Source of the DNA: a virus
IMG/VR virus record: IMGVR_UViG_3300032334_000315
Span: 1 to 64,000 of that record
Direction: 5' to 3' (one strand)
DNA length: 64,000 nucleotides
Below are positions 1 to 64,000 of the stretch, piece after piece (the first letter of the stretch is position 1; each line of letters starts with the position of its first letter). The notes under the pieces were generated by a model. That model worked only from the letters and a program-made list of their open reading frames with translations. It was not told the origin of the DNA and did no database searches. The position numbers and the translations under genes were made by a program.

Positions 1-66
1 GAGGGTGGAATTGCACCACCGGCCTTTTGGGTATGAGCCAAACGAGCTACTACTGCTCCACTCTGC
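1..66 (-). tRNA. tRNA-fMet-like (CAT), cut by window edge
   Basis: Read on the minus strand the 5' half has the initiator signature GTGGAGCAG ... TAGCTCGT, an anticodon loop CTCATAC and a T arm closing on CCACC. The last bases of the acceptor and the CCA end lie outside the window. The D arm and anticodon region resemble bacterial initiator tRNA more than elongator tRNA, although the anticodon stem lacks the usual three G:C pairs. Confidence 0.8.
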
Positions 67-74
67 TTCAACTT

Positions 75-150
75 TGGTGCCGAAGACTGGACTTGAACCA
101 GTGACAATACCCGTATGAAGGGTGCGCTCTACCAACTGAGCTACATCGGC
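75..150 (-). tRNA. tRNA-Met/Ile2 (CAT)
   Basis: Cloverleaf with acceptor GCCGATG, a standard D arm, loop TTCATAC giving anticodon CAT, T loop TTCAAGT and encoded CCA. It could be elongator Met or a lysidine-modified Ile tRNA; the sequence alone does not settle this. One acceptor pair is a T-T mismatch. Confidence 0.85.
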
Positions 151-239
151 AAACTGTTCCCACCGTTAACTGGCTCCATAAGCGCCACGGGTTTGTTTTA
201 CATCGGCTGCCGCACGGTGGGCACACGGTCCGATGGTAG

Positions 240-333
240 TGGTGGGTGAGGTAGGAGTCGAACCTACATTGTTTACCACATAGGGACCGGATTTACAGTC
301 CGGAGATGCACACGCCATAGCATCAACTCACCC
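240..333 (-). tRNA. tRNA-Tyr (GTA)
   Basis: Acceptor GGGTGAG pairs with CTCACCC. The anticodon loop CTGTAAA gives GTA. A long class II variable arm follows, as expected for bacterial Tyr tRNA, then T loop TTCGACT and encoded CCA. Confidence 0.93.
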
Positions 334-340
334 AATTCTT

Positions 341-757
341 TTATACTTGAACCCAGACTTGACCTTCAAGCCACGCTACGACCTCGTCACGCACGGCTTT
401 TACCGCATCTGGCTTCATAAACTTTTCAATTTTTCCATGCTCATATTTGATGACCATTGAAACAATACGAGGCAAAATATACGTCTTGAACGTACCATTA
501 TCTTTACGACAATGTTCTATCTTTTTGTAAATTCGGCCTTCCATGTATGCGCGAGCGAGATAGGTAGCACGAGCTTCATTGCGAACATCAAAACGACGAT
601 GGCTATTCAATGACTCCCACATGAAACGAACTTTAGTCTCGTCCTTTTGGTGTGTCTTGAGCCATTCAATCTGACGCTTGAGTTTCTGTTCCTCGAAACG
701 AATGACGCCAGCTTCCAATGCGAGATGTTTAGACTTGATCTTTAACTTGATAGACAT
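341..757 (-). CDS. conserved phage protein of unknown function, 138 aa
   Basis: I do not recognise this protein. It is basic and has no signal peptide or membrane segment. The N-terminal 45 residues are rich in Lys and Glu and look helical, and the C-terminus ends in a Trp/Val-rich stretch. AAGGAA lies 6 nt before the ATG, and a strong promoter stands just upstream (-35 TTGACT, 17-bp spacer, -10 TATAAT). Its transcript would continue into the tRNA-Tyr, tRNA-CAT and initiator-like tRNA genes downstream, so this gene and the tRNAs probably form one early unit. Confidence 0.75.
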   Translation of the reverse strand: MSIKLKIKSKHLALEAGVIRFEEQKLKRQIEWLKTHQKDETKVRFMWESLNSHRRFDVRNEARATYLARAYMEGRIYKKIEHCRKDNGTFKTYILPRIVSMVIKYEHGKIEKFMKPDAVKAVRDEVVAWLEGQVWVQV

Positions 758-781
758 GTTAGTTTCCTTATTGATGATTAC

Positions 782-810
782 ATTATACGATAGTGATTAT
801 TCAAAGTCAA
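782..810 (-). promoter_or_regulatory. sigma70-type early promoter
   Basis: TTGACT (810-805), a 17-bp spacer and TATAAT (787-782). It lies 25 bp upstream of the 138-aa gene and reads through to the three tRNAs at the window start. Confidence 0.85.
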
Positions 811-878
811 TAAGAAAATTCATGGGGGACGAAAAACCTACAGAAAAAATACCTTCATGTTATTACTCCATTATCAGT

Positions 879-952
879 TGGTGATCCTAACGGGACTTGA
901 ACCCGCATTCATCGTTTTAGAGACGACTGCATATCCGCCATGCTCTAGGATC
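879..952 (-). tRNA. tRNA-Arg (TCT), copy 1
   Basis: Acceptor GATCCTA pairs with TAGGATC. The anticodon stem GTCGT/ACGAT closes loop CTCTAAA, giving TCT for AGA codons. T loop TTCAAGT; CCA is encoded. A second, different TCT tRNA lies at 4403-4479. Confidence 0.9.
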
Positions 953-960
953 TATTTATA
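953..960 (-). promoter_or_regulatory. TATAAATA octamer next to tRNA-Arg (doubtful late promoter)
   Basis: A perfect T4-type late -10 octamer abuts the 5' end of tRNA-Arg. A start 6 nt further on would fall inside the tRNA, so it may be a chance match. Confidence 0.25.
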
Positions 961-962
961 AG

Positions 963-1040
963 TGGTACTACCTCCAAGATTCGAACTTGAACTCCGGCGT
1001 CCACAACACCGGGTGCTTACCAATTACACTAAGGTAGCAC
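963..1040 (-). tRNA. tRNA-His (GTG)
   Basis: The anticodon stem CGGTG/CGCCG closes loop TTGTGGA, giving GTG. The extra 5' G typical of His tRNA is encoded and faces a C at position 73. The 5' end overlaps the last 12 nt of the oxygenase gene upstream. Confidence 0.92.
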
Positions 1041-1622
1041 AAACTGCTTCTGAATAAGATTCATATTTGTTGTTACTGCCACGCGATCGGTATCGGACTG
1101 ATTATGCGATACTTGATGAACTAACCAACCGGGAAACATAATCATCTGCCCAGCTTTTGGCTTATAGCTGAACACATTATAATGTTCAGGATTAAGACTA
1201 ATCCATCCTAATGTCGATCTGGGATCGAGCAGACGAATGTTTCCGCCTTTATCTCCTACATCCACATAATAAGTGGCTGCAATCGTATTCATTCGATGAT
1301 TATGAAATCTGTATTCTTGACCATATTGACGAAAATTGATCCAACCTCTAGCATGCCTAAAGTAGTCTGGCTTGTATTCCATCTCAAAAAATTCTGTTGC
1401 ATATTTAGCCGCAGATTCCAAAAAGAAATCATGAAGTATGTTTATGCCTTCATTATATCTATGACTCCAAATATTTCTATCTTTTTCATATTCGAAAACG
1501 TCCAAACTACCTTGATCGGCAACTCCTTTAAGATTGCCGTTCAGGATGACTTCATTGATTCTTTCGAAATCTGGTAAATCAAAAATTGCTACCGGTGTTG
1601 AAAACAGATTTAATTTCTGCAT
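1029..1622 (-). CDS. 2-oxoglutarate/Fe(II)-dependent oxygenase, 197 aa
   Basis: This resembles the phage 2OG-Fe(II) oxygenase family (TIGR02466 type). Candidate iron ligands are His107/His109 in YRFHNH and His169 or His173 in FPGWLVHQVSH. Arg180 is placed to bind 2-oxoglutarate. Such enzymes hydroxylate proteins, small molecules or nucleic acids using O2 and 2-oxoglutarate; the substrate here is unknown. The family is not the TET/JBP one. AAAGG lies before the ATG. The gene sits inside the tRNA array and its 3' end overlaps tRNA-His by 12 nt, so the mRNA must be cut when that tRNA matures. Confidence 0.85.
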   Translation of the reverse strand: MQKLNLFSTPVAIFDLPDFERINEVILNGNLKGVADQGSLDVFEYEKDRNIWSHRYNEGINILHDFFLESAAKYATEFFEMEYKPDYFRHARGWINFRQYGQEYRFHNHRMNTIAATYYVDVGDKGGNIRLLDPRSTLGWISLNPEHYNVFSYKPKAGQMIMFPGWLVHQVSHNQSDTDRVAVTTNMNLIQKQFVLP

Positions 1623-1637
1623 GATATACCTTTAAAT

Positions 1638-1714
1638 TGGTGCCCATAGTAGGACTCGAACCTACAACATTCGGAGTTTGAAACCGACGCCTCTGCCAAT
1701 TGGACTATACGGGC
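1638..1714 (-). tRNA. tRNA-Leu (CAA) with short variable loop
   Basis: Acceptor GCCCGTA pairs with TATGGGC; discriminator A; CCA encoded. The stem TCGG/CCGA closes loop TTCAAAC, giving CAA. The variable loop is only about 5 nt, whereas bacterial Leu tRNAs are normally class II. The isotype rests on the anticodon alone. A shifted loop would give TCA but costs more stem pairs. Confidence 0.7.
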
Positions 1715-1850
1715 TAATTTTAATGAAGCTTTCTGTGTGAAATGTAATAGTGATACGCTTCACCAACACGCTTCATGTAGACATACATCCAACCACAAAG
1801 CATATAAACAAAATTACCATGTACCGTTTGCATATTAACACCTTTGTTGT

Positions 1851-1927
1851 TGGTGCCCCTGGAGAGATTCGAACTCCCACCACCCGGAACCTAAATCCGG
1901 TGCCTCTACCAGTTGGACTACAGGGGC
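1851..1927 (-). tRNA. tRNA-Leu (TAG) with short variable loop
   Basis: Acceptor GCCCCTG pairs with CAGGGGC; discriminator A; CCA encoded. The perfect stem CCGGA/TCCGG closes loop TTTAGGT, giving TAG. The variable loop is about 5 nt. Its D arm is close to that of the CAA tRNA at 1638-1714, so the two look like relatives. Confidence 0.8.
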
Positions 1928-1933
1928 AAACTT

Positions 1934-2008
1934 TGGCGCTTCTGAAGGGAATCGAACCCTCCTCGCCCCTTAGACAGAGGGGTCGCCTCACCAGATGCGT
2001 ACAGAAGC
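1934..2008 (-). tRNA. tRNA-Asp (GTC)
   Basis: Acceptor GCTTCTG pairs with CAGAAGC. The stem CCCCT/AGGGG closes loop CTGTCTA, giving GTC. Discriminator G, as expected for Asp; CCA encoded. Confidence 0.92.
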
Positions 2009-2362
2009 AAATTGATATTACGCCAGCATAGCTACAGAATGCCAATGGGAATCGAACCCAACACGCCTCCCCTTAGACCACTACTCTCACAATGCGAGAG
2101 TCAAAGGAATCGAACCTGAATCGGTTTGGGTCTACCAAGTGCTTCTTACGCTTCTGGTTAATTACTCCAGATCGTTAGCAGCTATGCTGGCGTAATATCA
2201 AATGCTGGTTACTGCCATCCAGCGTTGCCTTTCCGCGCAACAGGTTCTGAGACAAGACGGTTCAAGCAACTCGGTCTCTTCAGGCGGCCGCAGCCTATAT
2301 CCACCAATCCGGCTTGAACCCAGGTTAGGTGGTGACGCAAAGGATCTCATCCCTTTGAATTA
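2009..2362 (-). other. 354-nt segment with long stem-loop and tRNA-like fragments
   Basis: I see no convincing protein gene or complete tRNA here. A 22-bp perfect inverted repeat (2012-2033 with 2180-2201) encloses two canonical tRNA T arms, GGTTCGATTCC and GGGTTCGATTCCC, with no matching complete cloverleaf around either. Further on, near 2310-2340, another T-arm-like hairpin with GGGTTCAAGCC is flanked by CCACC/GGTGG. The parts look like decayed or rearranged tRNA genes, or a structured RNA processed with the tRNA array. Confidence 0.5.
2012..2201. repeat. 22-bp perfect inverted repeat (IR1)
   Basis: The arms at 2012-2033 and 2180-2201 are exact reverse complements, separated by 146 nt that carry two tRNA T-arm sequences. 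Confidence 0.9.
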
Positions 2363-2438
2363 TGGTGCCCCCACGAAGATTCGAACTCCGGACCTACTGA
2401 TTACAAATCAGTTGCTCTACCAGCTGAGCTATAAGGGC
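2363..2438 (-). tRNA. tRNA-Thr (TGT)
   Basis: Acceptor GCCCTTA pairs with TGGGGGC using G-T pairs. The stem ACTGA/TCAGT closes loop TTTGTAA, giving TGT. CCA encoded. Confidence 0.92.
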
Positions 2439-2447
2439 AAAACTAGA

Positions 2448-2491
2448 GGGATGGTGTTGTGTACACAGGCCTCGCCAAGCCACACCATCCC
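2448..2491. repeat. 10-bp hairpin between tRNA-Thr and tRNA-Arg
   Basis: GGGATGGTGT at 2448-2457 pairs with ACACCATCCC at 2482-2491. No T run follows on either strand, so it is more likely an RNA structure or processing element than a terminator. Confidence 0.6.
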
Positions 2492-2501
2492 GTACGCGAT
2501 A

Positions 2502-2578
2502 TGGAGTCCCGTGAGGGAGTCAAACCCCCAACCTTCGGTTTCGTAGACCGATGCTCTATTCAGTTGAGCTAACGAGAC
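2502..2578 (-). tRNA. tRNA-Arg (ACG)
   Basis: Acceptor GTCTCGT pairs with ACGGGAC. The stem TCGGT/ACCGA closes loop CTACGAA, giving ACG, expected to be read as inosine for CGN codons. CCA encoded. Confidence 0.92.
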
Positions 2579-2581
2579 AAA

Positions 2582-2657
2582 TGGTGGAGGTAGCCAGAAT
2601 CGAACTGACGACATCCTGCTTGCAAAGCAGGCGCTCTCCCAACTGAGCTATACCCCC
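2582..2657 (-). tRNA. tRNA-Ala (TGC)
   Basis: Acceptor GGGGGTA pairs with TACCTCC. The stem CCTGC/GCAGG closes loop TTTGCAA, giving TGC. Its 5' end directly abuts the CCA end of tRNA-Val. Confidence 0.93.
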
Positions 2658-2732
2658 TGGTAGTCCGTGACGGGATTGAACCGCCGACCTTCTCCGTGTA
2701 AAGGAGTTGCTCTCCCGCTGAGCTAACGGACC
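2658..2732 (-). tRNA. tRNA-Val (TAC)
   Basis: Acceptor GGTCCGT pairs with ACGGACT. The stem ACTCC/GGAGA closes loop TTTACAC, giving TAC. CCA is encoded and the next base downstream is the first base of tRNA-Ala. Confidence 0.92.
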
Positions 2733-2739
2733 ACAAAAT

Positions 2740-2815
2740 TGGCTCCCCCGCGTGGGCTCGAACCACGGACATTCTGATTAACAGTCAGACGCTCTACCAG
2801 CTGAGCTACAGGGAA
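2740..2815 (-). tRNA. tRNA-Asn (GTT)
   Basis: Acceptor TTCCCTG pairs with CGGGGGA. The stem TCTGA/TCAGA closes loop CTGTTAA, giving GTT. Discriminator G; CCA encoded. Confidence 0.93.
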
Positions 2816-2834
2816 TCATTCTTATATATGCATT

Positions 2835-2909
2835 TGGTTGGCACAGAAGGTTACGATCCTTCCACCCCCGTCTTATCAGGACGGTGCTCTACCACTGAGC
2901 TATGCGCCA
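2835..2909 (-). tRNA. tRNA-Ile (GAT)
   Basis: Acceptor TGGCGCA pairs with TGTGCCA. The stem CCGTC/GACGG closes loop CTGATAA, giving GAT. CCA encoded. Confidence 0.93.
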
Positions 2910-2914
2910 CTATT

Positions 2915-2990
2915 TGGTGAACCATGCAGGGATCGAACCTGCGACAAAGAGATTAAGAGTCTCCTGCTCTACCAGCTGAGCTAATGGTCC
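2915..2990 (-). tRNA. tRNA-Lys (CTT)
   Basis: Acceptor GGACCAT pairs with ATGGTTC. The stem GAGA/TCTC closes loop CTCTTAA, giving CTT. CCA encoded. Confidence 0.92.
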
Positions 2991-2995
2991 AAACT

Positions 2996-3072
<77 letters not shown>

Positions 3073-3074
3073 AA

Positions 3075-3274
3075 AACTTGTTAGGAGTGGTGTTATGTTA
3101 TGGATATGGATAGACTGACATACCGTTCGCTTTACTCTGCAACCTTATACATGGGAGCAACCCCACTTTTCGATTACAACTCAGTTTATGCCGTGCCTGC
3201 AGGACAGAGGGCTCCAGGGACTGTGCGCTGCCCAGGAACACTGGGATTTTCCATAACACCACACCTAACAAGTT
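3075..3274. repeat. 23-bp inverted repeat with one mismatch (IR2)
   Basis: The arms at 3075-3097 and 3252-3274 pair at 22 of 23 positions and enclose 154 nt. The right arm touches the left arm of the next inverted repeat. Confidence 0.88.
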
Positions 3275-3374
3275 GTTTCTTCTAAAAGAGCTATCTTGCA
3301 TACCCCATACGAGATATCTTGTAGCTGCCACTAACGATGTGGCAGCATCGCATAGCTCTTTTAGAAGAAACAAC
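3272..3374. repeat. 23-bp perfect inverted repeat with nested hairpin (IR3)
   Basis: The arms at 3272-3294 and 3352-3374 are exact reverse complements. Inside the loop, GCTGCCAC and GTGGCAGC form a second perfect 8-bp stem at about 3323-3345. Confidence 0.92.
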
Positions 3375-3478
3375 CGTTACACCCACGATGGGGTAAGAAT
3401 CCCTACTCAGAGAGTACGAATCCCCGGTGTTTCTTTTTCTTTACCAGCAATGTCAAACAGCGTATTCTCTATTCTTAT

Positions 3479-3507
3479 ATAGTAGCAGGTTGGCACTCTT
3501 TTGTCAA
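3479..3507 (-). promoter_or_regulatory. sigma70-type promoter inside the tRNA array
   Basis: TTGACA (3507-3502), a 17-bp spacer and TACTAT (3484-3479). It would transcribe the two stem-loops and the tRNA genes from Pro to Thr and beyond. Confidence 0.82.
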
Positions 3508-3517
3508 CCACTCTTTT

Positions 3518-3592
3518 TGGCAGAGCGTAGGGTAATTGAAACCCTTTCTCCAGGTTGAGAACCTAGCGTCCTAACCAATAGACGAACGCTCC
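3518..3592 (-). tRNA. tRNA-Glu (CTC)
   Basis: Acceptor GGAGCGT pairs with ACGCTCT; discriminator G; CCA encoded. The stem CTAGG/CCTGG closes loop TTCTCAA, giving CTC. Confidence 0.9.
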
Positions 3593-3598
3593 AAAACT

Positions 3599-3676
3599 TG
3601 GTCCTCCGTATCGGATTTGAACCGATGATCTCCGCGCTTGAAAGGCGGGTATGTTGGACCGCTACACCAACGGAGG
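3599..3676 (-). tRNA. tRNA-Glu (TTC), irregular; TCA anticodon possible
   Basis: Acceptor CCTCCGT pairs perfectly with ACGGAGG and CCA is encoded. The anticodon arm is irregular. Loop CTTTCAA gives TTC, which fits a D loop resembling bacterial Glu tRNA (TAGCGGTC). One-base slippage to loop TTTCAAG would give TCA, reading UGA. Each alternative has one stem mismatch. Glu is preferred on overall similarity. Confidence 0.6.
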
Positions 3677-3681
3677 ATATA

Positions 3682-3758
3682 TGGTGGACTCTCTGGGACT
3701 CGAACCCAGCACCAACGGTTTAAAAGACCGCTGCTCTAACCAACTGAGCTAAGAGTCC
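3682..3758 (-). tRNA. tRNA-Lys (TTT)
   Basis: Acceptor GGACTCT pairs with AGAGTCC. The stem GCGGT/ACCGT closes loop CTTTTAA, giving TTT. CCA encoded. This is a second Lys isoacceptor beside CTT at 2915-2990. Confidence 0.93.
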
Positions 3759-3765
3759 GAAATCT

Positions 3766-4020
3766 TTACGGGATATGGTTCCCGCAAACCTGACGCTCTA
3801 CGTACCCGTGAGGAGTGCGATTCCACACAGTAGCACACCGCGGGCGTCGGAGTGGTGCATAATACGGCCTAGGAACAGGCTGCGGTATATACACTGGCTC
3901 CTGCGCGATATACCGCGGAGGCGGAACGTAAACGTCCATGGTAGGTCGAGGACCATACACGGTAGCATTGCAGCCCGCGAGCGCGAGGGCTAATGCTGAG
4001 ACGGCTGCAATGCGGATCAT
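3766..4020 (-). CDS. small proline-rich lipoprotein, 84 aa
   Basis: The start is ATG at 4020, because it overlaps the upstream stop codon as ATGA and has GGAG 8 nt before it. Residues 1-16 are a hydrophobic signal ending in LALAGC, a lipobox with Cys17 as the lipidated residue. The mature part is rich in Pro and Tyr with two more cysteines. It should be anchored in the inner or outer membrane. Proline-rich small lipoproteins occur among phage outer-membrane spanins, but a better spanin pair lies at 20177-20999, so this one may act in host-surface change. Function unknown. Confidence 0.75.
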   Translation of the reverse strand: MIRIAAVSALALALAGCNATVYGPRPTMDVYVPPPRYIAQEPVYIPQPVPRPYYAPLRRPRCATVWNRTPHGYVERQVCGNHIP

Positions 4021-4382
4021 GCTACACTCCATTCCATTTCATCTTCGGTTTCAATCCATTCGGAACCGTCATACTCTCGTAGAATGTACCGCGTACCAGG
4101 TGCTAACTCACGGATGCACAGGTCAGCACAATAACCAGACGCAGCCTTACCAAGTTCCTCTACGACCTGAGCGAGAACAGGATCTGTCCGCTCAATATCC
4201 CATTCATTGAAAAAGTCACCCTCATTCATTACGCTAGTACCGATACGGAATCGGACATTGCGAAAACTAACTTCGGACTCTTCTTCGGTAAAAGGAACAC
4301 CCTTTATCTCGAGGTACCTACGAATGGCAGCGTCAGATAAACCAAAGCCACCATAACAACCATTATAAACGATCTTAGTCAC
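4017..4382 (-). CDS. conserved phage protein of unknown function, 121 aa
   Basis: I recall similar N-termini (a TKIVYN ... CYGGFGLS start) in proteins of many large phages, but know no function. The sequence is acidic, with two Cys near residues 104 and 108 and a C-terminal acidic tail. There is no membrane segment. It is translationally coupled by ATGA to the downstream lipoprotein gene and follows a tRNA-Arg gene, so it is probably expressed in the early tRNA operon. Confidence 0.75.
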   Translation of the reverse strand: MTKIVYNGCYGGFGLSDAAIRRYLEIKGVPFTEEESEVSFRNVRFRIGTSVMNEGDFFNEWDIERTDPVLAQVVEELGKAASGYCADLCIRELAPGTRYILREYDGSEWIETEDEMEWSVA

Positions 4383-4398
4383 CTTGTCAACCTCTTTG

Positions 4399-4599
4399 TT
4401 AGTGGCGGTCGCGGAAGGATTCGAACCCTCGGCCCACGGAGTAGAAATCCGTTGCTCTATCCAGCTGAGCTACGCGACCTTTACGCTTGTAGCCTTTGCG
4501 AGATGCAACGACACGAGCATGGTATTTAGTAGTAGCCAAATCAATCGCAATCGGGTTACGCTTTGATCCGCTTGAGTTTACCGATGATTTCCCAGTCAT
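4399..4599 (-). CDS. small basic phage peptide running into tRNA-Arg (tentative)
   Basis: The frame encodes a short basic core with NPIAIDLATTKYHARVV followed by RKGYKRKGR. This resembles a family of roughly 35-residue basic peptides common in tailed phages (core NPxAxxLRTxKYxxRVV), from memory of the family. The only ATG (4599) lies inside the 3' end of the preceding gene and has no Shine-Dalgarno site. No stop codon comes before the tRNA-Arg gene, which the frame reads through. Either translation starts by re-initiation and stops after tRNA cutting, or the gene lost its end when the tRNA arrived. Confidence 0.4.
   Translation of the reverse strand: MTGKSSVNSSGSKRNPIAIDLATTKYHARVVASRKGYKRKGRVAQLDRATDFYSVGRGFESFRDRH
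4403..4479 (-). tRNA. tRNA-Arg (TCT), copy 2
   Basis: Acceptor GGTCGCG pairs with CGCGACC; discriminator G; CCA encoded. The stem ACGGA/TCCGT closes loop TTTCTAC, giving TCT. The body differs from copy 1 at 879-952, so this is not a recent duplication. Confidence 0.93.
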
Positions 4600-4756
4600 A
4601 GGTTTTTACCTTCGTCTTTCTATCGACAACAAAGTCCATTTTGTGCCCGGTTTTCTCTTCCAGGTACTTAACGGCCTCGGCTAACGTATCGAACACCTTT
4701 TGACCAGTGGTGTTATTTATATTCGGTTTCGCGAGATATCGTGTGTCTGTCGTCAT
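4556..4756 (-). CDS. orphan early protein, 66 aa, possibly leaderless
   Basis: An unrecognised small protein with a Lys-rich C-terminal half and no membrane segment. The promoter -10 TAGGAT lies six bases before the ATG, so a normal start would put +1 on the A of ATG. An AGGA overlapping the -10 could serve as ribosome site only in a longer transcript. Its 3' end overlaps the start of the small basic peptide frame. Function unknown. Confidence 0.65.
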   Translation of the reverse strand: MTTDTRYLAKPNINNTTGQKVFDTLAEAVKYLEEKTGHKMDFVVDRKTKVKTYDWEIIGKLKRIKA

Positions 4757-4762
4757 TTTTAT

Positions 4763-4791
4763 ATCCTAGCATGCCAGAGAGGGATTGTCAA
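4763..4791 (-). promoter_or_regulatory. sigma70-type promoter, leaderless geometry
   Basis: TTGACA (4791-4786), a 17-bp spacer and TAGGAT (4768-4763). The ATG of the 66-aa gene follows after 6 nt. Confidence 0.82.
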
Positions 4792-4799
4792 TAGCTATT

Positions 4800-5006
4800 T
4801 TAGCTTTTTTCAATTTGATCCAAAAGCCGTTCTAGAAACATAACCTCCTCGTGGATGCCAGTGCGATAACCAAGTTCCCGACCGACGAGTCGGCCCGATC
4901 CATCATATACAGCCATTAACTCACGGCTCAACGTCAGGCGTTCATATAGCCGTTCCTTGATCTCATGGATTGCAACATAAGCATCATTAGAAAAAAACTG
5001 GTTCAT
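4800..5006 (-). CDS. orphan small protein, 68 aa
   Basis: An unrecognised, predominantly helical, charged protein (many Glu/Arg, leucine-rich C-terminus). It ends 9 nt before the next promoter and starts 9 nt after the stop of the 88-aa orphan gene, so it is probably the second cistron of the unit driven by the 5308-5336 promoter. No motif suggests a function. Confidence 0.65.
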   Translation of the reverse strand: MNQFFSNDAYVAIHEIKERLYERLTLSRELMAVYDGSGRLVGRELGYRTGIHEEVMFLERLLDQIEKS

Positions 5007-5014
5007 TCGACACC

Positions 5015-5278
5015 TCAGAGAATGGACAAGTTGGCACGGCCAGACTTATAGAGAACGACGGCTTCACGCCTTACGCCAGCTCCCGCACGGAACGCCTTGA
5101 GTCCGCTAGAGAAATAAAACAACCGGCCGCGCTCATACGACCACTGTTCCGCTGTGGAAAAATCATCGTAATCGGAACAAAAGCCTAGACCGTTCGCGGC
5201 ATCACGGGCACCCTGTAGAAAGGTAGGGCGAGCCATGATCTTACGGATCGAAGTTGACTTGGTTGCTACTTGCGCCAT
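5015..5278 (-). CDS. orphan early protein, 87 aa
   Basis: Start at ATG 5278, because GGAGA stands at good distance; a GTG one codon earlier is too close to it. The sequence has a basic N-terminal segment, then an aromatic/acidic middle and a basic C-terminus. I do not recognise it. A strong promoter with a 30-nt leader precedes it. It lies in a set of short early genes that each have their own promoter, the usual place for host-takeover proteins. Confidence 0.68.
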   Translation of the reverse strand: MAQVATKSTSIRKIMARPTFLQGARDAANGLGFCSDYDDFSTAEQWSYERGRLFYFSSGLKAFRAGAGVRREAVVLYKSGRANLSIL

Positions 5279-5307
5279 CACTTTTCTCCATTCATCATCA
5301 TATTACC

Positions 5308-5336
5308 ATAATACCACGAACTGGCAGGATTGTCAA
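5308..5336 (-). promoter_or_regulatory. sigma70-type early promoter
   Basis: TTGACA (5336-5331), a 17-bp spacer and TATTAT (5313-5308). Its -35 to spacer segment is nearly identical to that of the promoter at 6024-6052. Confidence 0.87.
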
Positions 5337-5339
5337 CCC

Positions 5340-5984
5340 TTAGGCGGCAAGATTTTTCATAATCTTGCCCATACGGCGACCGTGTGCGGGATACGCAACC
5401 ACAGCCACATCCTTGCTCCAGCAAGCGCGGCAATCGCCACATTTGCCACCACGCTCATATGCGTCACACACCTTGGACGCTTCGGTCTCGGAGTCGGCAA
5501 ACGGAACAACCGTTGAGCCATGCTCACCATGCTCAAAAGCGCCGTTAATGAAGTCCGACGAATAGCGAACCGCTGCGTTCGGCAGGGCCTTCATCCGTTC
5601 AAGGATCGCGCGGATACGCGGGACCTTATAAGACTTCGTGGGCAGCCAATGCTGGACGTGAGGAGTCTTTTGCATGACCAGAAAAATCTTGAAAGCCAGA
5701 GCCGGGTGGTAAACGTCACCCGAGTCGAACCAACGGAAAAATTTCTGGCGCTTCAACTCCTTGACCATATCATCGACCCACTCACCGCGCTTCCAATCCT
5801 CGCGGTTGTGTTCGCGCAATGCGATGGCGTCAGGCATCTGGTAGAAACCCTCAGCCGCATAGCAACCAGCGCACACCTCAACCGGGGCCTTTGTCACCGG
5901 GTCGATAGAGCCAGGGCAGGTTTTACGTGCCTGGAGAGACCAGGATTTGGCAGGCATTTTCGAGGCTTTGGACAGCTTAATCAT
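5340..5984 (-). CDS. GP88-like phage protein, 214 aa
   Basis: This resembles the phage/plasmid gene product 88 family (GP88), from recall. Family-like features are a conserved CPGS near residue 23, CAGCYA near 38, RWFDSGDV near 88 and a C-terminal cysteine cluster KCGDCRACW. The spaced cysteines could bind zinc or an iron-sulfur cluster; the biochemical role is not known to me. It has its own strong promoter and a 3' end only 4 nt before the next promoter. Confidence 0.78.
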   Translation of the reverse strand: MIKLSKASKMPAKSWSLQARKTCPGSIDPVTKAPVEVCAGCYAAEGFYQMPDAIALREHNREDWKRGEWVDDMVKELKRQKFFRWFDSGDVYHPALAFKIFLVMQKTPHVQHWLPTKSYKVPRIRAILERMKALPNAAVRYSSDFINGAFEHGEHGSTVVPFADSETEASKVCDAYERGGKCGDCRACWSKDVAVVAYPAHGRRMGKIMKNLAA

Positions 5985-6023
5985 TGCTATTCGCTCCGTT
6001 CGCTCAATTCATCTTATATTCTG

Positions 6024-6052
6024 ATAGTACCACGAGCTGGCAGGATTGTCAA
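6024..6052 (-). promoter_or_regulatory. sigma70-type early promoter
   Basis: TTGACA (6052-6047), a 17-bp spacer and TACTAT (6029-6024), 40 nt before the GP88-like gene. Confidence 0.86.
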
Positions 6053-6085
6053 CCCGTGGTGCTAAACATTTTTGTAATTCTTTTG

Positions 6086-6784
6086 TTACTCTTTGTAAGA
6101 CTCCTTGAGAAGGAACGCGGGCATGTATTCACGCGGGTCATCCTGAGCCGCCAGCTCAAGGCGAGCAAATTCCTCAAGAACCTCTTCCTGAGTTTGCGTC
6201 ATGGCTTGCTTGGTCACAGGATGCTTTTTGGCTGAGGCTGAGACCGCTTTCATTGTCTCAAGGTTCTTGGCCTTAGCAAGAGCCTTAGCCTCGTCCGATA
6301 CACGAGCCGGGTCAATCACAGGCTTGGCCTTAGCGGCATGTGCCTTATTGATTGCACGAACCGACGGCTCGGCTGCAACCTTAGCCGACTTAACCTTAGC
6401 CGCAGGCATGGGCTTGACACGACCAGACTTCACGGCCTTAGCAATAAGCTCATTTGCTTCGGCATGGATGTCCTTGACCGGCGCTTTAGCCTTGGGCGCC
6501 TTAGCGACCTTAGCTTTGGGCGTCTTGGAACCAGTGGTGCCGGCGAGGGCCAGAGCGTCGGTGACGGCCGAGAAGTCGGTTGAGACCATCGTATAGCTTA
6601 CGACCTTGCGACCCTCTCGGAGGGGCTCAAAGGCCAGCTTAGCTGCACGGATCTGGCTGAGACCATACCGGGCATTGCGTTCCGAACCCAGAAGCGCGAC
6701 CAGCTCAGCCACCGTGACCTTGCCAGACTTTTGCTTGCAGAATTCAACAATTTTATGGGCGCATTTGGCATCAAACTTGGACAT
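6086..6784 (-). CDS. Lys/Ala-rich putative DNA-binding protein, 232 aa
   Basis: Residues 1-70 form a compact basic domain of winged-helix-like composition. Residues 85-175 are a low-complexity linker with repeated KAK/APKAK units, like bacterial histone H1-like tails. A more acidic helical C-terminus follows. I infer nucleic-acid binding from composition; no family was recognised with confidence. The gene has a strong promoter and a leader with AAAGG before the ATG. Confidence 0.65.
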   Translation of the reverse strand: MSKFDAKCAHKIVEFCKQKSGKVTVAELVALLGSERNARYGLSQIRAAKLAFEPLREGRKVVSYTMVSTDFSAVTDALALAGTTGSKTPKAKVAKAPKAKAPVKDIHAEANELIAKAVKSGRVKPMPAAKVKSAKVAAEPSVRAINKAHAAKAKPVIDPARVSDEAKALAKAKNLETMKAVSASAKKHPVTKQAMTQTQEEVLEEFARLELAAQDDPREYMPAFLLKESYKE

Positions 6785-6817
6785 GATATATACCTTTCGA
6801 TTTTTACCTACTTTTAT

Positions 6818-6846
6818 ATCCTACTAGGAATGGCAAGGATTGTCAA
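6818..6846 (-). promoter_or_regulatory. sigma70-type early promoter
   Basis: TTGACA (6846-6841), a 17-bp spacer and TAGGAT (6823-6818). It gives a leader of about 30 nt to the Lys/Ala-rich protein gene. Confidence 0.86.
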
Positions 6847-6903
6847 TATGGTTTTGCACATTTTCAGCATTATTTTTGTAACCGTTCATGTTACAATCTT
6901 TAC

Positions 6904-7050
6904 TCAGGCAGTAGCCTCCCATGCTGTGATTAGCGTTTGATAGTTAATCTCATAAGGCAAAGCTAAAGTCTCAAGCTCTCGAAGATATGTAACCTTTTCG
7001 GCAACAGTCTCAAGTGCGCGAAAAGTCTGAAAAATGTATTCAATAGTCAT
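6904..7050 (-). CDS. orphan small protein, 48 aa
   Basis: The open frame runs from ATG 7050 to a TGA ending at 6904. AGGAGC lies 6 nt before the ATG and a full promoter lies 31 nt upstream, which is why I accept so short a gene. The product is predicted helical and amphipathic (FRALETVAEKV, YLRELETLAL) with no cysteine or membrane segment. Function unknown. Confidence 0.7.
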   Translation of the reverse strand: MTIEYIFQTFRALETVAEKVTYLRELETLALPYEINYQTLITAWEATA

Positions 7051-7080
7051 GCTCTAGCTCCTTTGATTGACTCTATACAC

Positions 7081-7109
7081 AGAATACAAGGAAAAGGCGC
7101 CATTGTCAA
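7081..7109 (-). promoter_or_regulatory. sigma70-type early promoter overlapping a hairpin
   Basis: TTGACA (7109-7104), a 17-bp spacer and TATTCT (7086-7081). The -35 lies in the loop of the hairpin at 7094-7118. Confidence 0.84.
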
Positions 7110-7118
7110 TAGCGCCTT
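7094..7118 (-). terminator. hairpin, probable terminator of the radical SAM operon
   Basis: AAGGCGC and GCGCCTT form a 7-bp stem with an 11-nt loop. On the minus strand the stem is followed by TTCCTTG, a weak T run. It lies 48 nt after the radical SAM stop codon. Confidence 0.5.
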
Positions 7119-7165
7119 CCAAGTTATTTTCAGATAGTTTTTGGTGTTGCTAAAATGTCACATCG

Positions 7166-8536
7166 CTAGAACTTGGCAATCAATGCGTCAACCTCGGGCA
7201 TGGTAGCACGCCAGCTGGTGCCGCGCGACCGATCCAGTGCGTCCATATAATTCCGGAACATTACCAGCTTCTGGGAACATTCGGTATCTGTAAACGTGGT
7301 GAGATTGTTTTTCAGATAACCAACGATATGCTTTTGGTCAGCATGTGGCAAATCGGACTCCTCATAAATGCGAATGACGGCCTCTTTAGCCTCTCGAGGT
7401 AGGTTGACGATATCGACCTGAGGTGGTGCGCGAAGGATGCGAAACACAAAATCATTATAGCCGAGCTTACTGAAATACCTATGCATTGTGATAGGTGAGA
7501 ATATGGAATAGATGCCGATGCAAGATGTGATGTTGGCAATCTTTTCGTGCAAGCCATATTCGCGCAGCATTTCAATATTATGGAGGATGCGGTCGAACTT
7601 CAACGGGAATCTAATCAGGTTGTACCGGTCTTCAACATCGTCCGCGCTGATACGGATGATGACATCCTTAAACTCGGTGAGGTACTTCAAAATCTTTGGA
7701 TTGAGGACGCTCAGGTTGGTATCGTATTCCATGACGATGTTTTTAGCATAGCCACGCTCGACCAACTTCTCAATGAAAACATCGTGGACTGGCTGAATGA
7801 ACGGTTCACCGCCTGTGATATAGACATGACGAAGGTGCGGCGAGAATTCATCAAACTGCTTCCACCAACGTGGGTCATCGTTCCACGAATCTGTATCGGC
7901 TGAATATGTTTTGCGACCAGTAGGAGATGTTTTGACCTCAATATTATATCGCTTTGTGCCTACGTCAAAGAAATTCTTGCGATTAACTAAAATTTGATCC
8001 TCATACCACAAAGATGAATAGAGAGGTTCGCACATAACACATTTGGCATTGCATAGATTGCTAAATCGCATATCCAAACTCAATGGCATCATATCAATAG
8101 AGCCATCAGCATCCATGATGTTTGGTGCAGTCTCGGGTAATACCGCACCAGTCAAAGGATGACCACCTATACGATCACGGTTCGTTCCGCTATCTAGATT
8201 TTGATAGTATGATCGTACAACGCGAAGTGATGTAGGAATTTCGTTGTGAGTTGCAGCAGCATCATCACGATCCCAACACACCTTGCATATCTCGTGGCGC
8301 TTACCTTCAGACTGCGCTAATCGCAACTCCTTATGCCACTTGCTGTTCATAGCATCTTTGATTGAGTGCGTTAAAACATTCATCGTGTTGCCGTCATCAT
8401 CTACAGCAACGCCATGGCTATCACGACCATCTGATGTCTTGTGGCCCGTGAAGCAGCAAATCTTAAAATCACCTGATGGCAAAATCATAATAGATGACCA
8501 TGGCATCGTACAAAATGTTTTATTGCTGAACGGCAT
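7166..8536 (-). CDS. radical SAM protein with N-terminal SPASM/twitch-like cysteines, 456 aa
   Basis: The start is ATG 8536, with GGAG upstream inside the end of the DUF2061 gene. Cys162, Cys166 and Cys169 form CxxxCxxC for the radical SAM iron-sulfur cluster, and YITGGEP follows about 90 residues on. Before the core, residues 9-90 carry CTMPW, CCFTG and CKVCW, which look like a SPASM/twitch auxiliary cluster that is normally C-terminal. SPASM enzymes often modify peptides or proteins; the substrate here is unknown. It is the last gene of an operon with an outer-membrane protein, a PP-loop protein and a DUF2061 protein. Confidence 0.85.
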   Translation of the reverse strand: MPFSNKTFCTMPWSSIMILPSGDFKICCFTGHKTSDGRDSHGVAVDDDGNTMNVLTHSIKDAMNSKWHKELRLAQSEGKRHEICKVCWDRDDAAATHNEIPTSLRVVRSYYQNLDSGTNRDRIGGHPLTGAVLPETAPNIMDADGSIDMMPLSLDMRFSNLCNAKCVMCEPLYSSLWYEDQILVNRKNFFDVGTKRYNIEVKTSPTGRKTYSADTDSWNDDPRWWKQFDEFSPHLRHVYITGGEPFIQPVHDVFIEKLVERGYAKNIVMEYDTNLSVLNPKILKYLTEFKDVIIRISADDVEDRYNLIRFPLKFDRILHNIEMLREYGLHEKIANITSCIGIYSIFSPITMHRYFSKLGYNDFVFRILRAPPQVDIVNLPREAKEAVIRIYEESDLPHADQKHIVGYLKNNLTTFTDTECSQKLVMFRNYMDALDRSRGTSWRATMPEVDALIAKF

Positions 8537-8753
8537 CCACCTTCTCCTTCTTTCCCCAACCAACTGCATTCCACACGCGCTCGTGCGAGTAGTAAATAAA
8601 GGTGTTAAATATAGCAGCAAGACCAGCTACGGCTAGACCTGCGCGCCAGTCACCAGTTACCATATATGTATATGTGAAATTCACACCTGTGAGTAGGACG
8701 CGCCATGTGACAATTTTTGCGACTGTGCGCCAATGCGTTTCAACGAATGTCAT
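8520..8753 (-). CDS. DUF2061 membrane protein, 77 aa
   Basis: The sequence fits DUF2061: a TWRVLLTG-type first segment and the C-terminal signature YYSHERVWNAVGWG. Two hydrophobic helices at about residues 13-32 and 38-55 make it a small integral inner-membrane protein. The family often sits beside sulfate or phosphosulfate metabolism genes in bacteria, but has no defined activity. GGAG precedes the ATG. It overlaps the radical SAM gene by 17 nt and follows the PP-loop gene by 2 nt, so all are coupled. Confidence 0.85.
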   Translation of the reverse strand: MTFVETHWRTVAKIVTWRVLLTGVNFTYTYMVTGDWRAGLAVAGLAAIFNTFIYYSHERVWNAVGWGKKEKVDAVQQ

Positions 8754-8755
8754 GT

Positions 8756-9898
8756 TTACTCCAAATAATATAGAGGGCTGTAGAATGGCATCATATTCTT
8801 TTTGAATCCGTCTTCTTCTCTCCTCAGAGGATCCAGTCTGCCGTAGATAGAATTTACGATACTACGATACCGAAGCCCAGCAAGAACATTGCTAGTCAAT
8901 AACCATTTATCTCTTGCGCTGTAGACGAATGAATGCGCTTTGCCATTACAGAAGATATCATTCGACCATTTTGGATACAACAGTGTTTTAACAGGCTCAT
9001 CTTTTAGGAACTTATCAAACAGTGGCGAGTATCCATTTGATTTATATGAACCACGAACACTATCAGCAAATGCGCCTGCATCAGTTGAGTGCGTGATAAA
9101 ATTTTTGACAACATGTGCTTGCTTGATTGGTATCAATGGAAAATCAGGTGACCAATAAAACAATTCATCGTACCAACCCTGATGATATTTTTTCTGTACA
9201 TATGGGCCAACACAGTTATCTATGTTGTCGCAGAAACGAAATGCATGTTTGCCATTCTCGTATACCATGAATGGCTTTTCTTTACCCCATACAAAGCAAA
9301 CTTTTTTACCCGCCTCAATCATATTTTTGTAGTCTGATATCTTATCACGGAACAGGTGCTTTGCAGGATTATTTGGGCTGACATGAAAGTTCACGTTGTA
9401 TTCAAAGTCGGAATGCCACGTTTCAAATAGGTCAATGCAATATTGAGAAATGTCCACGAGACGGAACTTGAATTCAATTCCACTATCTTTTAGTTTTTGA
9501 ACGTCTGGAAAAACAACATTGGTAATTTCCGCGTTGTAGTGATTTTGTGCATCACTTGTCGCTTCATAATTCCATGTTGTTGCAATCTCGTCTATCTTCA
9601 ATCCAGCATCAATCCACGCTAGAAGAAGATTATGGCTATCACTACCGCCAGAATACCACAGAACAACATAATCATAATTTTCACGGATCTGTTTGGCCCT
9701 CATCTTATAGAGTGTCCACAAATCAGTTTCTGGTTCATGCTTCCAGTCTAATGCACTAAAGGCGGAGTGATTAAAATTCCACTCCGCCTCTAAGCTAGTT
9801 GTGGAAGCCCACTCAAGGGCTTCCATCTTACTATATGTTGTTCTATCCCCTACTGTGTAAAAGCCAAACTTATCCGCAGTGAAGGATGTTTTCATCAT
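8756..9898 (-). CDS. PP-loop (adenine nucleotide alpha hydrolase) protein, 380 aa
   Basis: The nucleotide-binding PP loop is SGGSDS at residues 83-88 after a hydrophobic strand YVVLWY, as in asparagine synthetase and tRNA thiolation or QueC-type enzymes. These activate a substrate by adenylation. The remaining ~290 residues, rich in Trp and Tyr, match no subfamily I can name. It starts at TGATG over the stop of the outer-membrane protein gene. With the downstream radical SAM enzyme it could form a two-step modification pathway; that pairing is inference. Confidence 0.82.
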   Translation of the reverse strand: MMKTSFTADKFGFYTVGDRTTYSKMEALEWASTTSLEAEWNFNHSAFSALDWKHEPETDLWTLYKMRAKQIRENYDYVVLWYSGGSDSHNLLLAWIDAGLKIDEIATTWNYEATSDAQNHYNAEITNVVFPDVQKLKDSGIEFKFRLVDISQYCIDLFETWHSDFEYNVNFHVSPNNPAKHLFRDKISDYKNMIEAGKKVCFVWGKEKPFMVYENGKHAFRFCDNIDNCVGPYVQKKYHQGWYDELFYWSPDFPLIPIKQAHVVKNFITHSTDAGAFADSVRGSYKSNGYSPLFDKFLKDEPVKTLLYPKWSNDIFCNGKAHSFVYSARDKWLLTSNVLAGLRYRSIVNSIYGRLDPLRREEDGFKKNMMPFYSPLYYLE

Positions 9899-10443
9899 CA
9901 GAACTTATAGTTGACGCCAAGAGACATACGATCTTCGATGCCCTTGAAGTCAAAATTTTCTACGCGGCGGTACCGAGCATCAAGCTCGATTGCGGAGGTG
10001 ACCGCAAACTTAATACCACCACCAGCTGCCCAAACTGCCTCATTCTTAGGACCACCAACACGAACAGGAAGCTTGCTATCAACAAAGCGATAACCAACAC
10101 CGCCGAGGGCATACGGAGAGAAAGGACCAAACGCATATGATACAAGCGCATTGCCTGAAACCATGTTAGTATTGCCCTTGGTGTAATCATATGCGGCTTC
10201 TGCTGTGAAACCCATCGGACCAAAACCTAGAACCTTACGACCTGCAATAACGCCGAAAGCTGTAGGAGCTTGTCTGTTGACGCCATCAGTGACATTCGCT
10301 CCGACATTAACACCAACATAATTGTCGGCGCTTACGAAGACGGGTACGGGAGCCTTTGGAGCGACCTTGCCGCTTGGTACGTCAGTTGCATAAGCGGAAG
10401 TGCTTAGTGCAAGTGCGAAGATGGTAGTGATTGTGTTTTTCAT
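9898..10443 (-). CDS. outer-membrane beta-barrel protein (Omp25/RopB-like), 181 aa
   Basis: Residues 1-19 are a signal peptide ending at AYA. The mature protein alternates hydrophobic and polar residues in about eight strands and ends in GVNYKF, a terminal-aromatic outer-membrane insertion signal. It resembles the OmpA-like porin family of Rhizobiales (Omp25/RopB). Phage-made outer-membrane proteins can block a receptor or alter the surface after infection; that role here is inference. AAGGAG lies before the ATG. It is the first gene of the operon with PP-loop, DUF2061 and radical SAM genes. Confidence 0.85.
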   Translation of the reverse strand: MKNTITTIFALALSTSAYATDVPSGKVAPKAPVPVFVSADNYVGVNVGANVTDGVNRQAPTAFGVIAGRKVLGFGPMGFTAEAAYDYTKGNTNMVSGNALVSYAFGPFSPYALGGVGYRFVDSKLPVRVGGPKNEAVWAAGGGIKFAVTSAIELDARYRRVENFDFKGIEDRMSLGVNYKF

Positions 10444-10474
10444 ATTTACTCCTTAGTCTAAAAAGACATTATAT

Positions 10475-10494
10475 AAAAGTAGGAAGATTCCTAC
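10475..10494 (-). terminator. terminator after tRNA-Gly
   Basis: GTAGGA and TCCTAC form a short stem with a 4-nt loop, followed on the minus strand by TTTTATAT. It lies 60 nt past the tRNA CCA end. Confidence 0.55.
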
Positions 10495-10556
10495 GCTCAA
10501 TGCCATCCAGTTACAGATAGCAATCACGAGGGCTATTTCTAGCCACTCGCGAAACT

Positions 10557-10631
10557 TGGAGCGGGCGACAGGGTTCGAACCTGCGACGAACAGCTTGGAA
10601 GGCTGACACTCTACCACTGAGTTACGCCCGC
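10557..10631 (-). tRNA. tRNA-Gly (TCC)
   Basis: Acceptor GCGGGCG pairs with CGCCCGC; CCA encoded. The stem TCAGC/GCTGT closes loop CTTCCAA, giving TCC. It lies alone, away from the main array, with its own promoter and terminator. Confidence 0.93.
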
Positions 10632-10642
10632 AATCTCTATAC

Positions 10643-10671
10643 ATTATATATAAATCTTTAATCGTTGTCAA
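10643..10671 (-). promoter_or_regulatory. sigma70-type promoter for tRNA-Gly
   Basis: TTGACA (10671-10666), a 17-bp spacer and TATAAT (10648-10643), with +1 expected about 5 nt before the mature tRNA 5' end. Confidence 0.87.
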
Positions 10672-10676
10672 GATAA

Positions 10677-11042
10677 TTATGCCTGTCTTGTGAGATAGTT
10701 TGGACGCACATATCTTGCACCAAAATATTCTTTGACCAACTGAATAACAATCTGATCGTCATATTCCTTGCATGAGAAAACATCGAGGTACATAGCATTA
10801 CCACCCATGCCATCATCTGGCACAAAATGCGCTACGATATTTGATGTTTCGATTAACTGTACCAATGTGTAGCCGGCCTTGTTGCCTGAGCCAAAGTTAA
10901 CAATCTGTGGTTCACCATAAGCGACCATATCAATATCTTTGACCAAACGCTTGACGAAATAATAGATGTTCTCCGCATCTGTGATTGCTGCGTGGTCTAG
11001 TTCAGCGCAGTCCAATAGGAGGTGATAACCCCAGTATGACAT
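10677..11042 (-). CDS. speD: S-adenosylmethionine decarboxylase-like protein (SpeD family), 121 aa
   Basis: The fold and length match the short prokaryotic SpeD proenzyme. The sequence around residues 58-75, GYTLVQLIETSNIVAHFV, aligns with the family's ESH...HT self-cleavage region. Ser67 after Glu65-Thr66 is the candidate pyruvoyl-forming serine, and His72 and Cys91 the candidate catalytic residues. The enzyme makes decarboxylated SAM for spermidine synthesis, which could neutralise packaged DNA. No spermidine synthase is visible in the window. AAGGAGA precedes the ATG. It is the last gene of the long 20-to-10.7 kb operon. Confidence 0.85.
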   Translation of the reverse strand: MSYWGYHLLLDCAELDHAAITDAENIYYFVKRLVKDIDMVAYGEPQIVNFGSGNKAGYTLVQLIETSNIVAHFVPDDGMGGNAMYLDVFSCKEYDDQIVIQLVKEYFGARYVRPNYLTRQA

Positions 11043-11053
11043 ATTCGTTCTCC

Positions 11054-12031
11054 TTAAAGTCCGTTAAAAGAATTACTGTTTCTTGTGTCGTAAGTCCATT
11101 CGTACCACGACTCGAAAAATGCTCGTACTTCCTTCTCGTTGAACACAGGAGACCTGAGAACGTCAACGATATTATCCGCCGTAGCCTTGTTACTCACACA
11201 ATCATACTCACATCTACCAAAGGTAATCACTGGGCGCTTATGAAGCATTGCTTCCATACCAGTACCAGAATTCACGACAACAACCGCATGTGCTTTGGGA
11301 ATCAAATCGTGAATGGACACGTCATCGACCCAATCAACATGATCGTATTGTTTAGCCGCTTGATATAATGATCCCATGCTACCTGGATTAACAGGATGAC
11401 CTTTTACAATCAGTGGCATATTTAGCTTCTTTGTAGCCTCACATGTTGCTATCATAGCATCAAGTACCGAGATGTCGGAATGGTACTTGATTGTTTCGTC
11501 GTGCGGAATCTGGCAAAGAAACAAAGCATATGGGCCACCTTCAATCTTGAGACTACCGATAGCTGGCTGCTGGAACTTGCTCTCGCCTGTGAGCGCACGA
11601 GCCTGCATCTGAGCATAGAAGCTTCCGTGTGGTAGCTCAAGGTTCCAATCATAGTCAAATGGGTACCTTGAGCTACCACCAGCAAAGCCCTTTGAGTCAA
11701 TATAAAACTGAAACGGAAAGACTGTCTGCATGTAATATCGAATCTCTTTTCCGTTCACAGGAAAAGTATCGGACGATTTGTGTGGCACATAAACGATATC
11801 AGTAGCTAATGATTCAACAAACTCAGGCGTGAATTGCCAAAGCGGCTTTTCAATATACTGAATGAAGTCACCTTTCTTTCGGTGAATCTCAAGCAACCGA
11901 TCGCCCATCTTTTGCCAGTGAACGCGAATCGGTGGAATAGGTCCACGACCTTCTGGTACTGGTCCTTCCTTAAATGTCACATCCAAGCGAGGAAATAGGA
12001 TTGTTACTTTTCTCAAGGCGTACTCTCCCAT
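11054..12031 (-). CDS. KpsC/KpsS-like capsule glycosyltransferase, 325 aa
   Basis: The C-terminal half resembles the capsule polysaccharide (Kdo transferase) family: KGHP at residues 210-213 and NSGTGME at 254-260, followed by a KRPVITFG strand. Such enzymes add Kdo or similar sugars to lipid-linked glycans. The ATG at 12031 lacks a ribosome site. A TTG at about 12016, overlapping the upstream stop as TTGA and preceded by GGGAG, may be the real start. It belongs to a run of surface-glycan genes. Confidence 0.75.
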   Translation of the reverse strand: MGEYALRKVTILFPRLDVTFKEGPVPEGRGPIPPIRVHWQKMGDRLLEIHRKKGDFIQYIEKPLWQFTPEFVESLATDIVYVPHKSSDTFPVNGKEIRYYMQTVFPFQFYIDSKGFAGGSSRYPFDYDWNLELPHGSFYAQMQARALTGESKFQQPAIGSLKIEGGPYALFLCQIPHDETIKYHSDISVLDAMIATCEATKKLNMPLIVKGHPVNPGSMGSLYQAAKQYDHVDWVDDVSIHDLIPKAHAVVVVNSGTGMEAMLHKRPVITFGRCEYDCVSNKATADNIVDVLRSPVFNEKEVRAFFESWYEWTYDTRNSNSFNGL

Positions 12032-12219
12032 GCGCTATTCAAAATAACCCAATCTTTGATACAGTTTTCTTTTGTTAGTTCTTTTGGGTTTGTTTTTTTG
12101 CGTTCTTCGCGCACCCAATCGCGCCAATCCCAATCAAGAATTTGTTCCTCTGATACTGTTTCGACTTCATAGGTTTCGCCTCGTTCACCGCCAGTTATCA
12201 TGTAAGAGAAATATCTCAT
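12013..12219 (-). CDS. orphan small protein, 68 aa
   Basis: An unrecognised acidic protein with several Trp residues (WDWRDW near residue 32). Translation is coupled: its ATG overlaps the stop of the preceding gene as ATGA, and its end overlaps the next gene by 19 nt. No membrane segment or cysteine pattern. Confidence 0.68.
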   Translation of the reverse strand: MRYFSYMITGGERGETYEVETVSEEQILDWDWRDWVREERKKTNPKELTKENCIKDWVILNSAWESTP

Positions 12220-12407
12220 TTCTTAATCCACATCAATCCTAGATTAGAGACAGGTTCATAACCTTCTGCTTTCAATTCTTCTGTATTTTTTGATTCTTTA
12301 ATAAGATCAGCAATCAAATTGTTAGGCATTGGTTGAACTGAACAGATTTCTTCTGCTATTTTTTTTGCTACAGTTTCTCTGATAACTTTTAGTTGATCTT
12401 CATTCAT
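12216..12407 (-). CDS. orphan small protein, 63 aa
   Basis: A small helical protein ending in GYEPVSNLGLMWIKK. I recall similar C-terminal stretches in small proteins of T4-like phages, without a function. It starts at ATGA over the stop of the glycosyltransferase gene upstream and is coupled to the next gene downstream by another ATGA. Confidence 0.68.
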   Translation of the reverse strand: MNEDQLKVIRETVAKKIAEEICSVQPMPNNLIADLIKESKNTEELKAEGYEPVSNLGLMWIKK

Positions 12408-13120
12408 CGCATCATCCTTTCGAAGAAAGCTTTCTTGGCAAGGTATGTAGGATTTTCATACTTCCTCGGTCCCTTACCAGTCCAGATCGTAGTTCCTTCC
12501 ACGAACTCCCAGTCCATAAATTTCGCGTCGAAATACCTAAAACGATAGTCAGTAATATCTTCCTGATAAGCTTCATTGATAGCCACCTGATCTAGAAACC
12601 ACGCAAGAGGGCCTTGCTTGATACGCTTTTCAACCTTCTCTAGGAATGGTACAGCCTCTTGTGAAATGAACACTGCACCAGCTGCTACACGACTACCAGC
12701 ATTTTCCCAACCCTGCGTACCGGGCAATGGCTCACGAAGAAACAATCCAACCTGATCATCAAGGATCGGTTCAATATGTTGCATAACCAAACAGTCGGTG
12801 TCAATGATAAGCAAATCACATTCATGGTTCTGCATCACAAGGCCTGCACTAATAAACCTATCGCAGGCATAAACCGTACGAAGTTCTTCTGAATCTTTAG
12901 GGCAAGCATACATGGTACTCATAGACCAACTAAAATCACTATGCGGCCATTCAGATATCTTGTGATACTTGGAACTCATATCATCAAGGATGTCACGATC
13001 ATCTTGCCCAGGAGCAATCACATTGATATGAATAGAGTTATTATGATATGCAGCCGACGCTACGAGCGCGGGCGCGTGTACGCGAAGATACTTGGAGTCG
13101 CAGGAAGCAAACAGTTTCAT
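12404..13120 (-). CDS. GT-A fold glycosyltransferase, 238 aa
   Basis: A DxD metal/nucleotide-sugar motif is present as IIDTD with Asp107 and Asp109, after a hydrophobic strand. An aromatic-rich C-terminus follows. Overall layout is that of GT8-like glycosyltransferases. The N-terminus LFASCDSKYLRVHAPALV fits a Rossmann-like first strand. Acceptor unknown. It is coupled to its neighbours by ATGA overlaps. Confidence 0.75.
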   Translation of the reverse strand: MKLFASCDSKYLRVHAPALVASAAYHNNSIHINVIAPGQDDRDILDDMSSKYHKISEWPHSDFSWSMSTMYACPKDSEELRTVYACDRFISAGLVMQNHECDLLIIDTDCLVMQHIEPILDDQVGLFLREPLPGTQGWENAGSRVAAGAVFISQEAVPFLEKVEKRIKQGPLAWFLDQVAINEAYQEDITDYRFRYFDAKFMDWEFVEGTTIWTGKGPRKYENPTYLAKKAFFERMMR

Positions 13121-13353
13121 TCGATATTATCCATGACTTCAATTAGAGGTCGCGCAGCTTTCATGAAGTCGTCTGAAAACTGTTTGCATTCAAGATAACG
13201 TGTTCTCAGAACACCAATGGTCGTATGAATATGACCCATATCATGTGGACCATTCATCTCAGCATACTTCTCTAGATACGCAATTTCTTTCTTAAGGAAA
13301 TACATATGGTCAAAGATCGCCATAGCACCACCCATATGTTCACGAAAACTCAT
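13117..13353 (-). CDS. orphan small protein, 78 aa
   Basis: A Met- and His-rich, helical, soluble small protein (HMGGAMAIFDHMYFLKKE at the N-terminus). I do not recognise it. AGGAAG lies 5 nt before the ATG and the stop overlaps the next start. It lies between two glycosyltransferase genes and may be an accessory subunit; that is only position-based. Confidence 0.65.
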   Translation of the reverse strand: MSFREHMGGAMAIFDHMYFLKKEIAYLEKYAEMNGPHDMGHIHTTIGVLRTRYLECKQFSDDFMKAARPLIEVMDNIE

Positions 13354-13354
13354 C

Positions 13355-14086
13355 TTATCTTCCTATGATGTTATAGTCGCCATATGTTTCATTGGTAAGC
13401 TGCGGCACATAACCATTGAGAGTTGCTTCGGCTCGCATATCATGCCAAAGCTTCACAAGGTCTTGCCGTGGATGTTCCTCAGCTTTGCCAGTAAACCACG
13501 TAGGCTTCCAAGGTTGTGTACTCATTTTAGTATAGTGCAAGTGCCAGATATTGTCAAGCACTAATCCGTCACCGTCGTGACAATTCCATCGTGGATCAAG
13601 ATCGGTTACATATTCCGCATTGCCCGAGAACATGTTGATATATCTATGGTGTGCAGAAGGGTTAGGCTTCATTCGCGCCACAGGTGTAAGAATACCATTA
13701 AACTGCTCACAATCCATAACAATGACGCAAAACTCATGACCACCAAAACGAGCGCCGCGCCGAGCAGCCATAGGCCGCCCGTTAAGATCCGTTGCATATA
13801 GATCAGCGATATCACGCAAATTAAGCTGATCCACATCCATGTAAATTGCTCGCCCATGATAACCACATGCCTCTGGAATTGCCCAACGAAAGCCACTAAA
13901 CGGTGTAGACCAATTTTCCGTTTCCCATCCACCCCAATAGGAATTGGTATCGTGCGTCTGCCGCATCCATGTAATCTGGATAGGATGCGTGGTATGCTTC
14001 TTTAGTGTATATTCCAACACCATCTCAGCTTCAGCATCTTCATTGTTTGAAGATGTGCCTACGAAAATACGAATAGGTTCAATCAT
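13355..14086 (-). CDS. GT8-like glycosyltransferase, 243 aa
   Basis: The second of two tandem ATGs is chosen because AGGAG is 6 nt away from it. A DxD motif lies in AIYMDVDQL at about residues 82-90, and HLHYT near 182-186 is the usual C-terminal metal-binding His motif of GT8 enzymes. It should transfer a hexose from a nucleotide sugar with Mn2+. The acceptor may be host surface glycan or phage DNA; the neighbours favour surface glycan. Confidence 0.78.
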   Translation of the reverse strand: MIEPIRIFVGTSSNNEDAEAEMVLEYTLKKHTTHPIQITWMRQTHDTNSYWGGWETENWSTPFSGFRWAIPEACGYHGRAIYMDVDQLNLRDIADLYATDLNGRPMAARRGARFGGHEFCVIVMDCEQFNGILTPVARMKPNPSAHHRYINMFSGNAEYVTDLDPRWNCHDGDGLVLDNIWHLHYTKMSTQPWKPTWFTGKAEEHPRQDLVKLWHDMRAEATLNGYVPQLTNETYGDYNIIGR

Positions 14087-14095
14087 CATAATCTC

Positions 14096-14317
14096 CTAGA
14101 GATTCAAAATACCGAGTGTCCAATTTTCCGCTGCACTCTCAGCATACGCTTCACTCTTACCGGGAAAGTATCTTGTTTCTACAACGACACCATCACGCTT
14201 GAAATCTACCGCATACATCTTAGGGCGTACATGTGATCCATCTGGATTCTGTAGCTCTTCAAACAAGCGGACTTCAGCAGATAGCTTTTTATCATCACTC
14301 CAAAATTGCGAAATCAT
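14096..14317 (-). CDS. conserved phage protein of unknown function, 73 aa
   Basis: A small soluble protein with a beta-rich middle (PKMYAVDFKRDGVVVETRYF) and a helical, Ala/Glu-rich C-terminus. It starts as TAATG on the stop of the methyltransferase gene with AAGGAG close by. I do not know the family or function. Confidence 0.68.
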   Translation of the reverse strand: MISQFWSDDKKLSAEVRLFEELQNPDGSHVRPKMYAVDFKRDGVVVETRYFPGKSEAYAESAAENWTLGILNL

Positions 14318-14934
14318 TATGCTCTCCTTACAAAAAACATACCAGTGCGTTGCATGAATGGCTTCTGCATATTAGACTTCTGGGTTCTAATTTCTAAAGT
14401 CGTTTGAGGATCAAAATCGAAACCATACTTATTAAACACAGCAAACCAATATTCAGCTGGCTGACAGTTCACATGATGATGACCCGGTGCACCAGGACCA
14501 GCAGCGGTGCAAATAACATACTTGCAGCGAGCGAAAGCTTGCATATAGTTGTCCTGATATTCCTCATCAACATGCTCAAGGAATTCTACTGACCAACCAA
14601 GATCAAACTCACGGTCTAGCGGAGCTGGTCCAGTTGTGAAATCGTGAATGATAATCTTTGTTTCTGCCTCTTTAGGTACTTCCCAATCGCCATCAACACC
14701 AACGGCCTCAAGGCCGCGCATACTCGCGATGCGTACCATGCCGCCAGGGCCACAGCCAACATCGAGGAATGATTTGATATTATACTTCTCTATTAGATAG
14801 AGAAGAGTGCCACGATCATTGTGGGTCTTGTTTAGATGCCCGCCCAGATGAGAGGGAAGAGAATCTTGATTTGCTTGTGATGTGTTCTGGTCCACGATGC
14901 CACTTTCCGTTGATGTTGTCATTGATATAATCAT
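14317..14934 (-). CDS. class I SAM-dependent methyltransferase, 205 aa
   Basis: The SAM-binding motif I is FLDVGCGPGG (about residues 56-65), with a second acidic strand at GVDGD and WSVEFLEHVDE as motif IV-like. The substrate is unknown; the setting suggests a sugar or glycan. The first ~118 nt overlap the 3' end of the GIY-YIG gene in another frame. Starts at 14934 or at ATG 14922 are both possible. The core fold begins near residue 38, so even a short form would overlap. Confidence 0.75.
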   Translation of the reverse strand: MIISMTTSTESGIVDQNTSQANQDSLPSHLGGHLNKTHNDRGTLLYLIEKYNIKSFLDVGCGPGGMVRIASMRGLEAVGVDGDWEVPKEAETKIIIHDFTTGPAPLDREFDLGWSVEFLEHVDEEYQDNYMQAFARCKYVICTAAGPGAPGHHHVNCQPAEYWFAVFNKYGFDFDPQTTLEIRTQKSNMQKPFMQRTGMFFVRRA

Positions 14935-15277
14935 CCCGTTCTAATACGCCATTGATAAATTGCTCTTTTACTTCCTCATAGTTTACACGACCTTTGGTCG
15001 AATGTAAAGAGATAATTTCTCGTCTGAAGAGATTTTTGTTGGAGTCTTTGATTTTGGCTTTGAGTAAATCACTGGAGCCATAATACTTTTTCCAGTCAGA
15101 TTCGGATCGCTGACGACGGGTCTTACCCTTAACTTTTCTGATAGACCAGAAGTACTTTCTACCGATGTACTTCTGGCCCTCTGGTGTTGTGATAAGGTAA
15201 ACGAAGCCGTACGCATCCCCGATATCTTCACTATCAAATTCCTTACCATTAAAAGTCCACGCATTTTCATATGTCAT
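14816..15277 (-). CDS. GIY-YIG endonuclease-like protein, 153 aa
   Basis: The two signature strands are GFVYLIT (residues 24-30) and KYIGRKYFW (36-44). SDWKKYYGSS near 60-69 and NYEEVKEQF near 99-107 supply the basic and catalytic-Glu positions. The protein resembles the Seg-type free-standing homing endonucleases of T4-like phages but is short and has no clear DNA-recognition tail. It overlaps the methyltransferase gene by 119 nt, an arrangement seen when such mobile genes insert near gene ends. No strong ribosome site precedes it. Confidence 0.78.
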   Translation of the reverse strand: MTYENAWTFNGKEFDSEDIGDAYGFVYLITTPEGQKYIGRKYFWSIRKVKGKTRRQRSESDWKKYYGSSDLLKAKIKDSNKNLFRREIISLHSTKGRVNYEEVKEQFINGVLERDDYINDNINGKWHRGPEHITSKSRFSSLSSGRASKQDPQ

Positions 15278-15290
15278 AGACTTATATAGT

Positions 15291-16019
15291 CTACTTCCAC
15301 TTCACAATTTCAAATGTACCATCATAGTTCTCAACCAATGCTGTACACGACTCTACCCAATCGCCACAGTTCATATATCTAATACCGCCAATATCGCGAA
15401 TATTAGCATGATGAATATGACCGCATATAATTCCGTCAAGATTTTTGCCTCTCACATAATTACATAGCGTCTCTTCATAGTTGCCAATAAAGTTAACTGA
15501 TTCTTTTACTCTGTCTTTTAAATAGGCAGACAATGACCAGTATTTCATACCAAACACTGTTCTGATTTTATTAATGAAGAGGCTCATGTCAATACTAAGA
15601 TCATATGCCCATGAACCAAGGTGAGAAAGCCATTCAGCGTTTCTAATTACCACATCAAACTGATCGCCGTGAGTAACAAGATATAACCGATTATCGACCC
15701 CCACATGTACGGCTTCCCTAACCATAATAATATGACCGAATTCGTTATCGCAATAGTTACGCATAACATCGTCATGGTTTCCTGGGATATATACAACCTC
15801 TGTGCCCTTTCTAGCGCGACGCAAAAGCTTTTGAATTACGTCATTATGAAATTGAGACCATATGTTTTTCTTTGACATGGCCCAACAATCAACAATATCA
15901 CCAACAAGATATATCTTCTCACACTCAAATGTTTTCATAAAGTCAAGCAGCTGGTCTGCTTGACTCATTTTTGTGCCCAGATGAATATCTGAGATGAATA
16001 CCGTTCTGTATGACTTCAT
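15291..16019 (-). CDS. LpxH-like metallophosphoesterase (UDP-diacylglucosamine hydrolase family), 242 aa
   Basis: All calcineurin-type metal motifs are present: SDIHLG (10-15), GDIVD (40-44), GNHDD (80-84), HGDQFD (117-122) and CGHIHHA (199-205). The HGDQFD and overall layout fit the LpxH/COG2908 group, which cleaves UDP-2,3-diacylglucosamine in lipid A synthesis. In a glycan cassette beside a GT2 enzyme it may change lipid A or another lipid-linked sugar; the exact substrate is uncertain. It starts at ATGA on the GT2 stop. Confidence 0.82.
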   Translation of the reverse strand: MKSYRTVFISDIHLGTKMSQADQLLDFMKTFECEKIYLVGDIVDCWAMSKKNIWSQFHNDVIQKLLRRARKGTEVVYIPGNHDDVMRNYCDNEFGHIIMVREAVHVGVDNRLYLVTHGDQFDVVIRNAEWLSHLGSWAYDLSIDMSLFINKIRTVFGMKYWSLSAYLKDRVKESVNFIGNYEETLCNYVRGKNLDGIICGHIHHANIRDIGGIRYMNCGDWVESCTALVENYDGTFEIVKWK

Positions 16020-16717
16020 CTAAAATCCTTGTAGTCGCTTGTCGTGGATTTATTTTTGAATGTCACGGAAAAATAGTTAGTCAGATATAGCCAAGTTGTC
16101 TTGACAACACCTTGCTCTTCAAGTCTTCTTGGTGAAGTTGTGGTAACCATGTACATGTTAAACACTATCTTGCCGAGATGTTGAATGCGTTTTGCAGTCA
16201 TGGTATCTTCACCGTAGAAAGCAATGGATGTGTCATAACCGCCGACTTCATCCAAAGCTTTCTTTTTAATCATGCAGTTTCCGCCTTGAAGAAACACGCC
16301 GATATAATCGTTGCTGAGTTTAGCAAGTAAGTAATAGAACTTCGTTAGCACCCGTAGTTTAAAACTAGCACCATTATATTCAAGAGGACCAGTTACTGCG
16401 ACAACATGGTCATTTGATAGACAACTCAGTGCTTCCCAAACCCAACCATCAGTTATCTTGGAATCAGCATCAATGTTTGCAACCAAGAATCCTTTAGCAG
16501 TTTCGTAGCCAGCTTGTCTCGCAAACACAACACCCTTGCGAGATTCTTTGATAACAAAAGCACCTTCTAGTTCTGCGATTTCAGCAGTCTTATCGGTGCA
16601 ATTGTTATCAACCACAATGATTTCATATGGCACATACCACACATGTTTTCTGATTGCGCGTATGCAGTCCTTGATATGCGCTTCTTCGTTATAGCATGGT
16701 ATGATAAATGAGATCAT
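16016..16717 (-). CDS. family 2 glycosyltransferase, 233 aa
   Basis: A classical GT2 domain: FIIPCYNEE at the N-terminus, IIVVDNNCTD near 33-42, DADS at 83-86 and the catalytic region with GEDT near 180. A lipid- or glycan-linked acceptor is likely. There is no transmembrane tail, so the enzyme is probably peripheral to the inner membrane. It is coupled to both neighbours by TAATG/ATGA overlaps. Confidence 0.85.
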   Translation of the reverse strand: MISFIIPCYNEEAHIKDCIRAIRKHVWYVPYEIIVVDNNCTDKTAEIAELEGAFVIKESRKGVVFARQAGYETAKGFLVANIDADSKITDGWVWEALSCLSNDHVVAVTGPLEYNGASFKLRVLTKFYYLLAKLSNDYIGVFLQGGNCMIKKKALDEVGGYDTSIAFYGEDTMTAKRIQHLGKIVFNMYMVTTTSPRRLEEQGVVKTTWLYLTNYFSVTFKNKSTTSDYKDFR

Positions 16718-17010
16718 TACTCGTCTTTCTTTTCTTTAGTCTTGTAGTACTCGTCTACAAGATCAAACCTATCGGCTTTCAAGTCGCCGACATACCAATC
16801 TAGACCGGTAAAGTCTGCCATTTCTTCACCATCATTTTTCATTTGACTGAGATGAGCAACATATATTGCCATCTGCTTCTTCTGAAAAAGCCTTTCATTG
16901 TACAGCTTTACCAGTTCTGCTCGGTCTTCTTTATTGTGGAAAATTGTCCACGATGTAAAGAGGAACCAATGTTTGAATGTTACCCAACCATAATATAACC
17001 ACTGTTTCAT
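16717..17010 (-). CDS. orphan protein, 97 aa
   Basis: The aromatic N-terminus (WLYYGWVTFKHWFLFTSW) may associate with a membrane interface. The rest is highly charged and helical. Function unknown. It is coupled to the zinc-ribbon gene by TAATG and to the GT2 gene downstream in the same way. Confidence 0.68.
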   Translation of the reverse strand: MKQWLYYGWVTFKHWFLFTSWTIFHNKEDRAELVKLYNERLFQKKQMAIYVAHLSQMKNDGEEMADFTGLDWYVGDLKADRFDLVDEYYKTKEKKDE

Positions 17011-17168
17011 TATTCGTCCTCATCTTCCTCGAGTTCTTCAATCTTCGCGTCTTCTACGTCTGCGCCACAAAAGGCGCAGAACGATGGTTCGTCTTTCTTA
17101 CCATTCTTTTCAAATGAAATGGTATACTCATATTCGCCGCAAGGGCATCTAATATCTCTATCTGGCAT
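17010..17168 (-). CDS. small zinc-ribbon protein, 52 aa
   Basis: The ATG at 17168 overlaps the RNR stop codon (TAATG), and the TAA at the other end overlaps the next start. Two CxxC-type knuckles, CPC at residues 8-10 and CAFC at about 31-34, then a poly-acidic tail, indicate a zinc ribbon. Coupling right behind the RNR gene suggests a partner or regulator of nucleotide reduction, by position only. Confidence 0.72.
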   Translation of the reverse strand: MPDRDIRCPCGEYEYTISFEKNGKKDEPSFCAFCGADVEDAKIEELEEDEDE

Positions 17169-19075
17169 TAGATTTCACAGCCTCCTGCAACACACGCTAA
17201 TTCTTGTGCACCAGTGGTGTTATCTGTCTTTTCATATTGACCAAGACGAGACCAATCAATTACCTTAGGCATCTTAGCAGCGAAGGCCTCGTATTCTTCC
17301 TTCGTGCAATCCTGATAAGGTGCTTGCTTGTACACATGGTCAGAGAATGGAAGAAATGACACGCCTGACATCTTGTCAAAATGCTTATAGACCCAAGCGC
17401 CAACTTCAAGCCATTCGTGTTCCTTGACAGAGATAGTGACCGATGGCTTATGTTCGCACCAATGATCCTGATATGTGACCCATAGTTCAAGCTGTTCAAT
17501 GGCCGTCATATCTGTGCGGAATACCGAATTCTCTGGTGCCTTCATTGGGAACGAGAACACATACACATTGTTCGGACGCATCGCACAATCTTCAACTGGA
17601 ATGCCAGCGTCAATCATGAGAGCAGCCAATGGATCCTTCTTATCAGCACGAACGGTGCGGATATAATAACGATTATGACGAGCATGAATACCGGAAGCAG
17701 CATCAGTAAGCTGAGAAACAGTCCCAGAAGGCTTAACACAGGTAACAGCAGCAGATTGCGGAATACCCAATTCTTTAGCAAACTTTGCATTCGTGGCGAC
17801 TGCAATTTCACGAAGCTCTGCCAAGCGGCCTTCAATTCCTGGGAGTTTTCCATTTGTGAGGTCATTATCCATGATTCCTGTCATTGATACACCGAGCAAC
17901 CGCTCTTCTTCGCAGTTGCGCTTCCAAGATGATGATAGATATTTAAATCCAGTTAGTGTTGACTGCCATGTACCAAGAATGGTAGCCCAGTAGACCTTCT
18001 CCTTGAGAGTTTCCATCGTGTCAGTATCACGCACGACAACTTCGGATAGATTGCAGAATTCCTTGTCGCGCAAGATAATCTCGGAACATGGGTTGGTACC
18101 AAAATCATAATCAGGGTTACGGCGACCATGCTTGATAACTGTAGCCTTCGCGCTCGCACGATTGAAGATACCGCGCTCACCAGACTTTGATTCATAGAGA
18201 GACTTCCACTCTTCCATGAACAGACCCATATCAGGCTTCTCTTTATAGACCGCAGAGTTATTAGCTAATGCTCGCTGTGATTGGTCCATCCACCATTGAC
18301 CAGACTTTGCCACGCGCATACGGTCATCAGACAAGTCAGAGAGACTAATAAGAGCGGAGCGACGAACACCACCGACAACGACAATATCAGCAATCTTACA
18401 AACGATATCATGGGACTCCAATGTATTGAGACGACGACCAGCAGCCTTCTTGAATGTTTCTACGCAGAACTTGAATAGAGCCTCAAGCGGCTCAGGGCCA
18501 GATGCGCGACCACCAAACGTCTTCAATGGTGTACCAGCAGCACGAACCTTGGATACGTCCCACCGAGGAATTTGCCCAACATAAAGCATACCGATAAGCT
18601 CCTTGAGGGCCTTTGCCCAACCAAGCTTAGAATCGGCCACTACGATTGTGGTGTCGCTGGTATGAAAATCTTCGGAAACGATGGGGAGTTGTTCTACGTC
18701 TTTGGACTCTACAGAGAATCCAACGCCTGTGCCGTTCATAAGAATATAAAGGATCTCATCAAATGACCGTGGGCTATTCACAGCAACATAAGAGCAATTA
18801 TAAGCTGCGATATTCTCGCGCTTCAATGCTTCACCAGCAGTCATAATGCAACGCATAGATGGCATGACCTTGAGAGACAAAACAGCATCTTCAAGTTCGG
18901 CCCTAATCTGAGCAGTATCATAACCATGGTTCGTCTTCAGGTGCGATTCAAAGAAATCAAAGAATCGGCCGATCGTTTCACTCCAACTTTCTCGTCGCCC
19001 TTCATCCCACATGAACCTTGAATATCTTGATAGATGAATGAATTGCTGGTAGAGGGACGGTAACGAGTTAGACAT
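17168..19075 (-). CDS. nrdJ: adenosylcobalamin-dependent (class II) ribonucleotide reductase, 635 aa
   Basis: Start at the Met with GGAG 7 nt upstream. The sequence fits the monomeric RTPR-type class II enzyme. Features are the active-site NPCSEI (328-333, Cys330 radical cysteine, Glu332), partner cysteines near 94 and 341 (FCNLSE), and the C-terminal redox pair in ACVAGGCEI (Cys628 and Cys633). It reduces ribonucleotides using a B12 radical without an NrdB subunit or oxygen. T4 itself uses class I NrdAB. It follows primase in one operon, tying dNTP supply to replication. Confidence 0.93.
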   Translation of the reverse strand: MSNSLPSLYQQFIHLSRYSRFMWDEGRRESWSETIGRFFDFFESHLKTNHGYDTAQIRAELEDAVLSLKVMPSMRCIMTAGEALKRENIAAYNCSYVAVNSPRSFDEILYILMNGTGVGFSVESKDVEQLPIVSEDFHTSDTTIVVADSKLGWAKALKELIGMLYVGQIPRWDVSKVRAAGTPLKTFGGRASGPEPLEALFKFCVETFKKAAGRRLNTLESHDIVCKIADIVVVGGVRRSALISLSDLSDDRMRVAKSGQWWMDQSQRALANNSAVYKEKPDMGLFMEEWKSLYESKSGERGIFNRASAKATVIKHGRRNPDYDFGTNPCSEIILRDKEFCNLSEVVVRDTDTMETLKEKVYWATILGTWQSTLTGFKYLSSSWKRNCEEERLLGVSMTGIMDNDLTNGKLPGIEGRLAELREIAVATNAKFAKELGIPQSAAVTCVKPSGTVSQLTDAASGIHARHNRYYIRTVRADKKDPLAALMIDAGIPVEDCAMRPNNVYVFSFPMKAPENSVFRTDMTAIEQLELWVTYQDHWCEHKPSVTISVKEHEWLEVGAWVYKHFDKMSGVSFLPFSDHVYKQAPYQDCTKEEYEAFAAKMPKVIDWSRLGQYEKTDNTTGAQELACVAGGCEI

Positions 19076-19135
19076 ACAAATCTCCAATTTTCTTTTGAAC
19101 GAATGGCATTAATCCAAGAATTGCTCTCGGCTATA

Positions 19136-20140
19136 TCAACACTTTTTCCAGGAACGGATTGCAAGCTTGAGTGCCAAGCCCGTATGCGTAGCTGTATTTA
19201 TTATGCTATGGATTGCTTCGGTTGATAAACCATCAATAACTGCTTCATTTATATCTTTATATTTCCAATGATCTGGCCATATCACGACCCCGTACCCACC
19301 AGAAACAAACGATTCAATCTTCTTTACCACCTGTTGATTGCGTGGCTGATTATCAAATACAAGCACCACACGATCGGTAGGAATGCTTCGTACCGCGCGT
19401 GTGAAGTCGGTACCACCAGCAGCAATTGCGTTCGGCAAAAACATGCTATCAATTGGCCCTTCTACAACGTATATAGTTTTTGTGGTGTCTACTCTATCCA
19501 GGCCATAGACAAGCGCCTCGTCTTCAATACGCATTGTGACATAGCGAAGAGTGGATGTGCCTAGAGCGCGACCAGACACACCTGTTAGTTTACCGTTTGC
19601 ATTACGAAACGGTATAACAAGGCGAGCATCTGATACCAGTCGGCCCTCATATGCTGGGTTGAGTACCTCGAGGGCTTTCATGTCCCGTGCGAAATACAGA
19701 TCATCGTACCGCTCTTTAGGTATCTTGCGACCCTTAGCATATTGAACAGCAAAATGATCTGGCGGAAGATCCTTGATCTTTACCAGCATATCATCTAGAA
19801 CTGTCTTGGTTACGATTTCTTTGCGAACATCTGGAATAGAGAACGGCAGTGGCTCGTTACCGAGACCACGTTCCTTGAATGATTCCAACTTGTATGCGCG
19901 AGCGAGATTTGGATCAATTAGGTCAATTACCTTGTAGAGTGCTGTACCTAGATCACAGTTGTGGCATTTGAATATGTAGCCATCTTTCTTTGGGAAAAGA
20001 TAGCCTCGGGCCTTGTGTTTGTTTTTCTGAGAGTCCCCACAGAAAGGGCAACGAAAATTATATGCGTTGCCCTTTCTCTTGAATACCAAGAGTTTGGGGG
20101 AGATGAGGGCTATGTATTTTGCATCAATGATAGTAGACAT
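19136..20140 (-). CDS. 61: DNA primase, T4 gp61-like, 334 aa
   Basis: An N-terminal zinc finger CPFC...CHNC (Cys31, 34, 59, 62) with CGDS is followed by a TOPRIM domain with VVEGPIDS (Glu227, Asp231) and VFDNQP (Asp263). These match the T4 gp61/DnaG type of primase that makes RNA primers with the gp41 helicase. The promoter -10 TATAAT ends 6 nt before the ATG and no ribosome site exists, so the message from it would be leaderless. It is the first gene of the operon that reads through RNR and the glycan cassette. Confidence 0.92.
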   Translation of the reverse strand: MSTIIDAKYIALISPKLLVFKRKGNAYNFRCPFCGDSQKNKHKARGYLFPKKDGYIFKCHNCDLGTALYKVIDLIDPNLARAYKLESFKERGLGNEPLPFSIPDVRKEIVTKTVLDDMLVKIKDLPPDHFAVQYAKGRKIPKERYDDLYFARDMKALEVLNPAYEGRLVSDARLVIPFRNANGKLTGVSGRALGTSTLRYVTMRIEDEALVYGLDRVDTTKTIYVVEGPIDSMFLPNAIAAGGTDFTRAVRSIPTDRVVLVFDNQPRNQQVVKKIESFVSGGYGVVIWPDHWKYKDINEAVIDGLSTEAIHSIINTATHTGLALKLAIRSWKKC

Positions 20141-20146
20141 AAGTTC

Positions 20147-20175
20147 ATTATAAGCAGAACTATGAAGGATGTCAA
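20147..20175 (-). promoter_or_regulatory. sigma70-type promoter, leaderless geometry, primase
   Basis: TTGACA (20175-20170), a 17-bp spacer and TATAAT (20152-20147). Six bases then lead to the primase ATG at 20140, so nominal +1 is its A. Confidence 0.87.
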
Positions 20176-20176
20176 G

Positions 20177-20536
20177 TTATTTCTGAGCCTCTAGCTTGTA
20201 GTTACGGTAGTATTTTTTATAGCCAGCAATTACCGTATTTTGCTGGATTACATATCGGCGCATCTCGGCCGCATTGATAGCCAGCGCTTCATAGCCAGCT
20301 GGTGTTACAGCAAACAATACCACTGGTCCGCCATTGGCTCCCATTTCTTTTATCTTAGCTTCAATATTGTTTGGTGTGAGAACGATCCACTCCACATCAT
20401 TTTGTGTGGCTGGCATTACCGTTGGTAGAATAAGCTCTGGTCTATCAACCAAAACTGGTTTGTCGAACACCTTGGTTGTCTCATTGCAACCAGCCAGCAA
20501 TAGCGTGGTGCATAGCAGTAGAATTTTATTTTGCAT
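20177..20536 (-). CDS. outer-membrane lipoprotein, probable o-spanin, 119 aa
   Basis: The signal MQNKILLLCTTLLLAGC is a lipobox signal with Cys17 as the lipid-anchored residue. The mature protein has no further membrane segment. It starts 11 nt inside the end of the upstream gene, whose product has an N-terminal membrane anchor and coiled coil. That overlapping pair is the layout of a two-component spanin, which fuses inner and outer membranes in the last step of lysis. It is longer than many o-spanins and not especially proline-rich. Confidence 0.72.
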   Translation of the reverse strand: MQNKILLLCTTLLLAGCNETTKVFDKPVLVDRPELILPTVMPATQNDVEWIVLTPNNIEAKIKEMGANGGPVVLFAVTPAGYEALAINAAEMRRYVIQQNTVIAGYKKYYRNYKLEAQK

Positions 20537-20999
20537 TTGCAGCCACTCCCTTAGGCATAAGCGAAGAAATCAATTCGGGACATATTGCATTTTTCATAGT
20601 ACCAGATTTTTCGTCTTTTGTCAAGGGTGAACCTGTAGCAATCTCATTGCAACGGAAAGCGGCCTTGGTGCCACGATTGATTTTCATTTGAACATCGCCG
20701 GCATTTGCGATAGATGCGGCTGTCAATCTTGGCGCTGCAACTTTCGAGCGAAGGTCAGATGCTTCCTGTTGTGTCTTGATAAAGTCTTTGGTTATTTCGG
20801 TGTTGATTTCCTGCATCTTCTGGATATCTTCGTTCTGCCTATCCATCTGTGCTTTTTGCTGGTTGATAACACCTTCCATGCGCTGCTGGACTTCCGCAGC
20901 GGCCTCTAGCTTACCTTCTAATGCTTGAATGTAGAAATATCCACCTGATACGATGGAAAAAAGAATAGCCGCTATTGCGACTTTAATTGCGATACTCAT
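20526..20999 (-). CDS. probable i-spanin (Rz-like), 157 aa
   Basis: Start at ATG 20999 (TGATG overlap), with GGAGG 6 nt away. Residues 4-25 form an N-terminal membrane helix. Residues 28-90 are a Gln/Glu/Lys-rich coiled coil with a periplasmic orientation expected. The C-terminus has two cysteines. With the overlapping lipoprotein it fits an inner-membrane/outer-membrane spanin pair. Confidence 0.72.
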   Translation of the reverse strand: MSIAIKVAIAAILFSIVSGGYFYIQALEGKLEAAAEVQQRMEGVINQQKAQMDRQNEDIQKMQEINTEITKDFIKTQQEASDLRSKVAAPRLTAASIANAGDVQMKINRGTKAAFRCNEIATGSPLTKDEKSGTMKNAICPELISSLMPKGVAANAK

Positions 21000-21181
21000 C
21001 ACTTGCCTCCGTTCAATTTTCTACGAAGTGTCTTAAACAGAATTGGCTGCCCGTACTTTTTTAATTTGCCTGCAACACCCATACGTGGTTGTTTCTTACT
21101 CCAATGAACACCGCCACCTGTGCCTGCAACTGCGGACCCTGTAGCATTGGCTGGTGCACCGTCTTCCTTAATTTCGCTCAT
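20999..21181 (-). CDS. small conserved phage protein, 60 aa
   Basis: The N-terminus EDGAPANATGSAVAGTGGG resembles a short motif I recall from small proteins of many T4-like phages. The second half is basic. Function unknown. It is coupled to the upstream gene by TAATG and to the i-spanin gene by TGATG. Confidence 0.7.
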   Translation of the reverse strand: MSEIKEDGAPANATGSAVAGTGGGVHWSKKQPRMGVAGKLKKYGQPILFKTLRRKLNGGK

Positions 21182-21570
21182 TAGATTTTCCTTAGTGTAT
21201 CCATTATTTGACGATCCATCATAATGTCTGTGGATCTGATCGTCTCGTTTCGTTGACCAATACCGTGTACGGTTTCAGGCCAATAATTCAATAACAATAA
21301 GAATGGCTTTAGATACTCAAGGTAATCATATAATTTGAATGTCAGCATTCGCGTCAAAGCTTCTGGCTCAAACACATTGTAAAGAACCACCAAGTGATTC
21401 AGTATCAACCGTTCTTTCAACTCACCTTTCTTTTCATAGCGATTGAATAGGCGACGCAGATTTTTAATTCTATCTAGGTCTTCGTTGAACTCTATTGCGT
21501 CAATGCACGGATTGGTATAATGCTTTGCGGCAAACAGAAAAAAATTTGATTCGTCCAAGGTACCTTTCAT
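21181..21570 (-). CDS. conserved phage protein of unknown function, 129 aa
   Basis: A helical soluble protein with a strongly patterned middle (RIKNLRRLFNRY, GELKERLILNHLVVLYNVF, KPFLLLLNYWPE). I recall related proteins in cyanophages and other T4-like phages. No catalytic motif is visible. It lies in the late structural/lysis region, so a virion or assembly role is plausible. Confidence 0.75.
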   Translation of the reverse strand: MKGTLDESNFFLFAAKHYTNPCIDAIEFNEDLDRIKNLRRLFNRYEKKGELKERLILNHLVVLYNVFEPEALTRMLTFKLYDYLEYLKPFLLLLNYWPETVHGIGQRNETIRSTDIMMDRQIMDTLRKI

Positions 21571-21581
21571 ATCTCTTTCAC

Positions 21582-21965
21582 TTAGTGCCCAAGTACCTTA
21601 AAAAATGTGGCTATAAACGAAAACCCATAGCCAAGTACAGTACCACCTCCAATAGCCATCCATATGTATTTCTGAATAGCAGCTATCTTTTCATTCAAAC
21701 ATGCATAATGTTTATTTTGTTCTTCTCTTACTGCTTTTATTTCGTCTAATATGGCTTTGTCTTGTGTGCGTATCGTATCGTAAACATCTTTCAATTTTGT
21801 GTCCAATTCTTCACGACGCTTTTCTAACTTGATTTCAATTACCTCAGCTTGCTTTTCGTGCTGTGTTATTCTAGCTTCCTGGACAGAAATCATGGCCTTC
21901 AGATCACTGGAAATATCCGTGAGTCTTACGATTGCCGATTCTATTCTGTCTAGTTGCTCAACCAT
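21582..21965 (-). CDS. coiled-coil membrane protein, 127 aa
   Basis: Residues 1-90 are a long charged coiled coil. Residues 98-122 form a single C-terminal membrane helix, so most of the protein should face one side of the inner membrane. Similar tail-anchored coiled-coil proteins sit in phage lysis regions, but none is diagnostic here. It lies two genes before the spanin pair. Confidence 0.7.
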   Translation of the reverse strand: MVEQLDRIESAIVRLTDISSDLKAMISVQEARITQHEKQAEVIEIKLEKRREELDTKLKDVYDTIRTQDKAILDEIKAVREEQNKHYACLNEKIAAIQKYIWMAIGGGTVLGYGFSFIATFFKVLGH

Positions 21966-22408
21966 TAGTAGACCTTTAAATAATTGATTACGCTCTTGCG
22001 GACTTCATGTGGTAATGATATAGCAAGAGCAGCAGCCAAATGATGTGGCTCAACTTTCTGCTCTATAAGGTTCGCGCACTCAATAACAACTAAATCTGTT
22101 TCTTGGTTTTGTATAAACGAAACAATGCGTGGGTTCTTGCGATTGCCGAACTCCCACGCTAATGTTTCGGCTTTCTCTCCTATCAATGCACGGACTTCAT
22201 CGCGCTTTGATGGATCTATGGTAACTGTATGGTATGAATCTGTGCCATATATTGAGTGACACAATCCAGCATATACAATATCACTAGAGCATCCCCAGTC
22301 CATAAGTAAACTTGCTGTACCGGTTAAATGCTCTAATAATGATCTTTGGCTGTGATTATTTTCTTCGGCGCCATTATCTAAAAGAAACTCAATTACCTTA
22401 TGAATCAA
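21965..22408 (-). CDS. HD-like protein (DUF6817-type), 147 aa
   Basis: The motif HSQRSLLEHLTGTASLL with LCHSIYGT downstream resembles the HD-like family DUF6817: conserved histidines where metal-dependent phosphohydrolases place theirs. The canonical HD doublet is replaced, so catalysis is uncertain. No ATG is available. TTG at 22408 has GAGGTG upstream; TTG at 22420 overlaps the previous stop but has no ribosome site. Confidence 0.7.
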   Translation of the reverse strand: MIHKVIEFLLDNGAEENNHSQRSLLEHLTGTASLLMDWGCSSDIVYAGLCHSIYGTDSYHTVTIDPSKRDEVRALIGEKAETLAWEFGNRKNPRIVSFIQNQETDLVVIECANLIEQKVEPHHLAAALAISLPHEVRKSVINYLKVY

Positions 22409-22416
22409 ATCACACC

Positions 22417-22797
22417 TCAAAATGTATTAAGCGCAACTCTCTTTATGGTAGTTGCGTTGACTGCAATATAGATGTATGTATTTGTGAAACGCATCTCTCC
22501 TACGGCCATACCAACAGTTGTCGCATTATTGGAAGCTGGTGCACTACCTAATGTGACGTTGACAATGTTTGCTGTGAGAGTTTTTGTGATGTTGACGTTT
22601 GCTGTAGTTGTGGTACGTGCGCGTACAGTGAGTGTTGACCCACTGAACACGGTGTTGGATGGAACTGCGCCAAACAAACCCTTCACAGTAATTCGTTTGG
22701 ATGTTGGAGTTCCATTGGCGTCAGTAACAATCAGGAGCAAATCGGGAGATGCAGCCGTTGTCGCTGATGGTAGTTGAGATACTTTCTTGTCAGCCAT
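22417..22797 (-). CDS. virion structural protein, 126 aa
   Basis: The N-terminus MADKKVSQLPSATTA, with a following DLLLIVTDANG, is a head-domain motif I recall from fibre-like and neck proteins of marine T4-like phages. The rest is Thr/Asn/Val-rich and beta-structured with no charged clusters, as in small fibres or decoration proteins. It is coupled closely to the 247-aa structural gene upstream. Confidence 0.7.
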   Translation of the reverse strand: MADKKVSQLPSATTAASPDLLLIVTDANGTPTSKRITVKGLFGAVPSNTVFSGSTLTVRARTTTTANVNITKTLTANIVNVTLGSAPASNNATTVGMAVGEMRFTNTYIYIAVNATTIKRVALNTF

Positions 22798-22818
22798 TAT
22801 TCAGCTCCCGATCCTTTA

Positions 22819-23562
22819 TTAAACGCCCTTAGGTGATACTTGGAATGTTGTGATACGAGCGCCATTGAAACGTGATAGGTTGTTTGAAACCGCACCACTG
22901 ATCTGCAAGTTTGCAGCGTGTGTTGTTCCCTGCTCTGGATTATAAAGAGGATTGCCTGTGACAGAAATTGTCTGAGCATTGATCTTATATGTGGCCTTTG
23001 CAGAACCAGCACCACCCTGTAGAACAGGTAGTGTGAATACCATTACGTTGTTAGCCACGTTCGCACGAGCGGCTGCGGCTGCTGTGATACGAGCAACTGC
23101 GTTATTACCACCAACAGTGTTTGCAACAGTGATTGACATAAGGTTGCCAGATGGGCGCTTATGTACGGGCATATTGAACACAACATAAAGATTGGCGCCT
23201 GCTGCGTTTGCTGAGATAACTCCGTTTGCGTTTAGCTTCACGAAGATTTCACAGATATCTGGGCGACCAAGATATGTGTTTGATGTATAACTATATCCAC
23301 CACCTGGATTGGCCGAAACTAAAATTTCGTCAATCTGACGTTGATTACCATCAGTTACCTTATTCATGCGACGCACCCAACCTGCAGAGGTTGCGATGAC
23401 GTTACGCTTGTTTGCAAGATCGGTTAGACCACCGGTTGCATCATATGAGTGACCAATACCATCACTCATTGGAAGCGGGCGAAAACCCGCCTTCATTCCT
23501 GCTTCTGTGTTTGCACCAGTTGCTGTCTGTGTGCTTTCTCTACTAAAACCCCATAGTGCCAT
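22819..23562 (-). CDS. virion structural protein, 247 aa
   Basis: An Ala/Asn/Gly-rich beta-structured protein without membrane segments. Its N-terminus (MALWGFSRESTQT) and general composition match structural proteins of T4-like marine phages by memory. AAGGAA lies before the ATG. A late-type octamer ACTAAATA about 70 nt upstream overlaps the stop codon of the internal-head polyprotein gene. Exact virion position unknown. Confidence 0.72.
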   Translation of the reverse strand: MALWGFSRESTQTATGANTEAGMKAGFRPLPMSDGIGHSYDATGGLTDLANKRNVIATSAGWVRRMNKVTDGNQRQIDEILVSANPGGGYSYTSNTYLGRPDICEIFVKLNANGVISANAAGANLYVVFNMPVHKRPSGNLMSITVANTVGGNNAVARITAAAAARANVANNVMVFTLPVLQGGAGSAKATYKINAQTISVTGNPLYNPEQGTTHAANLQISGAVSNNLSRFNGARITTFQVSPKGV

Positions 23563-23628
23563 TTTCTTATTCCTTTTCGCTTTTCGTTGTGACTACTCGG
23601 CATAATATAGATTTTATTCGCTATACCC

Positions 23629-23636
23629 TATTTAGT
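23629..23636 (-). promoter_or_regulatory. late promoter variant ACTAAATA
   Basis: It matches six of eight positions of TATAAATA and stands upstream of the 247-aa structural gene, overlapping the TAA of the preceding gene. Confidence 0.45.
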
Positions 23637-25602
23637 CTCTGAGTGGTGGGTTCATTAGGATTGGCTCTTTGCCACCCTTCATTCCCTTTGACTTATCATT
23701 GCATACTTCACATGTCATTGACTTTTTACCTTCAGTGCATGTACACTTAGCTTCCTTCATAGAAGAAATTTGCTTGTTAGCCTTAGCTTGCATTACCTGC
23801 ATTTTCTTCTGGGCAATAGTCTTCTCAATTGATGCTTTCTTATCAGCCAGTTGCATTGCCATTGGATTCTCGGATGCTTCGTCCATACGACCATTAGCAG
23901 CAAGTCTCTCTTTGCGTCTTTGTGCCGCATAATCTGCTCCATTAGGTAACTTCTTTTTTGGCTCAGTCCAATTGTGTGCCTTCACTATTTTCTCTTTTTG
24001 ACCAGGACCAACATCGACAACCTTATATCCAATGTCTTTTGTTGTCTTCACTTTAGTCATGGTCTTAGCTTCAGCAAATCCTGGATCAGTCTCTTCAGTA
24101 GCAGGTACCTTTACCTTGTGGCCGTAATACTTACCGTAAGCCAACTTAGAACCCTTTTCACGATTGGTGCGCTTACGAAACTTATCAGGATCAGATGGTT
24201 GATTACCTTGCATTTGTCTACCGGCCTTATAACCATAAGATGCAAGAGTTCCTTTCGAGATTTCATCAATCTGAATCTCTTCTTCCATATTCTTATCACG
24301 ATCAGCACGATATGCCTTCATCTTCTCAGCCTTCTTATCGCGAGTTGCTTTGTTTGGCTTAGTGTCTGTACCATAATCCTTGACCACAACACCCTTGTGG
24401 ATAATCTTCAGATTCTTCTTATTACCACCATTACCATAAGTACCCTGGATCTCGTCCAGAGTTTCTTCTTTCATGGCTTTCTCTTTCTTTTCCTGTGACA
24501 TACCCTTATCACGGAACTTATTGGCCATACCAGCATACTTTTTGAAGATAGGACCAGAACGACCCTGAGCATCACCCATAGCTTTCTTAGCAGCCTTGTG
24601 TGCTGCGCTGTGATATGTATCGGTTGATAGCTCATCAATTTGAGTGTCTTCTTTAGCCAATTTACCTACAGCTCTTTTGATGCCAGCTGATCTCTTGTTT
24701 ATAGTATGAATGTGTGGATCCAACTTAGCCGCAGTGCCATCGGTACTGCCGGCGTTGTAACCAGCCTTTCCGAGACTTGATGCTGATTTGTTTACATAAG
24801 AACCAAGAGTAGCCTTTGATAACTCGTCTACCTGCTCAACATCTTCACTCACTTTTTTTTTTGTTATCTTATTCATAAGACGCTTTGCACCAATGGTTCT
24901 GTTGGCAATATCATTAGCCTGCTTGACATCATTAGGATCAGAGTTCTTGATAGATTTCTTAGCCTTCATAAGATACGCAAACTTCTTGATGTTTGTATCA
25001 AGAACCTCGTCTACTTGAACATCTTCCTTAGTTAGCTTATCGGTAGCCTTGTTGATTCCCTGACGACGCTTCCATGACTTATCAAAAGCCTTGTCTGCGG
25101 TCTGACTGTCCTTACGGCGCTGAGTTTCCTTAGAATAATCACCAGTCTTCTTTTGATGGTCGGCAATCTTGTTTGAACGCTCAGCATGACGACCAGTTGC
25201 AGCGGAGTTAGTTGCTACATCGGTTGCAGCCTTCTTGATATATGAACCCAAAGTCTTCTTTGATAGTTCATCTACCTGCTCAACTTCTTCGTGCTGCTGA
25301 CGATCCTTACCTGACATCTTTTCGCGACCACGAATCTTATCAGCGACAGATGGATTCATTCTGCTTAGATATTGGCCATCTCGGTTCTTAGCACCGACAG
25401 CCGCCGCAGCTGCGTTCTTCTTTTCCTTATTAGCAGGATTGCCTTCATCAATATTTTCTTCCTTACGAAGCATCTTGAAATCTTGGCCGTCAATTTTGCC
25501 GTTGTGGTTCTTGTCAATCTTGACCTGACCACCTTTGAGTGCTTCATTTACTGCATCAATTAGCGATTTGCTAATACCAAATTTATTTGGATCAATAGAC
25601 AT
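23632..25602 (-). CDS. internal head polyprotein with repeated xDE motif, 656 aa
   Basis: A Lys/Glu/Ala-rich disordered protein. Residues 30-41 (DKNHNGKIDGQD) form an EF-hand-like calcium loop. The motif E(E/D)xQ(V/I)DE(L/I)S recurs, with (V/I/L)DE at about 110-112, 197-199, 258-260, 322-324, 382-384 and 445-447, often followed by TLxSYxxKA. T4 prohead protease gp21 cuts after (L/I)xE, so these are candidate cleavage sites that would give several small internal peptides. A CxC..C..C cluster near residue 630 may bind zinc. Related repeats occur in the 151- and 918-aa proteins nearby. Confidence 0.75.
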   Translation of the reverse strand: MSIDPNKFGISKSLIDAVNEALKGGQVKIDKNHNGKIDGQDFKMLRKEENIDEGNPANKEKKNAAAAAVGAKNRDGQYLSRMNPSVADKIRGREKMSGKDRQQHEEVEQVDELSKKTLGSYIKKAATDVATNSAATGRHAERSNKIADHQKKTGDYSKETQRRKDSQTADKAFDKSWKRRQGINKATDKLTKEDVQVDEVLDTNIKKFAYLMKAKKSIKNSDPNDVKQANDIANRTIGAKRLMNKITKKKVSEDVEQVDELSKATLGSYVNKSASSLGKAGYNAGSTDGTAAKLDPHIHTINKRSAGIKRAVGKLAKEDTQIDELSTDTYHSAAHKAAKKAMGDAQGRSGPIFKKYAGMANKFRDKGMSQEKKEKAMKEETLDEIQGTYGNGGNKKNLKIIHKGVVVKDYGTDTKPNKATRDKKAEKMKAYRADRDKNMEEEIQIDEISKGTLASYGYKAGRQMQGNQPSDPDKFRKRTNREKGSKLAYGKYYGHKVKVPATEETDPGFAEAKTMTKVKTTKDIGYKVVDVGPGQKEKIVKAHNWTEPKKKLPNGADYAAQRRKERLAANGRMDEASENPMAMQLADKKASIEKTIAQKKMQVMQAKANKQISSMKEAKCTCTEGKKSMTCEVCNDKSKGMKGGKEPILMNPPLRD

Positions 25603-25603
25603 T

Positions 25604-26044
25604 TTAGTTACCTTTCTTTGTTGCTCTTAGCATCCAAGCATGTTTATTATGAATATCAATACGGTCTTGTAGGTAGTTTGCAATTCCTACCGCACCAGCA
25701 ACCTCCGCTGCTTTCTGTGCAGGAACAAGCGTAGCAATAACTGCATTGTTATCATCGTACAAACGATTTAACATACCAGCAGCATTAGGAACTGTTAGCT
25801 CATCCTGAATGGTTGATAGCTCACCAAAACGCTTGAATGAACCTGGCGCATAAACATTCAATGTGCGAATGTGTTCTGCAATACCGTCAACGGCTAGAAA
25901 CGCATCGGTGTATAGAGTTTCAAAAAATTCATGGTACTGTGAGAAGAATGGTCCTTCCACATTCCAGTGAAAGTTATGAGCCTTCAGATAAAACGCAAAG
26001 GTTGTAGCAAGTGATTTCTTGAGTAGTTCTGAAAGCTCATCCAT
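25604..26044 (-). CDS. dps: Dps-like ferritin, 146 aa
   Basis: Matches the Dps family in length and helices. The ferroxidase signature is NFHWNVEGPFF (His26), YHEFFE and DGIAEHIR (Asp53, Glu57). Dps oxidises Fe2+ with peroxide and coats DNA. Its presence among head-region genes suggests protection of packaged or injected DNA. It starts as TAATG on the preceding gene's stop and ends 2 nt before the polyprotein start. Confidence 0.9.
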   Translation of the reverse strand: MDELSELLKKSLATTFAFYLKAHNFHWNVEGPFFSQYHEFFETLYTDAFLAVDGIAEHIRTLNVYAPGSFKRFGELSTIQDELTVPNAAGMLNRLYDDNNAVIATLVPAQKAAEVAGAVGIANYLQDRIDIHNKHAWMLRATKKGN

Positions 26045-26382
26045 TACTTCTTTCCTTTTTTGCCTCTCTTAGGCTTCGGCGCATCTTCTGGCTCAATAAC
26101 AACCACTGGTGCTTCTTCCACAACAGGTTCAACGGTAGCCACTACTTCTTTAAGAACTTCTCCAACTTCCTTATCAAGCTTAGTAGCTTCTTCCACTACC
26201 TTAGCAAAAATCTCTTCTGTCTTAGCAGCCACTGTTTCTGCTGCCTTTACCTCTTCAACCGCGGCCTTTGCCTCTTGCTCATCAGCAGCAATAAACTCTT
26301 CATTTTTCCATGGCTTTGCGTATACCAAGTATCCAACAATTGCTAGAAAAATACCGCAACCAATAATTACATCCATATCCAT
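26044..26382 (-). CDS. membrane-anchored acidic protein, 112 aa
   Basis: Start at ATG 26382, with AGGAG 8 nt away; the TTG two codons earlier is too near. Residues 4-20 form a membrane helix. Residues 25-95 are an Ala/Glu/Val-rich coiled region. The tail KPKRGKKGKK is strongly basic and could touch DNA or RNA. I do not recognise the family. It lies between Dps and the nucleotidyltransferase-fusion gene. Confidence 0.68.
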   Translation of the reverse strand: MDMDVIIGCGIFLAIVGYLVYAKPWKNEEFIAADEQEAKAAVEEVKAAETVAAKTEEIFAKVVEEATKLDKEVGEVLKEVVATVEPVVEEAPVVVIEPEDAPKPKRGKKGKK

Positions 26383-26403
26383 TTTCAATTCTCCTGTGTT
26401 TAT

Positions 26404-29160
26404 TTACATTTTGTTTTTAAATATCTTACGATACATAAAATTGCCATTAGCTTTCTTAACTCTAACTACTTTATGGTCAGCATGTGTTTGCATGACATCT
26501 TCTGGTACACAATTAGGAACAGGCTTACCACCTTTATTCTTCATGCCAACTTGCTTATACCCTGTCCAACATTTTTCATCGACTTGTGTTTCTTCACTAC
26601 GGCAATTCCACTTACGCAATGCTAAGGCTTTACGAGATGGCTCACCGTTTGGCTTCTTCATCGGCCCTTCAACACCACCCATGCGAGCGCAGAAAGACTT
26701 ACGACGACCAGCAGCCTTACTACCAGCTTTTAGTTTAGATGGTGATGTTGTTACTGGTGCTTTTAGATTCCCACCATCTTTTCTGTTATAATAGTCTCTG
26801 CCCTTTTGAGTTAAACCACCAGTAGATGATTTATATCCCTTAGCATCAACCGCACGTTCTTGTAAATCTTCATCCAACTTAGCAGCAAAACCACCAGCGA
26901 TGAATGAGTTCACGCGGTTGAACGCACGATTGATATCATTTGACTCAGCCATTTCGCGAGCGAACACCTGATTCAAAACACCTTCAGATACACCAGACTT
27001 CTTTGCTTTCTTGCGTAGATCAGGATTTGGTTGACTATCAAGTTCCTTATTTACTACGTTATAGCGAACGCGAGAATATGTAGCCGGATCCTGTGTAGTC
27101 AAATCAATAAGCTTGTCTAATAGATCCGCAAGGTTCTTGCGAAGCTGTGGGCTTTGCAAAGCAAACTGCTTGCTACTACGCAACGCACGACGGTAACCTT
27201 GAAGCTCGGTTGTGTCAACAAGGCCAAGACGCAACAGAACATCCATCTTTTGATTCAAACGCTTTGATTGATTTGGATCTTCAGAATCTTCTTTTACAGT
27301 AGTTTTTTTCTTAGATGCTAATGCTGGATGATTGAGCCACGCACCACCTCGCTCGCCCCATTTACGGATCATTTTATTTACAAATTTTGGATCCTTAGAT
27401 GCTTTTACAGCAGCACTATCTTTTGTCCAATCCATCTTTTCATTAGCCTGTGTCATACCAGGAGGTGCGTCTGGATCATTCGGATTCCAATTGCGAGCAT
27501 TGAATGTTACTTCATCAAGCTTTCTACCACCAAGAGAAATTTTTGGCTTGTCCTTTGGAATACCGTGGGCTAGAACATTTTTGAATGCTGTCAAGCTTTT
27601 ACCAGCAGCAACAGTTAGCTTTTGTTTATCAGCAGGCAAACGTGTTCTATCAAATAAAGCCAACATTTTTCTTGCGTCAGATACAGAAATCTTTTCTTTG
27701 TGCTTATCACCAAATACAACATCATGCTCACCACGAGCAATGATGACCTTACGCATTTGATAGATGATATTGGTATCACCAGCATCTACAGCATCGGCTG
27801 CACTACCACGCGCTTCAGTACGCATACGAAATTGAGCTAGACGCTTACCACCACCGTGTGTTGTATGTTTTGGATTTGGCGCAGAACGATCAACCGTTGT
27901 AGGATCAACATCTGTTGCAACAATTTTTGTCGCGTCAATATGCAACGGACTATCGTGTTTGGTATCAGCCTTTGATTTTTCCCAATCTGATACTGAAATA
28001 TGTTTAGCTTTAGCCTGCTTGATATCTGATGCTCTGTCTTTTGCAGAACCTTCTTTACCTTCTAGGAACATGTGAAATGCCTCGTTTGTAGTTGAGCGAG
28101 CCTGCGCTACAGATGCCTGCGCTTTGCTACGGATACGTGGAAGAATGCGAGTGGCTATTCTATTGATAGCACCCTTTAGTGATTTACCAAAACGCTGTGT
28201 CAATGCATTATCAACTGAGATGCGCTGCGAACGTGATAGCGCATTATAATCTAGGTTCTTGCGGCCGCTTGCGCGAGCGCGAAGGATCATAATAGCAGCC
28301 TTACGCGCACGAAGGCGTAGGCGTTGACCAGCTGGCATCTGCTTTGATTTAAGCTTACGCAGACGAGCGAGACGCTTGCTCATGGACTTCATCTTTTGTG
28401 AACGCTTCTGGCGTTGCTGTGATGTTAGACCTTCGTGAACATCTTGTGGATCTTCATCGGTAATCATATCCAACATCATAGCATCTTCGTCACGGAGATC
28501 CAAATCGCTCATGTCGGTTAGCTTGTCGAGATATCTATCAATCTCAGCATCAGTTGGTAGTGGAATTTCTTCCTCAACAATTACAGATTCGGTCATTGTT
28601 TTTCCTAGACGCGATTGAATAATACGAATGATATCCTTTACATCTTTGTCGCTTAGACCATCTGGCATCTCTGCACGAATATTTGCAAAGTTACCTTCTC
28701 GCGCCCATGCGCGAATGTCAGATGCATGAATACCATCAGCATCACCAGAGCGTGTGTTTGTGATAGAGTGACGAGACTGGACGGTTACATTCTTAATATG
28801 AAAATCTTTACCATTTGCATTATCAACAAGCTTCTGGATTTGTTCTACTCTTTCATCACCCAATACGATATGAACGGTGTCGTAATGCTCTAATGATTTG
28901 AGAACACCAACCATGTTTGGCATAGATATGGGCGGCATATCAAATAGGCCTTTATGTCCAGGAAACATCTTGTTTAGGAATCGGATCTTTTCCTGTGGTG
29001 TAAATGGATTCTTCTTCTTGTCTACAGAGCGCGACACAAAAATCTTAGCGTCACTGTGAGTTTTTGTAGCCAATTTCAACACCGCATCCACAAGGTTCTT
29101 ATGTTCCTTGTGTGGTGGTTGAAATCTAGCAAGAGGTACAACAACGACAGATTTACTCAT
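26404..29160 (-). CDS. nucleotidyltransferase-domain virion protein, 918 aa
   Basis: Start at ATG 29160, 8 nt inside the upstream gene. Residues 1-170 resemble a NadM/cytidylyltransferase-like domain: VVVVPLARFQPPHKEH holds the (T/H)xxH-type loop, and GIHASDIR fits the later ISxxxxR motif. The remaining ~750 residues are basic and low-complexity, with a DUF6321-like segment (GRDYYNRKDGG, SFCARMGG) near the C-terminus and an ETQVDE motif like that of the 656-aa polyprotein. The layout suggests an enzyme domain carried on a capsid-internal scaffold protein. Substrate unknown. Confidence 0.72.
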   Translation of the reverse strand: MSKSVVVVPLARFQPPHKEHKNLVDAVLKLATKTHSDAKIFVSRSVDKKKNPFTPQEKIRFLNKMFPGHKGLFDMPPISMPNMVGVLKSLEHYDTVHIVLGDERVEQIQKLVDNANGKDFHIKNVTVQSRHSITNTRSGDADGIHASDIRAWAREGNFANIRAEMPDGLSDKDVKDIIRIIQSRLGKTMTESVIVEEEIPLPTDAEIDRYLDKLTDMSDLDLRDEDAMMLDMITDEDPQDVHEGLTSQQRQKRSQKMKSMSKRLARLRKLKSKQMPAGQRLRLRARKAAIMILRARASGRKNLDYNALSRSQRISVDNALTQRFGKSLKGAINRIATRILPRIRSKAQASVAQARSTTNEAFHMFLEGKEGSAKDRASDIKQAKAKHISVSDWEKSKADTKHDSPLHIDATKIVATDVDPTTVDRSAPNPKHTTHGGGKRLAQFRMRTEARGSAADAVDAGDTNIIYQMRKVIIARGEHDVVFGDKHKEKISVSDARKMLALFDRTRLPADKQKLTVAAGKSLTAFKNVLAHGIPKDKPKISLGGRKLDEVTFNARNWNPNDPDAPPGMTQANEKMDWTKDSAAVKASKDPKFVNKMIRKWGERGGAWLNHPALASKKKTTVKEDSEDPNQSKRLNQKMDVLLRLGLVDTTELQGYRRALRSSKQFALQSPQLRKNLADLLDKLIDLTTQDPATYSRVRYNVVNKELDSQPNPDLRKKAKKSGVSEGVLNQVFAREMAESNDINRAFNRVNSFIAGGFAAKLDEDLQERAVDAKGYKSSTGGLTQKGRDYYNRKDGGNLKAPVTTSPSKLKAGSKAAGRRKSFCARMGGVEGPMKKPNGEPSRKALALRKWNCRSEETQVDEKCWTGYKQVGMKNKGGKPVPNCVPEDVMQTHADHKVVRVKKANGNFMYRKIFKNKM

Positions 29161-30334
29161 CTTTCGGTGCCGCCTTTCTGAACGATCCTTGAGCAAAGTT
29201 TTGCATACTGAATACACGGCGCTTGACTAGCTTTGCGGTACCGTGCTTGCCGAGAAGAACATAGCCTTCTGGATTTGTCTTTACCAATGCACCAAACTCA
29301 TTCTCAAAATATCTGCGAATAGGTTGATATGTGTCCAGCTCGTCAATGATCTTGTCCTTGATATCAGCAAGCTTGTTGTGAACATCAAGGACGTTTGTGA
29401 TTAGAGCTTTATTGGATTCAATTTGACCAGTGATGGTATCATATACCACCTGCTTTGAAGCTTTACCTTTTTCACTAGCAGCCTTGTCAATGAACTTCTG
29501 GAGCTTCTCTTTCATGTACGCAAGGAAACCAGCATATGACTGCGTGGTGTTATTACGGATCACATAGTTGGCATATGCAAGGAAATGTGGATTCATCTCT
29601 TCGGATGAGATGTATGCAAACGCATCACCCGGTATAGATGCAAGGAGCTTATCAACCTCTGTGATATGGGCCTTCAAATGACCAACATGATCCAACGATG
29701 GCGCATCAATTGGCATCAGGAACACATGAGCATTCTTCTTCATGTCACGCGCTTGGATAGTCACGCGACTACCAGATGCATTGTACTTGGTGTGTGGTGC
29801 GAATCCAACAACCGACTTAGCAATCTCACGACCAAGCACCGAGTTCACAGGTACCGCATTGATAACTGTGTTTGGCTTGAACAACCAGTGCTGAACACCT
29901 TCAATGTCAACCTTCTTCAAGTCAACCTTAGCGAACATCATATCGCCTTGAAGGATCTCATTCTTGTTGTTTGTGATGTATGGGAAATATTCTAGAGCGA
30001 GCTTTAGTTTAGCTACGAGCCCTGGTGCGTGGCCGTGATTACGCTCAATATCCTCAACTGTAAAATTGACCTTAGGATCTTTGTTGAAGATTGATTTGGT
30101 CGCTACGAAGAACTTACCATTCTGATAGCCATAAAATACGCTAGGAGCACCGTCGATCTTAGTTTGATTCACAGTTTCAGGAATGCCCTTAATAAGGTCA
30201 TGGAAGTAACCACTGATCTTAGCAATGGACTTCTTTCCAGAAACATAAATCTCGTCTTCAATGTGGGTATAGTGCGACTTGTCTTCCTCAGACGAAAACG
30301 CAGCTTCTACCACGAAGCTTTTAAAACTTTTCAT
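29153..30334 (-). CDS. KxDG ligase-like protein (DUF6267-type), 393 aa
   Basis: The N-terminal FKSFVVEA is of a type seen on phage head proteins. KIDG (59-62 from this start) with SVFYG and FFVATKS after it matches motif I of covalent nucleotidyltransferases (DNA/RNA ligases). EILQGDMMF and the C-terminal HGTAKLVKRR are in place for motifs III/IV and V. I recall this as a DUF6267-like phage family. Sealing activity is unproven. The second of two ATGs is favoured by AGGAG spacing. A TATAAATA late promoter lies 66 nt upstream. Confidence 0.72.
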   Translation of the reverse strand: MKSFKSFVVEAAFSSEEDKSHYTHIEDEIYVSGKKSIAKISGYFHDLIKGIPETVNQTKIDGAPSVFYGYQNGKFFVATKSIFNKDPKVNFTVEDIERNHGHAPGLVAKLKLALEYFPYITNNKNEILQGDMMFAKVDLKKVDIEGVQHWLFKPNTVINAVPVNSVLGREIAKSVVGFAPHTKYNASGSRVTIQARDMKKNAHVFLMPIDAPSLDHVGHLKAHITEVDKLLASIPGDAFAYISSEEMNPHFLAYANYVIRNNTTQSYAGFLAYMKEKLQKFIDKAASEKGKASKQVVYDTITGQIESNKALITNVLDVHNKLADIKDKIIDELDTYQPIRRYFENEFGALVKTNPEGYVLLGKHGTAKLVKRRVFSMQNFAQGSFRKAAPKDE

Positions 30335-30402
30335 CATACTCCTAGCGGGATTGGCGTACCCTAACCGCGACCATGCAGGACTGCCTTAGCTTTCTGCTCG
30401 TC

Positions 30403-30410
30403 TATTTATA
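30403..30410 (-). promoter_or_regulatory. late promoter TATAAATA
   Basis: A perfect T4-type late octamer upstream of the ligase-like gene; expected leader about 60 nt. Confidence 0.75.
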
Positions 30411-30414
30411 ATAC

Positions 30415-30443
30415 TTGACAAATTAATATTTCCATGGTATAAT
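30415..30443 (+). promoter_or_regulatory. plus-strand sigma70-type promoter (antisense)
   Basis: TTGACA (30415-30420), a 17-bp spacer and TATAAT (30438-30443), then AAGGATGTTGTA and CCGG..TCAG at 30444-30464. It points into the 3' end of the minus-strand 273-aa gene. A near-copy lies at 61500-61528. Confidence 0.75.
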
Positions 30444-30467
30444 AAGGATGTTGTAACCGGTCAGATA

Positions 30468-31289
30468 CTATGCTTTCAAATCAATTCTAAATGCCAACCC
30501 TGTGATACCGCTTCTTGATTTACCTCTAATATCAAACTTAACTTTTGAACGAATACCCTGAACATATGTATCGTTGATTAAGTAGAATCCTTTAGGACTA
30601 ATGATGCTGTCTGCTACCGCACCTTTATACTCAGCAAGAGATATTTCACCTGTTAGTGCTTCATATAGCAATGCTTTTGTGTATTCTGGATCTCCTTCAA
30701 TATATTTCAAAAGAGAGTCCATCAACACCTCTTTGTTATTAGATAACCAATACTCATAGCTTTTATCTTGGATAATTTTAGTTCCTTTGATAAACTCTTT
30801 GATTACTTTTGGTTTTGCTTCTGTCAAGATTCTTTTTTTATTTGATTCGGATAACAAACGAGTTGGCATAACTTTCAACTCACTTATGATTGATTTTAGC
30901 ACTTTACTTTTATTTGAGTTTGGCACTTTTGTCGCAGCCGCTGCAAACAATTCGGCTGTCGATGCGCCTTGACCCGAAGCCAATTGCACACCGCCAGCCA
31001 TTTTTACAGATACCGTATGTATTTTAGTTCCAATTTTCAATACGACATCCGTTTTTGGTTCTGGTTTTGCCGCTATAGCAACACCAAATGGATTAGATGA
31101 ATCATCAGAATGCCAGGCAAGAACTTTTTTTGCACTACCAGCATACTTGTAGATATGCTTTACACAGTCGTCGGCCTGAGATAGAATAATCTCGGAATAA
31201 TCTCTTGTGTATTTTTTCTGTTCATTATTTTTGATCTTGATTTTTTCTACAATAGCCCATTCAAGATCAACGCCCTCTGATGCTGCCAT
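30468..31289 (-). CDS. phage protein of unknown function, nuclease-like features, 273 aa
   Basis: Residues 75-105 read KTDVVLKIGTKIHTVSVKMAGG, an acidic-strand-then-VxVK pattern that recalls PD-(D/E)xK nucleases, but a full motif set is not clear. The C-terminal half is helical and charged. I recall related proteins in marine T4-like phages with no function. It lies between two internal-head-type genes; its stop codon is followed after a few bases by the plus-strand promoter. Confidence 0.65.
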   Translation of the reverse strand: MAASEGVDLEWAIVEKIKIKNNEQKKYTRDYSEIILSQADDCVKHIYKYAGSAKKVLAWHSDDSSNPFGVAIAAKPEPKTDVVLKIGTKIHTVSVKMAGGVQLASGQGASTAELFAAAATKVPNSNKSKVLKSIISELKVMPTRLLSESNKKRILTEAKPKVIKEFIKGTKIIQDKSYEYWLSNNKEVLMDSLLKYIEGDPEYTKALLYEALTGEISLAEYKGAVADSIISPKGFYLINDTYVQGIRSKVKFDIRGKSRSGITGLAFRIDLKA

Positions 31290-31292
31290 AAT

Positions 31293-31748
31293 TTAGTCCC
31301 TACCTATTCCCATGGTACCTTTTTTTGACCTCATTGTTAATGGTCTACCGTGATTTCCTGGTGCATTATCGTCTTTTGCAGAAACTTTAGCTGTACCTGA
31401 TAGTTTCTTATCTGCCGTTTTCATACCGGCTTCACGATTTTTAACTCTCAGGCGATTTTTAGCTACACCACTAGGACCAAATGAATTTTGGTATTTATAA
31501 TCGTGGAGTCCTTTATCATAAGTTGCTGAATCTTTATAATCTTGTACAGCGCCTTTTGATAATTCATTTACCTGCTCGTAGTTTTCTTCAATGTACTTTT
31601 CAGTTAACTCAGGGAAATTTTCCATAACATAATCAAGAAAGTGTTCTACATCAAAATCAATGTCCATTTCGGTATCATTTACCTGCTCAGCAGATTCATT
31701 GATAGGAACAATCGGTCTACGACCGTTTGGTGTTAGAATATATGACAT
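31293..31748 (-). CDS. internal-head-like protein, 151 aa
   Basis: A charged, disordered protein with an acidic middle (FDVEHFLDYVMENFPEL). The segment YEQVNELSKGAVQDY is the same kind of motif as the xQVDELSKxTL repeats of the 656-aa polyprotein. The C-terminus is basic. GAAAGG lies before the ATG. Probably packaged inside the head with the other proteins carrying this motif; inference. Confidence 0.68.
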   Translation of the reverse strand: MSYILTPNGRRPIVPINESAEQVNDTEMDIDFDVEHFLDYVMENFPELTEKYIEENYEQVNELSKGAVQDYKDSATYDKGLHDYKYQNSFGPSGVAKNRLRVKNREAGMKTADKKLSGTAKVSAKDDNAPGNHGRPLTMRSKKGTMGIGRD

Positions 31749-31764
31749 GCTTATACCTTTCTTG

Positions 31765-32373
31765 TTATCCGTTGTAGCGGGTTATTCTTCCATCCTCATG
31801 GATTAGGAATGCTTCAAAATTAATCTTTGGAAACTCGGTATGCAGTTCAATGAACTTATCAAGGTTGGCCTTAGCGTCATCAAACATTCTAGCTACCTGA
31901 TACTTACCAGCTTTTAGTTGGTCACGAACAATCTGCTTCTTGGCCTCTGCACCTGGTGCCTTGATATTGCCTGCGCGATACACATGCACCTGCGTGATAT
32001 CAAAGCCATATTTTTTAAACGTATCAAGGAACAGCTTCTTATCGTCTAGATCCGCGCGAGCGGTACAGATGATAATACGCTTGTTAGGATGCGCACGGAA
32101 TCTGCTAATCATTTTCTTAGCGGTCTTGAATACAGTCTCAATTGGCTTTGCGGTATCAGCGAACACCTTAGATGATCGGAATTGAGCGAAGTCAAATTCC
32201 TCACCAGGTTTTAGCGCATACACATTGAACTCAGCTGGTGTCAATTTCTCAACAACCTTGCCATCTTTTCTGACGAGGACTTGTGTCGTGGTGCTGAATA
32301 GCGTGTCGTCAATGTCAAACACCGACAGACTACCAGAAACATCCTCAGCTATGAACTCGCGGAATTTTAGCAT
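31765..32373 (-). CDS. HAD-family phosphatase, 202 aa
   Basis: FDIDDTLF (Asp20, Asp22) is the HAD nucleophile motif. IICTARADLDD (about 100-110) and ARMFDDAKANLDK (about 160-172) give motifs II and IV, as in polynucleotide kinase 3'-phosphatase and related nucleotidases. The N-terminus FREFIAED is of the head-protein type and contains an IxE site. A 3'-end-healing phosphatase beside a ligase-like gene would make sense, but the substrate is unknown. A TATAAATA promoter ends 7 nt before its ATG, giving a leader of about 2 nt. Confidence 0.8.
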   Translation of the reverse strand: MLKFREFIAEDVSGSLSVFDIDDTLFSTTTQVLVRKDGKVVEKLTPAEFNVYALKPGEEFDFAQFRSSKVFADTAKPIETVFKTAKKMISRFRAHPNKRIIICTARADLDDKKLFLDTFKKYGFDITQVHVYRAGNIKAPGAEAKKQIVRDQLKAGKYQVARMFDDAKANLDKFIELHTEFPKINFEAFLIHEDGRITRYNG

Positions 32374-32380
32374 CGTATCC

Positions 32381-32388
32381 TATTTATA
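32381..32388 (-). promoter_or_regulatory. late promoter TATAAATA, near-leaderless, HAD phosphatase
   Basis: The octamer directly follows the terminator T run; 7 nt separate it from the ATG at 32373. An AGGA overlapping the end of the octamer would be upstream of the expected +1. Confidence 0.75.
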
Positions 32389-32425
32389 ATAAAACGAAAA
32401 AGGGGGAAGCGTTATTGCTCCCCCC
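32389..32425 (-). terminator. rho-independent terminator
   Basis: A 9-bp G/C stem (GGGGGGAGC with GCTTCCCCC, loop AATAAC), then TTTTTCGTTTT on the minus strand. It ends the transcript of the secreted hydrolase gene, whose stop is 34 nt upstream. Confidence 0.9.
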
Positions 32426-32458
32426 TGACTAACATAATAAAAGGCACCTCCTTGTATG

Positions 32459-33319
32459 CTAGCCCAATTTTCTGTAGCCCAGCAGCTTGTTTGCTGGGTA
32501 GTAAGCTACGCTAACTTCTTTGTTCTGGTTACCACCAAGAACCTTGATGTATCTAACACCATCAACAGTTTCCTCACCGACATAGAATCCAACATGGCCT
32601 GCCGAGCTATTCTTGCCTCGTGAGAACACCGCAATATCACCTTCTCTTGGATATGTAGTAGGAATTCCGTACCCTAAAAAGCTGCGAGCTAATAGAGAAC
32701 CTGTGCCCTGGTATCCAGCCTTGTTTAATACCGCATTTGCGAAAGCTGCACACCATGGAATACGAACTGGATCCACCTTCATATCATTACCATCTGATAG
32801 TAATTTGGTAAGATCGGAACGATCTTTTCTTACATTTAAGCCTTCCCACTCTCTTGCAATCCGCACCGGTTCTGGTGCAAACATAGGGCGTGGATTCTCA
32901 CGGCGCACAGGTTGTTCATGGTGTGACTGAGATAGTGTGGTGCTGCCCTTAGGAAGCTCGGTATTCAAATCAATAACAGCCATTACTGGTTTAGCTTTAG
33001 GCTTCTTATGCTCAACTGGTGGTGCATCTAGCTTTTGCCAACCAGCAAAAAACTGTGATGCTTCGGCTCTCTCCCTATCCTGTCTAAAGAAATTTGCAGG
33101 CGTGTCGTCATCATATGTAGACGCAACAACAGCCGCAGCTGGAACTACTTTCTTTGCTTGCAACTGCTTGCAGAATTTTGCAAGATGCGCGTACCTGTCT
33201 TGTACGCTTAGGTTACAATATCGTTCCGCGGTTTTCGCTGAAACTTTCTTCTTTGGTTCGGCTTCTGCGGTGTTACACAAGAACACCAACATGAGTACAG
33301 CCATGGTTGTTTTTAACAT
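32459..33319 (-). CDS. secreted NlpC/CHAP-type peptidoglycan hydrolase (TIGR02594-like), 286 aa
   Basis: Residues 1-20 form a signal peptide ending in AEA. Residues 21-155 are a basic, Pro-rich linker with two cysteines. The catalytic domain has WCAAFANAVL (Cys190), GHVGFYVG (His242) and VLGGNQ, as in the TIGR02594 family of Cys/His peptidases. It should act in the periplasm. A GH19 endolysin with holin lies at 39.8-40.9 kb, so this may be a second lysin exported by Sec, or a virion-assembly muramidase-like enzyme. The -10 variant TTTAAATA gives an expected leader of about 5 nt. Confidence 0.85.
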   Translation of the reverse strand: MLKTTMAVLMLVFLCNTAEAEPKKKVSAKTAERYCNLSVQDRYAHLAKFCKQLQAKKVVPAAAVVASTYDDDTPANFFRQDRERAEASQFFAGWQKLDAPPVEHKKPKAKPVMAVIDLNTELPKGSTTLSQSHHEQPVRRENPRPMFAPEPVRIAREWEGLNVRKDRSDLTKLLSDGNDMKVDPVRIPWCAAFANAVLNKAGYQGTGSLLARSFLGYGIPTTYPREGDIAVFSRGKNSSAGHVGFYVGEETVDGVRYIKVLGGNQNKEVSVAYYPANKLLGYRKLG

Positions 33320-33328
33320 TTTAGTCTC

Positions 33329-33556
33329 CTATTTAAATCTAGGATCCTTAACTAAATCGTCGTAACCACCAACATGCTCGTCATTGATAAAAATCTGCGG
33401 TACTGTACGATAGTCAGGATACTGCTTAACGAAATCTTCACGGGTAATATGTTTACCAATCTTGAACTCAGTAAATTCAAGATGGCGGTCCTTGAAGAAA
33501 TCTTTGGCCGCAGCACAATAACTGCACACGTCCTTTGTGAACATTTTAATCTGCAT
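33329..33556 (-). CDS. grx: glutaredoxin, 75 aa
   Basis: A canonical CSYC active site (Cys11, Cys14), TVPQIFIN with the cis-Pro loop at about 51-58, and GGYDDL near 64-69. It can donate electrons to ribonucleotide reductase or reduce other disulfides. GGAG lies before the ATG. The upstream TCTAAATA octamer at 33584 suggests late expression. Confidence 0.9.
   Translation of the reverse strand: MQIKMFTKDVCSYCAAAKDFFKDRHLEFTEFKIGKHITREDFVKQYPDYRTVPQIFINDEHVGGYDDLVKDPRFK
33330..33337 (-). promoter_or_regulatory. late promoter variant TTTAAATA
   Basis: Ten bases before the ATG of the secreted hydrolase. The GGAGA between octamer and ATG would mostly be upstream of the expected +1. Confidence 0.4.
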
Positions 33557-33583
33557 TACTTAATTCTCCAGCCGTTGAATATC

Positions 33584-33591
33584 TATTTAGA
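33584..33591 (-). promoter_or_regulatory. late promoter variant TCTAAATA
   Basis: Upstream of glutaredoxin, overlapping the 3' end of the helicase gene; leader of about 22 nt with GGAG. Confidence 0.4.
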
Positions 33592-35008
33592 ATTTGAAAT
33601 TACCGAACTTTGACTTTGGTTTGGTACGATCACGGTCTTCCATACCAAACTTAGAGTTGTCCATTACAGAATCAGATCGCTTGGTCTTACCACCACGACT
33701 ATCATCAATCAGGTCATCCTGTGCGCTATCCTCAGCATCAAATAGACGCATTTTGGTTCTGTCGATGCCGAGCATGAACCTTTTGTTGATAGCTGGATCA
33801 GCATAGCGGTTCTTCAATTGCTTTACCATTACCTGCCCACGCTCGTCTGCGTCTTCGGTACGGATAAGAGCAATCATAAAGTCGGCCGTAGCTGGTAGAC
33901 CAAACGACTCGGAAGTATCTTCAAGACCAGGATCGCTTGAGGTATAGCCAGACCTGGTTGTCTGTGTGGCTGATACGATGGGTAGATTTTTCTCTACCGC
34001 AAGGCCACGAAGCTCTTCTGCAATAGCCTTAATGTATGTATAACTATTCACATTTGCACCAGGCTTGATCCGTGCGGACATGCAGATATTCAGGTAATCA
34101 ATGTAGATGATATCTGGCACAAAATTTCGCTTTAGATTTAGCTCATTCAGGAGGTGCCTAAAATGGCCCGCATGTGCAGACGCAGTAGGGTATTCCTTGA
34201 TGATAAGCTTGCCAGTTGTCTTCGCTCGGAGTCTAGCAATCTTCTTTTCGTACATATCACGCGGTAGCTGCCCAAGGTCTTCTAGCGGCACATTCAGCAG
34301 GTTGGCATCAATGCGCTCTGCGATTTTCTCTTCGGCCATTTCCATCGTGATATAGAGAACATTCTTACCAGACGCAAGATTATTTGCTGCGAAGTGGCAC
34401 ATCATCAAAGTTTTACCAGCACCGGTGCCAGCGAGGATGATATTGAGAGACTTGCGAGACAAACCACCACGAGTGATATCGTTCATCAGACCTAGATCAA
34501 ACGGAATCTTTTCTTCTACGCGATGGTAGAAATCATATCGCTCACCGAAGTCCTCGATGAAATCGTGACCAACATGAGAATCAAAAGACACACCAAGGGC
34601 CTCTGATAGGATCTCAGGGATGCTACTAGATGACCGGTTCTTATCTTTACCATCAAGAATGGTAATGCTTTCCATGATAGCGTTATGGACAGCTTTCTCT
34701 TGGCAAAATTTCTCGGTGTTATCAAGCAACCATTGAATGTCGGTAGGTTCTGGTTCGCTGAGATTAGCAACTACCTCAAGAGCCCGCTTATGCTCTTCCT
34801 CGGGCATGTTGGTTGCATTGTCCAACTCAACTGCAAGAGCTTCGCGTGTGGGCCTAGAATTATACTTCATCATAAAATCATGAACGCGCAGGAATACCGC
34901 GCGTTCACTACCATTGGTAAAATATTCATCTTTAAGAAACGGGAGGGTCTTCCGTGCGAAGTCCTCGTTGTGTACCAGGTTCTTCAGGATTGTCTGTTCT
35001 ATTCTCAT
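33587..35008 (-). CDS. 41: replicative DNA helicase, T4 gp41-like, 473 aa
   Basis: A DnaB-type helicase with Walker A GTGAGKT (194-200), Walker B with IIYIDYLN near 305 and a Gln/Arg-rich motif ATQTTRSG. The N-terminal helical domain interacts with primase in the family. The C-terminal 40 residues are disordered and basic. ATG 35008 is preferred over a TTG three codons earlier. It overlaps the end of the 123-aa gene by 77 nt, so the two are coupled. Confidence 0.93.
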   Translation of the reverse strand: MRIEQTILKNLVHNEDFARKTLPFLKDEYFTNGSERAVFLRVHDFMMKYNSRPTREALAVELDNATNMPEEEHKRALEVVANLSEPEPTDIQWLLDNTEKFCQEKAVHNAIMESITILDGKDKNRSSSSIPEILSEALGVSFDSHVGHDFIEDFGERYDFYHRVEEKIPFDLGLMNDITRGGLSRKSLNIILAGTGAGKTLMMCHFAANNLASGKNVLYITMEMAEEKIAERIDANLLNVPLEDLGQLPRDMYEKKIARLRAKTTGKLIIKEYPTASAHAGHFRHLLNELNLKRNFVPDIIYIDYLNICMSARIKPGANVNSYTYIKAIAEELRGLAVEKNLPIVSATQTTRSGYTSSDPGLEDTSESFGLPATADFMIALIRTEDADERGQVMVKQLKNRYADPAINKRFMLGIDRTKMRLFDAEDSAQDDLIDDSRGGKTKRSDSVMDNSKFGMEDRDRTKPKSKFGNFKF

Positions 35009-35303
35009 CGGACCCAATTTTCCCTACATTGTCTGCTAGAATATGATAAATGATGGAAGCAATAACATCTTCCATACGGCGTTTTACTTCAGGATCTTCA
35101 GGCGTTGAACCTTCAACGATATGGTAATTGAAGGTCAGCAATGCACCTTCTTCGTCTGGTGCGCCAATCTTTAGATTTACATAGTGATATACCAAACCTT
35201 CGAACTCGCCATCCATAACATGGATGCATGTGAAATCTTGTACACTTGGATGATCTAAGTGAGTATAGCGTGGTGCAACGGGATTATCAATAACATTATT
35301 CAT
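34932..35303 (-). CDS. conserved phage protein of unknown function, 123 aa
   Basis: ATG 35303 is chosen because it overlaps the UvsX stop codon by 8 nt. The protein is acidic and soluble, with a beta-rich middle (FEGLVYHYVNLKI, LLTFNYHIVEG). It ends in a polar tail that overlaps gp41. Between UvsX and gp41 a recombination or helicase-loading role would be expected, but I know no motif that shows it. Confidence 0.7.
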   Translation of the reverse strand: MNNVIDNPVAPRYTHLDHPSVQDFTCIHVMDGEFEGLVYHYVNLKIGAPDEEGALLTFNYHIVEGSTPEDPEVKRRMEDVIASIIYHILADNVGKIGSDENRTDNPEEPGTQRGLRTEDPPVS

Positions 35304-36342
35304 TATCTTCACCGTCTTCCATGATAGAACCCATAGCCATCTTGTACTTGCTTTCAATGTACTGAGAGAAATCGGTTTCCTTGAACATCTTCAACCAGAA
35401 CTCTTTGTTGTTGACAATATCTCCTGCTCGGAAGTTTGGAGTATGGACTTCTCCAGTTTCCTTATCGACTGTTGCATACCATCCATTCTTAGGCTTAATA
35501 ATATAACCGCCGTCGAGAGCAACATCAAGGAGGCCTGACCAACGATTAATACCACCTTCGAAAGAGACAGTAATTGGAATCTTGGACTTCTCTTTGACAT
35601 AGCGCGACTTCTCAACATTGATAACGAAATGGTAGCCTTGGATCTCAGTGCCGTCCTTGTCTTGCTGACGACCAAGAATCCAGATAGCGTCGGATGAATA
35701 GTACGAGCCAGTACCACCACCAACGATATCTTTGGGATACAAACCAATTTCTTTATAAGTGTGATTGACGACGATCATAGGCATATCCTTGAGCGTCAGG
35801 TGTGGTGTAATCATACGGAACAAAGACTTCAACTGCTTTGCTCTGGACATATCAGCGACCGACTTACCGTCTAGCGCATCGTCCACTTCTTTCTTTGATG
35901 CAAGATTACCAATTGAGTCAATAACAATCATAACATGCTCGTCGCGTGAAATTTCTTTCATCTGCTGCATGATATCAAACTTCAGTTCTTCAATATCCGT
36001 GATCGGTGTATGCACCACAGAATAAAACGGAATACCAAATGTTTCAAAGTAAGACTGAGGAGTACCAAACTCAGAATCATAAAACAATACGATACCATCG
36101 GGATACTTCTTTAGAAACGACGAAGCCATAAGCAAAGCAAAGCCAGTCTTGAAATGCTTTGACGGACCAGCGAGCATTGTAAGGCCCGGTACAATACCGC
36201 CATCAACGCTACCAGATAGTGCTACGTTAATCATGGGAACAGAAGTAGGAATCATATCCTTCTTCGCGAAGATTTTGCTATCAGCCAATGTGGACGTGAA
36301 AGCGATTGTAGAGTTTTTGATTAGTTTATCTTTAAGTGACAT
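35296..36342 (-). CDS. uvsX: RecA-like recombinase UvsX, 348 aa
   Basis: Walker A is GPSKHFKT (59-66) and Walker B MIVIDSIGN (Asp142), with VVNHTY near 190 and GGTGSYYSSDAIW after it, as in T4 UvsX. It forms filaments on single-stranded DNA for recombination-dependent replication, aided by UvsY (61014-61451). GGAGGT lies before the ATG and it has its own promoter. The acidic C-terminus EDGEDNE is typical of RecA-like proteins. Confidence 0.95.
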   Translation of the reverse strand: MSLKDKLIKNSTIAFTSTLADSKIFAKKDMIPTSVPMINVALSGSVDGGIVPGLTMLAGPSKHFKTGFALLMASSFLKKYPDGIVLFYDSEFGTPQSYFETFGIPFYSVVHTPITDIEELKFDIMQQMKEISRDEHVMIVIDSIGNLASKKEVDDALDGKSVADMSRAKQLKSLFRMITPHLTLKDMPMIVVNHTYKEIGLYPKDIVGGGTGSYYSSDAIWILGRQQDKDGTEIQGYHFVINVEKSRYVKEKSKIPITVSFEGGINRWSGLLDVALDGGYIIKPKNGWYATVDKETGEVHTPNFRAGDIVNNKEFWLKMFKETDFSQYIESKYKMAMGSIMEDGEDNE

Positions 36343-36363
36343 AGTACCTCCATTAATATAAAC

Positions 36364-36392
36364 ATCATACCATAGGCATGTGTAATTGTCAA
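36364..36392 (-). promoter_or_regulatory. sigma70-type promoter, uvsX
   Basis: TTGACA (36392-36387), a 17-bp spacer and TATGAT (36369-36364). Leader of about 15 nt with GGAGGT. Confidence 0.87.
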
Positions 36393-36908
36393 CTATTTTT
36401 CTAACAGAAGGAATAGATTTCTATTTCCATACGATTGGTTTTCAGTGTAGCTACAGTCTTTGATAGAGAAGCGAGAAGATAGTTTTTTCACAAAATATTC
36501 TGGATCATTTCTCCATTCACCAGGCACTCTAATGTTGCAGACCAATGCTATGTTTGTTAAATTAAAAATGTCATCAACCACATCATCAAAATATTCACAT
36601 TCAATTGTGTTGAATACATTATAGCATACCGTCAAATCAGCCGATTGATTTGGTCTAGTCGACCACTCATCGACAAAGGGATCATAATTTATCAGTTTAA
36701 TGTTTTCTGGAATTCTAAAATGATCTGTTCCGTGCCCGCAACCATAATCTAATAAAGACTTTGGCTTATACAATTCAAAAAAATACGACATACGCTTTAT
36801 GCTGCCATCGCGCATTGTGAATGCGTATTTGTTATTGCGAGATTCTACAGACCAGTTGCCTTTGTCTTTATGCAATTCGTTATAGTCTTTACTCCACAAT
36901 TGCTTCAT
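36393..36908 (-). CDS. class I SAM-dependent methyltransferase, 171 aa
   Basis: Motif I is LLDYGCGHG (52-60), with INYDPF for the ribose-binding acidic residue and VCYNVFNTIE for motif IV. The N-terminus resembles other small phage methyltransferases by memory. Substrate unknown. It starts at ATGA-type overlap with the DNA polymerase stop and ends at the uvsX promoter. Confidence 0.78.
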   Translation of the reverse strand: MKQLWSKDYNELHKDKGNWSVESRNNKYAFTMRDGSIKRMSYFFELYKPKSLLDYGCGHGTDHFRIPENIKLINYDPFVDEWSTRPNQSADLTVCYNVFNTIECEYFDDVVDDIFNLTNIALVCNIRVPGEWRNDPEYFVKKLSSRFSIKDCSYTENQSYGNRNLFLLLEK

Positions 36909-39436
36909 ACAAAGAATGCCTCAAGTGTAGATTGCTTTTCAGTATGCCAATTGATGGTGTTTAGAATTGTGCGAAGTGGATCAAGAAAAGTCTTTTCAAA
37001 CTGAGTATCGTAGTCGATATATTTATCCAATCCAAACTCTGGCGGCAACTGAGAGATTACCGCAATCACATTCTCATGGATAGGATTTGGCATCTTCATA
37101 TAAGCAAAGCGGATCTTTTCACCGTCTTTGATTTGCTCGTATTTTTTCGTAAGCTTCATCTGTTGCAGCTTCTTATTGAATACGATAGCACCACGCACAT
37201 GCATGGGAACGCTCTTCGTCTCGTATTGATATTTAGTGAGGTTCTGAACACTGCGAGGAAATGCAACATCTTCAAATGGTAACTTGCGAAACTCTTTACG
37301 GAACTTTTCAATGTACCTATGCAGGTCATCTTCGCTCTGCGTCATAACGATATTAAGAACATCTTTAATGGCCGTACGGCAAGCTGCTGGTGTTGAAGAC
37401 TTTACAGCTTCCATACCCATGATCTTTAGTTTTGGCTTAGCATAGCGCACACCTTCGGAATCATGGACATTGAGAATGTATCGCTTCTTCGCGGTCCAGA
37501 TGCCACGGTCTGCAATGACTTCGCGCTTCATATTCATTTTTTGCTGGAAGGCACACATACGTTCAGCAAGATCCTGATAGATTCTGTCAATAACTGGTTC
37601 CATTTTATCGCTAGCCACCTTATCAAGAAAGTTAATGATCTTTTCTTTGAGTTCCGGAGTAAGCCCTTCAGCCTCAATTCTCTTTTCAAAGACGCTATGT
37701 ACCAATTTATCAAAGCTAATATAAAGCGAATCTGTATCAGACGCAATAACATAATCATAATCCTCCGTCTTCAATAATTTGTTGAGATACTTATTCATTT
37801 CATTTTCAGCCCAACGAATTGATAGTTGCCCGCCGAGAGTGATAGCGGTAGCTTGGTCAATATCAAAGAAACGGAAATGCTGATTACCGATAGCGCCATA
37901 TGCGGAGTTCAACTGTACTTTCTTTGCAAGCTGCATATTCTTGTAGCGTGAGATATCTTTAACAGCCTGTTTTTTCTCAGCTTCGGTCTTTGCATTCTCG
38001 TAGGCCTTTTGAGCAAGGATCATCTTGTCCTTGTACACCACACGGTCATTGTACATGCGCTGCATAATCGTAGGCAAGAACCCTTGCTTCGCTTTGCTAA
38101 AGAAACAACCATTCGCAGCAAGGCCATAACCATCAGGCACTTCTGGCATATTACCAGCAAGCAGATCATCAATCGTAACGTCTGCTGTGATTGCATAGCC
38201 TTTCGCGTTCACATGAATGGTTTCAGGTGAAATGTTATACTGCATAATCAAATGTGGATACAGACTGTTCAAATCAAAAGACATGACCCATGAGTGCGAA
38301 CCAACCTGTGGGTCTTTCACATACGCACCAACAAACACCTCGTCCTTGCTACCACCACCGTTGAGCGGTACCGCAATTCTTTTCTTCCACAAATGGTTGT
38401 GCGTGATAACATCCCACATACGCACTTGCGTGAACACGTCGGCAATGGTAACCTTCGCGTCATACGCGAGCGCGAGAGCCATATCAATCAGCTTCATCTT
38501 ATCATCTAGCTTCACGATAAGTTCCACGTCGATGATATTGTAGTCAATAAACTTAGTATGATCTTTCATGTAGAATTCGTGGAGTGTCTCAAATTCAGAG
38601 TGATCTAGTTTCTTCTCACCAAGTTCAACATTGGCAATATGGTCAAGACGATATGATTCCTGCTGAGAGTATGTGAATTTCTTATACATCTCAAGGTAAT
38701 CAAGTGTAGCCACACCACCAATATCATATGCAACCTGCACCTTGTTGAATGTCATTTGAACTCGTCTCTCACGGACATTTTTCCATGGTGAGAGGCGCTT
38801 CATTTCACTTTCACCAATGACCGTTGTCATACGTTTGGCAAGATAAGGAATATCAAACCATGTGATATTCCAACCAGTGACGATATCGGGATAACCATCG
38901 TGCGCCCACTCACTCAGAAAACGAATGAGCAATTCTTTTTCGTTGACACAGTGATGGTAGAAAACGTCATTGCGTGTTGGTGTGTATGGCTTTAAACCAA
39001 ACACATGAAAGATCGGGCCTTTCTTCAACGTGATGGCTGTGACGGTATCCGATGCTCGCTCAACAGCAGGGAAGCCATTCTCAGAACTCACCTCAATATC
39101 GAGATATGCAACCTTGATTTGGTCACGATCATATGGCACATCGGTTGGATATTCTTCATTCAGGTACGTGTAGACGAACCGTTGCAGACCAAAGATATTG
39201 AAATTGGTCACGTCTTCATATTGCTTGAGAAAGTCCTTAGCTTCATTGATGGATTCAAATTGTATTGGCTCAAGCGAAAGCCCACGAATGTCGGTCCAGC
39301 TTGCATTTTCATGCTTTGACTGGACAAACATCGTGGGCTTGTAGGGAATCTTTTCGTTGAACTGTAGCCCGCGGTCGTAACCGCGAACCAAGATGTTGTT
39401 GCCGAACTGCATCGCATTGGTGTAAAATTTGCTCAT
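36905..39436 (-). CDS. 43: family B DNA polymerase, T4 gp43-like, 843 aa
   Basis: Complete polymerase. Exonuclease motifs are YLDIEV (Asp113, Glu115) and YNIIDVEL (Tyr299, Asp303). Polymerase motifs are SFDLNSLYP (386-394), KKVQLNSAYG (505-514) and ASDTDS (565-570). The C-terminal LEAFFV resembles the gp45 clamp-binding tail of T4 gp43. No intein or split is present. The promoter -10 ends 5 nt before the ATG, in a palindrome, and there is no ribosome site in the predicted message. Confidence 0.96.
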   Translation of the reverse strand: MSKFYTNAMQFGNNILVRGYDRGLQFNEKIPYKPTMFVQSKHENASWTDIRGLSLEPIQFESINEAKDFLKQYEDVTNFNIFGLQRFVYTYLNEEYPTDVPYDRDQIKVAYLDIEVSSENGFPAVERASDTVTAITLKKGPIFHVFGLKPYTPTRNDVFYHHCVNEKELLIRFLSEWAHDGYPDIVTGWNITWFDIPYLAKRMTTVIGESEMKRLSPWKNVRERRVQMTFNKVQVAYDIGGVATLDYLEMYKKFTYSQQESYRLDHIANVELGEKKLDHSEFETLHEFYMKDHTKFIDYNIIDVELIVKLDDKMKLIDMALALAYDAKVTIADVFTQVRMWDVITHNHLWKKRIAVPLNGGGSKDEVFVGAYVKDPQVGSHSWVMSFDLNSLYPHLIMQYNISPETIHVNAKGYAITADVTIDDLLAGNMPEVPDGYGLAANGCFFSKAKQGFLPTIMQRMYNDRVVYKDKMILAQKAYENAKTEAEKKQAVKDISRYKNMQLAKKVQLNSAYGAIGNQHFRFFDIDQATAITLGGQLSIRWAENEMNKYLNKLLKTEDYDYVIASDTDSLYISFDKLVHSVFEKRIEAEGLTPELKEKIINFLDKVASDKMEPVIDRIYQDLAERMCAFQQKMNMKREVIADRGIWTAKKRYILNVHDSEGVRYAKPKLKIMGMEAVKSSTPAACRTAIKDVLNIVMTQSEDDLHRYIEKFRKEFRKLPFEDVAFPRSVQNLTKYQYETKSVPMHVRGAIVFNKKLQQMKLTKKYEQIKDGEKIRFAYMKMPNPIHENVIAVISQLPPEFGLDKYIDYDTQFEKTFLDPLRTILNTINWHTEKQSTLEAFFV

Positions 39437-39453
39437 GGTGTATAGTACACCAT
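39437..39453. promoter_or_regulatory. palindrome overlapping -10 and preceding the polymerase start codon
   Basis: GGTGTA-CTA-TACACC lies immediately upstream of the gp43 ATG and contains the -10 TACTAT. It could be a DNA operator, or an RNA hairpin in transcripts that begin further upstream. Confidence 0.5.
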
Positions 39454-39470
39454 CGTCATCAAATTGTCAA
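39442..39470 (-). promoter_or_regulatory. sigma70-type promoter, leaderless geometry, DNA polymerase
   Basis: TTGACA (39470-39465), a 17-bp spacer and TACTAT (39447-39442). Five bases lead to the ATG at 39436. Confidence 0.86.
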
Positions 39471-39776
39471 CCCGTTTCTTGCGATTACCAAACCGGAACC
39501 AAATGAGGTGTTGTAAGCATTCTCTACATCAACCATTGGCTCATAGACAAAGAGAATATTAGACGAACTGACCACGATCTCTTTGTTCTTTGCCATTGGT
39601 AGGTAATCAAGAAGGCCCATACTGGCTTTACCATTTGTGCCCTGTTGCATCACAATAGCAGCGGGCTTCTTGATTACGATGTTATGTTGACCAAACGCAC
39701 TCACTTTACCAATCACTTCATCGCCGGTAAAAAACCTAACGACCATCACACTTTCAACATTCTGAGCATCATCCAT
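39459..39776 (-). CDS. conserved phage protein, 105 aa
   Basis: A small beta-rich protein with VVRFFTGDEVIGKV at the N-terminus, which looks like an Sm/LSm-type first strand pair, and YEPMVDVENAYNTSFG near the C-terminus. I recall close relatives in many T4-like phages upstream of gene 43, without function. Its 3' end overlaps the polymerase -35. AAGGA precedes the ATG. Confidence 0.75.
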   Translation of the reverse strand: MDDAQNVESVMVVRFFTGDEVIGKVSAFGQHNIVIKKPAAIVMQQGTNGKASMGLLDYLPMAKNKEIVVSSSNILFVYEPMVDVENAYNTSFGSGLVIARNGLTI

Positions 39777-39786
39777 TTTATAATCC

Positions 39787-40254
39787 TTATTTGGTTACGC
39801 CTTGCATTTTCTCTTGTCCTCTTGACCAAGCAGAGATACCAAGAACTGCACCCATTGCTAGATGGAACAAACCAGCGCCTTGCAGCGTAAGTGGATTCCA
39901 TTGCGTTAGTGGTTGCTTCATCATAACTTGCACGACATTCCACATAACAGGGAAAATAGCCATGTCTAAGCAACAAATGACCATATAGCACCAACCCATT
40001 GCAGGGCGCCACTTCTTGACCATCCAATCTTCATTCTGCTTTGCGTTCTCTGCTTCCCACTGTTTCTTTTCCAGTTCAATCTTAGCAAGCTGAGCTGCTT
40101 CGGATAACTGTGGTGCAGCAGGTGCAGACGCTACGCGAGGACTTGAGTCCACATATGTAGTCGGGATCGCAGCACCTGCTCCCTTGGTTGCAGGTGGTAT
40201 TTCATCCATCGCAGGCTTTGCGATAGGTTCGTCAGTTGTGCCAAACTTTGGCAT
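39787..40254 (-). CDS. holin (3-TM type), 155 aa
   Basis: A Pro/Ala-rich soluble N-terminus (1-75) precedes KKWRPAMGWCYMVICCLDM, a signature of a phage holin family with WRP before the first helix. Membrane helices run at about 86-108 and 122-142. AAGGAG lies before the ATG. The gene lies 10 nt after the GH19 endolysin gene, so the pair forms the lysis cassette that opens the inner membrane and releases or activates the endolysin. Confidence 0.82.
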   Translation of the reverse strand: MPKFGTTDEPIAKPAMDEIPPATKGAGAAIPTTYVDSSPRVASAPAAPQLSEAAQLAKIELEKKQWEAENAKQNEDWMVKKWRPAMGWCYMVICCLDMAIFPVMWNVVQVMMKQPLTQWNPLTLQGAGLFHLAMGAVLGISAWSRGQEKMQGVTK

Positions 40255-40264
40255 CGGTGTCTCC

Positions 40265-40879
40265 TTATGAAAAGATTTCTAGTGCTGCTTCATAATGAGA
40301 TTTACGATCTTCTAGACCGATTGTGCCACCGTTGATTTTTTTAGTTACTGTTAGAATATCGCCTTTGTCAGCCCACTGATTTAGTTCGCGTGAGTCCCAG
40401 AACCAACCAGCTGACCATGCTGCACCTTCTTCTGTGCTGAGCCATTCAGTTGCTTCCTCGAGAGGCCATCCCATATCAGCCGCGAAGGCTTGATAGTTTG
40501 ATTTGCCTGTCAGTTGGATAAGCCCACGCCCGCAGTAGCGGAAACCATCGCCAGAATTTTCATCACCGTTACCCATGCGCGAGGCATAGACACGATTAGC
40601 AATCTTCTGTGGATTCTTAGCGAACGGTGCTGTATCCACACCACGAAAATACTTAGGGAAAATTACCTTCAAGCGGTCTGCTGAATAGTTTAGGTTTTCC
40701 TTGATCGTTCTGAGACCACCAGATTCATGGCCTACCTGAGCAAGGAACATTGAGATACGTTGAGGGGTATTGATTTCATAGAAGTCCATTACATCATTTA
40801 AAGGTTCCACATATTTCTGAATAACATCTTCGCCCGTATCTTCGAAGAACTCATTCAACTGTTCGAATGTAATAGCCAT
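40265..40879 (-). CDS. GH19 chitinase-like endolysin, 204 aa
   Basis: A glycoside hydrolase family 19 lysozyme. The catalytic Glu lies in AQVGHESGG, followed by KENLNYSADRL, YASRMGNGDENSGDGFRYCGRG and LIQLTGKSNY. No signal peptide, so it should depend on the neighbouring holin. ATG 40879 is chosen for its AAGGAG spacing; a GTG two codons upstream is too close. An ACTAAATA late-type octamer lies in the end of the DUF1127 gene upstream. Confidence 0.92.
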   Translation of the reverse strand: MAITFEQLNEFFEDTGEDVIQKYVEPLNDVMDFYEINTPQRISMFLAQVGHESGGLRTIKENLNYSADRLKVIFPKYFRGVDTAPFAKNPQKIANRVYASRMGNGDENSGDGFRYCGRGLIQLTGKSNYQAFAADMGWPLEEATEWLSTEEGAAWSAGWFWDSRELNQWADKGDILTVTKKINGGTIGLEDRKSHYEAALEIFS

Positions 40880-40896
40880 AGTCACTCCTTATTGAG

Positions 40897-41061
40897 TTAC
40901 TTTCTATTTAGTGTGGTCAGAGCAACCATAGGAATATCACCACGATATAATCCGATGTCGGATAGTTCTCTATCTGACAAACGATTTAGTTCTTCTAGGG
41001 CCTTGTAATAACGGCGTGTGTCTTCTACTCGCTGTGCGAGATATGTAAATATGTTTTGCAT
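40897..41061 (-). CDS. DUF1127-family small protein, 54 aa
   Basis: The open frame runs from ATG 41061 (GGAG upstream) to TAA. The core YYKALEELNRLSDRELSDIG followed by LYRGDIP is the DUF1127 (YjiS-like) signature. This family is very common in Alphaproteobacteria, where small members bind RNA and affect sRNA turnover and phosphate or arginine responses. In a phage it was probably taken from a host. It precedes the endolysin gene and carries the ACTAAATA octamer in its last codons. Confidence 0.85.
   Translation of the reverse strand: MQNIFTYLAQRVEDTRRYYKALEELNRLSDRELSDIGLYRGDIPMVALTTLNRK
40905..40912 (-). promoter_or_regulatory. late promoter variant ACTAAATA
   Basis: Inside the DUF1127 stop region, 25 nt before the endolysin ATG; the leader would keep AAGGAG. 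Confidence 0.45.
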
Positions 41062-41083
41062 GTGTCTTTCTCCAAACGATAAT

Positions 41084-41107
41084 AGCGAGCCGGTCTCCCG
41101 GCTCGCT
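41084..41107 (-). terminator. strong hairpin after hsp20
   Basis: AGCGAGCCGG and CCGGCTCGCT form a perfect 10-bp stem with a 4-nt loop, followed on the minus strand by ATTATCGTTT. Only a weak T run, so it may also protect RNA ends. Confidence 0.6.
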
Positions 41108-41136
41108 TACATAATATAGAATTCAATGGGTTGTAA

Positions 41137-41580
41137 TTAGTCGATGTTGATCTTCTTAGGCTTCTGGTTCTCTGGTACGATGTTTTCCAACCACACCTTG
41201 AGAATACCATTCATCAGTCCAACATTGTTTATCACTACGGTATCAGCGAGAGTGAATGTGCGATTGAAGGCACGCTCTGCGATTCCCTTGTAGTAGTAGT
41301 ACTCTTGAGCTTTATCCATATCACTGGAATCTTTAGTGTTACCAGAGATAGTTAGCTTACTTCCATCAAGTATTAACTCGATATCTGTCTTTGCAAATCC
41401 TGCGACAGCCATTTCGATGACGTACTTATTATCATCGACCTTCTTGATATTGTATGGAGGATATCCAGGAAGGTTCTTACCGATACCATCCAACTGCGAA
41501 GATAGCAGCTTGAATGTCTTATCAAAACCGATAGAGAATGGATCAAATGCAGCGAGTTGTGCGTAGTCGTTCTTAGTCAT
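41137..41580 (-). CDS. hsp20: small heat-shock protein (Hsp20/IbpA-like), 147 aa
   Basis: Start at ATG 41580 with GGAGGT. An alpha-crystallin domain spans about 40-130, with YPPYNIKKV at its start and NGILKVWLENIVPE near its end. The tail KPKKINI includes the IxI-type C-terminal anchor. It holds unfolded proteins for refolding. Hsp20 genes occur in several T4-like phages. A perfect late octamer 57 nt upstream suggests expression in the virion-assembly phase. Confidence 0.92.
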   Translation of the reverse strand: MTKNDYAQLAAFDPFSIGFDKTFKLLSSQLDGIGKNLPGYPPYNIKKVDDNKYVIEMAVAGFAKTDIELILDGSKLTISGNTKDSSDMDKAQEYYYYKGIAERAFNRTFTLADTVVINNVGLMNGILKVWLENIVPENQKPKKINID

Positions 41581-41636
41581 AGTATGACCTCCTATTAGGC
41601 AAGGTTGATTATGTGACCCCGAGGGCATCACGGTTT

Positions 41637-41644
41637 TATTTATA
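41637..41644 (-). promoter_or_regulatory. late promoter TATAAATA, hsp20
   Basis: A perfect T4-type octamer in the 127-nt gap between regA and hsp20, just after a TGTAGCG/CGCTACA stem-loop that may terminate regA transcripts. Confidence 0.78.
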
Positions 41645-41707
41645 TGTAGCGAAGAAGATATATCCCCAACGCTACACATAAATTCAAGAAGGTAGAAGCT
41701 GCGTCGA

Positions 41708-42118
41708 TCAAGCGACCTTTCCGCGGTTCTTACCGATATTATATTTAGCTTCCAGCTTCCACTCATTCTTCTCCTTGTGCGTGAGAATTTTGATCTGATT
41801 CAATGAAGCGATAGGATCTTCTGAGGCCTTAGGATCAACAAGGTCAATCAACTCCCATTCAGCGAGTAGATTTGCGATCTTATTCCGACGGGCTTTATCG
41901 TCATCAGAGAAGTTGGTTGGCTTACCATCAAGCGCAAATAGTTCCTTGAAGTGGACCACATAGTAGCGGCCCTGCTTGTGGAAGATATGACAAGATTGAT
42001 AGAGTGTGGATTTTTCTGCGGACGCGACACCGATGCGGCTAAGCGTTTCGCGAATCTTTAGGAAATCTTCTGGTGTCTTTAGTCGTACCTCAATCATGGA
42101 TTCAATAATGGATTGCAT
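41708..42118 (-). CDS. regA: translational repressor RegA, 136 aa
   Basis: Closely follows T4 RegA: MIEVRLKTPEDFLKIRETL near the start, LYQSCHIFHKQGRYYVVHFK in the centre and EWKLEAKYNIGKN at the end. RegA binds AU-rich initiation regions of early mRNAs and blocks ribosomes. A seven-codon N-terminal extension comes from ATG 42118, which has AAAGG upstream; Met8 would give the T4-like start. Its place after gp62 matches T4. Confidence 0.93.
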   Translation of the reverse strand: MQSIIESMIEVRLKTPEDFLKIRETLSRIGVASAEKSTLYQSCHIFHKQGRYYVVHFKELFALDGKPTNFSDDDKARRNKIANLLAEWELIDLVDPKASEDPIASLNQIKILTHKEKNEWKLEAKYNIGKNRGKVA

Positions 42119-42123
42119 TGTGT

Positions 42124-42507
42124 TTACCTTTTGCCAAGTAACGACCTGATCTGGTCTACTTGACTAGGTGTCAATACGGTCAGTGCTTGTTTAGCTTCTG
42201 AACGACCATAGCCGAAGAACTCCATAATCAGGTCGACAGAATCGTTCTTTTCTTCTTTTTGCCACTTGGCAAACTTACGGTTCTGTTTCCTGATTATATT
42301 TATAAAATACTCATACTGCATTAGTTTGTCCAGGTGGCCACGCTGGTTCATCTCGTTGGCATACAGTATGCAGTCTTGGTGGTACGATAACGACCGGTTG
42401 GTAAGAAAAGGCACGTATGCCTTTTCCTGTTCTTCACCATGCCCGCGCATCATATTTGATTGCTTGGGCTTCATAATCGAGTTGACGTAATCGAAAGGAC
42501 TAGTCAT
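42124..42507 (-). CDS. 62: clamp-loader small subunit, T4 gp62-like, 127 aa
   Basis: SPFDYVNSI at the N-terminus, KAYVPFLTNRSLSYHQD and NEMNQRGHLDKLMQYEYF are the recognisable gp62 features. It pairs with gp44 to load the gp45 sliding clamp. At 127 aa it is shorter than T4 gp62, as in many relatives. A ParB-like gene separates it from gp44, unlike T4. Confidence 0.88.
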   Translation of the reverse strand: MTSPFDYVNSIMKPKQSNMMRGHGEEQEKAYVPFLTNRSLSYHQDCILYANEMNQRGHLDKLMQYEYFINIIRKQNRKFAKWQKEEKNDSVDLIMEFFGYGRSEAKQALTVLTPSQVDQIRSLLGKR

Positions 42508-43814
42508 AGCGAGCTTTTTGATACGAAGCCCTTGAATGGAGTACCGTCCGCATTTACGACGACCTTCTCAATAAGATCACCATTTGGAGAAATTAACTGC
42601 GGCATAAACCCGTTGAATCGGATTGAACCGGTTTCCATATAATGATTTATGATATCTTCCTTGCTTGCATTTGCGAGGGGATGTGAACTAGGAAATTCAC
42701 ATCCTGATCGTACATTTTCATTATATCGCATCGTTGCCAACACCTTAAGTTTTGCCTTAAAAGCCTTCTCGCACTTCTCTCTTTCGCCTTTGATTCCCTT
42801 TGGATTGTCAAAACAATCTTTAGAATCAACAAAAAGTGTGACATATCGAATTGATCCATCTGTTGGCAACTTGTCACGCAAAACATCGCTTATTCTGACA
42901 TCCTTTGACGCAAACGGTACGTCGAAATGTGAAGTGAACCAAGTAAGATGTGGTCTTGTACCTCTCTTAACATTTTGTCCAGATTCAATAGTCTCAACTG
43001 TGCCGTCAATAGCATCATAAGAACTTCTTTTCAAAGCCTTTTTCATCATCTTCTTAATGTTCGTTTCAGAAAATTTGCCCTGAATCTTATAGAACTTTAA
43101 ATAGCGAGAAAATCCATCTTCAGATGCTTCGAATAGATTACGCTGTACAGCATATATGAAGCCAGATTGAACGTCTATCATTTCTAATGGCTTAGATACA
43201 GTGTGCTGCATATTCGACTCTGTACCATGAGCTTCGAGTGCTTCATAGTTATTATATTTAAAAAGATCGACAAGAGCAAAATTATATTTGCTGTTTTTTG
43301 TTGCAGCAAAAAGCTGCTGTAGGGCCGTAATACGGTGCCTACCAGAAAAAAGCCAATATTTCTTCTTTGAATGTGGATCATCGCGTAAGATTTCTGCCAT
43401 TCGCTTCGCAGGAATTTCTACAACGTACAAACGCTGTTGTGAGTGTATCCATCCATCTTCCGAACCCAAGCTGAGTGAGAGTCTAGCAACATGTGCAGCA
43501 TCAACAGGAATATGTCTTCCGCCAATGTTTTTCTTTGAAGAAAAGAACTCAAGATCAATCTCTTCAAGCGGAATAATTTTCGTGTCGATATATTCCATTG
43601 CGGTCGAATGTACGCCTATAGCCAAGAATCTCTTTTTGGTTTCATCGTCTTGAAACTGAAGTGTATCAGGAAGACTATGAGGCGGACAAAAAGATATTGA
43701 TTTGGCTACATCATAAAGTGGCTTGCTGTTTAGCGAGAAAACATTGTTCTCTGTGCCGAACAAGGCATCTTCAATGGTCTGTAAATTTAAAGCTTTTGTT
43801 TTATGGACTTTCAT
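42504..43814 (-). CDS. ParB/sulfiredoxin-like protein, 436 aa
   Basis: The motif YWLFSGRHRITALQQL (153-168, with Gly158-Arg159-His160-Arg161) matches the GxHR signature of ParB-superfamily domains. DNA-binding and nuclease/CTPase members share it. The other 270 residues match nothing I know. It is inserted between gp44 and gp62 with its own promoter and a palindrome GAGAA-TCG-TTCTC in its leader, so it may regulate itself. ATGA coupling links it to gp62. Confidence 0.75.
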   Translation of the reverse strand: MKVHKTKALNLQTIEDALFGTENNVFSLNSKPLYDVAKSISFCPPHSLPDTLQFQDDETKKRFLAIGVHSTAMEYIDTKIIPLEEIDLEFFSSKKNIGGRHIPVDAAHVARLSLSLGSEDGWIHSQQRLYVVEIPAKRMAEILRDDPHSKKKYWLFSGRHRITALQQLFAATKNSKYNFALVDLFKYNNYEALEAHGTESNMQHTVSKPLEMIDVQSGFIYAVQRNLFEASEDGFSRYLKFYKIQGKFSETNIKKMMKKALKRSSYDAIDGTVETIESGQNVKRGTRPHLTWFTSHFDVPFASKDVRISDVLRDKLPTDGSIRYVTLFVDSKDCFDNPKGIKGEREKCEKAFKAKLKVLATMRYNENVRSGCEFPSSHPLANASKEDIINHYMETGSIRFNGFMPQLISPNGDLIEKVVVNADGTPFKGFVSKSSL

Positions 43815-43842
43815 ATTGCACCTTCACTTTGGTTTAATAGAC

Positions 43843-43855
43843 GAGAACGATTCTC
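43843..43855. promoter_or_regulatory. palindrome GAGAA-N3-TTCTC in the leader of the ParB-like gene
   Basis: A perfect 5-bp inverted repeat about 14 nt downstream of the -10. A possible operator for the ParB-like protein or a leader hairpin. Confidence 0.4.
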
Positions 43856-43868
43856 AATCTATGGGCAT

Positions 43869-43897
43869 ATCATATCAAACTTTTTACGGCTTGTCAT
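43869..43897 (-). promoter_or_regulatory. sigma70-type promoter, ParB-like gene
   Basis: ATGACA (43897-43892), a 17-bp spacer and TATGAT (43874-43869). The weakest -35 of the set. Confidence 0.7.
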
Positions 43898-43923
43898 TAC
43901 ACTTTTACAATAGGTAAGGTCTA

Positions 43924-44865
43924 CTATTGCTTGAACTCACAATCAATCATAATCTGCGTCATACATGCAGCAAGGTTGATTTCTTGGTCAACAACAAACG
44001 CAGCCTTGTACTGATAGTCAGCCAAAATCAGAATCAACTGTGGTACAGAATTCTGATCTAGGATATCATAAGCGGTATCATACAGAGAACGGAATAGAGT
44101 ATTCACGTCCGCGCTAGAGTTAGTGCCAATCCACTTTCGCATGTTCTCAAACTCGCGGTTCTTCAAACACTTGACAAGTTCGCTGATATTAGTATTATCA
44201 ACCGATGCAAGGATACCAGTGTCAATTTTACCACGCGCAGCATACCTCTGGAACTCATTGAGTACACGCCGCCAATCGGGCAGATGCTTTTTGATTACCT
44301 CTGCGACTGCACCTTTATCATACTCAACATTCTCAGCCTCAAGGATCCAAATGGCTCGCTTCATAAACTCAACAGCAAGACCACCAAGTTGCTTCTTCTG
44401 GATCTTAAAGTCTACAACAGCGCACCGAGAATGTAGTGGTTGGATAATTCGGTTCTTGAAATTGCAGGTGAGAATAAATCCACAGTTACTTGAGAACTCC
44501 TCCATGAAGTTTCTGAGTGCGGGCTGTGTGGAACTAGCGTTGAGGTAATCCGCCTCATCCAAGATAACATACTTACGACCTCCACCAAATGATACGGTAC
44601 CTGCATAGTTGCGAATTTCATTTCGCAGTGTGTCAATGTTACCATTCATTGACCCATTGATAATTAAATAGTCAGCATTGATCTCGTCAAGCATAGCACG
44701 AGCGACCGTTGTCTTACCGACACCAGCAGTGCCAGCAAGCAACAGATTAGGAATGCTGCCGTCGTTTACGAATTGTTGGAATGTTTGCTTCAGGTCATCA
44801 GGTAGAATGCAATCGGCAATCTTATGCGGTCTATAGCGTTCAACCCAAAGGAATTCTTCACGCAT
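43924..44865 (-). CDS. 44: clamp-loader AAA ATPase, T4 gp44-like, 313 aa
   Basis: Walker A GTAGVGKT (45-52), Walker B VILDEAD (100-106) and the SRC motif (146-148) mark a clamp-loader ATPase. The N-terminus WVERYRPHKIADCILP is typical of gp44/RFC proteins. It loads the gp45 clamp with gp62. GGAG precedes the ATG. Confidence 0.95.
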   Translation of the reverse strand: MREEFLWVERYRPHKIADCILPDDLKQTFQQFVNDGSIPNLLLAGTAGVGKTTVARAMLDEINADYLIINGSMNGNIDTLRNEIRNYAGTVSFGGGRKYVILDEADYLNASSTQPALRNFMEEFSSNCGFILTCNFKNRIIQPLHSRCAVVDFKIQKKQLGGLAVEFMKRAIWILEAENVEYDKGAVAEVIKKHLPDWRRVLNEFQRYAARGKIDTGILASVDNTNISELVKCLKNREFENMRKWIGTNSSADVNTLFRSLYDTAYDILDQNSVPQLILILADYQYKAAFVVDQEINLAACMTQIMIDCEFKQ

Positions 44866-44875
44866 GTTGGCTCCA

Positions 44876-45334
44876 TCAGTTCCAAGAAGACACAGAATAT
44901 CGCTGAAGGATTTTCTGTTCCTCTTCGGTCATTTCAAAAATTTCACGCATACCATCTTGCTTGATCGGAATAAGAATCATATCGCGACCATCTTTGGTGG
45001 TATACTTATTGTATTGTAACCCATCTTCTGGAAAAATGCAATACACTTTTCCTGCGCTGTAGTGTTTTTCTTTTGCGTTTGGTACAGAAACGAAAATCAA
45101 TCGACAAACATTTTGGCATTTGCGTAATTGATTTGGCTTGATGGTAAATGCATCCTTGTAGACGAATGGTACCTGAGTTTTAATCTCGGCCCATTTACCG
45201 TCTATCAATGCATCTTTGTGGCTGTCATATTGGTCGATAGAAGCTTTGACCTTCATATCTTTTTCACTATACCAATTTAATACGATACTCTCACCTGCGC
45301 GACCGAGCTTCGACTGCTTGCTATCTTGTGTCAT
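44876..45334 (-). CDS. PD-(D/E)xK nuclease-like protein, 152 aa
   Basis: GRAGESIV (Glu14), then DALIDGKWAEIKTQ with Asp41 and Glu50-x-Lys52 give the full PD-(D/E)xK arrangement. Length and layout fit a small single-domain DNase such as those cutting DNA flaps or restriction-like enzymes. It is inserted between clamp (gp45) and clamp loader (gp44), where T4 has RpbA nearby, so clamp-dependent repair or host-DNA cutting are both possible. Confidence 0.75.
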   Translation of the reverse strand: MTQDSKQSKLGRAGESIVLNWYSEKDMKVKASIDQYDSHKDALIDGKWAEIKTQVPFVYKDAFTIKPNQLRKCQNVCRLIFVSVPNAKEKHYSAGKVYCIFPEDGLQYNKYTTKDGRDMILIPIKQDGMREIFEMTEEEQKILQRYSVSSWN

Positions 45335-45356
45335 TTCACATATCCATAACGAAAGA

Positions 45357-45374
45357 TGGGGGCTTTCGCCCCCA
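45357..45374 (-). terminator. hairpin after gene 45
   Basis: TGGGGGC and GCCCCCA with a GAAA tetraloop, followed on the minus strand by TCTTTCGTTAT. Probably a partial terminator or RNA stabiliser between clamp and downstream genes. Confidence 0.6.
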
Positions 45375-45378
45375 CCGA

Positions 45379-46050
45379 TTAGGCATCAAAAGACGAACCA
45401 GATTCCGTTGCGACCCAGTAATGACAGATGCCATCAGTGGATGCAAAGTATGCGATACCCTTTGAAGATACCTTCACATCATAGTCCTTACCACCCATGA
45501 CCTTAAGATTGTCAACCTTGAAGATCATCTTATAGTTCTTCTCAGCCTTTCCTACAGGGCTCTTGAAACGATTCGTGGAATCGCTCCGTGAATCAATAGC
45601 GCAGAAGTATGCGTTACCATGTTCACCGAGAAGAGCAATTTCTGGCAAAGTAAGGAGCGAAGCTTGACGCAATGCTCTTTGAAGCTTCGCTGCTTCCAGA
45701 ACAAAAGCCACATCAACCGAAGGTAGCGTGACTTCCTTGGTAGGAAGGCTGGGAAGAAGCTCTGCCTTTGCACGAACGATATCAGAGATATCACCACTTC
45801 CATTTGAGATGGAAATGAACGTGTCATTGACAGAGATATCAGGATTCTCGTAGTCACTCAGAACGCCAATGAACTGAGAGAGATCAAAGACACCAAATTC
45901 AGTGTCAATGGTATCTTCAATCTTTACCTTAGCGAAGACTGTCTTTTGTGGTGAGACCGTCTTCAATTCAGAACCAGTAGTAAACAACATGCTAGGATTG
46001 ATTGACGCAAAATTCTTTAATACGTCAACCGTAGACTTAGAAATTTTCAT
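45379..46050 (-). CDS. 45: sliding clamp, T4 gp45-like, 223 aa
   Basis: Start at the ATG with AAGGA 8 nt upstream. The N-terminus KISKSTVDVLKNFASINPSML and the central PEIALLGEHG resemble gp45. Length matches the T4 clamp (228 aa). It rings DNA for gp43 and, in T4, activates late transcription with gp33 and gp55. It stands first in the 45-44-62-regA block with its own promoter. Confidence 0.93.
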   Translation of the reverse strand: MKISKSTVDVLKNFASINPSMLFTTGSELKTVSPQKTVFAKVKIEDTIDTEFGVFDLSQFIGVLSDYENPDISVNDTFISISNGSGDISDIVRAKAELLPSLPTKEVTLPSVDVAFVLEAAKLQRALRQASLLTLPEIALLGEHGNAYFCAIDSRSDSTNRFKSPVGKAEKNYKMIFKVDNLKVMGGKDYDVKVSSKGIAYFASTDGICHYWVATESGSSFDA

Positions 46051-46076
46051 GGTATATTCCTTCACTCAAGATAATC

Positions 46077-46105
46077 ATAATAGCAGGTGTGAATGCGAAT
46101 GTCAA
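46077..46105 (-). promoter_or_regulatory. sigma70-type promoter, gene 45
   Basis: TTGACA (46105-46100), a 17-bp spacer and TATTAT (46082-46077); leader about 20 nt with AAGGA. Confidence 0.87.
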
Positions 46106-46106
46106 G

Positions 46107-46964
46107 TTACTTTTTCTTAGATGCCATCTGATCGAGATCAGCAGTCGCACCAGCGCCAATCTGAGCCAGATCAATGAGAGAACCAGCAAACACATATGAA
46201 CCCATGTGCTGGAGCTTCATCCATGGGCAGAGCCATGTCTTAACGTCAATGTCCCACATCTTCTGACAGAACCAATAATCTTCTGACAGATACCGCTTAG
46301 ACTTAGGATCAATCTCGGCCTGGAAATACTGCATGATTTCACGGGTACCATCGAAGTGCGCGGTACGTACATGGTCGGGCAGATAGTTGTACTGAGGATA
46401 TGCAGCCGCAAACTTTTCCAACGCAGAACGCTGGATCATCATAAAGCCAGTACCACCTTCAAGTACCTCTACAGGCTCATCAAGCGGAATGGATCCAGAA
46501 CCCTGCTTAGGGTTGAAAACATAATCGCCAACATACTTCTCGAGGTTCTCTGGATCCTTATCAGCAAAGCCACGATCTACCGCCCGCTTGATCTTTTCCC
46601 ATGCGATACACTTCTTGGGATACGGACCGCATACGATTTCCTTATCGTTGCCAGCTTCCGCAATGACCGACAATGCAATAACATCATTTGGATCAAAGCC
46701 AATGTCGGCGTCGATGAACATCAAGTGAGTACAATCAGAACGCAAAAATTCGTCCACGAGGTAATTTCGCGCACGAGTGATTAGGGATTCGTTGAAGAGG
46801 TAATAGAAGCGGACATCCATGCCATACTGTGCAGCCATAGATGCAAGGTCAGCAGTGGACTTGGTATACGAACCACCACACATACCGCCGTACATTGGTG
46901 TGGCAATTAAAATTTTACGCTTACGCAGTTCTTCAATAGAAACAGAAACTTCATATGTTGACAT
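46107..46964 (-). CDS. GT-A glycosyltransferase-like protein, 285 aa
   Basis: A GT-A fold with ILIATPMYGGMC at the start, HLMFIDADIGFDP (DxD near residue 91) and LEGGTGFMMIQRSALEKF further on, a pattern of GT2-like phage enzymes. It might glycosylate virion proteins or DNA. Substrate unknown. It has no promoter of the 17-bp type and is probably read from the bS21/CobS side. Confidence 0.75.
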   Translation of the reverse strand: MSTYEVSVSIEELRKRKILIATPMYGGMCGGSYTKSTADLASMAAQYGMDVRFYYLFNESLITRARNYLVDEFLRSDCTHLMFIDADIGFDPNDVIALSVIAEAGNDKEIVCGPYPKKCIAWEKIKRAVDRGFADKDPENLEKYVGDYVFNPKQGSGSIPLDEPVEVLEGGTGFMMIQRSALEKFAAAYPQYNYLPDHVRTAHFDGTREIMQYFQAEIDPKSKRYLSEDYWFCQKMWDIDVKTWLCPWMKLQHMGSYVFAGSLIDLAQIGAGATADLDQMASKKK

Positions 46965-47003
46965 AACAACTCCATGTTAAATTGCAGTAGTATATATGGA
47001 AAA

Positions 47004-47240
47004 TTAAAGCTGTTCTGCCGCTTCTTGCTGCTTCTTTTTCCAACGACGAATGGCCTGGATTTTATCCAAGCGGCGCTTCATGGAAGGCTTCGTGTAATGT
47101 TCGCGCTCAGAAAGGTCTCGCATGATACCATCAGCTTGAACTTTCTTTTTCAAAACACGCAATGCACCATTGATATCATTGTTCCGAACTGTAACACTCA
47201 GACCACGAAGATGGGCGTAGGGAATTTCATCGTTATTCAA
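47004..47240 (-). CDS. rpsU: ribosomal protein bS21, 78 aa
   Basis: Residues 14-75 are a clear bS21: VTVRNNDINGALRVLKKKV, GIMRDLSEREHYTKPS and KRRLDKIQAIRRW. In bacteria bS21 sits beside the anti-Shine-Dalgarno end of 16S rRNA and affects initiation. A phage copy can replace the host subunit and bias ribosomes toward phage mRNA. It lies directly after a strong terminator, so I expect it to be read weakly from upstream or from an unseen promoter. Confidence 0.95.
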   Translation of the reverse strand: MNNDEIPYAHLRGLSVTVRNNDINGALRVLKKKVQADGIMRDLSEREHYTKPSMKRRLDKIQAIRRWKKKQQEAAEQL

Positions 47241-47253
47241 TTTTAGACTCCAT

Positions 47254-47286
47254 TAAAAATAGGGTGAGGAATGCTCCCCACCCTAT
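47254..47286 (-). terminator. rho-independent terminator
   Basis: A 12-bp stem ATAGGGTG... with ...CACCCTAT and a GCAT loop, followed by TTTTTA on the minus strand. It lies between the wHTH gene and bS21. Confidence 0.9.
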
Positions 47287-47296
47287 ATAGCACAAA

Positions 47297-47503
47297 TTAA
47301 GCAGCGATGCGGTAGTAAAGCTTGCGCTCACCATTTACCTTGCGGTAGTTGCTGTAGATTGTGTGGCTTTCGCGAAGGTCGCTAACACGCTTATAGATAC
47401 TTTCCTTAGGAATGCCAGTGAGCTTAGAAAGCTTAGCGACAGTGACACCGGGACCGGTGTTGTTACGACGAAGGTGCTTTTCAATCAAGGACATCTGTGA
47501 CAT
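47297..47503 (-). CDS. winged-helix DNA-binding protein, 68 aa
   Basis: Start at the second ATG, with GGAG 6 nt upstream. The sequence GVTVAKLSKLTGIPKESIYKRVSDLRES is a helix-turn-helix followed by a beta wing (SNYRKVNGERKLYYRI), as in small winged-helix regulators. It is the last gene before a strong terminator in the unit headed by the CobS-like gene, and may control early genes. Confidence 0.8.
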   Translation of the reverse strand: MSQMSLIEKHLRRNNTGPGVTVAKLSKLTGIPKESIYKRVSDLRESHTIYSNYRKVNGERKLYYRIAA

Positions 47504-47534
47504 GTATTTCTCCATAATTTAAGTTATATTAGTC

Positions 47535-48740
47535 TCAGAAAAAGATTTCCTGAGACTTCTCCGAAACAGCATCGGCTGCAGGAGTGGCGGGGATGGGATT
47601 GATCGTAGGATCAACCTTGCTATAGAGATCAAGGAACGCGGTCTTGGTCTCTTCATCGAAACGGTTAATGCAGAACTTGATGGCCTTCATGCGGTCACCG
47701 AGCATCAGGTACGTCTGCGCGATATGCACCAGACGGCGAGTAGAAATGAGTTCATCAATTGCGCCATCAGCAAAGGTCTTGCGGATGATTTCTGACCAGA
47801 CGGTTAGATGGTCAATGAACGAAACATCAGCCTTTGGCAAATCATTACCGAGATAGTTGACGAGGATCTTCTTTTCAATCTGAACAGTAGGATATTCCTG
47901 CTCGACCGTGATCGGGAAACGCTCAAGCCAAGCATCGTCAAGCATGGTAGCAGCAACATAGCGACCATCCTCAGAGCCACGGCCTTTGGTGTTAGCAGTG
48001 ACCATCACATTGAAGCCATCAGCTGGCTTGACAATCTCGCCGGTCTTCTTCACATAGTAAGACTTGCCTTCGAGAATACCCTGGAGACACATAGCCTTGC
48101 CAGGATCAGCACGGTCAGCCTCGTCAATCAGCAACAGAGCGCCGATTTCCATCGCACGGAGCACCGGGCCCTTCATGAACTTGGTCTCGCCATTGATAAG
48201 ACGGAAACCACCGATCAGATCGTCCTCGTCGGTCTCACGCGACATTTGCACACGAATCATTGCCCGCTTGGCTTTGCTGCAAGCCTGCTCAACCATGAAA
48301 GTCTTGCCGTTGCCAGAGTGACCAGAAATGAACACAGGAAAGAACTTGCCAGACGCGATGATCTTTTCGATCATCTTGAACTCGCCAAACGGCACATAGT
48401 TCTTGTCCTTCTCGGGCACCGCAGCATAATCATGCTCGGACACTGCGTTAGGATCAAACTTGGTAGTGGTAGCCACTGGCTGAGCCTTGCGAATGGGAAC
48501 GATATCGGCTGCCATAGCAGCAATGGACGTGGTATCTTCAACGCTAGGCGCGCCAACCATCGTCGGCAAACGATACTTGCCATGGCTAACACGATATTCG
48601 TCAACAAAAAGCCAGCTGAGAGTGCGGATATCCACACCAAGCGACTCCGCAAACTTTAGCACATTACCACGCGCAACCACTGCGTCAGCACCAAACTTGC
48701 TGATGGCTTTCTCGAGGAACTTAGACTGATTGGTATGCAT
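47535..48740 (-). CDS. CobS/MoxR-like AAA+ ATPase, 401 aa
   Basis: Walker A GHSGNGKT (140-147), Walker B LLLIDEADRADP (203-214), sensor segment VTANTKGRG and an N-terminal helical region of about 100 residues. It resembles CobS of aerobic cobaltochelatase and MoxR ATPases. A VWA protein is encoded next to it, the usual partner for both. It has its own promoter with a leader carrying GAGGTG. Whether it supports B12 synthesis or a MoxR-type chaperone task is open. Confidence 0.82.
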   Translation of the reverse strand: MHTNQSKFLEKAISKFGADAVVARGNVLKFAESLGVDIRTLSWLFVDEYRVSHGKYRLPTMVGAPSVEDTTSIAAMAADIVPIRKAQPVATTTKFDPNAVSEHDYAAVPEKDKNYVPFGEFKMIEKIIASGKFFPVFISGHSGNGKTFMVEQACSKAKRAMIRVQMSRETDEDDLIGGFRLINGETKFMKGPVLRAMEIGALLLIDEADRADPGKAMCLQGILEGKSYYVKKTGEIVKPADGFNVMVTANTKGRGSEDGRYVAATMLDDAWLERFPITVEQEYPTVQIEKKILVNYLGNDLPKADVSFIDHLTVWSEIIRKTFADGAIDELISTRRLVHIAQTYLMLGDRMKAIKFCINRFDEETKTAFLDLYSKVDPTINPIPATPAADAVSEKSQEIFF

Positions 48741-48770
48741 TGGATCACCTCATCTCATCATCATATAAGT

Positions 48771-48799
48771 ATTATAGCATTGGTAAGCTGGATTGTCAA
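48771..48799 (-). promoter_or_regulatory. sigma70-type promoter, CobS-like gene
   Basis: TTGACA (48799-48794), a 17-bp spacer and TATAAT (48776-48771). Confidence 0.88.
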
Positions 48800-48802
48800 C
48801 CA

Positions 48803-48961
48803 CTAAATCCGTTCGATGGTAGGTTTACCAACGAGTCCAGTAGAAGCCAACAAACGACGCATGAAATCAAACGCATCCTGGAGATAACGGAACTTGGCAG
48901 TCTCGTCCGACAGGAGCTTGTTTTCATCCTTGAGTGTATATGATACTTTGAACATAGCCAT
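48803..48961 (-). CDS. orphan small protein, 52 aa
   Basis: ATG 48961 has AGGAG upstream and is preceded by a full promoter. The sequence is helical (KFRYLQDAFDFMRRLL) with a basic end. Function unknown. It lies between the CobT-like and CobS-like genes. Confidence 0.72.
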   Translation of the reverse strand: MAMFKVSYTLKDENKLLSDETAKFRYLQDAFDFMRRLLASTGLVGKPTIERI

Positions 48962-48983
48962 CTCCTTTTGTCATCATGTTACC

Positions 48984-49012
48984 ATTATAGTTGGTAATGA
49001 GGGATTTGTCAA
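48984..49012 (-). promoter_or_regulatory. sigma70-type early promoter
   Basis: TTGACA (49012-49007), a 17-bp spacer and TATAAT (48989-48984), driving the 52-aa gene. Confidence 0.87.
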
Positions 49013-49030
49013 CCCCTCATTTTTGCTTTG

Positions 49031-49038
49031 TATTTATA
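49031..49038 (-). promoter_or_regulatory. late promoter TATAAATA
   Basis: A perfect octamer overlapping the stop codon of the VWA protein gene, upstream of the early promoter of the 52-aa gene. It may give that gene late expression as well. Confidence 0.5.
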
Positions 49039-51376
49039 CAGCAATTTTGTCGATAAACTTAGCCAACACAACACGGGACGTACCGCGCTTGGATTGTGCG
49101 TTGGCAAACGCAGTTTTCAGTTTACCCTTGGATGAATCCGCAGCAATATCACCCATGCCAGAACTCTCGGTACGCAAGTCTTTGCCGCCCTTGATATAGT
49201 AGAACTCATTGTGGCCGTACAAGCCAGGCACAATGGCATACTGGTTAGAACGGAAAGACTTAGCCATCAGGTCAGCATCATACCAGTTTGACCCAGCCAT
49301 CTGGGCGCCGCTGGTAACGTCACGGGCACTGTTGGTAATGTAGAAGCCAACAAGATTAACCTTCATCGTATCACGGATGAGTTTAGCATACATCGAGGTA
49401 TACTGGTGGCTATGCTCGAAATTCAAGCGGATTTGGCGCTTGCTATGCTCATCGGTCAGGAATGTGGTACGGTTGTTGTTGATAGAAGTACCAGCCAAAT
49501 GGCCACGCTGACCATTCTGCTTGTGCAGAATGTATGATGGATGATCGGACTCACCATCGGTAATCGTCACCATGTTCACAATCTCGAGGTTCTTCTCCTT
49601 TGTGAACTTGGTAATGATATCGCGACCCAACATCAAGGAATCATTGAACGGTGTTGATCCCAGGCTGAGGAACTCAAACGGGTCGCGGAATTTATTGAAG
49701 ATAACATCACGGACATAATGCTTCACATTATTATAGCCAGCAGGAACCAGATCACAATTGGTATAGTTCTGGATCATACCTGAAATAAGCAATGTGGAAC
49801 ACATGAAATTGAAATCACGCAGGTTCATGCCTTCGTGAAACAATTCCAGTAGTGACAGTTCCGTGTTAGGGTATACGAAATGCTTGCCAACACGATTGTC
49901 AATGTTACGCCATTCGGTGTTGATTTTGGTTCGCATATCGTGGTACTTCAAAGTAGCAGGATGCTTATAACCTGCACCAGCTAAACCGGTCGAGAAGCCA
50001 TAGATACGGTGTGGGATGTTAGCACGGCGACAAAAAGTAGCCAGGGTAATCATCTGTTCAACCGCACCGCGGATATGCCCAGACATGGAACCCGACAGGT
50101 CGAGATATACGACAAGCCCGTGGTTCTTGCCAGTCGGCAGTACCGTGAGACGACGGAAGATATCCTCGCTGAACTTATAGCTGTGGATCTTTGTCGTATC
50201 AATGGTACCAGTCTTGGACTGCTTGCTACGGGAATAGGCCGTAGCAGCCTTCTTCATTTCGAACTCCTTGACCATATAATTGATGGCATTGTTATTGTCG
50301 CTACGGAACTTGGAGAACACACGACCAGCGAAAGCCTGATAATCAGCCGCCTTGCCAAGGTTGATATCATGCTGAGCATACTTCAGGATATCGCCATACT
50401 TCACAATGAAGTTATCCGAATTGATATCCTTCGGCAACACCACATAACGGAGTTCCCTGCCGAGCATAGTAGGATCAACCAAATCCTGCATCTTATCAGA
50501 CAGAGCCTTATCAGTGGTAGCCTCTTCTATCTGACCACCAGACTTACGGCGCGAGGGCTTCGGTTTGTCCTCATCATTACCATCGCCGACTTCATCTTGA
50601 TCGGACTCGCCTTTTAACCCTTTATCGCCGTCTTCCCAATCGTCACCTTCCTCGCCGTCTTCGCCGTCGTCACCAAGTTCCTCAGCATCTTCCCAATCGT
50701 CACCTTCCTCGCCGTCATCATCATCAAGGGTGCGGGTAGAAACGTCACGCTTTTCTTCATCCAGGTCTTCCTCTTCCTGCTCCGCCTTTTCTTTGGCAAA
50801 AGCAAGGAGATCATTAGCAAGCTGGACGGCCTCATCCCATGTGTGGATGTCCTCAGCCCGCTTCACAAACACCTGTTCGTCATCCGAGAACGGCACCTGC
50901 ATATGAGAACCAACCTTGAAGTAAAGGTTGATACGGTCAATGGTTGACAGTTGATCGGGATTGGTAGACTTCACATTGAAAAAGTCCGACTCGAAAAGCC
51001 ACTTGTAGCCATCGTGAAAATCACGGCGCGAACCGGGGAACTTAGCCTTAATCTTACGCTCAATCCGCGCGTCCTCAACCACATTCAGATAACCCTGGAA
51101 TGTGCGCGACACACGGCGACCGTCTGATTCCTCAACGGCGTCAATAGCACCTTTCCAGCCATCGCACGGAGTCTCAAGGGCATGCCCGACCTCGTGAAGC
51201 ACCAGCAGATGATACAGGCTCTCGGTCATTTCCTGCCACATAGGCAGACGCAGAACGCGGTTCTTAACATCAAAAGACGCAGTGACCACGGGTGCATGTT
51301 CCACAGCAATGTTCTCAGCGGCAAGCAATTTAGCCAACTTGTCAAGCGCGCCAGGCGATACCAGTTTCTCAGCCAT
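49034..51376 (-). CDS. CobT-like VWA protein with HExxH motif, 780 aa
   Basis: Residues 61-65 read HEVGH, and NVVEDARIE near 98-106 offers a third zinc ligand, as in metallopeptidases. Residues 200-270 are a very acidic linker. DLSGSMS (426-432) is an intact MIDAS of a von Willebrand A domain, with VTITDGESD later. CobT of cobaltochelatase shares the acidic linker and VWA domain and works with CobS. The HExxH motif is more like a peptidase. GAGGAG lies before the ATG and it has its own promoter. Confidence 0.82.
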   Translation of the reverse strand: MAEKLVSPGALDKLAKLLAAENIAVEHAPVVTASFDVKNRVLRLPMWQEMTESLYHLLVLHEVGHALETPCDGWKGAIDAVEESDGRRVSRTFQGYLNVVEDARIERKIKAKFPGSRRDFHDGYKWLFESDFFNVKSTNPDQLSTIDRINLYFKVGSHMQVPFSDDEQVFVKRAEDIHTWDEAVQLANDLLAFAKEKAEQEEEDLDEEKRDVSTRTLDDDDGEEGDDWEDAEELGDDGEDGEEGDDWEDGDKGLKGESDQDEVGDGNDEDKPKPSRRKSGGQIEEATTDKALSDKMQDLVDPTMLGRELRYVVLPKDINSDNFIVKYGDILKYAQHDINLGKAADYQAFAGRVFSKFRSDNNNAINYMVKEFEMKKAATAYSRSKQSKTGTIDTTKIHSYKFSEDIFRRLTVLPTGKNHGLVVYLDLSGSMSGHIRGAVEQMITLATFCRRANIPHRIYGFSTGLAGAGYKHPATLKYHDMRTKINTEWRNIDNRVGKHFVYPNTELSLLELFHEGMNLRDFNFMCSTLLISGMIQNYTNCDLVPAGYNNVKHYVRDVIFNKFRDPFEFLSLGSTPFNDSLMLGRDIITKFTKEKNLEIVNMVTITDGESDHPSYILHKQNGQRGHLAGTSINNNRTTFLTDEHSKRQIRLNFEHSHQYTSMYAKLIRDTMKVNLVGFYITNSARDVTSGAQMAGSNWYDADLMAKSFRSNQYAIVPGLYGHNEFYYIKGGKDLRTESSGMGDIAADSSKGKLKTAFANAQSKRGTSRVVLAKFIDKIAV

Positions 51377-51400
51377 TACCTTCTCCTCAATTCATTATGT

Positions 51401-51429
51401 ATAGTACCACATGGCGCGCGGTTTGTCAA
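51401..51429 (-). promoter_or_regulatory. sigma70-type promoter, VWA protein gene
   Basis: TTGACA (51429-51424), a 17-bp spacer and TACTAT (51406-51401). Confidence 0.87.
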
Positions 51430-51627
51430 CTAGCAATCTCGGTCATAATCTTGCCATTCTTGCATCTCGGATGGCTGACCATCATCCTCATAATCATCGC
51501 CTTCGTTAATCGCGTCAATTTGCATGACACATTCCAGCATTTCATGCCAATATTCTTCGGCGTCAACATCACCGGTCATTTCAGCCATGCGGATCTGATC
51601 CATTATTTCGGCGTAAGAAAAGTCCAT
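51430..51627 (-). CDS. orphan acidic small protein, 65 aa
   Basis: ATG 51627 is chosen for its GAGGAG at good distance; a longer frame upstream lacks one. The product is very acidic (many Asp/Glu, EDDGQPSEMQEWQDYD at the end). Highly acidic early phage proteins may mimic DNA; that is only a suggestion from composition. Confidence 0.7.
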   Translation of the reverse strand: MDFSYAEIMDQIRMAEMTGDVDAEEYWHEMLECVMQIDAINEGDDYEDDGQPSEMQEWQDYDRDC

Positions 51628-51638
51628 CTCAATTCTCC

Positions 51639-51818
51639 TCAGTCGGAAGCCCAATCGTCCAGTTTGTAGTTCCAATAGTCGGCGTAGTTCTTGGCTTCCT
51701 CAGCCACTTTCTCTACCGCCCACGCCTTAGACTTGAAACCCTGTCCGTCTTTAGCGGCTTCGAGTTGCTTGATGAGAGCATCAATACCCTCGTTCATTTT
51801 GTGTTCCAACTGGGTCAT
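51639..51818 (-). CDS. orphan small protein, 59 aa
   Basis: ATG 51818 follows GAGGAGAATCCT. The sequence is helical with two acidic/aromatic heptads (EEAKNYADYWNYKLDDW at the end). Unknown function. It belongs to a run of five short genes (51430-52685) with similar ribosome sites. Confidence 0.7.
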   Translation of the reverse strand: MTQLEHKMNEGIDALIKQLEAAKDGQGFKSKAWAVEKVAEEAKNYADYWNYKLDDWASD

Positions 51819-51828
51819 AGGATTCTCC

Positions 51829-52101
51829 TCAGAGGTAAACACGGCGGGTGTTGTCGGTGTCGGCAAACTGGTTGGTAACGCCACGCTCGGGCCGAATGCC
51901 GGGCTGCACACCTTCAAAGCCAATCTGCTCGGCATCAAGGTAGTTATAGCCACGGTAGGCATCATCGGTGAGGAGTGAAGACTCCAAGAGAACGATAACA
52001 CCGACCCGCTCATCCCGCGTGGACGAGGGCGAAGCCAACAGACGGTTAGCAATCTCGGTGAGAGTGGAAGCGCGGACAGTTTTGCGAAGGACTTTTCTCA
52101 T
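51829..52101 (-). CDS. orphan small protein, 90 aa
   Basis: ATG 52101 has GAAAGG 8 nt upstream; upstream codons belong to the next gene's end. The N-terminus is basic (MRKVLRKTVRAS) and the middle predicted alpha/beta. I do not recognise it. The gene is the third of the short-gene run. Confidence 0.7.
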   Translation of the reverse strand: MRKVLRKTVRASTLTEIANRLLASPSSTRDERVGVIVLLESSLLTDDAYRGYNYLDAEQIGFEGVQPGIRPERGVTNQFADTDNTRRVYL

Positions 52102-52115
52102 GGTGTAAACCTTTC

Positions 52116-52463
52116 TCAGATGATGCCGGTCCATTGGACGGTGGGGTAATCGCGGAGCACTACATTGCCGCGGGCCTTGTTTTTCGCAGGCGCTTTCCAG
52201 CTAGCCGCTTTCAGGATATCACCCTTGCAGAATTTACCCATATCGGTCATGCAAATGAAAGAGTGAACCGAAGCATTGGTTGTGCCGGCATACTTGATGA
52301 CCTTCACATAGCGGCTGCCAATTTCGTAGGACAGGGTGCGGTTGAATTCATCAACCATCTCAGCGGTCCAAGGCGAGTTGGCATGTTCGCCGCGGAACTT
52401 GAAAGCGGCATAATCAGCGCGGATAGCGGCAAGGTAGAGGTCGAGCTTGCGAATGGAAAACAT
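52116..52463 (-). CDS. orphan protein, 115 aa
   Basis: ATG 52463 follows GAAAGG. A mixed alpha/beta soluble protein with two Cys near residues 75 and 83 (FICMTDMGKFCKGD) and a basic C-terminal third. No family recognised. Probably co-transcribed with the gene before it from the promoter at 52732-52760. Confidence 0.7.
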   Translation of the reverse strand: MFSIRKLDLYLAAIRADYAAFKFRGEHANSPWTAEMVDEFNRTLSYEIGSRYVKVIKYAGTTNASVHSFICMTDMGKFCKGDILKAASWKAPAKNKARGNVVLRDYPTVQWTGII

Positions 52464-52478
52464 GGTTGAACCTTTCAA

Positions 52479-52685
52479 TTAGCGAGAAGCAAAGCCGGCA
52501 TTGCGGAGGGTGGTCAATTTGCGGCCTTGCGAGGCAATGGAAGCAAAGTGGCGAAACGTCTTGACCTTGGCATTAGAAGTCTCGCAACGGGTCACATAGC
52601 CACCGTTAGACAGGAACTGTGCAATAGCGTCTTGGGCGGAATCGCGAAGGGCTTGACGACGGTTCGGGTTTGTTGCTACGCTCAT
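52479..52685 (-). CDS. orphan small basic protein, 68 aa
   Basis: ATG 52685 is the first of the short-gene run and lies about 40 nt after the expected +1 of a strong promoter. The protein is basic with RRQALRDSAQDAIAQFL as a likely helix and a Thr/Ser-rich middle. Nucleic-acid binding is possible; function unknown. Confidence 0.7.
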   Translation of the reverse strand: MSVATNPNRRQALRDSAQDAIAQFLSNGGYVTRCETSNAKVKTFRHFASIASQGRKLTTLRNAGFASR

Positions 52686-52731
52686 GGTGTGTCTCTCTTC
52701 TCTCTTGTCTTTCAACTCATCTTATATTCTT

Positions 52732-52760
52732 ATAATAGCAAAGAACCATGCCATTGTCAA
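52732..52760 (-). promoter_or_regulatory. sigma70-type promoter, short-gene run
   Basis: TTGACA (52760-52755), a 17-bp spacer and TATTAT (52737-52732). Confidence 0.87.
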
Positions 52761-52777
52761 ATCGACAAAACGCAAGC

Positions 52778-52816
52778 AAAAACAATGACTTAGGAATTTG
52801 CGGTTCCTAAGTCATT
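52778..52816 (-). terminator. rho-independent terminator
   Basis: A perfect 13-bp stem, AATGACTTAGGAA with its complement around a 7-nt loop, followed on the minus strand by GTTTTTG. It closes the operon that ends with the 270-aa methyltransferase gene. Confidence 0.9.
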
Positions 52817-52881
52817 GAAATTACTCGCTAATTATTTTTGATTTTTTTTCGGTTTTTCCGATTATTTTTGTAATTCTTTTA

Positions 52882-53694
52882 TTACATAAGTAACAAATTG
52901 TTACAATCACTTCTTTTCCAGAAAGCGGGTCTACTGTTCCAGCATTGCGTTGGTACCTTTTCGTACCCGTGCGCTTTCAATGTAGCACCAAACGCCCGAC
53001 CCGCCTGAGAACCAGACATGGTATTGCCAAGGTGCAAATAGGAATCGAAATGCCCGATAGCATCGGAATTGAAGGTGTTCGCGAATAGCAGGTATTTTGG
53101 CTCACAATCTTTTAGCACCTCGATCAGATGTTCGATCGGTGTTTGGATATGCTCAAAATACTCGGACGCAAAAATCAAATCAGCCTTGAGGCCCTTGTGA
53201 TTACCGCGCATCTGAAATGCGTGTAAATTCCCGAGGTAGCTGGACATGGCATATTGACTGCTGCCTTCAAAGTTGGTACCGTATACATCCGCTTTCGGAA
53301 AAATCTTTTTCAATTCAACGGTGGTATATCCAGAACCACAACCAAGATCAAGGACAGTACCAACACCGACCATCGACTCGACAATGCTTTTACCAAACAT
53401 AGACCGAGACGATTGGATGTCCTTGAGATACCGCTTTGAATATTTTGTCCAACACAACCAGGTCTCGCAGAAATAATACGGGTCAGCGTAGACCGAATAA
53501 TCTGGATTCTTTGGATCAATTGCGAGCGAAGCATACCACTTTGTCTCAAGGCTTGCCATCTCTACGGTATCACCTGGATTATATGGCTTCTTATCGTGGC
53601 GCTTGACAGCCGCTAGTGCTTCTCTCCTAGCGGTGTCAATATCAATATCAGCGAACTTGGCACATAGATTTAAATATTCATCAAGCGGTGTCAT
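52882..53694 (-). CDS. class I SAM-dependent methyltransferase, 270 aa
   Basis: Start at ATG 53694 with AAAGGA, 2 nt after the upstream stop. Motif I is VLDLGCGSGYT near residues 114-124, with FASEYFEHIQTP as motif IV and a Trp/Tyr-rich N-terminal 90 residues. The N-terminal half has no recognised relation. Next to the glycosyltransferase of the TET-associated type it may act on modified bases, but a small-molecule or sugar substrate is equally possible. Confidence 0.78.
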   Translation of the reverse strand: MTPLDEYLNLCAKFADIDIDTARREALAAVKRHDKKPYNPGDTVEMASLETKWYASLAIDPKNPDYSVYADPYYFCETWLCWTKYSKRYLKDIQSSRSMFGKSIVESMVGVGTVLDLGCGSGYTTVELKKIFPKADVYGTNFEGSSQYAMSSYLGNLHAFQMRGNHKGLKADLIFASEYFEHIQTPIEHLIEVLKDCEPKYLLFANTFNSDAIGHFDSYLHLGNTMSGSQAGRAFGATLKAHGYEKVPTQCWNSRPAFWKRSDCNNLLLM

Positions 53695-53695
53695 A

Positions 53696-55108
53696 TTATC
53701 CTTTGAAGTCGGTAACCAGTTCCATACCATAGTTGTTGATGCCTGTTGGAATCTGGACATCAGGCTTCATAATCAATTTATTCTTTTTGAACTGGTTGTA
53801 ATCCACGTAATGATGGTGACGACCAAACCGAATGACCTTTGTCGTAACGTCTGGGTGCATCTGATAAAGCATTTCAGATTTTGGATCAGTACCCTCAGCA
53901 GCATAGAACTCTGCGGTGTTACCACCACCGAGCGTCTGCGTTGCAGCTTTACCCTGCAAGAATGAATTGAACTGGATCGTACACTGCCCAGCTTTCAATA
54001 CACGAAGGCAGATATCGGTGTCTTCATTGTATCGTCCACGCCATCTGAACTCACAGGAGTTGTCAATCAATAGCACCGAATAAATGCGAGTATTGGTTAC
54101 GAATGCGGGATATTTACCATTGGGTGCAATGAAGAACCTGTACTGAAAACCGGAAATTGGTACATTCTCAAACCGATCAACAAAGTCCTCAGCCGCGCGG
54201 AAGATAGCACCACTCTCAGTACGGATACGAAAGTTTTGGTGGAGTCTGTAGAAATCGGAGATGTTATCATCAAGAACCCAATGACGTTTAGCACCGAGAG
54301 ATATAGCATGATCCCAACACCAGTTACGCGCACGACCAGGGCCGTCACCGTGATTAGAGAACGGCAATACCAAAATCTTTGCAGGATCAATGACAGCCGC
54401 ATAGGACTCATAATCTTGCGGTTCAATAGCAATGTAATATGGCACCTGCATCCGTTCAAGCGACCGAGCAGTCAACCGACTATCAGCACGGCCCTTCGAT
54501 ACGATGTAGAGTGGGTATTGTGGATTGGTGTGATTGCCATTGGACTCTACCCACCGCTTCTTAGCGTTAGCATCGCGGTCAAGCTTCGGATACCAAATGC
54601 TGTTGGTATTCTCAGATAGATTTTGATCGACAACCTTCGCGAAGGCCTTGTAGCCGTCTTCATCATAGAAACGCATATCAATTTTATGGTATGGCTCATA
54701 GTCTTCCTGAATGTACTCAGGCATGCCAGTCCATAGCTTGCGCCACTTATCATCAGCCGTAGGCTTTAGTTTCTTCTTGGGCTTCTGCGGTACAGCATCT
54801 TTATCAAGGAACTTATACGTCTTAACATCGGGATCAAACAGAAATGATCTTGATTCTGGATACCAGATTTCGTCCGTCAAAATGTCCTGCTGGATCAGAT
54901 TGACAAACTCTTTCAAATCTTCTTTGGTACGAAAGCTAACATAGATTGACTTGTACGCGCCACCAATATCTTTAGTCGTGGCTTTGTATGTTGGCGTCTG
55001 GTCAACGAAATCTGGATCATCAATGAAATTGGCTACGGTAGAAATAGACTCCGCAGCTTTGAGATCCATACAACTATCATATACCGTGGATTCTTTAATG
55101 TCACTCAT
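53696..55108 (-). CDS. TET-associated-type glycosyltransferase, 470 aa
   Basis: The C-terminal ~270 residues have the layout I recall for the TAGT/GREB-like glycosyltransferase family: YPLYIVSKGRADSRLT, LPFSNHGDGPGRARNW, HWVLDDNISDFYR and GRYNEDTDICLRVLK with a Gln/Gly-rich end. Members glycosylate 5-hydroxymethyl-cytosine derivatives in phage DNA. The N-terminal 190 residues contain repeated IWYP segments and may bind DNA. No TET-type dioxygenase or cytosine methylase is obvious in this window, so the pathway would need genes elsewhere. Confidence 0.75.
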   Translation of the reverse strand: MSDIKESTVYDSCMDLKAAESISTVANFIDDPDFVDQTPTYKATTKDIGGAYKSIYVSFRTKEDLKEFVNLIQQDILTDEIWYPESRSFLFDPDVKTYKFLDKDAVPQKPKKKLKPTADDKWRKLWTGMPEYIQEDYEPYHKIDMRFYDEDGYKAFAKVVDQNLSENTNSIWYPKLDRDANAKKRWVESNGNHTNPQYPLYIVSKGRADSRLTARSLERMQVPYYIAIEPQDYESYAAVIDPAKILVLPFSNHGDGPGRARNWCWDHAISLGAKRHWVLDDNISDFYRLHQNFRIRTESGAIFRAAEDFVDRFENVPISGFQYRFFIAPNGKYPAFVTNTRIYSVLLIDNSCEFRWRGRYNEDTDICLRVLKAGQCTIQFNSFLQGKAATQTLGGGNTAEFYAAEGTDPKSEMLYQMHPDVTTKVIRFGRHHHYVDYNQFKKNKLIMKPDVQIPTGINNYGMELVTDFKG

Positions 55109-55118
55109 TGGTTTTCCA

Positions 55119-55655
55119 TCATGCAGTTAATCTTGATTTTATAATCCTATCATACTTCTTCTTCTGTGTCAAGCCCTGTTCTAAATGGAATCTATTGGCG
55201 CGCTTTTGAAACGTGATGCCATCGAGATGGTCTAGCTCATGGAGAAATACTCTGGCTGTATATCCCTTGAACATCGTAGTGCCAGCAGTGCCATCCCAGC
55301 CAGAAAAGCGAACTTCAAATTCAGATGGTCGCTTGATTTTTAAAAACAAACCAGGGTATGAAATACACCCTTCTTCATGCACCACAGTCTCGGTACCCAT
55401 TGTCACTATGCGCGGATTGAAAACAGAAATCACACTATCAGGATCAGTAAAGTTACCAATGACAAAGGCACGTGTCATAATGCCAATCTGACAGGCTGAC
55501 AGACCTACGCCTTTATTAGCAATCATCTGTTCCTTCAGCATGTAGAAAAGCTTCTCAGCCGATAGGATGCTACCATCTTCCATTGTGTAACCAGTATCAA
55601 AGTTAAATGGCTTACACACCTGCTTCAAACGTGGATCGTTGCCCGGAATAATCAT
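55119..55655 (-). CDS. def: peptide deformylase, 178 aa
   Basis: All three deformylase motifs are present: GVGLSACQIG (49-58), EEGCIS (94-99, Cys97) and HELDH (139-143, His139, Glu140, His143). The metal site therefore looks intact. It removes the formyl group from new proteins in the cytoplasm. It starts at ATGA on the gp46 stop. Phage deformylases are best known from marine T4-like phages. The lack of a C-terminal extension matches the compact phage type. Confidence 0.95.
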   Translation of the reverse strand: MIIPGNDPRLKQVCKPFNFDTGYTMEDGSILSAEKLFYMLKEQMIANKGVGLSACQIGIMTRAFVIGNFTDPDSVISVFNPRIVTMGTETVVHEEGCISYPGLFLKIKRPSEFEVRFSGWDGTAGTTMFKGYTARVFLHELDHLDGITFQKRANRFHLEQGLTQKKKYDRIIKSRLTA

Positions 55656-57361
55656 GATATCATCCTACTAAAGTTTTTCTGTTTTGTGAATCGGAGTGTG
55701 CTTGTGAATTTATCTTGCAGAACATCGCCCTTATGAGAGATGACGAAGATGTTTGTGTCTTCCACATTATGTATAAGCTTCAGGAACTCATCGCAGCCGT
55801 TAGCGTCAAGCGAAGCATCAAATACCTCATCAAGGATAAGCAGATTGGTGTTGACGCTGTTCTTCATGCGAGCGATGGAACGCCATGTAAACAATAGCGA
55901 AAGGTCAATACGCATTTTCTCGCCTTCGCTGAATGAATCGTATGTGAAATCGTCACGGTGGCGTGACAAAATCTTTTCTTCAAACGTCTCATTCAGTTCA
56001 AACTTAACAAAGAAATCCATAGCTGCAAGGTACTTGTTGACAAGCGTATTGATAACTGGTACATATTGCTTGATGATCCGAGACTTGATGCCTGAGTCGC
56101 GCAGAATTATTCCGGCAAGATCGTGCATCTCTCTCTGTGCAAGTAGATGCTTTTTACGCTCCAAGAGATCAGCAAATTTCGCTTGGAGTTCTTTAATGAT
56201 TTCCTCGTGTCCAGTACTGACGGTCTCTTTCTCGAGGCCCTCAATTTCTTTTTGCCAGATAGAGATTTCTTTTTGGCTTGTGCGAACATCGGCTTGGATG
56301 CTATTGAGGCTCGATTGATGTTTATGGATTTGCCGAAGTACTCGCTCAATGCCCTCTCTACGTTCTTCGCATGATGCAATTTCTCCAGATAGCTTAATGA
56401 GCGCATCTTCAATGTCGGCAATTGTCTTTTCTTTCTCATCTATTTTCTCACACTTAATTGCTTGGTCGATATCCTGTGTGCATGTTGGACACTCATTGTT
56501 ATCGTGGTAAAATGCAATTGACTTTTTTGCATTAGCTTTCTTTAGTGTCAAGCTTTTCTCTAAAGCAAGAAGCTTGCGCTGCCTCTCAATAACAGAGTCG
56601 TGGTCATCTGTAGACTCGGTTAGCTGTGCGATAGTTTCTTGCTCTTCCTGTGCATTGACCATCGCACTATCAATAGCTTGTTCCAGCTCAGCAATCCGCT
56701 CGCGGCGCTCAAGAATCTTTTCGCCCTTATGATCCTCTTGTTGCTTACGCAGTTTTTCCTGCACAAGAATGGAATCGGATGTGGATACCATATCGCGTTC
56801 ATTTAGATTGTAGTCCTCACGCGCACCCGTGACGCGATCCTTCAATAGCAAAGCCATTGACGAGAACACACGGATGTCCAACAGGTCTTCAATAACCTCA
56901 CGGCGATTGTTAGTTGATAGCTGCATGAATGGTACGAACGATGACGAACCGAGAATGACAACCTGCGTGAACGACTTCATAGTGAGCCGCAAGATATTCT
57001 TCTCAAGCATCTCCTGATAATCACGCGCAGCAGCTTCCTGATCCAGAAGCTTGCCATTCTCTATGATTTCAAAGATAGCTGGCTTGATACCACGCCTAAT
57101 TAGATATTGCTTATCACCAACCGTAAACTCTACCTCAACGACAACATCTCGGCCATTGACAGAGTTGATTAGCTGATCCTTTTTGATCTTACGGAATGGC
57201 TTGCCATACAACGAAAAACACAATGCATCCAACACAGTAGATTTGCCAGCACCATTCTCACCAACAATAAGAGTTGATGGATTGGCATCTAGCGAAATCT
57301 CTGTGAAGGCGTTGCCAGTGGATAGAAAATTCTTCCAACGAACGGATGTAAAATGTATCAT
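55652..57361 (-). CDS. 46: SbcC/Rad50-like recombination ATPase, T4 gp46, 569 aa
   Basis: Walker A GENGAGKS (34-41), a CPTC zinc hook (Cys291, Cys294) between two coiled coils and SFSEGEKMR near 495 as ABC signature. With gp47 it resects DNA ends for recombination-primed replication and host-DNA breakdown. Length matches T4 gp46. ATGA overlaps couple it to the 60-aa gene upstream and to peptide deformylase downstream. Confidence 0.95.
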   Translation of the reverse strand: MIHFTSVRWKNFLSTGNAFTEISLDANPSTLIVGENGAGKSTVLDALCFSLYGKPFRKIKKDQLINSVNGRDVVVEVEFTVGDKQYLIRRGIKPAIFEIIENGKLLDQEAAARDYQEMLEKNILRLTMKSFTQVVILGSSSFVPFMQLSTNNRREVIEDLLDIRVFSSMALLLKDRVTGAREDYNLNERDMVSTSDSILVQEKLRKQQEDHKGEKILERRERIAELEQAIDSAMVNAQEEQETIAQLTESTDDHDSVIERQRKLLALEKSLTLKKANAKKSIAFYHDNNECPTCTQDIDQAIKCEKIDEKEKTIADIEDALIKLSGEIASCEERREGIERVLRQIHKHQSSLNSIQADVRTSQKEISIWQKEIEGLEKETVSTGHEEIIKELQAKFADLLERKKHLLAQREMHDLAGIILRDSGIKSRIIKQYVPVINTLVNKYLAAMDFFVKFELNETFEEKILSRHRDDFTYDSFSEGEKMRIDLSLLFTWRSIARMKNSVNTNLLILDEVFDASLDANGCDEFLKLIHNVEDTNIFVISHKGDVLQDKFTSTLRFTKQKNFSRMIS

Positions 57362-57540
57362 TTCTTTCCAATAATATCACGAGGATGGTCTTGATTATCC
57401 CATCTGTATCGCCCAGTAGAATGTTGAGCGAACCGTTTCGCTTCGTTATTCTCAAAGACAGTTACGCCACCAGTCTTATAGATATATCGGTATTCATTAC
57501 CTTCACGATCAAGGTAAATCACACTTGGCTCAAATTCCAT
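57358..57540 (-). CDS. small conserved phage protein, 60 aa
   Basis: A small beta-rich protein (PSVIYLDREGNEYRYIYKTGGVTVFEN) tightly coupled between gp47 and gp46, with ATGA at its end. I recall small genes at this site in related phages but no function. The position suggests a link with the gp46/47 nuclease. Confidence 0.72.
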   Translation of the reverse strand: MEFEPSVIYLDREGNEYRYIYKTGGVTVFENNEAKRFAQHSTGRYRWDNQDHPRDIIGKK

Positions 57541-57541
57541 A

Positions 57542-58600
57542 TCAAACTTCCATTTTCATTGCTTCATTGTATAGAGAATGCATTAGATTGTCAAGCTCTT
57601 TTGTGTCAACGCTTGTTTCTAGTGTGCCAATATACTTAGACAAAATCGTAAGGGTATCTTCGGCCTCGTTCAATAGATCATTCTCGTCAATGGTGTCCAT
57701 GTTGCGATGGTCTTCAACGATTACCACCTCAATAGGATTGGCTTCATAAAGCTTTGTGGTAAACAAATCAAACGCAAACGGATTATCTTTACCTTGTACG
57801 ATAAGCTTCACATACGCGCCCGCGTATTTTGAAAAGTCTCTATCAAGCAAAGCTTCGGTGGTAACATCCTTATCGTTATACCACATCTTACGGAACATCT
57901 TGAATGGATTTTCTATAAACGCCAGTTCACGAGTTTCCGTATCAAGGATATGGAATCCTTTGGGGTCATCGTAGTCGCTCCAAGTAAACTCAGCATGGCT
58001 ACCAAGGTAGTGAATGTTCCCAGCAGAAGACCTGTGATGATAATGACCGCTAAGTACCATATCGAACCTACCAAACAAACCACGATCATCTCCATGGCTG
58101 ACTGGACTACCTCGATACATTTCAAAACCTGCAAGCTCGAGGTGGCCCATGCAGATTTGAGCGTTTGTTGTGCTGATAAGCTGTAGCGTTTCATCACGGT
58201 TATCATCGCAGATCCATGGAATGAAAAGAATTGGAACGCCATCAACTTTTACCTCTCTAGCGGACTCATAGATACAGAAATCATTTCCGTAGATTTCTCG
58301 GATTGAATTTACAGAGTTCGTATTTTTGAAATAGGTATCGTGATTTCCGATGATGAGGTGTGGACGGATTTCTCTTTGGTGTAGCGGTCTAATAAAATCT
58401 TCTCGTAGTCGCTTAGCTGTATTGATATTAAGATATTTACGACGGTCAACCAAATCACCGAGATGGATAACAGTGTCAATGCCATGAGTATCGAGATACG
58501 GAAAGAAAATGTCATCTAAGAATTTCTTGTTGTTGTCGAGAAATGCGGAATTGTCATTACGCACACCCCAGTGCGTGTCAGTGATAAGTGCAATCTTCAT
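57542..58600 (-). CDS. 47: SbcD/Mre11-like nuclease, T4 gp47, 352 aa
   Basis: Calcineurin-type motifs DTHWG (Asp8, His10), HLGDLVD (46-51), GNHDTY (84-89), the GH motifs CMGHLEL and SGHYHHR near residues 147 and 175. This is the nuclease partner of gp46. It starts at ATGA over the gp55 stop codon. Confidence 0.95.
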   Translation of the reverse strand: MKIALITDTHWGVRNDNSAFLDNNKKFLDDIFFPYLDTHGIDTVIHLGDLVDRRKYLNINTAKRLREDFIRPLHQREIRPHLIIGNHDTYFKNTNSVNSIREIYGNDFCIYESAREVKVDGVPILFIPWICDDNRDETLQLISTTNAQICMGHLELAGFEMYRGSPVSHGDDRGLFGRFDMVLSGHYHHRSSAGNIHYLGSHAEFTWSDYDDPKGFHILDTETRELAFIENPFKMFRKMWYNDKDVTTEALLDRDFSKYAGAYVKLIVQGKDNPFAFDLFTTKLYEANPIEVVIVEDHRNMDTIDENDLLNEAEDTLTILSKYIGTLETSVDTKELDNLMHSLYNEAMKMEV

Positions 58601-59193
58601 TGTGAATTCAACTTCGCTTCTTTAGTTTCAGCGGCCTTAGCTTTCTTAGCAATGCTGGAATCTTCAAAGTCTTTCATAAAGCGTTCCATCTGTTCCTGTG
58701 ACCACTCACCATACTTGATATCGGTATCATAAGACCTGATATCACCGCCTTGATTTTCAGATGTAGCACCCATAATGTTTGCTTGTTCAATGGCTGCATA
58801 CTTGGTATATAAATGACGCTTCTCTCGTTGAATGCGGCGAAGAAATGCAAAGTAAATAATCTGCGTGAAGTATGCGAATGGATTCTTAGACTTCGCAGGG
58901 TCAAAGTTATTCAGATATAGCAGGCAATTCTCAATACCATCTGAAATCATTTCCTCGCGGAACGTGTAGTTTGAGAAGTTTGGCTTGTATGCAAGGTGTG
59001 TCGCAATCTTCATAATAGCTTCACCGATATAATGTGGAATGCGCGGTAGCTCTTTACCAGCTTCCTTAGCAGCTTGCACTTTCTCTCTATGGATTACCAA
59101 TGCATCAAATAAATCCACATTGTTCACATAATGCTTTTTCTTCTTAGGTGGTTTGGCATAAGTAATGAAGACCGGCTCTAATTTTTCAGTCAT
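58597..59193 (-). CDS. 55: late-transcription sigma factor, T4 gp55, 198 aa
   Basis: YTFREEMISDGIENCLLYLNNFD with the following FAYFTQIIYFAFLRRIQREK is the region 2-like core of gp55. It directs host RNA polymerase to TATAAATA late promoters, with gp33 and the gp45 clamp in T4. Perfect octamers of this type stand before several head and lysis genes here. The order UvsY, UvsW, 120-aa gene, gp55, gp47, gp46 recalls cyanophage-type T4-like phages. Confidence 0.93.
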   Translation of the reverse strand: MTEKLEPVFITYAKPPKKKKHYVNNVDLFDALVIHREKVQAAKEAGKELPRIPHYIGEAIMKIATHLAYKPNFSNYTFREEMISDGIENCLLYLNNFDPAKSKNPFAYFTQIIYFAFLRRIQREKRHLYTKYAAIEQANIMGATSENQGGDIRSYDTDIKYGEWSQEQMERFMKDFEDSSIAKKAKAAETKEAKLNSQ

Positions 59194-59202
59194 AATATAC
59201 TC

Positions 59203-59565
59203 CTAGTGGATTGATAAGCTAATGCCATTTGCAGATTCGGCCATATTGCGAATCATTTCTTGGCGCGCTTCATACTTACGCTTCTCTTCTAGCATATCAA
59301 GGGTGCGTTGGTAGCGTTCTGCGATATCTAATTCTACTTGAGAATACACCATTACGTTGCATTTGTCAATAGTTATTTTGCTTTCCATGAGCGAATCAAA
59401 TGGAATCCAACGCATTATGGTTGTTGTCAATACCCCAGTGTCAAGATTTGGCGTGGCATCAACGACGAATGGCTGGCAAACATATAGGCAATCCTCGTCT
59501 TCACCTTCATAGGTACATAGAACATCATCGCCATTATTCATCTTCAAATAATACACTTCGCTCAT
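59203..59565 (-). CDS. conserved phage protein, 120 aa
   Basis: A beta-rich N-terminal half (YYLKMNNGDDVLCTYEGED, LYVCQPFVVDAT) resembles the Sm-like pattern of the 105-aa protein at 39459-39776. The C-terminal half is a charged helix. It overlaps the end of uvsW by 32 nt. I recall a gene at this place in related phages, with unknown function. Confidence 0.75.
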   Translation of the reverse strand: MSEVYYLKMNNGDDVLCTYEGEDEDCLYVCQPFVVDATPNLDTGVLTTTIMRWIPFDSLMESKITIDKCNVMVYSQVELDIAERYQRTLDMLEEKRKYEARQEMIRNMAESANGISLSIH

Positions 59566-61024
59566 TGGAACTCTCCTTTAGTTTGATGGTGTGCATTTCA
59601 TATGCAAACCCCTCAGAGTTGTACATCTTCACACGTTCAATAAGGTGGTTCAATGTGAAGTTCTTATTGTTGCCGATAGTAAGATTGTCTGCAATATCGA
59701 ATAGTGTCATGCTGTCTTTGGTATCAGATACGCGCAGGCCACGCCCGACCGATTGCATAGTTCTAACGCGGCTTTTAGTTGGGCTTGCGAATATGACATT
59801 ATGTAGGTTCTTGATATTTATGCCTGTACTAAAGGTGCCGTAGGACGCAACGATAATAGCATCGTTCTCCTTCTCAACGATAGCACGAATAGCCTCGCGC
59901 TCTTCACCATCGACACCACCATGAACGAAAAACACCTTGCGATTGCCTGCTTTCTCACCAATCATATCATACAGAATAGCACCATGCTTTTCAACATATG
60001 AATAAAGGATCAGCGTATTCCCCCCGAGAGATACAGCAAGATTACGAATGAATTTATTGCGAGGTTCAAAAGAAATAATGTGTGCAATTTCATCTTGATA
60101 TGTACCACCTTTTAGTTTCTTAGCTTCTGCAACAGGATGATTCAACACCAGAACTTTGATTTTCAAATCAGCAAGTGTGCCTTGATCCATTAGTTCGCGG
60201 GACGATATAATCTTGGTTGCTGGACCAAAAAGACCCTCAAGGACTAGTTCATTGACCTGTGAGCCATCAAGCGTACCTGTGAGACCAAACCGATACTGAG
60301 TATTGACCATGGATGTCATAATCTTAGTAAGGCTCTGTGCTTTGAACAGATGTGCTTCGTCACCGACAATCAACTCAAAAGATTCGAAAAATCTTTTATC
60401 CATTTCGTAAACGGATTGCCAGGTTGAGATAACAATTGGTTTATCAGTTTGTTTATCTTGCCCTCCAAAAATTCGGTGAACGAACTCATCAGATACAAAA
60501 CCATAGTCGGCAAAATCAGAATACAGCTGGTGCACCAAAGAAATAGTTGGCACAATAATAAGAGTACGGCAGTCATAGTACCTCGTCAGAAGATAGATGA
60601 TAAGTGATTTACCAGAGCCAGTAGGAGAAACCAAAACACAGCGTTTGTTTCTAACAGCGAGAGCAAATGCGCGTAATTGGTGGTCGTGTGCTTCAAAAGG
60701 CAGTGAAAGTGATTGTGCAAATTCTTTAGCTTCAGCCAGTGAGAATTCTTCTGTTGCGTCAAAACCATCAACCGACTCGACGGTGTAATCACGCTCTTGC
60801 CCCCAACGCATTACCTCGCGTGAGAGGCCGTGGTAGATTTGATTGTTGCGAGAGTTGAATAGACGGATCTTACCGTCCCAATGTTTTGCTTTGAACGCAG
60901 GGCTATACTTAGCACCAGGTACCTCAAACGTAAGATGCTCAGCTAGTTCTCTTGCAATACCAGGGTCACACTCAACACGGATGAAAGCTTCGTTTACTTT
61001 GTGCAATCTGATATCAGAATCCAT
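59534..61024 (-). CDS. uvsW: SF2 helicase UvsW, 496 aa
   Basis: ATG 61024 has GGAGA upstream and overlaps the end of uvsY by 11 nt. Walker A PTGSGKS (134-140), DEAH box GDEAH (221-225), SAT-like GLTGT and the C-terminal QSVGRGLR motif VI mark an SF2 helicase; the N-terminal domain with FKAKHWDGKIRLF is that of T4 UvsW. It unwinds R-loops and branched DNA and helps switch replication from origins to recombination. Confidence 0.95.
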   Translation of the reverse strand: MDSDIRLHKVNEAFIRVECDPGIARELAEHLTFEVPGAKYSPAFKAKHWDGKIRLFNSRNNQIYHGLSREVMRWGQERDYTVESVDGFDATEEFSLAEAKEFAQSLSLPFEAHDHQLRAFALAVRNKRCVLVSPTGSGKSLIIYLLTRYYDCRTLIIVPTISLVHQLYSDFADYGFVSDEFVHRIFGGQDKQTDKPIVISTWQSVYEMDKRFFESFELIVGDEAHLFKAQSLTKIMTSMVNTQYRFGLTGTLDGSQVNELVLEGLFGPATKIISSRELMDQGTLADLKIKVLVLNHPVAEAKKLKGGTYQDEIAHIISFEPRNKFIRNLAVSLGGNTLILYSYVEKHGAILYDMIGEKAGNRKVFFVHGGVDGEEREAIRAIVEKENDAIIVASYGTFSTGINIKNLHNVIFASPTKSRVRTMQSVGRGLRVSDTKDSMTLFDIADNLTIGNNKNFTLNHLIERVKMYNSEGFAYEMHTIKLKESSNERSVLFEDE

Positions 61025-61451
61025 TTGTGAACTTTCTCCACTCAATAGCCGACTTGATATCATAACCACGCTGATGAATTGCTTTGATGATTGAGGTTAG
61101 CGTTTCGACCTTCTCTTCCTGCATAGAGATGCGGTTGTCTAACTTCATCAACTCGCTATCAGAATCCACATAATTATGCACCTCATTCTTCAATACCTTG
61201 TGAAGAAAAGGTTCACGGCTCATGCGCTCGAGGTCATCGGGATTGTTTAATGTGCCAAGGTAATACTCACGCAAGTCCTTATACAGACCTTTTTTCTTAG
61301 CCATGCATGATCTCAGAAGCGACCTTTCAATGGCTAAGATTTGAATATATTTGGCGTGAAGGGAAGAAATTGCGAGGCTATCGCGATCTAAGTTAAGATC
61401 GTCATATAGCGCGTCTTTTGACCAGTTCTCAAGGATGTCTTCAAGTTTCAT
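61014..61451 (-). CDS. uvsY: recombination mediator UvsY, 145 aa
   Basis: Length (T4: 137 aa), start MKLEDILENWSKDA and the helical charged body fit UvsY, and uvsW directly follows as in T4. UvsY loads UvsX on gp32-covered single-stranded DNA. The promoter -10 TATTAT stands exactly six bases before the ATG and no ribosome site is present in the promoter or message. Confidence 0.9.
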   Translation of the reverse strand: MKLEDILENWSKDALYDDLNLDRDSLAISSLHAKYIQILAIERSLLRSCMAKKKGLYKDLREYYLGTLNNPDDLERMSREPFLHKVLKNEVHNYVDSDSELMKLDNRISMQEEKVETLTSIIKAIHQRGYDIKSAIEWRKFTNGF

Positions 61452-61457
61452 ATGTAC

Positions 61458-61486
61458 ATAATACCATTAAGTTTGAGCATTGTCAA
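61458..61486 (-). promoter_or_regulatory. sigma70-type promoter, leaderless geometry, uvsY
   Basis: TTGACA (61486-61481), a 17-bp spacer and TATTAT (61463-61458). Back-to-back with the plus-strand promoter at 61500-61528. Confidence 0.87.
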
Positions 61487-61499
61487 TGCATTATTTGTA

Positions 61500-61528
61500 T
61501 TGACAACCGACTATATCTGAGGTATAAT
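61500..61528 (+). promoter_or_regulatory. plus-strand sigma70-type promoter (antisense)
   Basis: TTGACA (61500-61505), a 17-bp spacer and TATAAT (61523-61528), then AAGGATGTTGTA and CCGGGTCAG up to 61549. Nearly the same sequence follows the plus promoter at 30415-30443. It reads into the 3' end of the tube-like gene. Confidence 0.78.
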
Positions 61529-61553
61529 AAGGATGTTGTACCGGGTCAGTCTA

Positions 61554-62099
61554 TTACTCGTCTAGCGCATACTTACGATATCTGAATACCGCTGTGGCCT
61601 CTAGATAATCAATTGTCGTATTGGTAGACGTAAATGCTAATTCTGTAAGTGAGATTGGGAAGCAATCATAAAAGAAGATGTTGATATTTAGATTCTTAGC
61701 ACTGGTCAATACCGAAAGAACTGCGTCTGATACGAATGTGGTTGCATTACCGACTGGTCTAAAACCAACTGAGTTATTACGAATGTCTTTTGATAGGTCG
61801 CGTGTTTGCCCAAGATCATCAGGGTGACCAAGGCCTACAAGCCATTTCTGAATCTCAAAATAGTTCTTTAGATCCTCATCGACCTTAAATGTAACAGCTA
61901 ACGGCTCGTATGTCAACCTATCTCCTGGGCGCGGTACATACGCGAACGGAGTTGGCGTCTCAATAGGATTCATAGAAATGGCTGGAATAGAAACGCCTTG
62001 AGCAAAATAATTGACGTTAGGCAGACGCTTGATGGCAAACTGAAAGCCATTTTGCCCTAGCATATTAATGTTTTCAGGTTGATTTTGGTACGCTGTCAT
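61554..62099 (-). CDS. tail tube-fold structural protein (gp19-like), 181 aa
   Basis: ATG 62099 is the real start; a longer frame upstream crosses the terminator and promoter. FAIKRLPNVNYFAQGVSIP, PRPGDRLTYEPLAVTFKVDED and YLEATAVFRYRKY are hallmarks I recall for tube-fold proteins of marine T4-like phages (gp19/gp3/gp54 group). The exact T4 counterpart is unsure. The late promoter TATAAATA lies five bases before the ATG, so +1 would be the A of ATG. Confidence 0.78.
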   Translation of the reverse strand: MTAYQNQPENINMLGQNGFQFAIKRLPNVNYFAQGVSIPAISMNPIETPTPFAYVPRPGDRLTYEPLAVTFKVDEDLKNYFEIQKWLVGLGHPDDLGQTRDLSKDIRNNSVGFRPVGNATTFVSDAVLSVLTSAKNLNINIFFYDCFPISLTELAFTSTNTTIDYLEATAVFRYRKYALDE

Positions 62100-62104
62100 A
62101 TAGC

Positions 62105-62112
62105 TATTTATA
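62105..62112 (-). promoter_or_regulatory. late promoter TATAAATA, leaderless geometry
   Basis: Five bases separate the octamer from the ATG at 62099. In T4 the octamer is at -13 to -6, so the ATG would be +1. The octamer follows the T run of the gp23 terminator after two bases. Confidence 0.82.
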
Positions 62113-62114
62113 AT

Positions 62115-62142
62115 AAAAAAGGGAGAGCATTTCTGCCCTCCC
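62115..62142 (-). terminator. rho-independent terminator of gene 23
   Basis: A 9-bp stem GGGAGGGCA/TGCTCTCCC with a GAAA tetraloop, then six T on the minus strand. It is 58 nt past the gp23 stop codon. Confidence 0.93.
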
Positions 62143-62171
62143 AGTTTGCGGCTTGAAACCGTCTTGTATTG

Positions 62172-62197
62172 CCTCGCCTTTGAATCAGCGAGGTTTT
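62172..62197 (+). terminator. plus-strand rho-independent terminator candidate
   Basis: CCTCGC and GCGAGG form a 6-bp stem with a 10-nt loop, followed on the plus strand by TTTTTAT. It would end a transcript of about 660 nt started at the plus promoter 61500-61528. Confidence 0.5.
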
Positions 62198-62199
62198 TA

Positions 62200-63591
62200 T
62201 TACATAAGGTTTGTGACCTGCACAAAGCGGTAGTAAAGGTTTGCGCGGGCATCGCCGAACGCACCGATAGCACCAGTGGCATCGTTCGTTGCGAATGGGT
62301 TTGCAACCATTCCGTAACGAGTCTTGAAGCCAATCTTTGGCTGGAAGGTGTTTTCACCAACTGCACGAACCATCTGAAGTGGTACGTATGGGCAATAGAA
62401 CAGACCAGCGTCAAATGCTGAAGAGCCCTTATAGCCGATTGTGAAATACTGCTTACCAGATGCAGAAGAGAAGTATGGATCAATGTAAACCTTGATACGG
62501 CCACCAAGAACACCAGCGAAGGTATTGCCTGTGTCGTCAACATTTAGATTGTTAGATAGAGCAGGTGTGTAATCAAGAACGCCTGCCATCTGAAGAGCCG
62601 AAGCTACGTCAGAACCGCAGATGATTACGTTACCCTTACCACGACGAGTTGCCTTAGCAATCTGGTTCGCTTCGCGCTCAATCTGGAACAATAGACCCTT
62701 GAACTTTTCTACCATCCAACGACCGTTAGAGTCAACGTCTAGGTTAAACGTACCTGTTGAAGTTACGTTTTCCTGAGCGCCGGCTGTAGCAGTATAGTTG
62801 ATTGTACGAACAACTTCACGGTTGATTTCAGAAAGGATTTCAGCAGCAAGAATGTTTGATAGTTCCTGCTCAGCATCAAGACCGTGAATGGCCTTAAGAT
62901 CCTGTGCAAGTTCCATTGTGTATTCTGCCTTGAGAGCGCGGCTAACTGCTGTTACAGCAACCTTCTCAATGCTGAATGCCATTTCCTGGAAATCGTTACC
63001 ACGTCCGTCACCAAGAGCTTCTGCGCGAGCAGTAGTCATACCTGTTGACATGTTATAGCCAGCAGCGCCAGCAGTTACACGACCAGTTGGATCAGAACCA
63101 GACTGAGAACGAACTGAAGTGTTAGCAACAACAAATGAAGACGCTGTATTGCCTTTAGCAGAACCAGAGAATGTGGTATTTGCTTCGTTGAATAGAGCTT
63201 CTGCACCTGTCTGGCTGTTATAACGTGAACGCATTGCGAAGATAAGGCCTGTTGGACCTGTCATTGGCTGTACGCCGCAGATATCATACGCAATTAGGTT
63301 AGGCATAGAACGACGAACCAATGAAATAAGTACTGGATCGAATGTGTCGATGGAACCAGCTGCGGCTGTAGATGACGATGCACCCATAGCGTTTGTTGGA
63401 GCTGTTTCACCTAGTAGTGATGGAGCCTGGTAACCACCAGATCCAAAACCTTGTTCGCGAGCTGACTTTTCCTGGTTTTCCAGAAGCTGTGCTACTACTG
63501 AGCGGCGGTGCGCATCCTTGATTGGAGATAGATCGCTATGCTCCAGGACTGGCTGCCACTTTTTCTGAACTTGTTCATTCAGAGATTGCAT
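62200..63591 (-). CDS. 23: major capsid protein, T4 gp23-like, 463 aa
   Basis: Start at ATG 63591 with AAGGAG. N-terminal prohead segment (1-65), then SLVRRSMPNLIAYDICGVQPMTGPTGLIFAMRSRY, a gp23 signature, and IEREANQIAKATRRGKGNVI in the P domain. The C-terminus AFGDARANLYYRFVQVTNLM is typical of gp23 in marine T4-like phages. The N-terminal segment is expected to be cut by the prohead protease at ...LLGETAP.. or close by. A strong terminator follows. Confidence 0.96.
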   Translation of the reverse strand: MQSLNEQVQKKWQPVLEHSDLSPIKDAHRRSVVAQLLENQEKSAREQGFGSGGYQAPSLLGETAPTNAMGASSSTAAAGSIDTFDPVLISLVRRSMPNLIAYDICGVQPMTGPTGLIFAMRSRYNSQTGAEALFNEANTTFSGSAKGNTASSFVVANTSVRSQSGSDPTGRVTAGAAGYNMSTGMTTARAEALGDGRGNDFQEMAFSIEKVAVTAVSRALKAEYTMELAQDLKAIHGLDAEQELSNILAAEILSEINREVVRTINYTATAGAQENVTSTGTFNLDVDSNGRWMVEKFKGLLFQIEREANQIAKATRRGKGNVIICGSDVASALQMAGVLDYTPALSNNLNVDDTGNTFAGVLGGRIKVYIDPYFSSASGKQYFTIGYKGSSAFDAGLFYCPYVPLQMVRAVGENTFQPKIGFKTRYGMVANPFATNDATGAIGAFGDARANLYYRFVQVTNLM

Positions 63592-63631
63592 GTTAGTTCT
63601 CCTTATTGATTTCAACTAATGTTATAAAAAC

Positions 63632-64000
63632 TTACTTTTTGATACCGCGACTAATCGCAGACATGTAAGCAGCCATTTCGCCCGGAACCTGCTTTTCAGC
63701 GATTTCTTCGCCCACTGGTTCCTCATCGAGTGTTACGCTTTCGTTCAAGGGGCCGGCCGAACCTCTTGTTGGGAAATAACTCTCACGAAGGGTAGCAATT
63801 TTCTTCTGATATGACTCAATGTCATCGAAGTCAACTGCTTCAGAAAGCGATTGTAGTTTTGCGTATTGCGTATCTGCAAGACCTTCTGAAACTTCATTGA
63901 ACGCAATTACGCGCTCAAATTCTTTGATTTGAGCTGTTAGCTCAATATTCTTTTCAATTTCTTCGTTGATAACGGACTCAAGAACTTCAACCTGATTAGC
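63632..64000 (-). CDS. 22: prohead core scaffold, T4 gp22-like, C-terminal part (122 aa)
   Basis: The frame enters at the window edge and ends with TAA at 63632. Its Glu/Lys-rich helical sequence with ANQVEVLESVINEEIEKN, YAKLQSLSEAVDF and ATLRESYFPT is that of the gp22 core scaffold. In T4 it fills the prohead and is degraded by gp21. The next gene is gp23, the T4 order. The N-terminal part lies outside the window. Confidence 0.88.
   Translation of the reverse strand, partial: ANQVEVLESVINEEIEKNIELTAQIKEFERVIAFNEVSEGLADTQYAKLQSLSEAVDFDDIESYQKKIATLRESYFPTRGSAGPLNESVTLDEEPVGEEIAEKQVPGEMAAYMSAISRGIKK

Follow-up and report, generated by a model that had tools for sequence, protein, structure and literature searches.

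T4-like phages are among the commonest viruses of the ocean, and the locus described here raises the question of whether one of them carries in its head enzymes that could mend its own DNA on entry into the host. The window, a stretch of 64,000 nucleotides from IMG/VR record IMGVR_UViG_3300032334_000315, holds a block in which the first-pass annotation had seen a HAD phosphatase, a PD-(D/E)xK-like protein, a KxDG protein and a nucleotidyltransferase with a basic tail, next to Dps. All the genes it named are open reading frames on the minus strand where it had placed them, and such a set of nucleic-acid enzymes near Dps does exist. The source record (G000; 154,689 bp, T4-like) was screened over 181 gene calls. 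Megablast of 20 kb against phages gave no near relative, NCBIfam no match for the window proteins and PADLOC no defence family. The block is composed as follows.

23632-25602, minus strand: basic protein, 656 aa, with five Q[VI]DE modules (phrog_5709, 4.5e-9)
25604-26044, minus strand: Dps-like ferritin, 146 aa (PF00210, 5.7e-21; PHROG 3636, 1.2e-29)
26044-26388, minus strand: membrane-anchored K/E-rich small protein, 114 aa, between the nucleotidyltransferase and Dps (spanin-like PHROG matches weak only)
26404-29160, minus strand: HIGH-superfamily (NMNAT/cytidylyltransferase-like) nucleotidyltransferase with a long basic tail (PHROG 3041, conserved motifs)
29153-30337, minus strand: DUF6267 (PF19782) ligase-like protein, 394 aa (Pfam 6.1e-67)
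30468-31289, minus strand: PD-(D/E)xK-type protein, 273 aa (phrog_22045, conserved motifs, AF2 model)
31293-31748, minus strand: acidic/basic protein, 151 aa, part of an exchangeable segment
31765-32373, minus strand: HAD-superfamily phosphatase, 202 aa (open reading frame, HAD motifs, PHROG 415)

Whether these proteins travel in the head can be judged from their N-termini. In T4 IPIII, residues 4 and 7 serve targeting and residues 8 and 10 control cleavage, which gp21 performs after L/I-x-E (PMC9026906); the N-termini of ipII and ipIII read MKTYQEFIAEA (NC_000866). The exact IPIII register, counted as M..[FYW]..[FYW][ILV].E, occurs in two of the 181 gene calls, HAD and DUF6267 only, against 0.04 expected from shuffled N-termini. 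The head-type N-termini claimed earlier are thus beyond chance. As in T4 IPI, IPII, IPIII and Alt, they form a 10-residue capsid-targeting sequence (CTS) in the same register, and the residue before the predicted cut (slash) is Glu.

32344-32373, minus strand: predicted CTS of HAD, MLKFREFIAE/D, first 10 codons (register of PMC9026906; cleavage predicted after E10)
30305-30334, minus strand: predicted CTS of DUF6267, MKSFKSFVVE/A, from the second Met (IPIII register)

Position 8 of the DUF6267 sequence is Val, against Ile/Leu in the pattern M..[FY]..F[IL].E. The strict CTS is present in 41 of 93 DUF6267 homologues (65/93 with a looser pattern), compared with 13/509 neighbouring genes (Fisher 2e-26) and 0.02% of shuffles. 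It recurs in 14/33 homologues of a second collection and in 9/23 HAD homologues; none was found among 13 Dps homologues. Cultured phages whose DUF6267 bears a CTS include Stenotrophomonas phage DLP6, Methylophilales phage Melnitz and phage C48C1; the DUF6267 of several cyanophages, S-SM1 and Syn9 among them, is devoid of it.

Other parts of a head-maturation pathway are also present. The record encodes a gp21-type prohead protease (G000:64777-65433; Peptidase_S77 PF03420, 4e-33; PHROG head maturation protease, 3.9e-78), and the T4 late-promoter consensus TATAAATA is found nine times in the window, always on the minus (coding) strand, where 2.9 are expected. Two of these boxes may point to late expression of HAD and DUF6267.

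32381-32388, minus strand: TATAAATA, 8 bases before the start codon of HAD
30403-30410, minus strand: TATAAATA, 66 bases before the start codon of DUF6267

A gp21-type protease, late-type promoter boxes and variable, exchangeable content are also what the T4 internal proteins have. The cargo differs, since T4 internal proteins and Alt are small inhibitors and an ADP-ribosyltransferase, while here it would consist of putative HAD, PD-(D/E)xK-type, DUF6267 and NMNAT-like enzymes.

Published virion proteomes of S-SM1, S-CREM2 and S-SCSM1 include an NMNAT-like protein, already reported as virion-associated (PMC9602691, PMC10665884), and we find a CTS in all three. In S-SM1 the detected GC190 (N-terminus MKKFSAFLNEA) lies within a PD-DUF6267-nucleotidyltransferase cassette. 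S-CREM2 virions contain gp154 (MKNFSSFLTEA), gp155, gp156 (NTP_transf_2, a Pol-beta-type nucleotidyltransferase) and gp160, and those of S-SCSM1 contain ORF89-93, including ORF90 (PD-type) and ORF91 (MKSFLQFLKEA). The proteome authors caution that virion NMNAT-like proteins may be lysate carry-over, and no published report places DUF6267 or HAD in virions. Because HAD and DUF6267 bear a CTS, late-type boxes are present and homologues of the cassette appear in virion proteomes, we consider head-carried enzyme cargo to be well supported. Since homologues of several block genes occur in purified particles and the T4 address label is present, it is plausible that the phage brings its own repair tools.

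DUF6267 could instead be an ordinary intracellular replication ligase encoded beside late genes, its CTS-like N-terminus being coincidental. It lies directly downstream of gp41 in several phages, cyanomyoviruses have no recognised gp30 ligase (PMC2984593), and some cyanophage members, as said, have no CTS. We nevertheless regard this as highly improbable: the exact-register CTS in both homologue collections is far above chance, and DLP6 has a gp30-type ligase besides a CTS-bearing DUF6267.

We therefore come to what the cargo would do. At a probability of just under one half (about 0.48), our main reading is that the locus is a T4-type internal-protein (head-cargo) operon of nucleic-acid-end and nucleotide enzymes, which heal broken ends after ejection. 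HAD, DUF6267 and their companions would be made late, enter the prohead core through the CTS, be trimmed by the gp21 protease after E10, and be packed with the DNA and then ejected into the host. There, broken ends would be processed and resealed before phage gene expression: the PD-(D/E)xK protein would trim or resolve them, HAD (plus a PNK/zeta-like kinase in other phages) would heal termini, DUF6267 would adenylylate its K60 and seal, and the NMNAT-like enzyme would supply or regenerate the nucleotide cofactor. Healing and sealing of phage DNA is what we infer from the gene content, and incoming phage DNA is tentatively favoured over RNA as the substrate.

The sealing step would depend on DUF6267, a family on which no paper was found in the literature searched and which tblastn recovers from 461 phage records. 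K60, D62, K81, Q130-G131, E357-G-x-V360, K369 and R373 are invariant in 81 homologues, and D132 is kept in at least 90% of them. The motifs of covalent nucleotidyltransferases are present in order (I KxDG, Ia basic, III D/E, IV EGxV, V K). KIDG, singled out by the first-pass annotation, is conserved in this alignment, and K.DGAP is found in 32/33 further homologues.

30149-30160, minus strand: KIDG, putative nucleotidyl-lysine motif I (K60-G63)
29258-29269, minus strand: EGYV, putative motif IV (E357-V360), identical to EGYV of T4 Rnl2
29219-29233, minus strand: KLVKR, putative motif V (K369-R373)

In the AF2 model (pLDDT 87, pTM 0.84) the motif spacing approximates that of T4 Rnl2, except for a helical insertion at about residues 213-335; these ~120 residues, between motifs IIIa and IV, are a difference from Rnl2. 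Foldseek against the PDB returns RNA ligases as the recurrent enzyme family, the best ligase match having E 0.68 and no fold match reaching 1e-3. In BFVD, where the family's own members rank first, the next entry with an enzyme name is a T4-type RNA ligase (sub-significant, E 0.03). A PDB sequence search gave nothing useful. DUF6267, both complete and with the helical insertion removed, was also compared by hhalign with T4 Rnl2, T4 gp30, the DLP6 ligase and control families; alignment was confined to the EGYV segment and scores equalled those of controls, so we claim no sequence homology to any ligase family. The ligase-like label given earlier consequently stands for the conserved residues in ligase order, but profile comparison and fold matches stay below significance, and the ligase fold is putative, resting on motifs and these fold matches. 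A cellular origin of the family was considered and discarded, as the contig matches were almost all to metagenome-assembled bins and are probably phage contigs.

HAD contains all the motifs of its superfamily (DxDxT, T-A-R, K and DD). In 17 homologues D20, D22, T104, R106, D165 and D166 are invariant and K145 is kept in at least 90%.

32302-32316, minus strand: DIDDT, HAD motif I (D20-T24), with T24 in at least 90% of the 17 homologues

DIDDT, the second motif highlighted at the outset, is thus conserved as well. The PNKP-like label is weak, since the only specific PNKP link is PHROG 415 ("polynucleotide kinase", 1.1e-8); a PDB sequence search with the family had no match. We rejected an assignment as specifically PNKP, the HAD profile scoring 4.8 bits on T4 PseT against 2.5 for the best shuffle. 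The arrangement resembles T4 Pnkp (pseT) with Rnl1/Rnl2 in that a phosphatase (a kinase in other phages) adjoins a KxDG protein. The proteins here differ in being separate and head-targeted, and their sequences show no significant similarity to Rnl2 or PseT.

T4 Pnkp and Rnl1 repair tRNAs cut by anticodon nucleases, and they do so from de novo synthesis. The block could accordingly serve head-delivered RNA repair, the ligase-like protein and phosphatase (with the kinase elsewhere) mending tRNAs cut by host anticodon nucleases early in infection. The fold matches of DUF6267 are mostly to RNA ligases, the T4 annotation assigns tRNA repair in prr hosts to RnlA and PseT, kinases near DUF6267 have relatives in the PNK, PSTK and zeta families, and the record carries 20 tRNA genes. 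We think this unlikely, as DNA is the substrate suggested by the PD-(D/E)xK protein and by the long basic tails, our searches tied DUF6267 to no RNA ligase family at the sequence level, and most DUF6267 loci lack HAD or a kinase.

The listed open reading frame of the nucleotidyltransferase starts at GTG 29217 and ends at 26404, the start codon probably being ATG 29160. Its N-terminal domain matches PHROG 3041 ("cytidyltransferase", 7.8e-38); the homologue alignment has the consensus GRFNPPTxGH and SASKMR, with H20, P52, G101 and R104 invariant. It is homologous to, and lies in the same neighbourhood as, the virion-detected NMNAT/cytidylyltransferase proteins of cyanophages S-SM1, S-SCSM1, S-CREM2 and S-CBWM1. 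An enzyme with a long basic tail is hence present as the first-pass annotation had it, but it is an NMNAT-like HIGH enzyme and not an end-healing polymerase.

This enzyme opens another explanation, namely NAD/nucleotide take-over or counter-defence: the injected NMNAT-like core would restore or raise NAD+, and DUF6267, HAD and the kinase would target nucleotides, not nucleic-acid ends, or serve as adenylylating effectors. Of the block's members, it is the NMNAT-like protein that keeps turning up in virions, its weak PDB matches spread over NMNAT, PPAT, RibF, NadR and MJ0951, kinase-nucleotidyltransferase fusions share their layout with NadR, and NAD regulation is the role preferred by the authors of PMC9602691 and PMC10665884. 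The kinases near DUF6267, however, are Zeta_toxin/AAA_33 and PNK-like (Pfam, PHROG), with no ribosylnicotinamide-kinase model among the matches listed, and the conserved KxDG/EGxV/KxxxR set and PD-type neighbours are left unexplained. We judge this explanation improbable.

How constant is the set? A DUF6267-centred gene set is found again in T4-like phages of marine and fresh waters, with a nucleotidyltransferase nearby in 31 of 37 loci having enough flank (fused in several genomes) and a polymorphic PD-(D/E)xK-type gene often directly upstream. HAD, PNK/zeta-like kinase or Pol-beta domains are added in several phages, with a patchy distribution; their recurrence around DUF6267 fits nucleic-acid end processing. 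The complete kit envisaged before is not conserved, HAD being present at only 7/37 unbiased loci. For the -1 gene, a motif pattern was counted in 17/65 cases against 1/170, which is supportive and not a test, since the pattern was written after examples had been seen. The idea of a head-carried end-repair set keeps its cargo half (CTS, late box, gp21-type protease, homologues in virions), while its PNKP-like component is weak.

The PD-(D/E)xK-like protein carries motifs of that superfamily: E10, PKTD78-81, SxK94-96 and QLxS (PKTD-x12-SxK-x5-QLxS) are invariant in 11 homologues, Ser replacing the acidic residue before xK as a variant of the canonical motif. S-SM1 SSM1_188 belongs to the same PHROG.

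31047-31058, minus strand: PKTD, residues 78-81 of the PD-(D/E)xK-type protein

Its AF2 model (pLDDT 84) places archaeal Hjc Holliday-junction resolvases at PDB ranks 1-9, with sub-significant E 0.24-0.66; a PDB sequence search with the family gave nothing useful. Between phages whose DUF6267 is 98-99% identical, wholesale replacement affects the PD gene together with its neighbour: blastn from about 30476 to 31556 found no match in L145, L142 or L140, and in L095 and L097 a different 128-aa protein, with EQVDELSRKTLGSY, replaces the 151-aa one.

T4 IPI acts against GmrSD, and such exchange could mean that the locus is a polymorphic cargo slot, in which the CTS addresses unrelated effectors to the head for separate arms-race roles, with no single pathway. 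The wholesale swapping, the patchiness of the HAD, kinase and Pol-beta parts and the hypervariability of T-even internal proteins (PMC3012670, PMC9026906) agree with this. We find it quite improbable, because the coupling of DUF6267 to the nucleotidyltransferase is strong and every part is a nucleic-acid or nucleotide enzyme.

Returning to end healing by head cargo, the absence of T4 DNA ligase from cyanophage members of the T4-like phages was noted long ago (PMC2984593). DNA ligases PF01068 and PF01653 were not found in five of six DUF6267 phages tested, nor in G000, whereas that of T4 was found; PF09414 was not found in G000 either, and for all three families the record searched, G000, may be incomplete. 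It is tempting to propose, although we consider it doubtful, that DUF6267 is an unrecognised ligase family filling the "missing" ligase of T4-like marine phages, capsid-delivered with a cofactor-recharging NMNAT and exchangeable end-cleaning enzymes for genome repair on entry, before phage expression. If DUF6267 is a head-delivered ligase, marine phages gain a pre-expression step of repair or counter-defence, and the unexplained NMNAT of cyanophage virions gains a partner.

The first-pass annotation knew of no described virion-carried kit of this kind. The cyanophage NMNAT was published as a lone NAD regulator, in reports that do not describe its surroundings of DUF6267, PD-type gene and CTS; virion NMNAT-like proteins themselves were already known, as were the packaged base-excision-repair enzymes of African swine fever virus (repair system, Pol X, DNA ligase; PMC12172490). 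The latter share the concept of particle-carried repair enzymes acting before replication (PMC12172490), but belong to a eukaryotic virus, with unrelated proteins and another packaging route. S-SM1 GC71 (DUF6267) is still named "hypothetical" although the adjoining GC190 was detected.

QVDE had also been taken as a head label. In the listed open reading frame the nucleotidyltransferase tail has DUF6321 at 796-870 and QVDE at residue 878, as a QVDE-CWTGYKQVGMKNKGGKPVPNCV module. We abandoned the label, the motif being confined to a few related proteins, its longer pattern occurring in 1/72 distinct nucleotidyltransferases, and no QVDE protein of this kind being among those seen in virions; QVDE is a candidate prohead-protease site only. 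The 151-aa neighbour has QVNE, not QVDE. The five Q[VI]DE modules of the 656-aa protein are likewise candidate prohead-protease sites of the form [I/V]-x-E.

The window belongs to a 154,689-base virus record, G000, with T4-type genes (gp23 at 62200-63615, UvsX, gp41 helicase and a CobS-type ATPase) and a prohead protease (Pfam Peptidase_S77) encoded just beyond the window. Downstream of gp41, the minus strand encodes a HAD phosphatase, a 151-aa protein, a PD-(D/E)xK-type protein, DUF6267, a nucleotidyltransferase, a small membrane protein, Dps and a 656-aa QVDE protein, in this order. The principal features are:

31765..32373 (-), HAD-superfamily phosphatase; one copy of TATAAATA at its start
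30468..31289 (-), PD-(D/E)xK-type protein
29153..30337 (-), DUF6267, the KxDG ligase-like protein; one copy of TATAAATA 66 bases before it
26404..29160 (-), NMNAT-like nucleotidyltransferase of the HIGH superfamily

For the nucleotidyltransferase, ATG 29160 is a more probable start codon than the GTG that opens the longest ORF; from this ATG the gene overlaps the DUF6267 stop by eight bases. The window holds nine copies of TATAAATA where 2.9 would be expected, and every copy lies on the coding strand.

T4 IPII and IPIII begin with MKTYQEFIAEA; in IPIII, residues 4 and 7 serve targeting and residues 8 and 10 processing, gp21 cleaving after L/I-x-E (PMC9026906). The exact IPIII register of this capsid-targeting sequence (CTS) is found in HAD (MLKFREFIAE/D) and DUF6267 (MKSFKSFVVE/A; slash, predicted cleavage) and in no other of 181 gene calls, with 0.04 expected from shuffled N-termini. 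Among DUF6267 homologues below 90% identity, 41 of 93 carry the strict register, versus 0.0002 for shuffled sequences and 13/509 for other neighbouring genes (Fisher 2e-26); a separate collection gave 14/33. Elsewhere in the locus it occurs in HAD homologues (9/23), nucleotidyltransferases (5/54) and the upstream slot (8/81). In one contig (L051:3818-5074), DUF6267 is followed by a PNK/zeta-like kinase whose start fits the CTS (MKRFSFFLQEE) and a 5'-nucleotidase-type HAD with a CTS-like start (MKTLLEYLSEQ).

Virion proteomes of relatives have been published. The S-SM1 nucleotidyltransferase (T4-GC190) was detected in purified virions (PMC3037559), and its cassette holds PD-type (also PHROG 22045), DUF6267 and nucleotidyltransferase genes. 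Proteins detected in S-CREM2 virions include gp154, gp155, gp156 and gp160 (PMC10665884), gp154 being the nucleotidyltransferase and gp156 an NTP_transf_2, Pol-beta-type protein (L180:6013-6726). S-SCSM1 has five adjacent genes, ORF89-93, with virion-protein annotations (PMC9602691); ORF90 has the PD-type motif SPADIY...VSLKK and ORF91 is the NMNAT. All three virion-detected nucleotidyltransferases carry a CTS (MKKFSAFLNEA, MKNFSSFLTEA and MKSFLQFLKEA, respectively). The proteome authors caution that soluble proteins may have been carried over into virion preparations. DUF6267 itself is not among the documented virion proteins; its S-SM1 member GC71, named hypothetical, starts without a CTS. 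The first-pass annotation proposed that the set could travel in the head, and the exact CTS register together with the relatives' virion homologues supports this: HAD and DUF6267 are well supported as head cargo, and so, through relatives, are the nucleotidyltransferase and the PD-type slot. Also listed in the S-CREM2 virion proteome (PMC10665884, Table 3) are a SAM hydrolase and ORF12, which bears the label 'CRISPR-Cas9 nuclease'. gp156 is annotated as hypothetical though detected in virions.

The KxDG protein matches PF19782 (DUF6267; 6e-67, Pfam). By tblastn, 461 phage records matched, mostly T4-like cyanophages; other carriers are pelagiphage HTVC008M, Methylophilales phages and Stenotrophomonas phage DLP6. 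Invariant columns in 81 homologues (K60, D62, K81, Q130-G131, P155-N156, H182, N257, E357-G358, V360, K369, R373, F376 and N380) take in three motifs of ligase type in order: I (KxDG), IV (EGxV) and V. The motif Ia arginine of T4 Rnl2 has its counterpart in a basic residue that lies 21 positions past K60. The KIDG motif proved conserved, and a further set agrees (K.DGAP 32/33, EG[YF]V 32/33, K[LIM][VI].R 33/33). In the AlphaFold2 model, which is of good quality (pLDDT 87, pTM 0.84), a helical insertion of ~120 residues separates motif IIIa from IV. Foldseek against PDB gave no match below 0.001, RNA ligases (8ucg, 6vt0, 1xdn) recurring among the matches; in BFVD, once the family's own members are passed, the first enzyme with a name was a T4-type RNA ligase, from Panulirus argus virus 1. 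A profile-profile comparison failed to link DUF6267 to T4 Rnl2. DUF6267 probably works like a ligase, and because of these PDB and profile results we call it ligase-like rather than an Rnl2 member.

PF01068 and PF01653 found no match in P-HM1, HTVC008M, C48C1, Melnitz, S-RIM50 or G000, while the same search matched PF01068 in T4 and DLP6. For cyanomyoviruses, which lack g30, substitution by the host ligase or a distant homologue has been suggested (PMC2984593), and one candidate for such a homologue is DUF6267. The roles of a PF01068 ligase and DUF6267 can differ, as DLP6, with both, shows.

Regarding its neighbours, 37 DUF6267 loci with enough flank, collected without HAD as bait, had the nucleotidyltransferase nearby in 31, HAD in 7, Dps in 6 and a PNK/zeta-like P-loop kinase in 5. 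DUF6267-nucleotidyltransferase fusions occur in both orders in several contigs; two contigs (L030, L059) carry a kinase domain within the nucleotidyltransferase, HAD adjoining, and another (L093) an additional Pol-beta-type domain, the gp156 type, fused to the NMNAT-like protein. HAD had been described as PNKP-like: its phosphatase motifs stand (DxD, TAR and DD invariant; K145 at least 90% conserved), while the relation to PNKP is weak. In the PD-type protein, E10, PKTD, SxK and QLxS are invariant, and its model has Hjc resolvases as fold matches at sub-significant E-values. End repair is, we infer, the reading that best unites the ligase motifs with phosphatase, kinase, nuclease and polymerase-type domains; the cargo may instead serve RNA repair or NAD control. 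Relatives with 98-99% identical DUF6267 have something else entirely in place of the PD gene and its 151-aa neighbour, as expected for arms-race cargo. Window positions 30476-31556, which take in the PD-type gene and the greater part of the gene for the 151-aa protein, are an exchangeable slot adjoining conserved neighbours; contigs L140, L142 and L145, otherwise about 90-95% identical, have unrelated sequence there.

In a library that covers subscription journals only in part, no paper on DUF6267 came up, and a search on head cargo gave T4 head and giant-phage papers but no phage virion repair set. African swine fever virus has a known packaged repair set (PMC12172490) and shares the idea of repair enzymes carried in the particle.

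The nucleotidyltransferase (26404-29160), with its long basic tail, contains in its C-terminal part a small recurring module, CWxGYKxxGxKxKGGKxVPNCV, also present in homologues from L001, L004, L005 and L180 (S-CREM2) and often adjoining DUF6321 (KSFCARM...RKWNC) in tails of virion-type proteins. The 656-aa protein (23632-25602) has five repeats of E-Q-[VI]-D-E-[LI]-S..TL.SY..KA, at which a prohead protease might cut it into basic peptides; Caulobacter phage Cr30, P-TIM68 and S-SKS1 have related repeats. Of the 20 tRNA genes, two (879-952 and 3599-3676) are given by ARAGORN the anticodons cta, labelled Pyl, and tca, labelled SeC, and are possible stop-codon-reading tRNAs.
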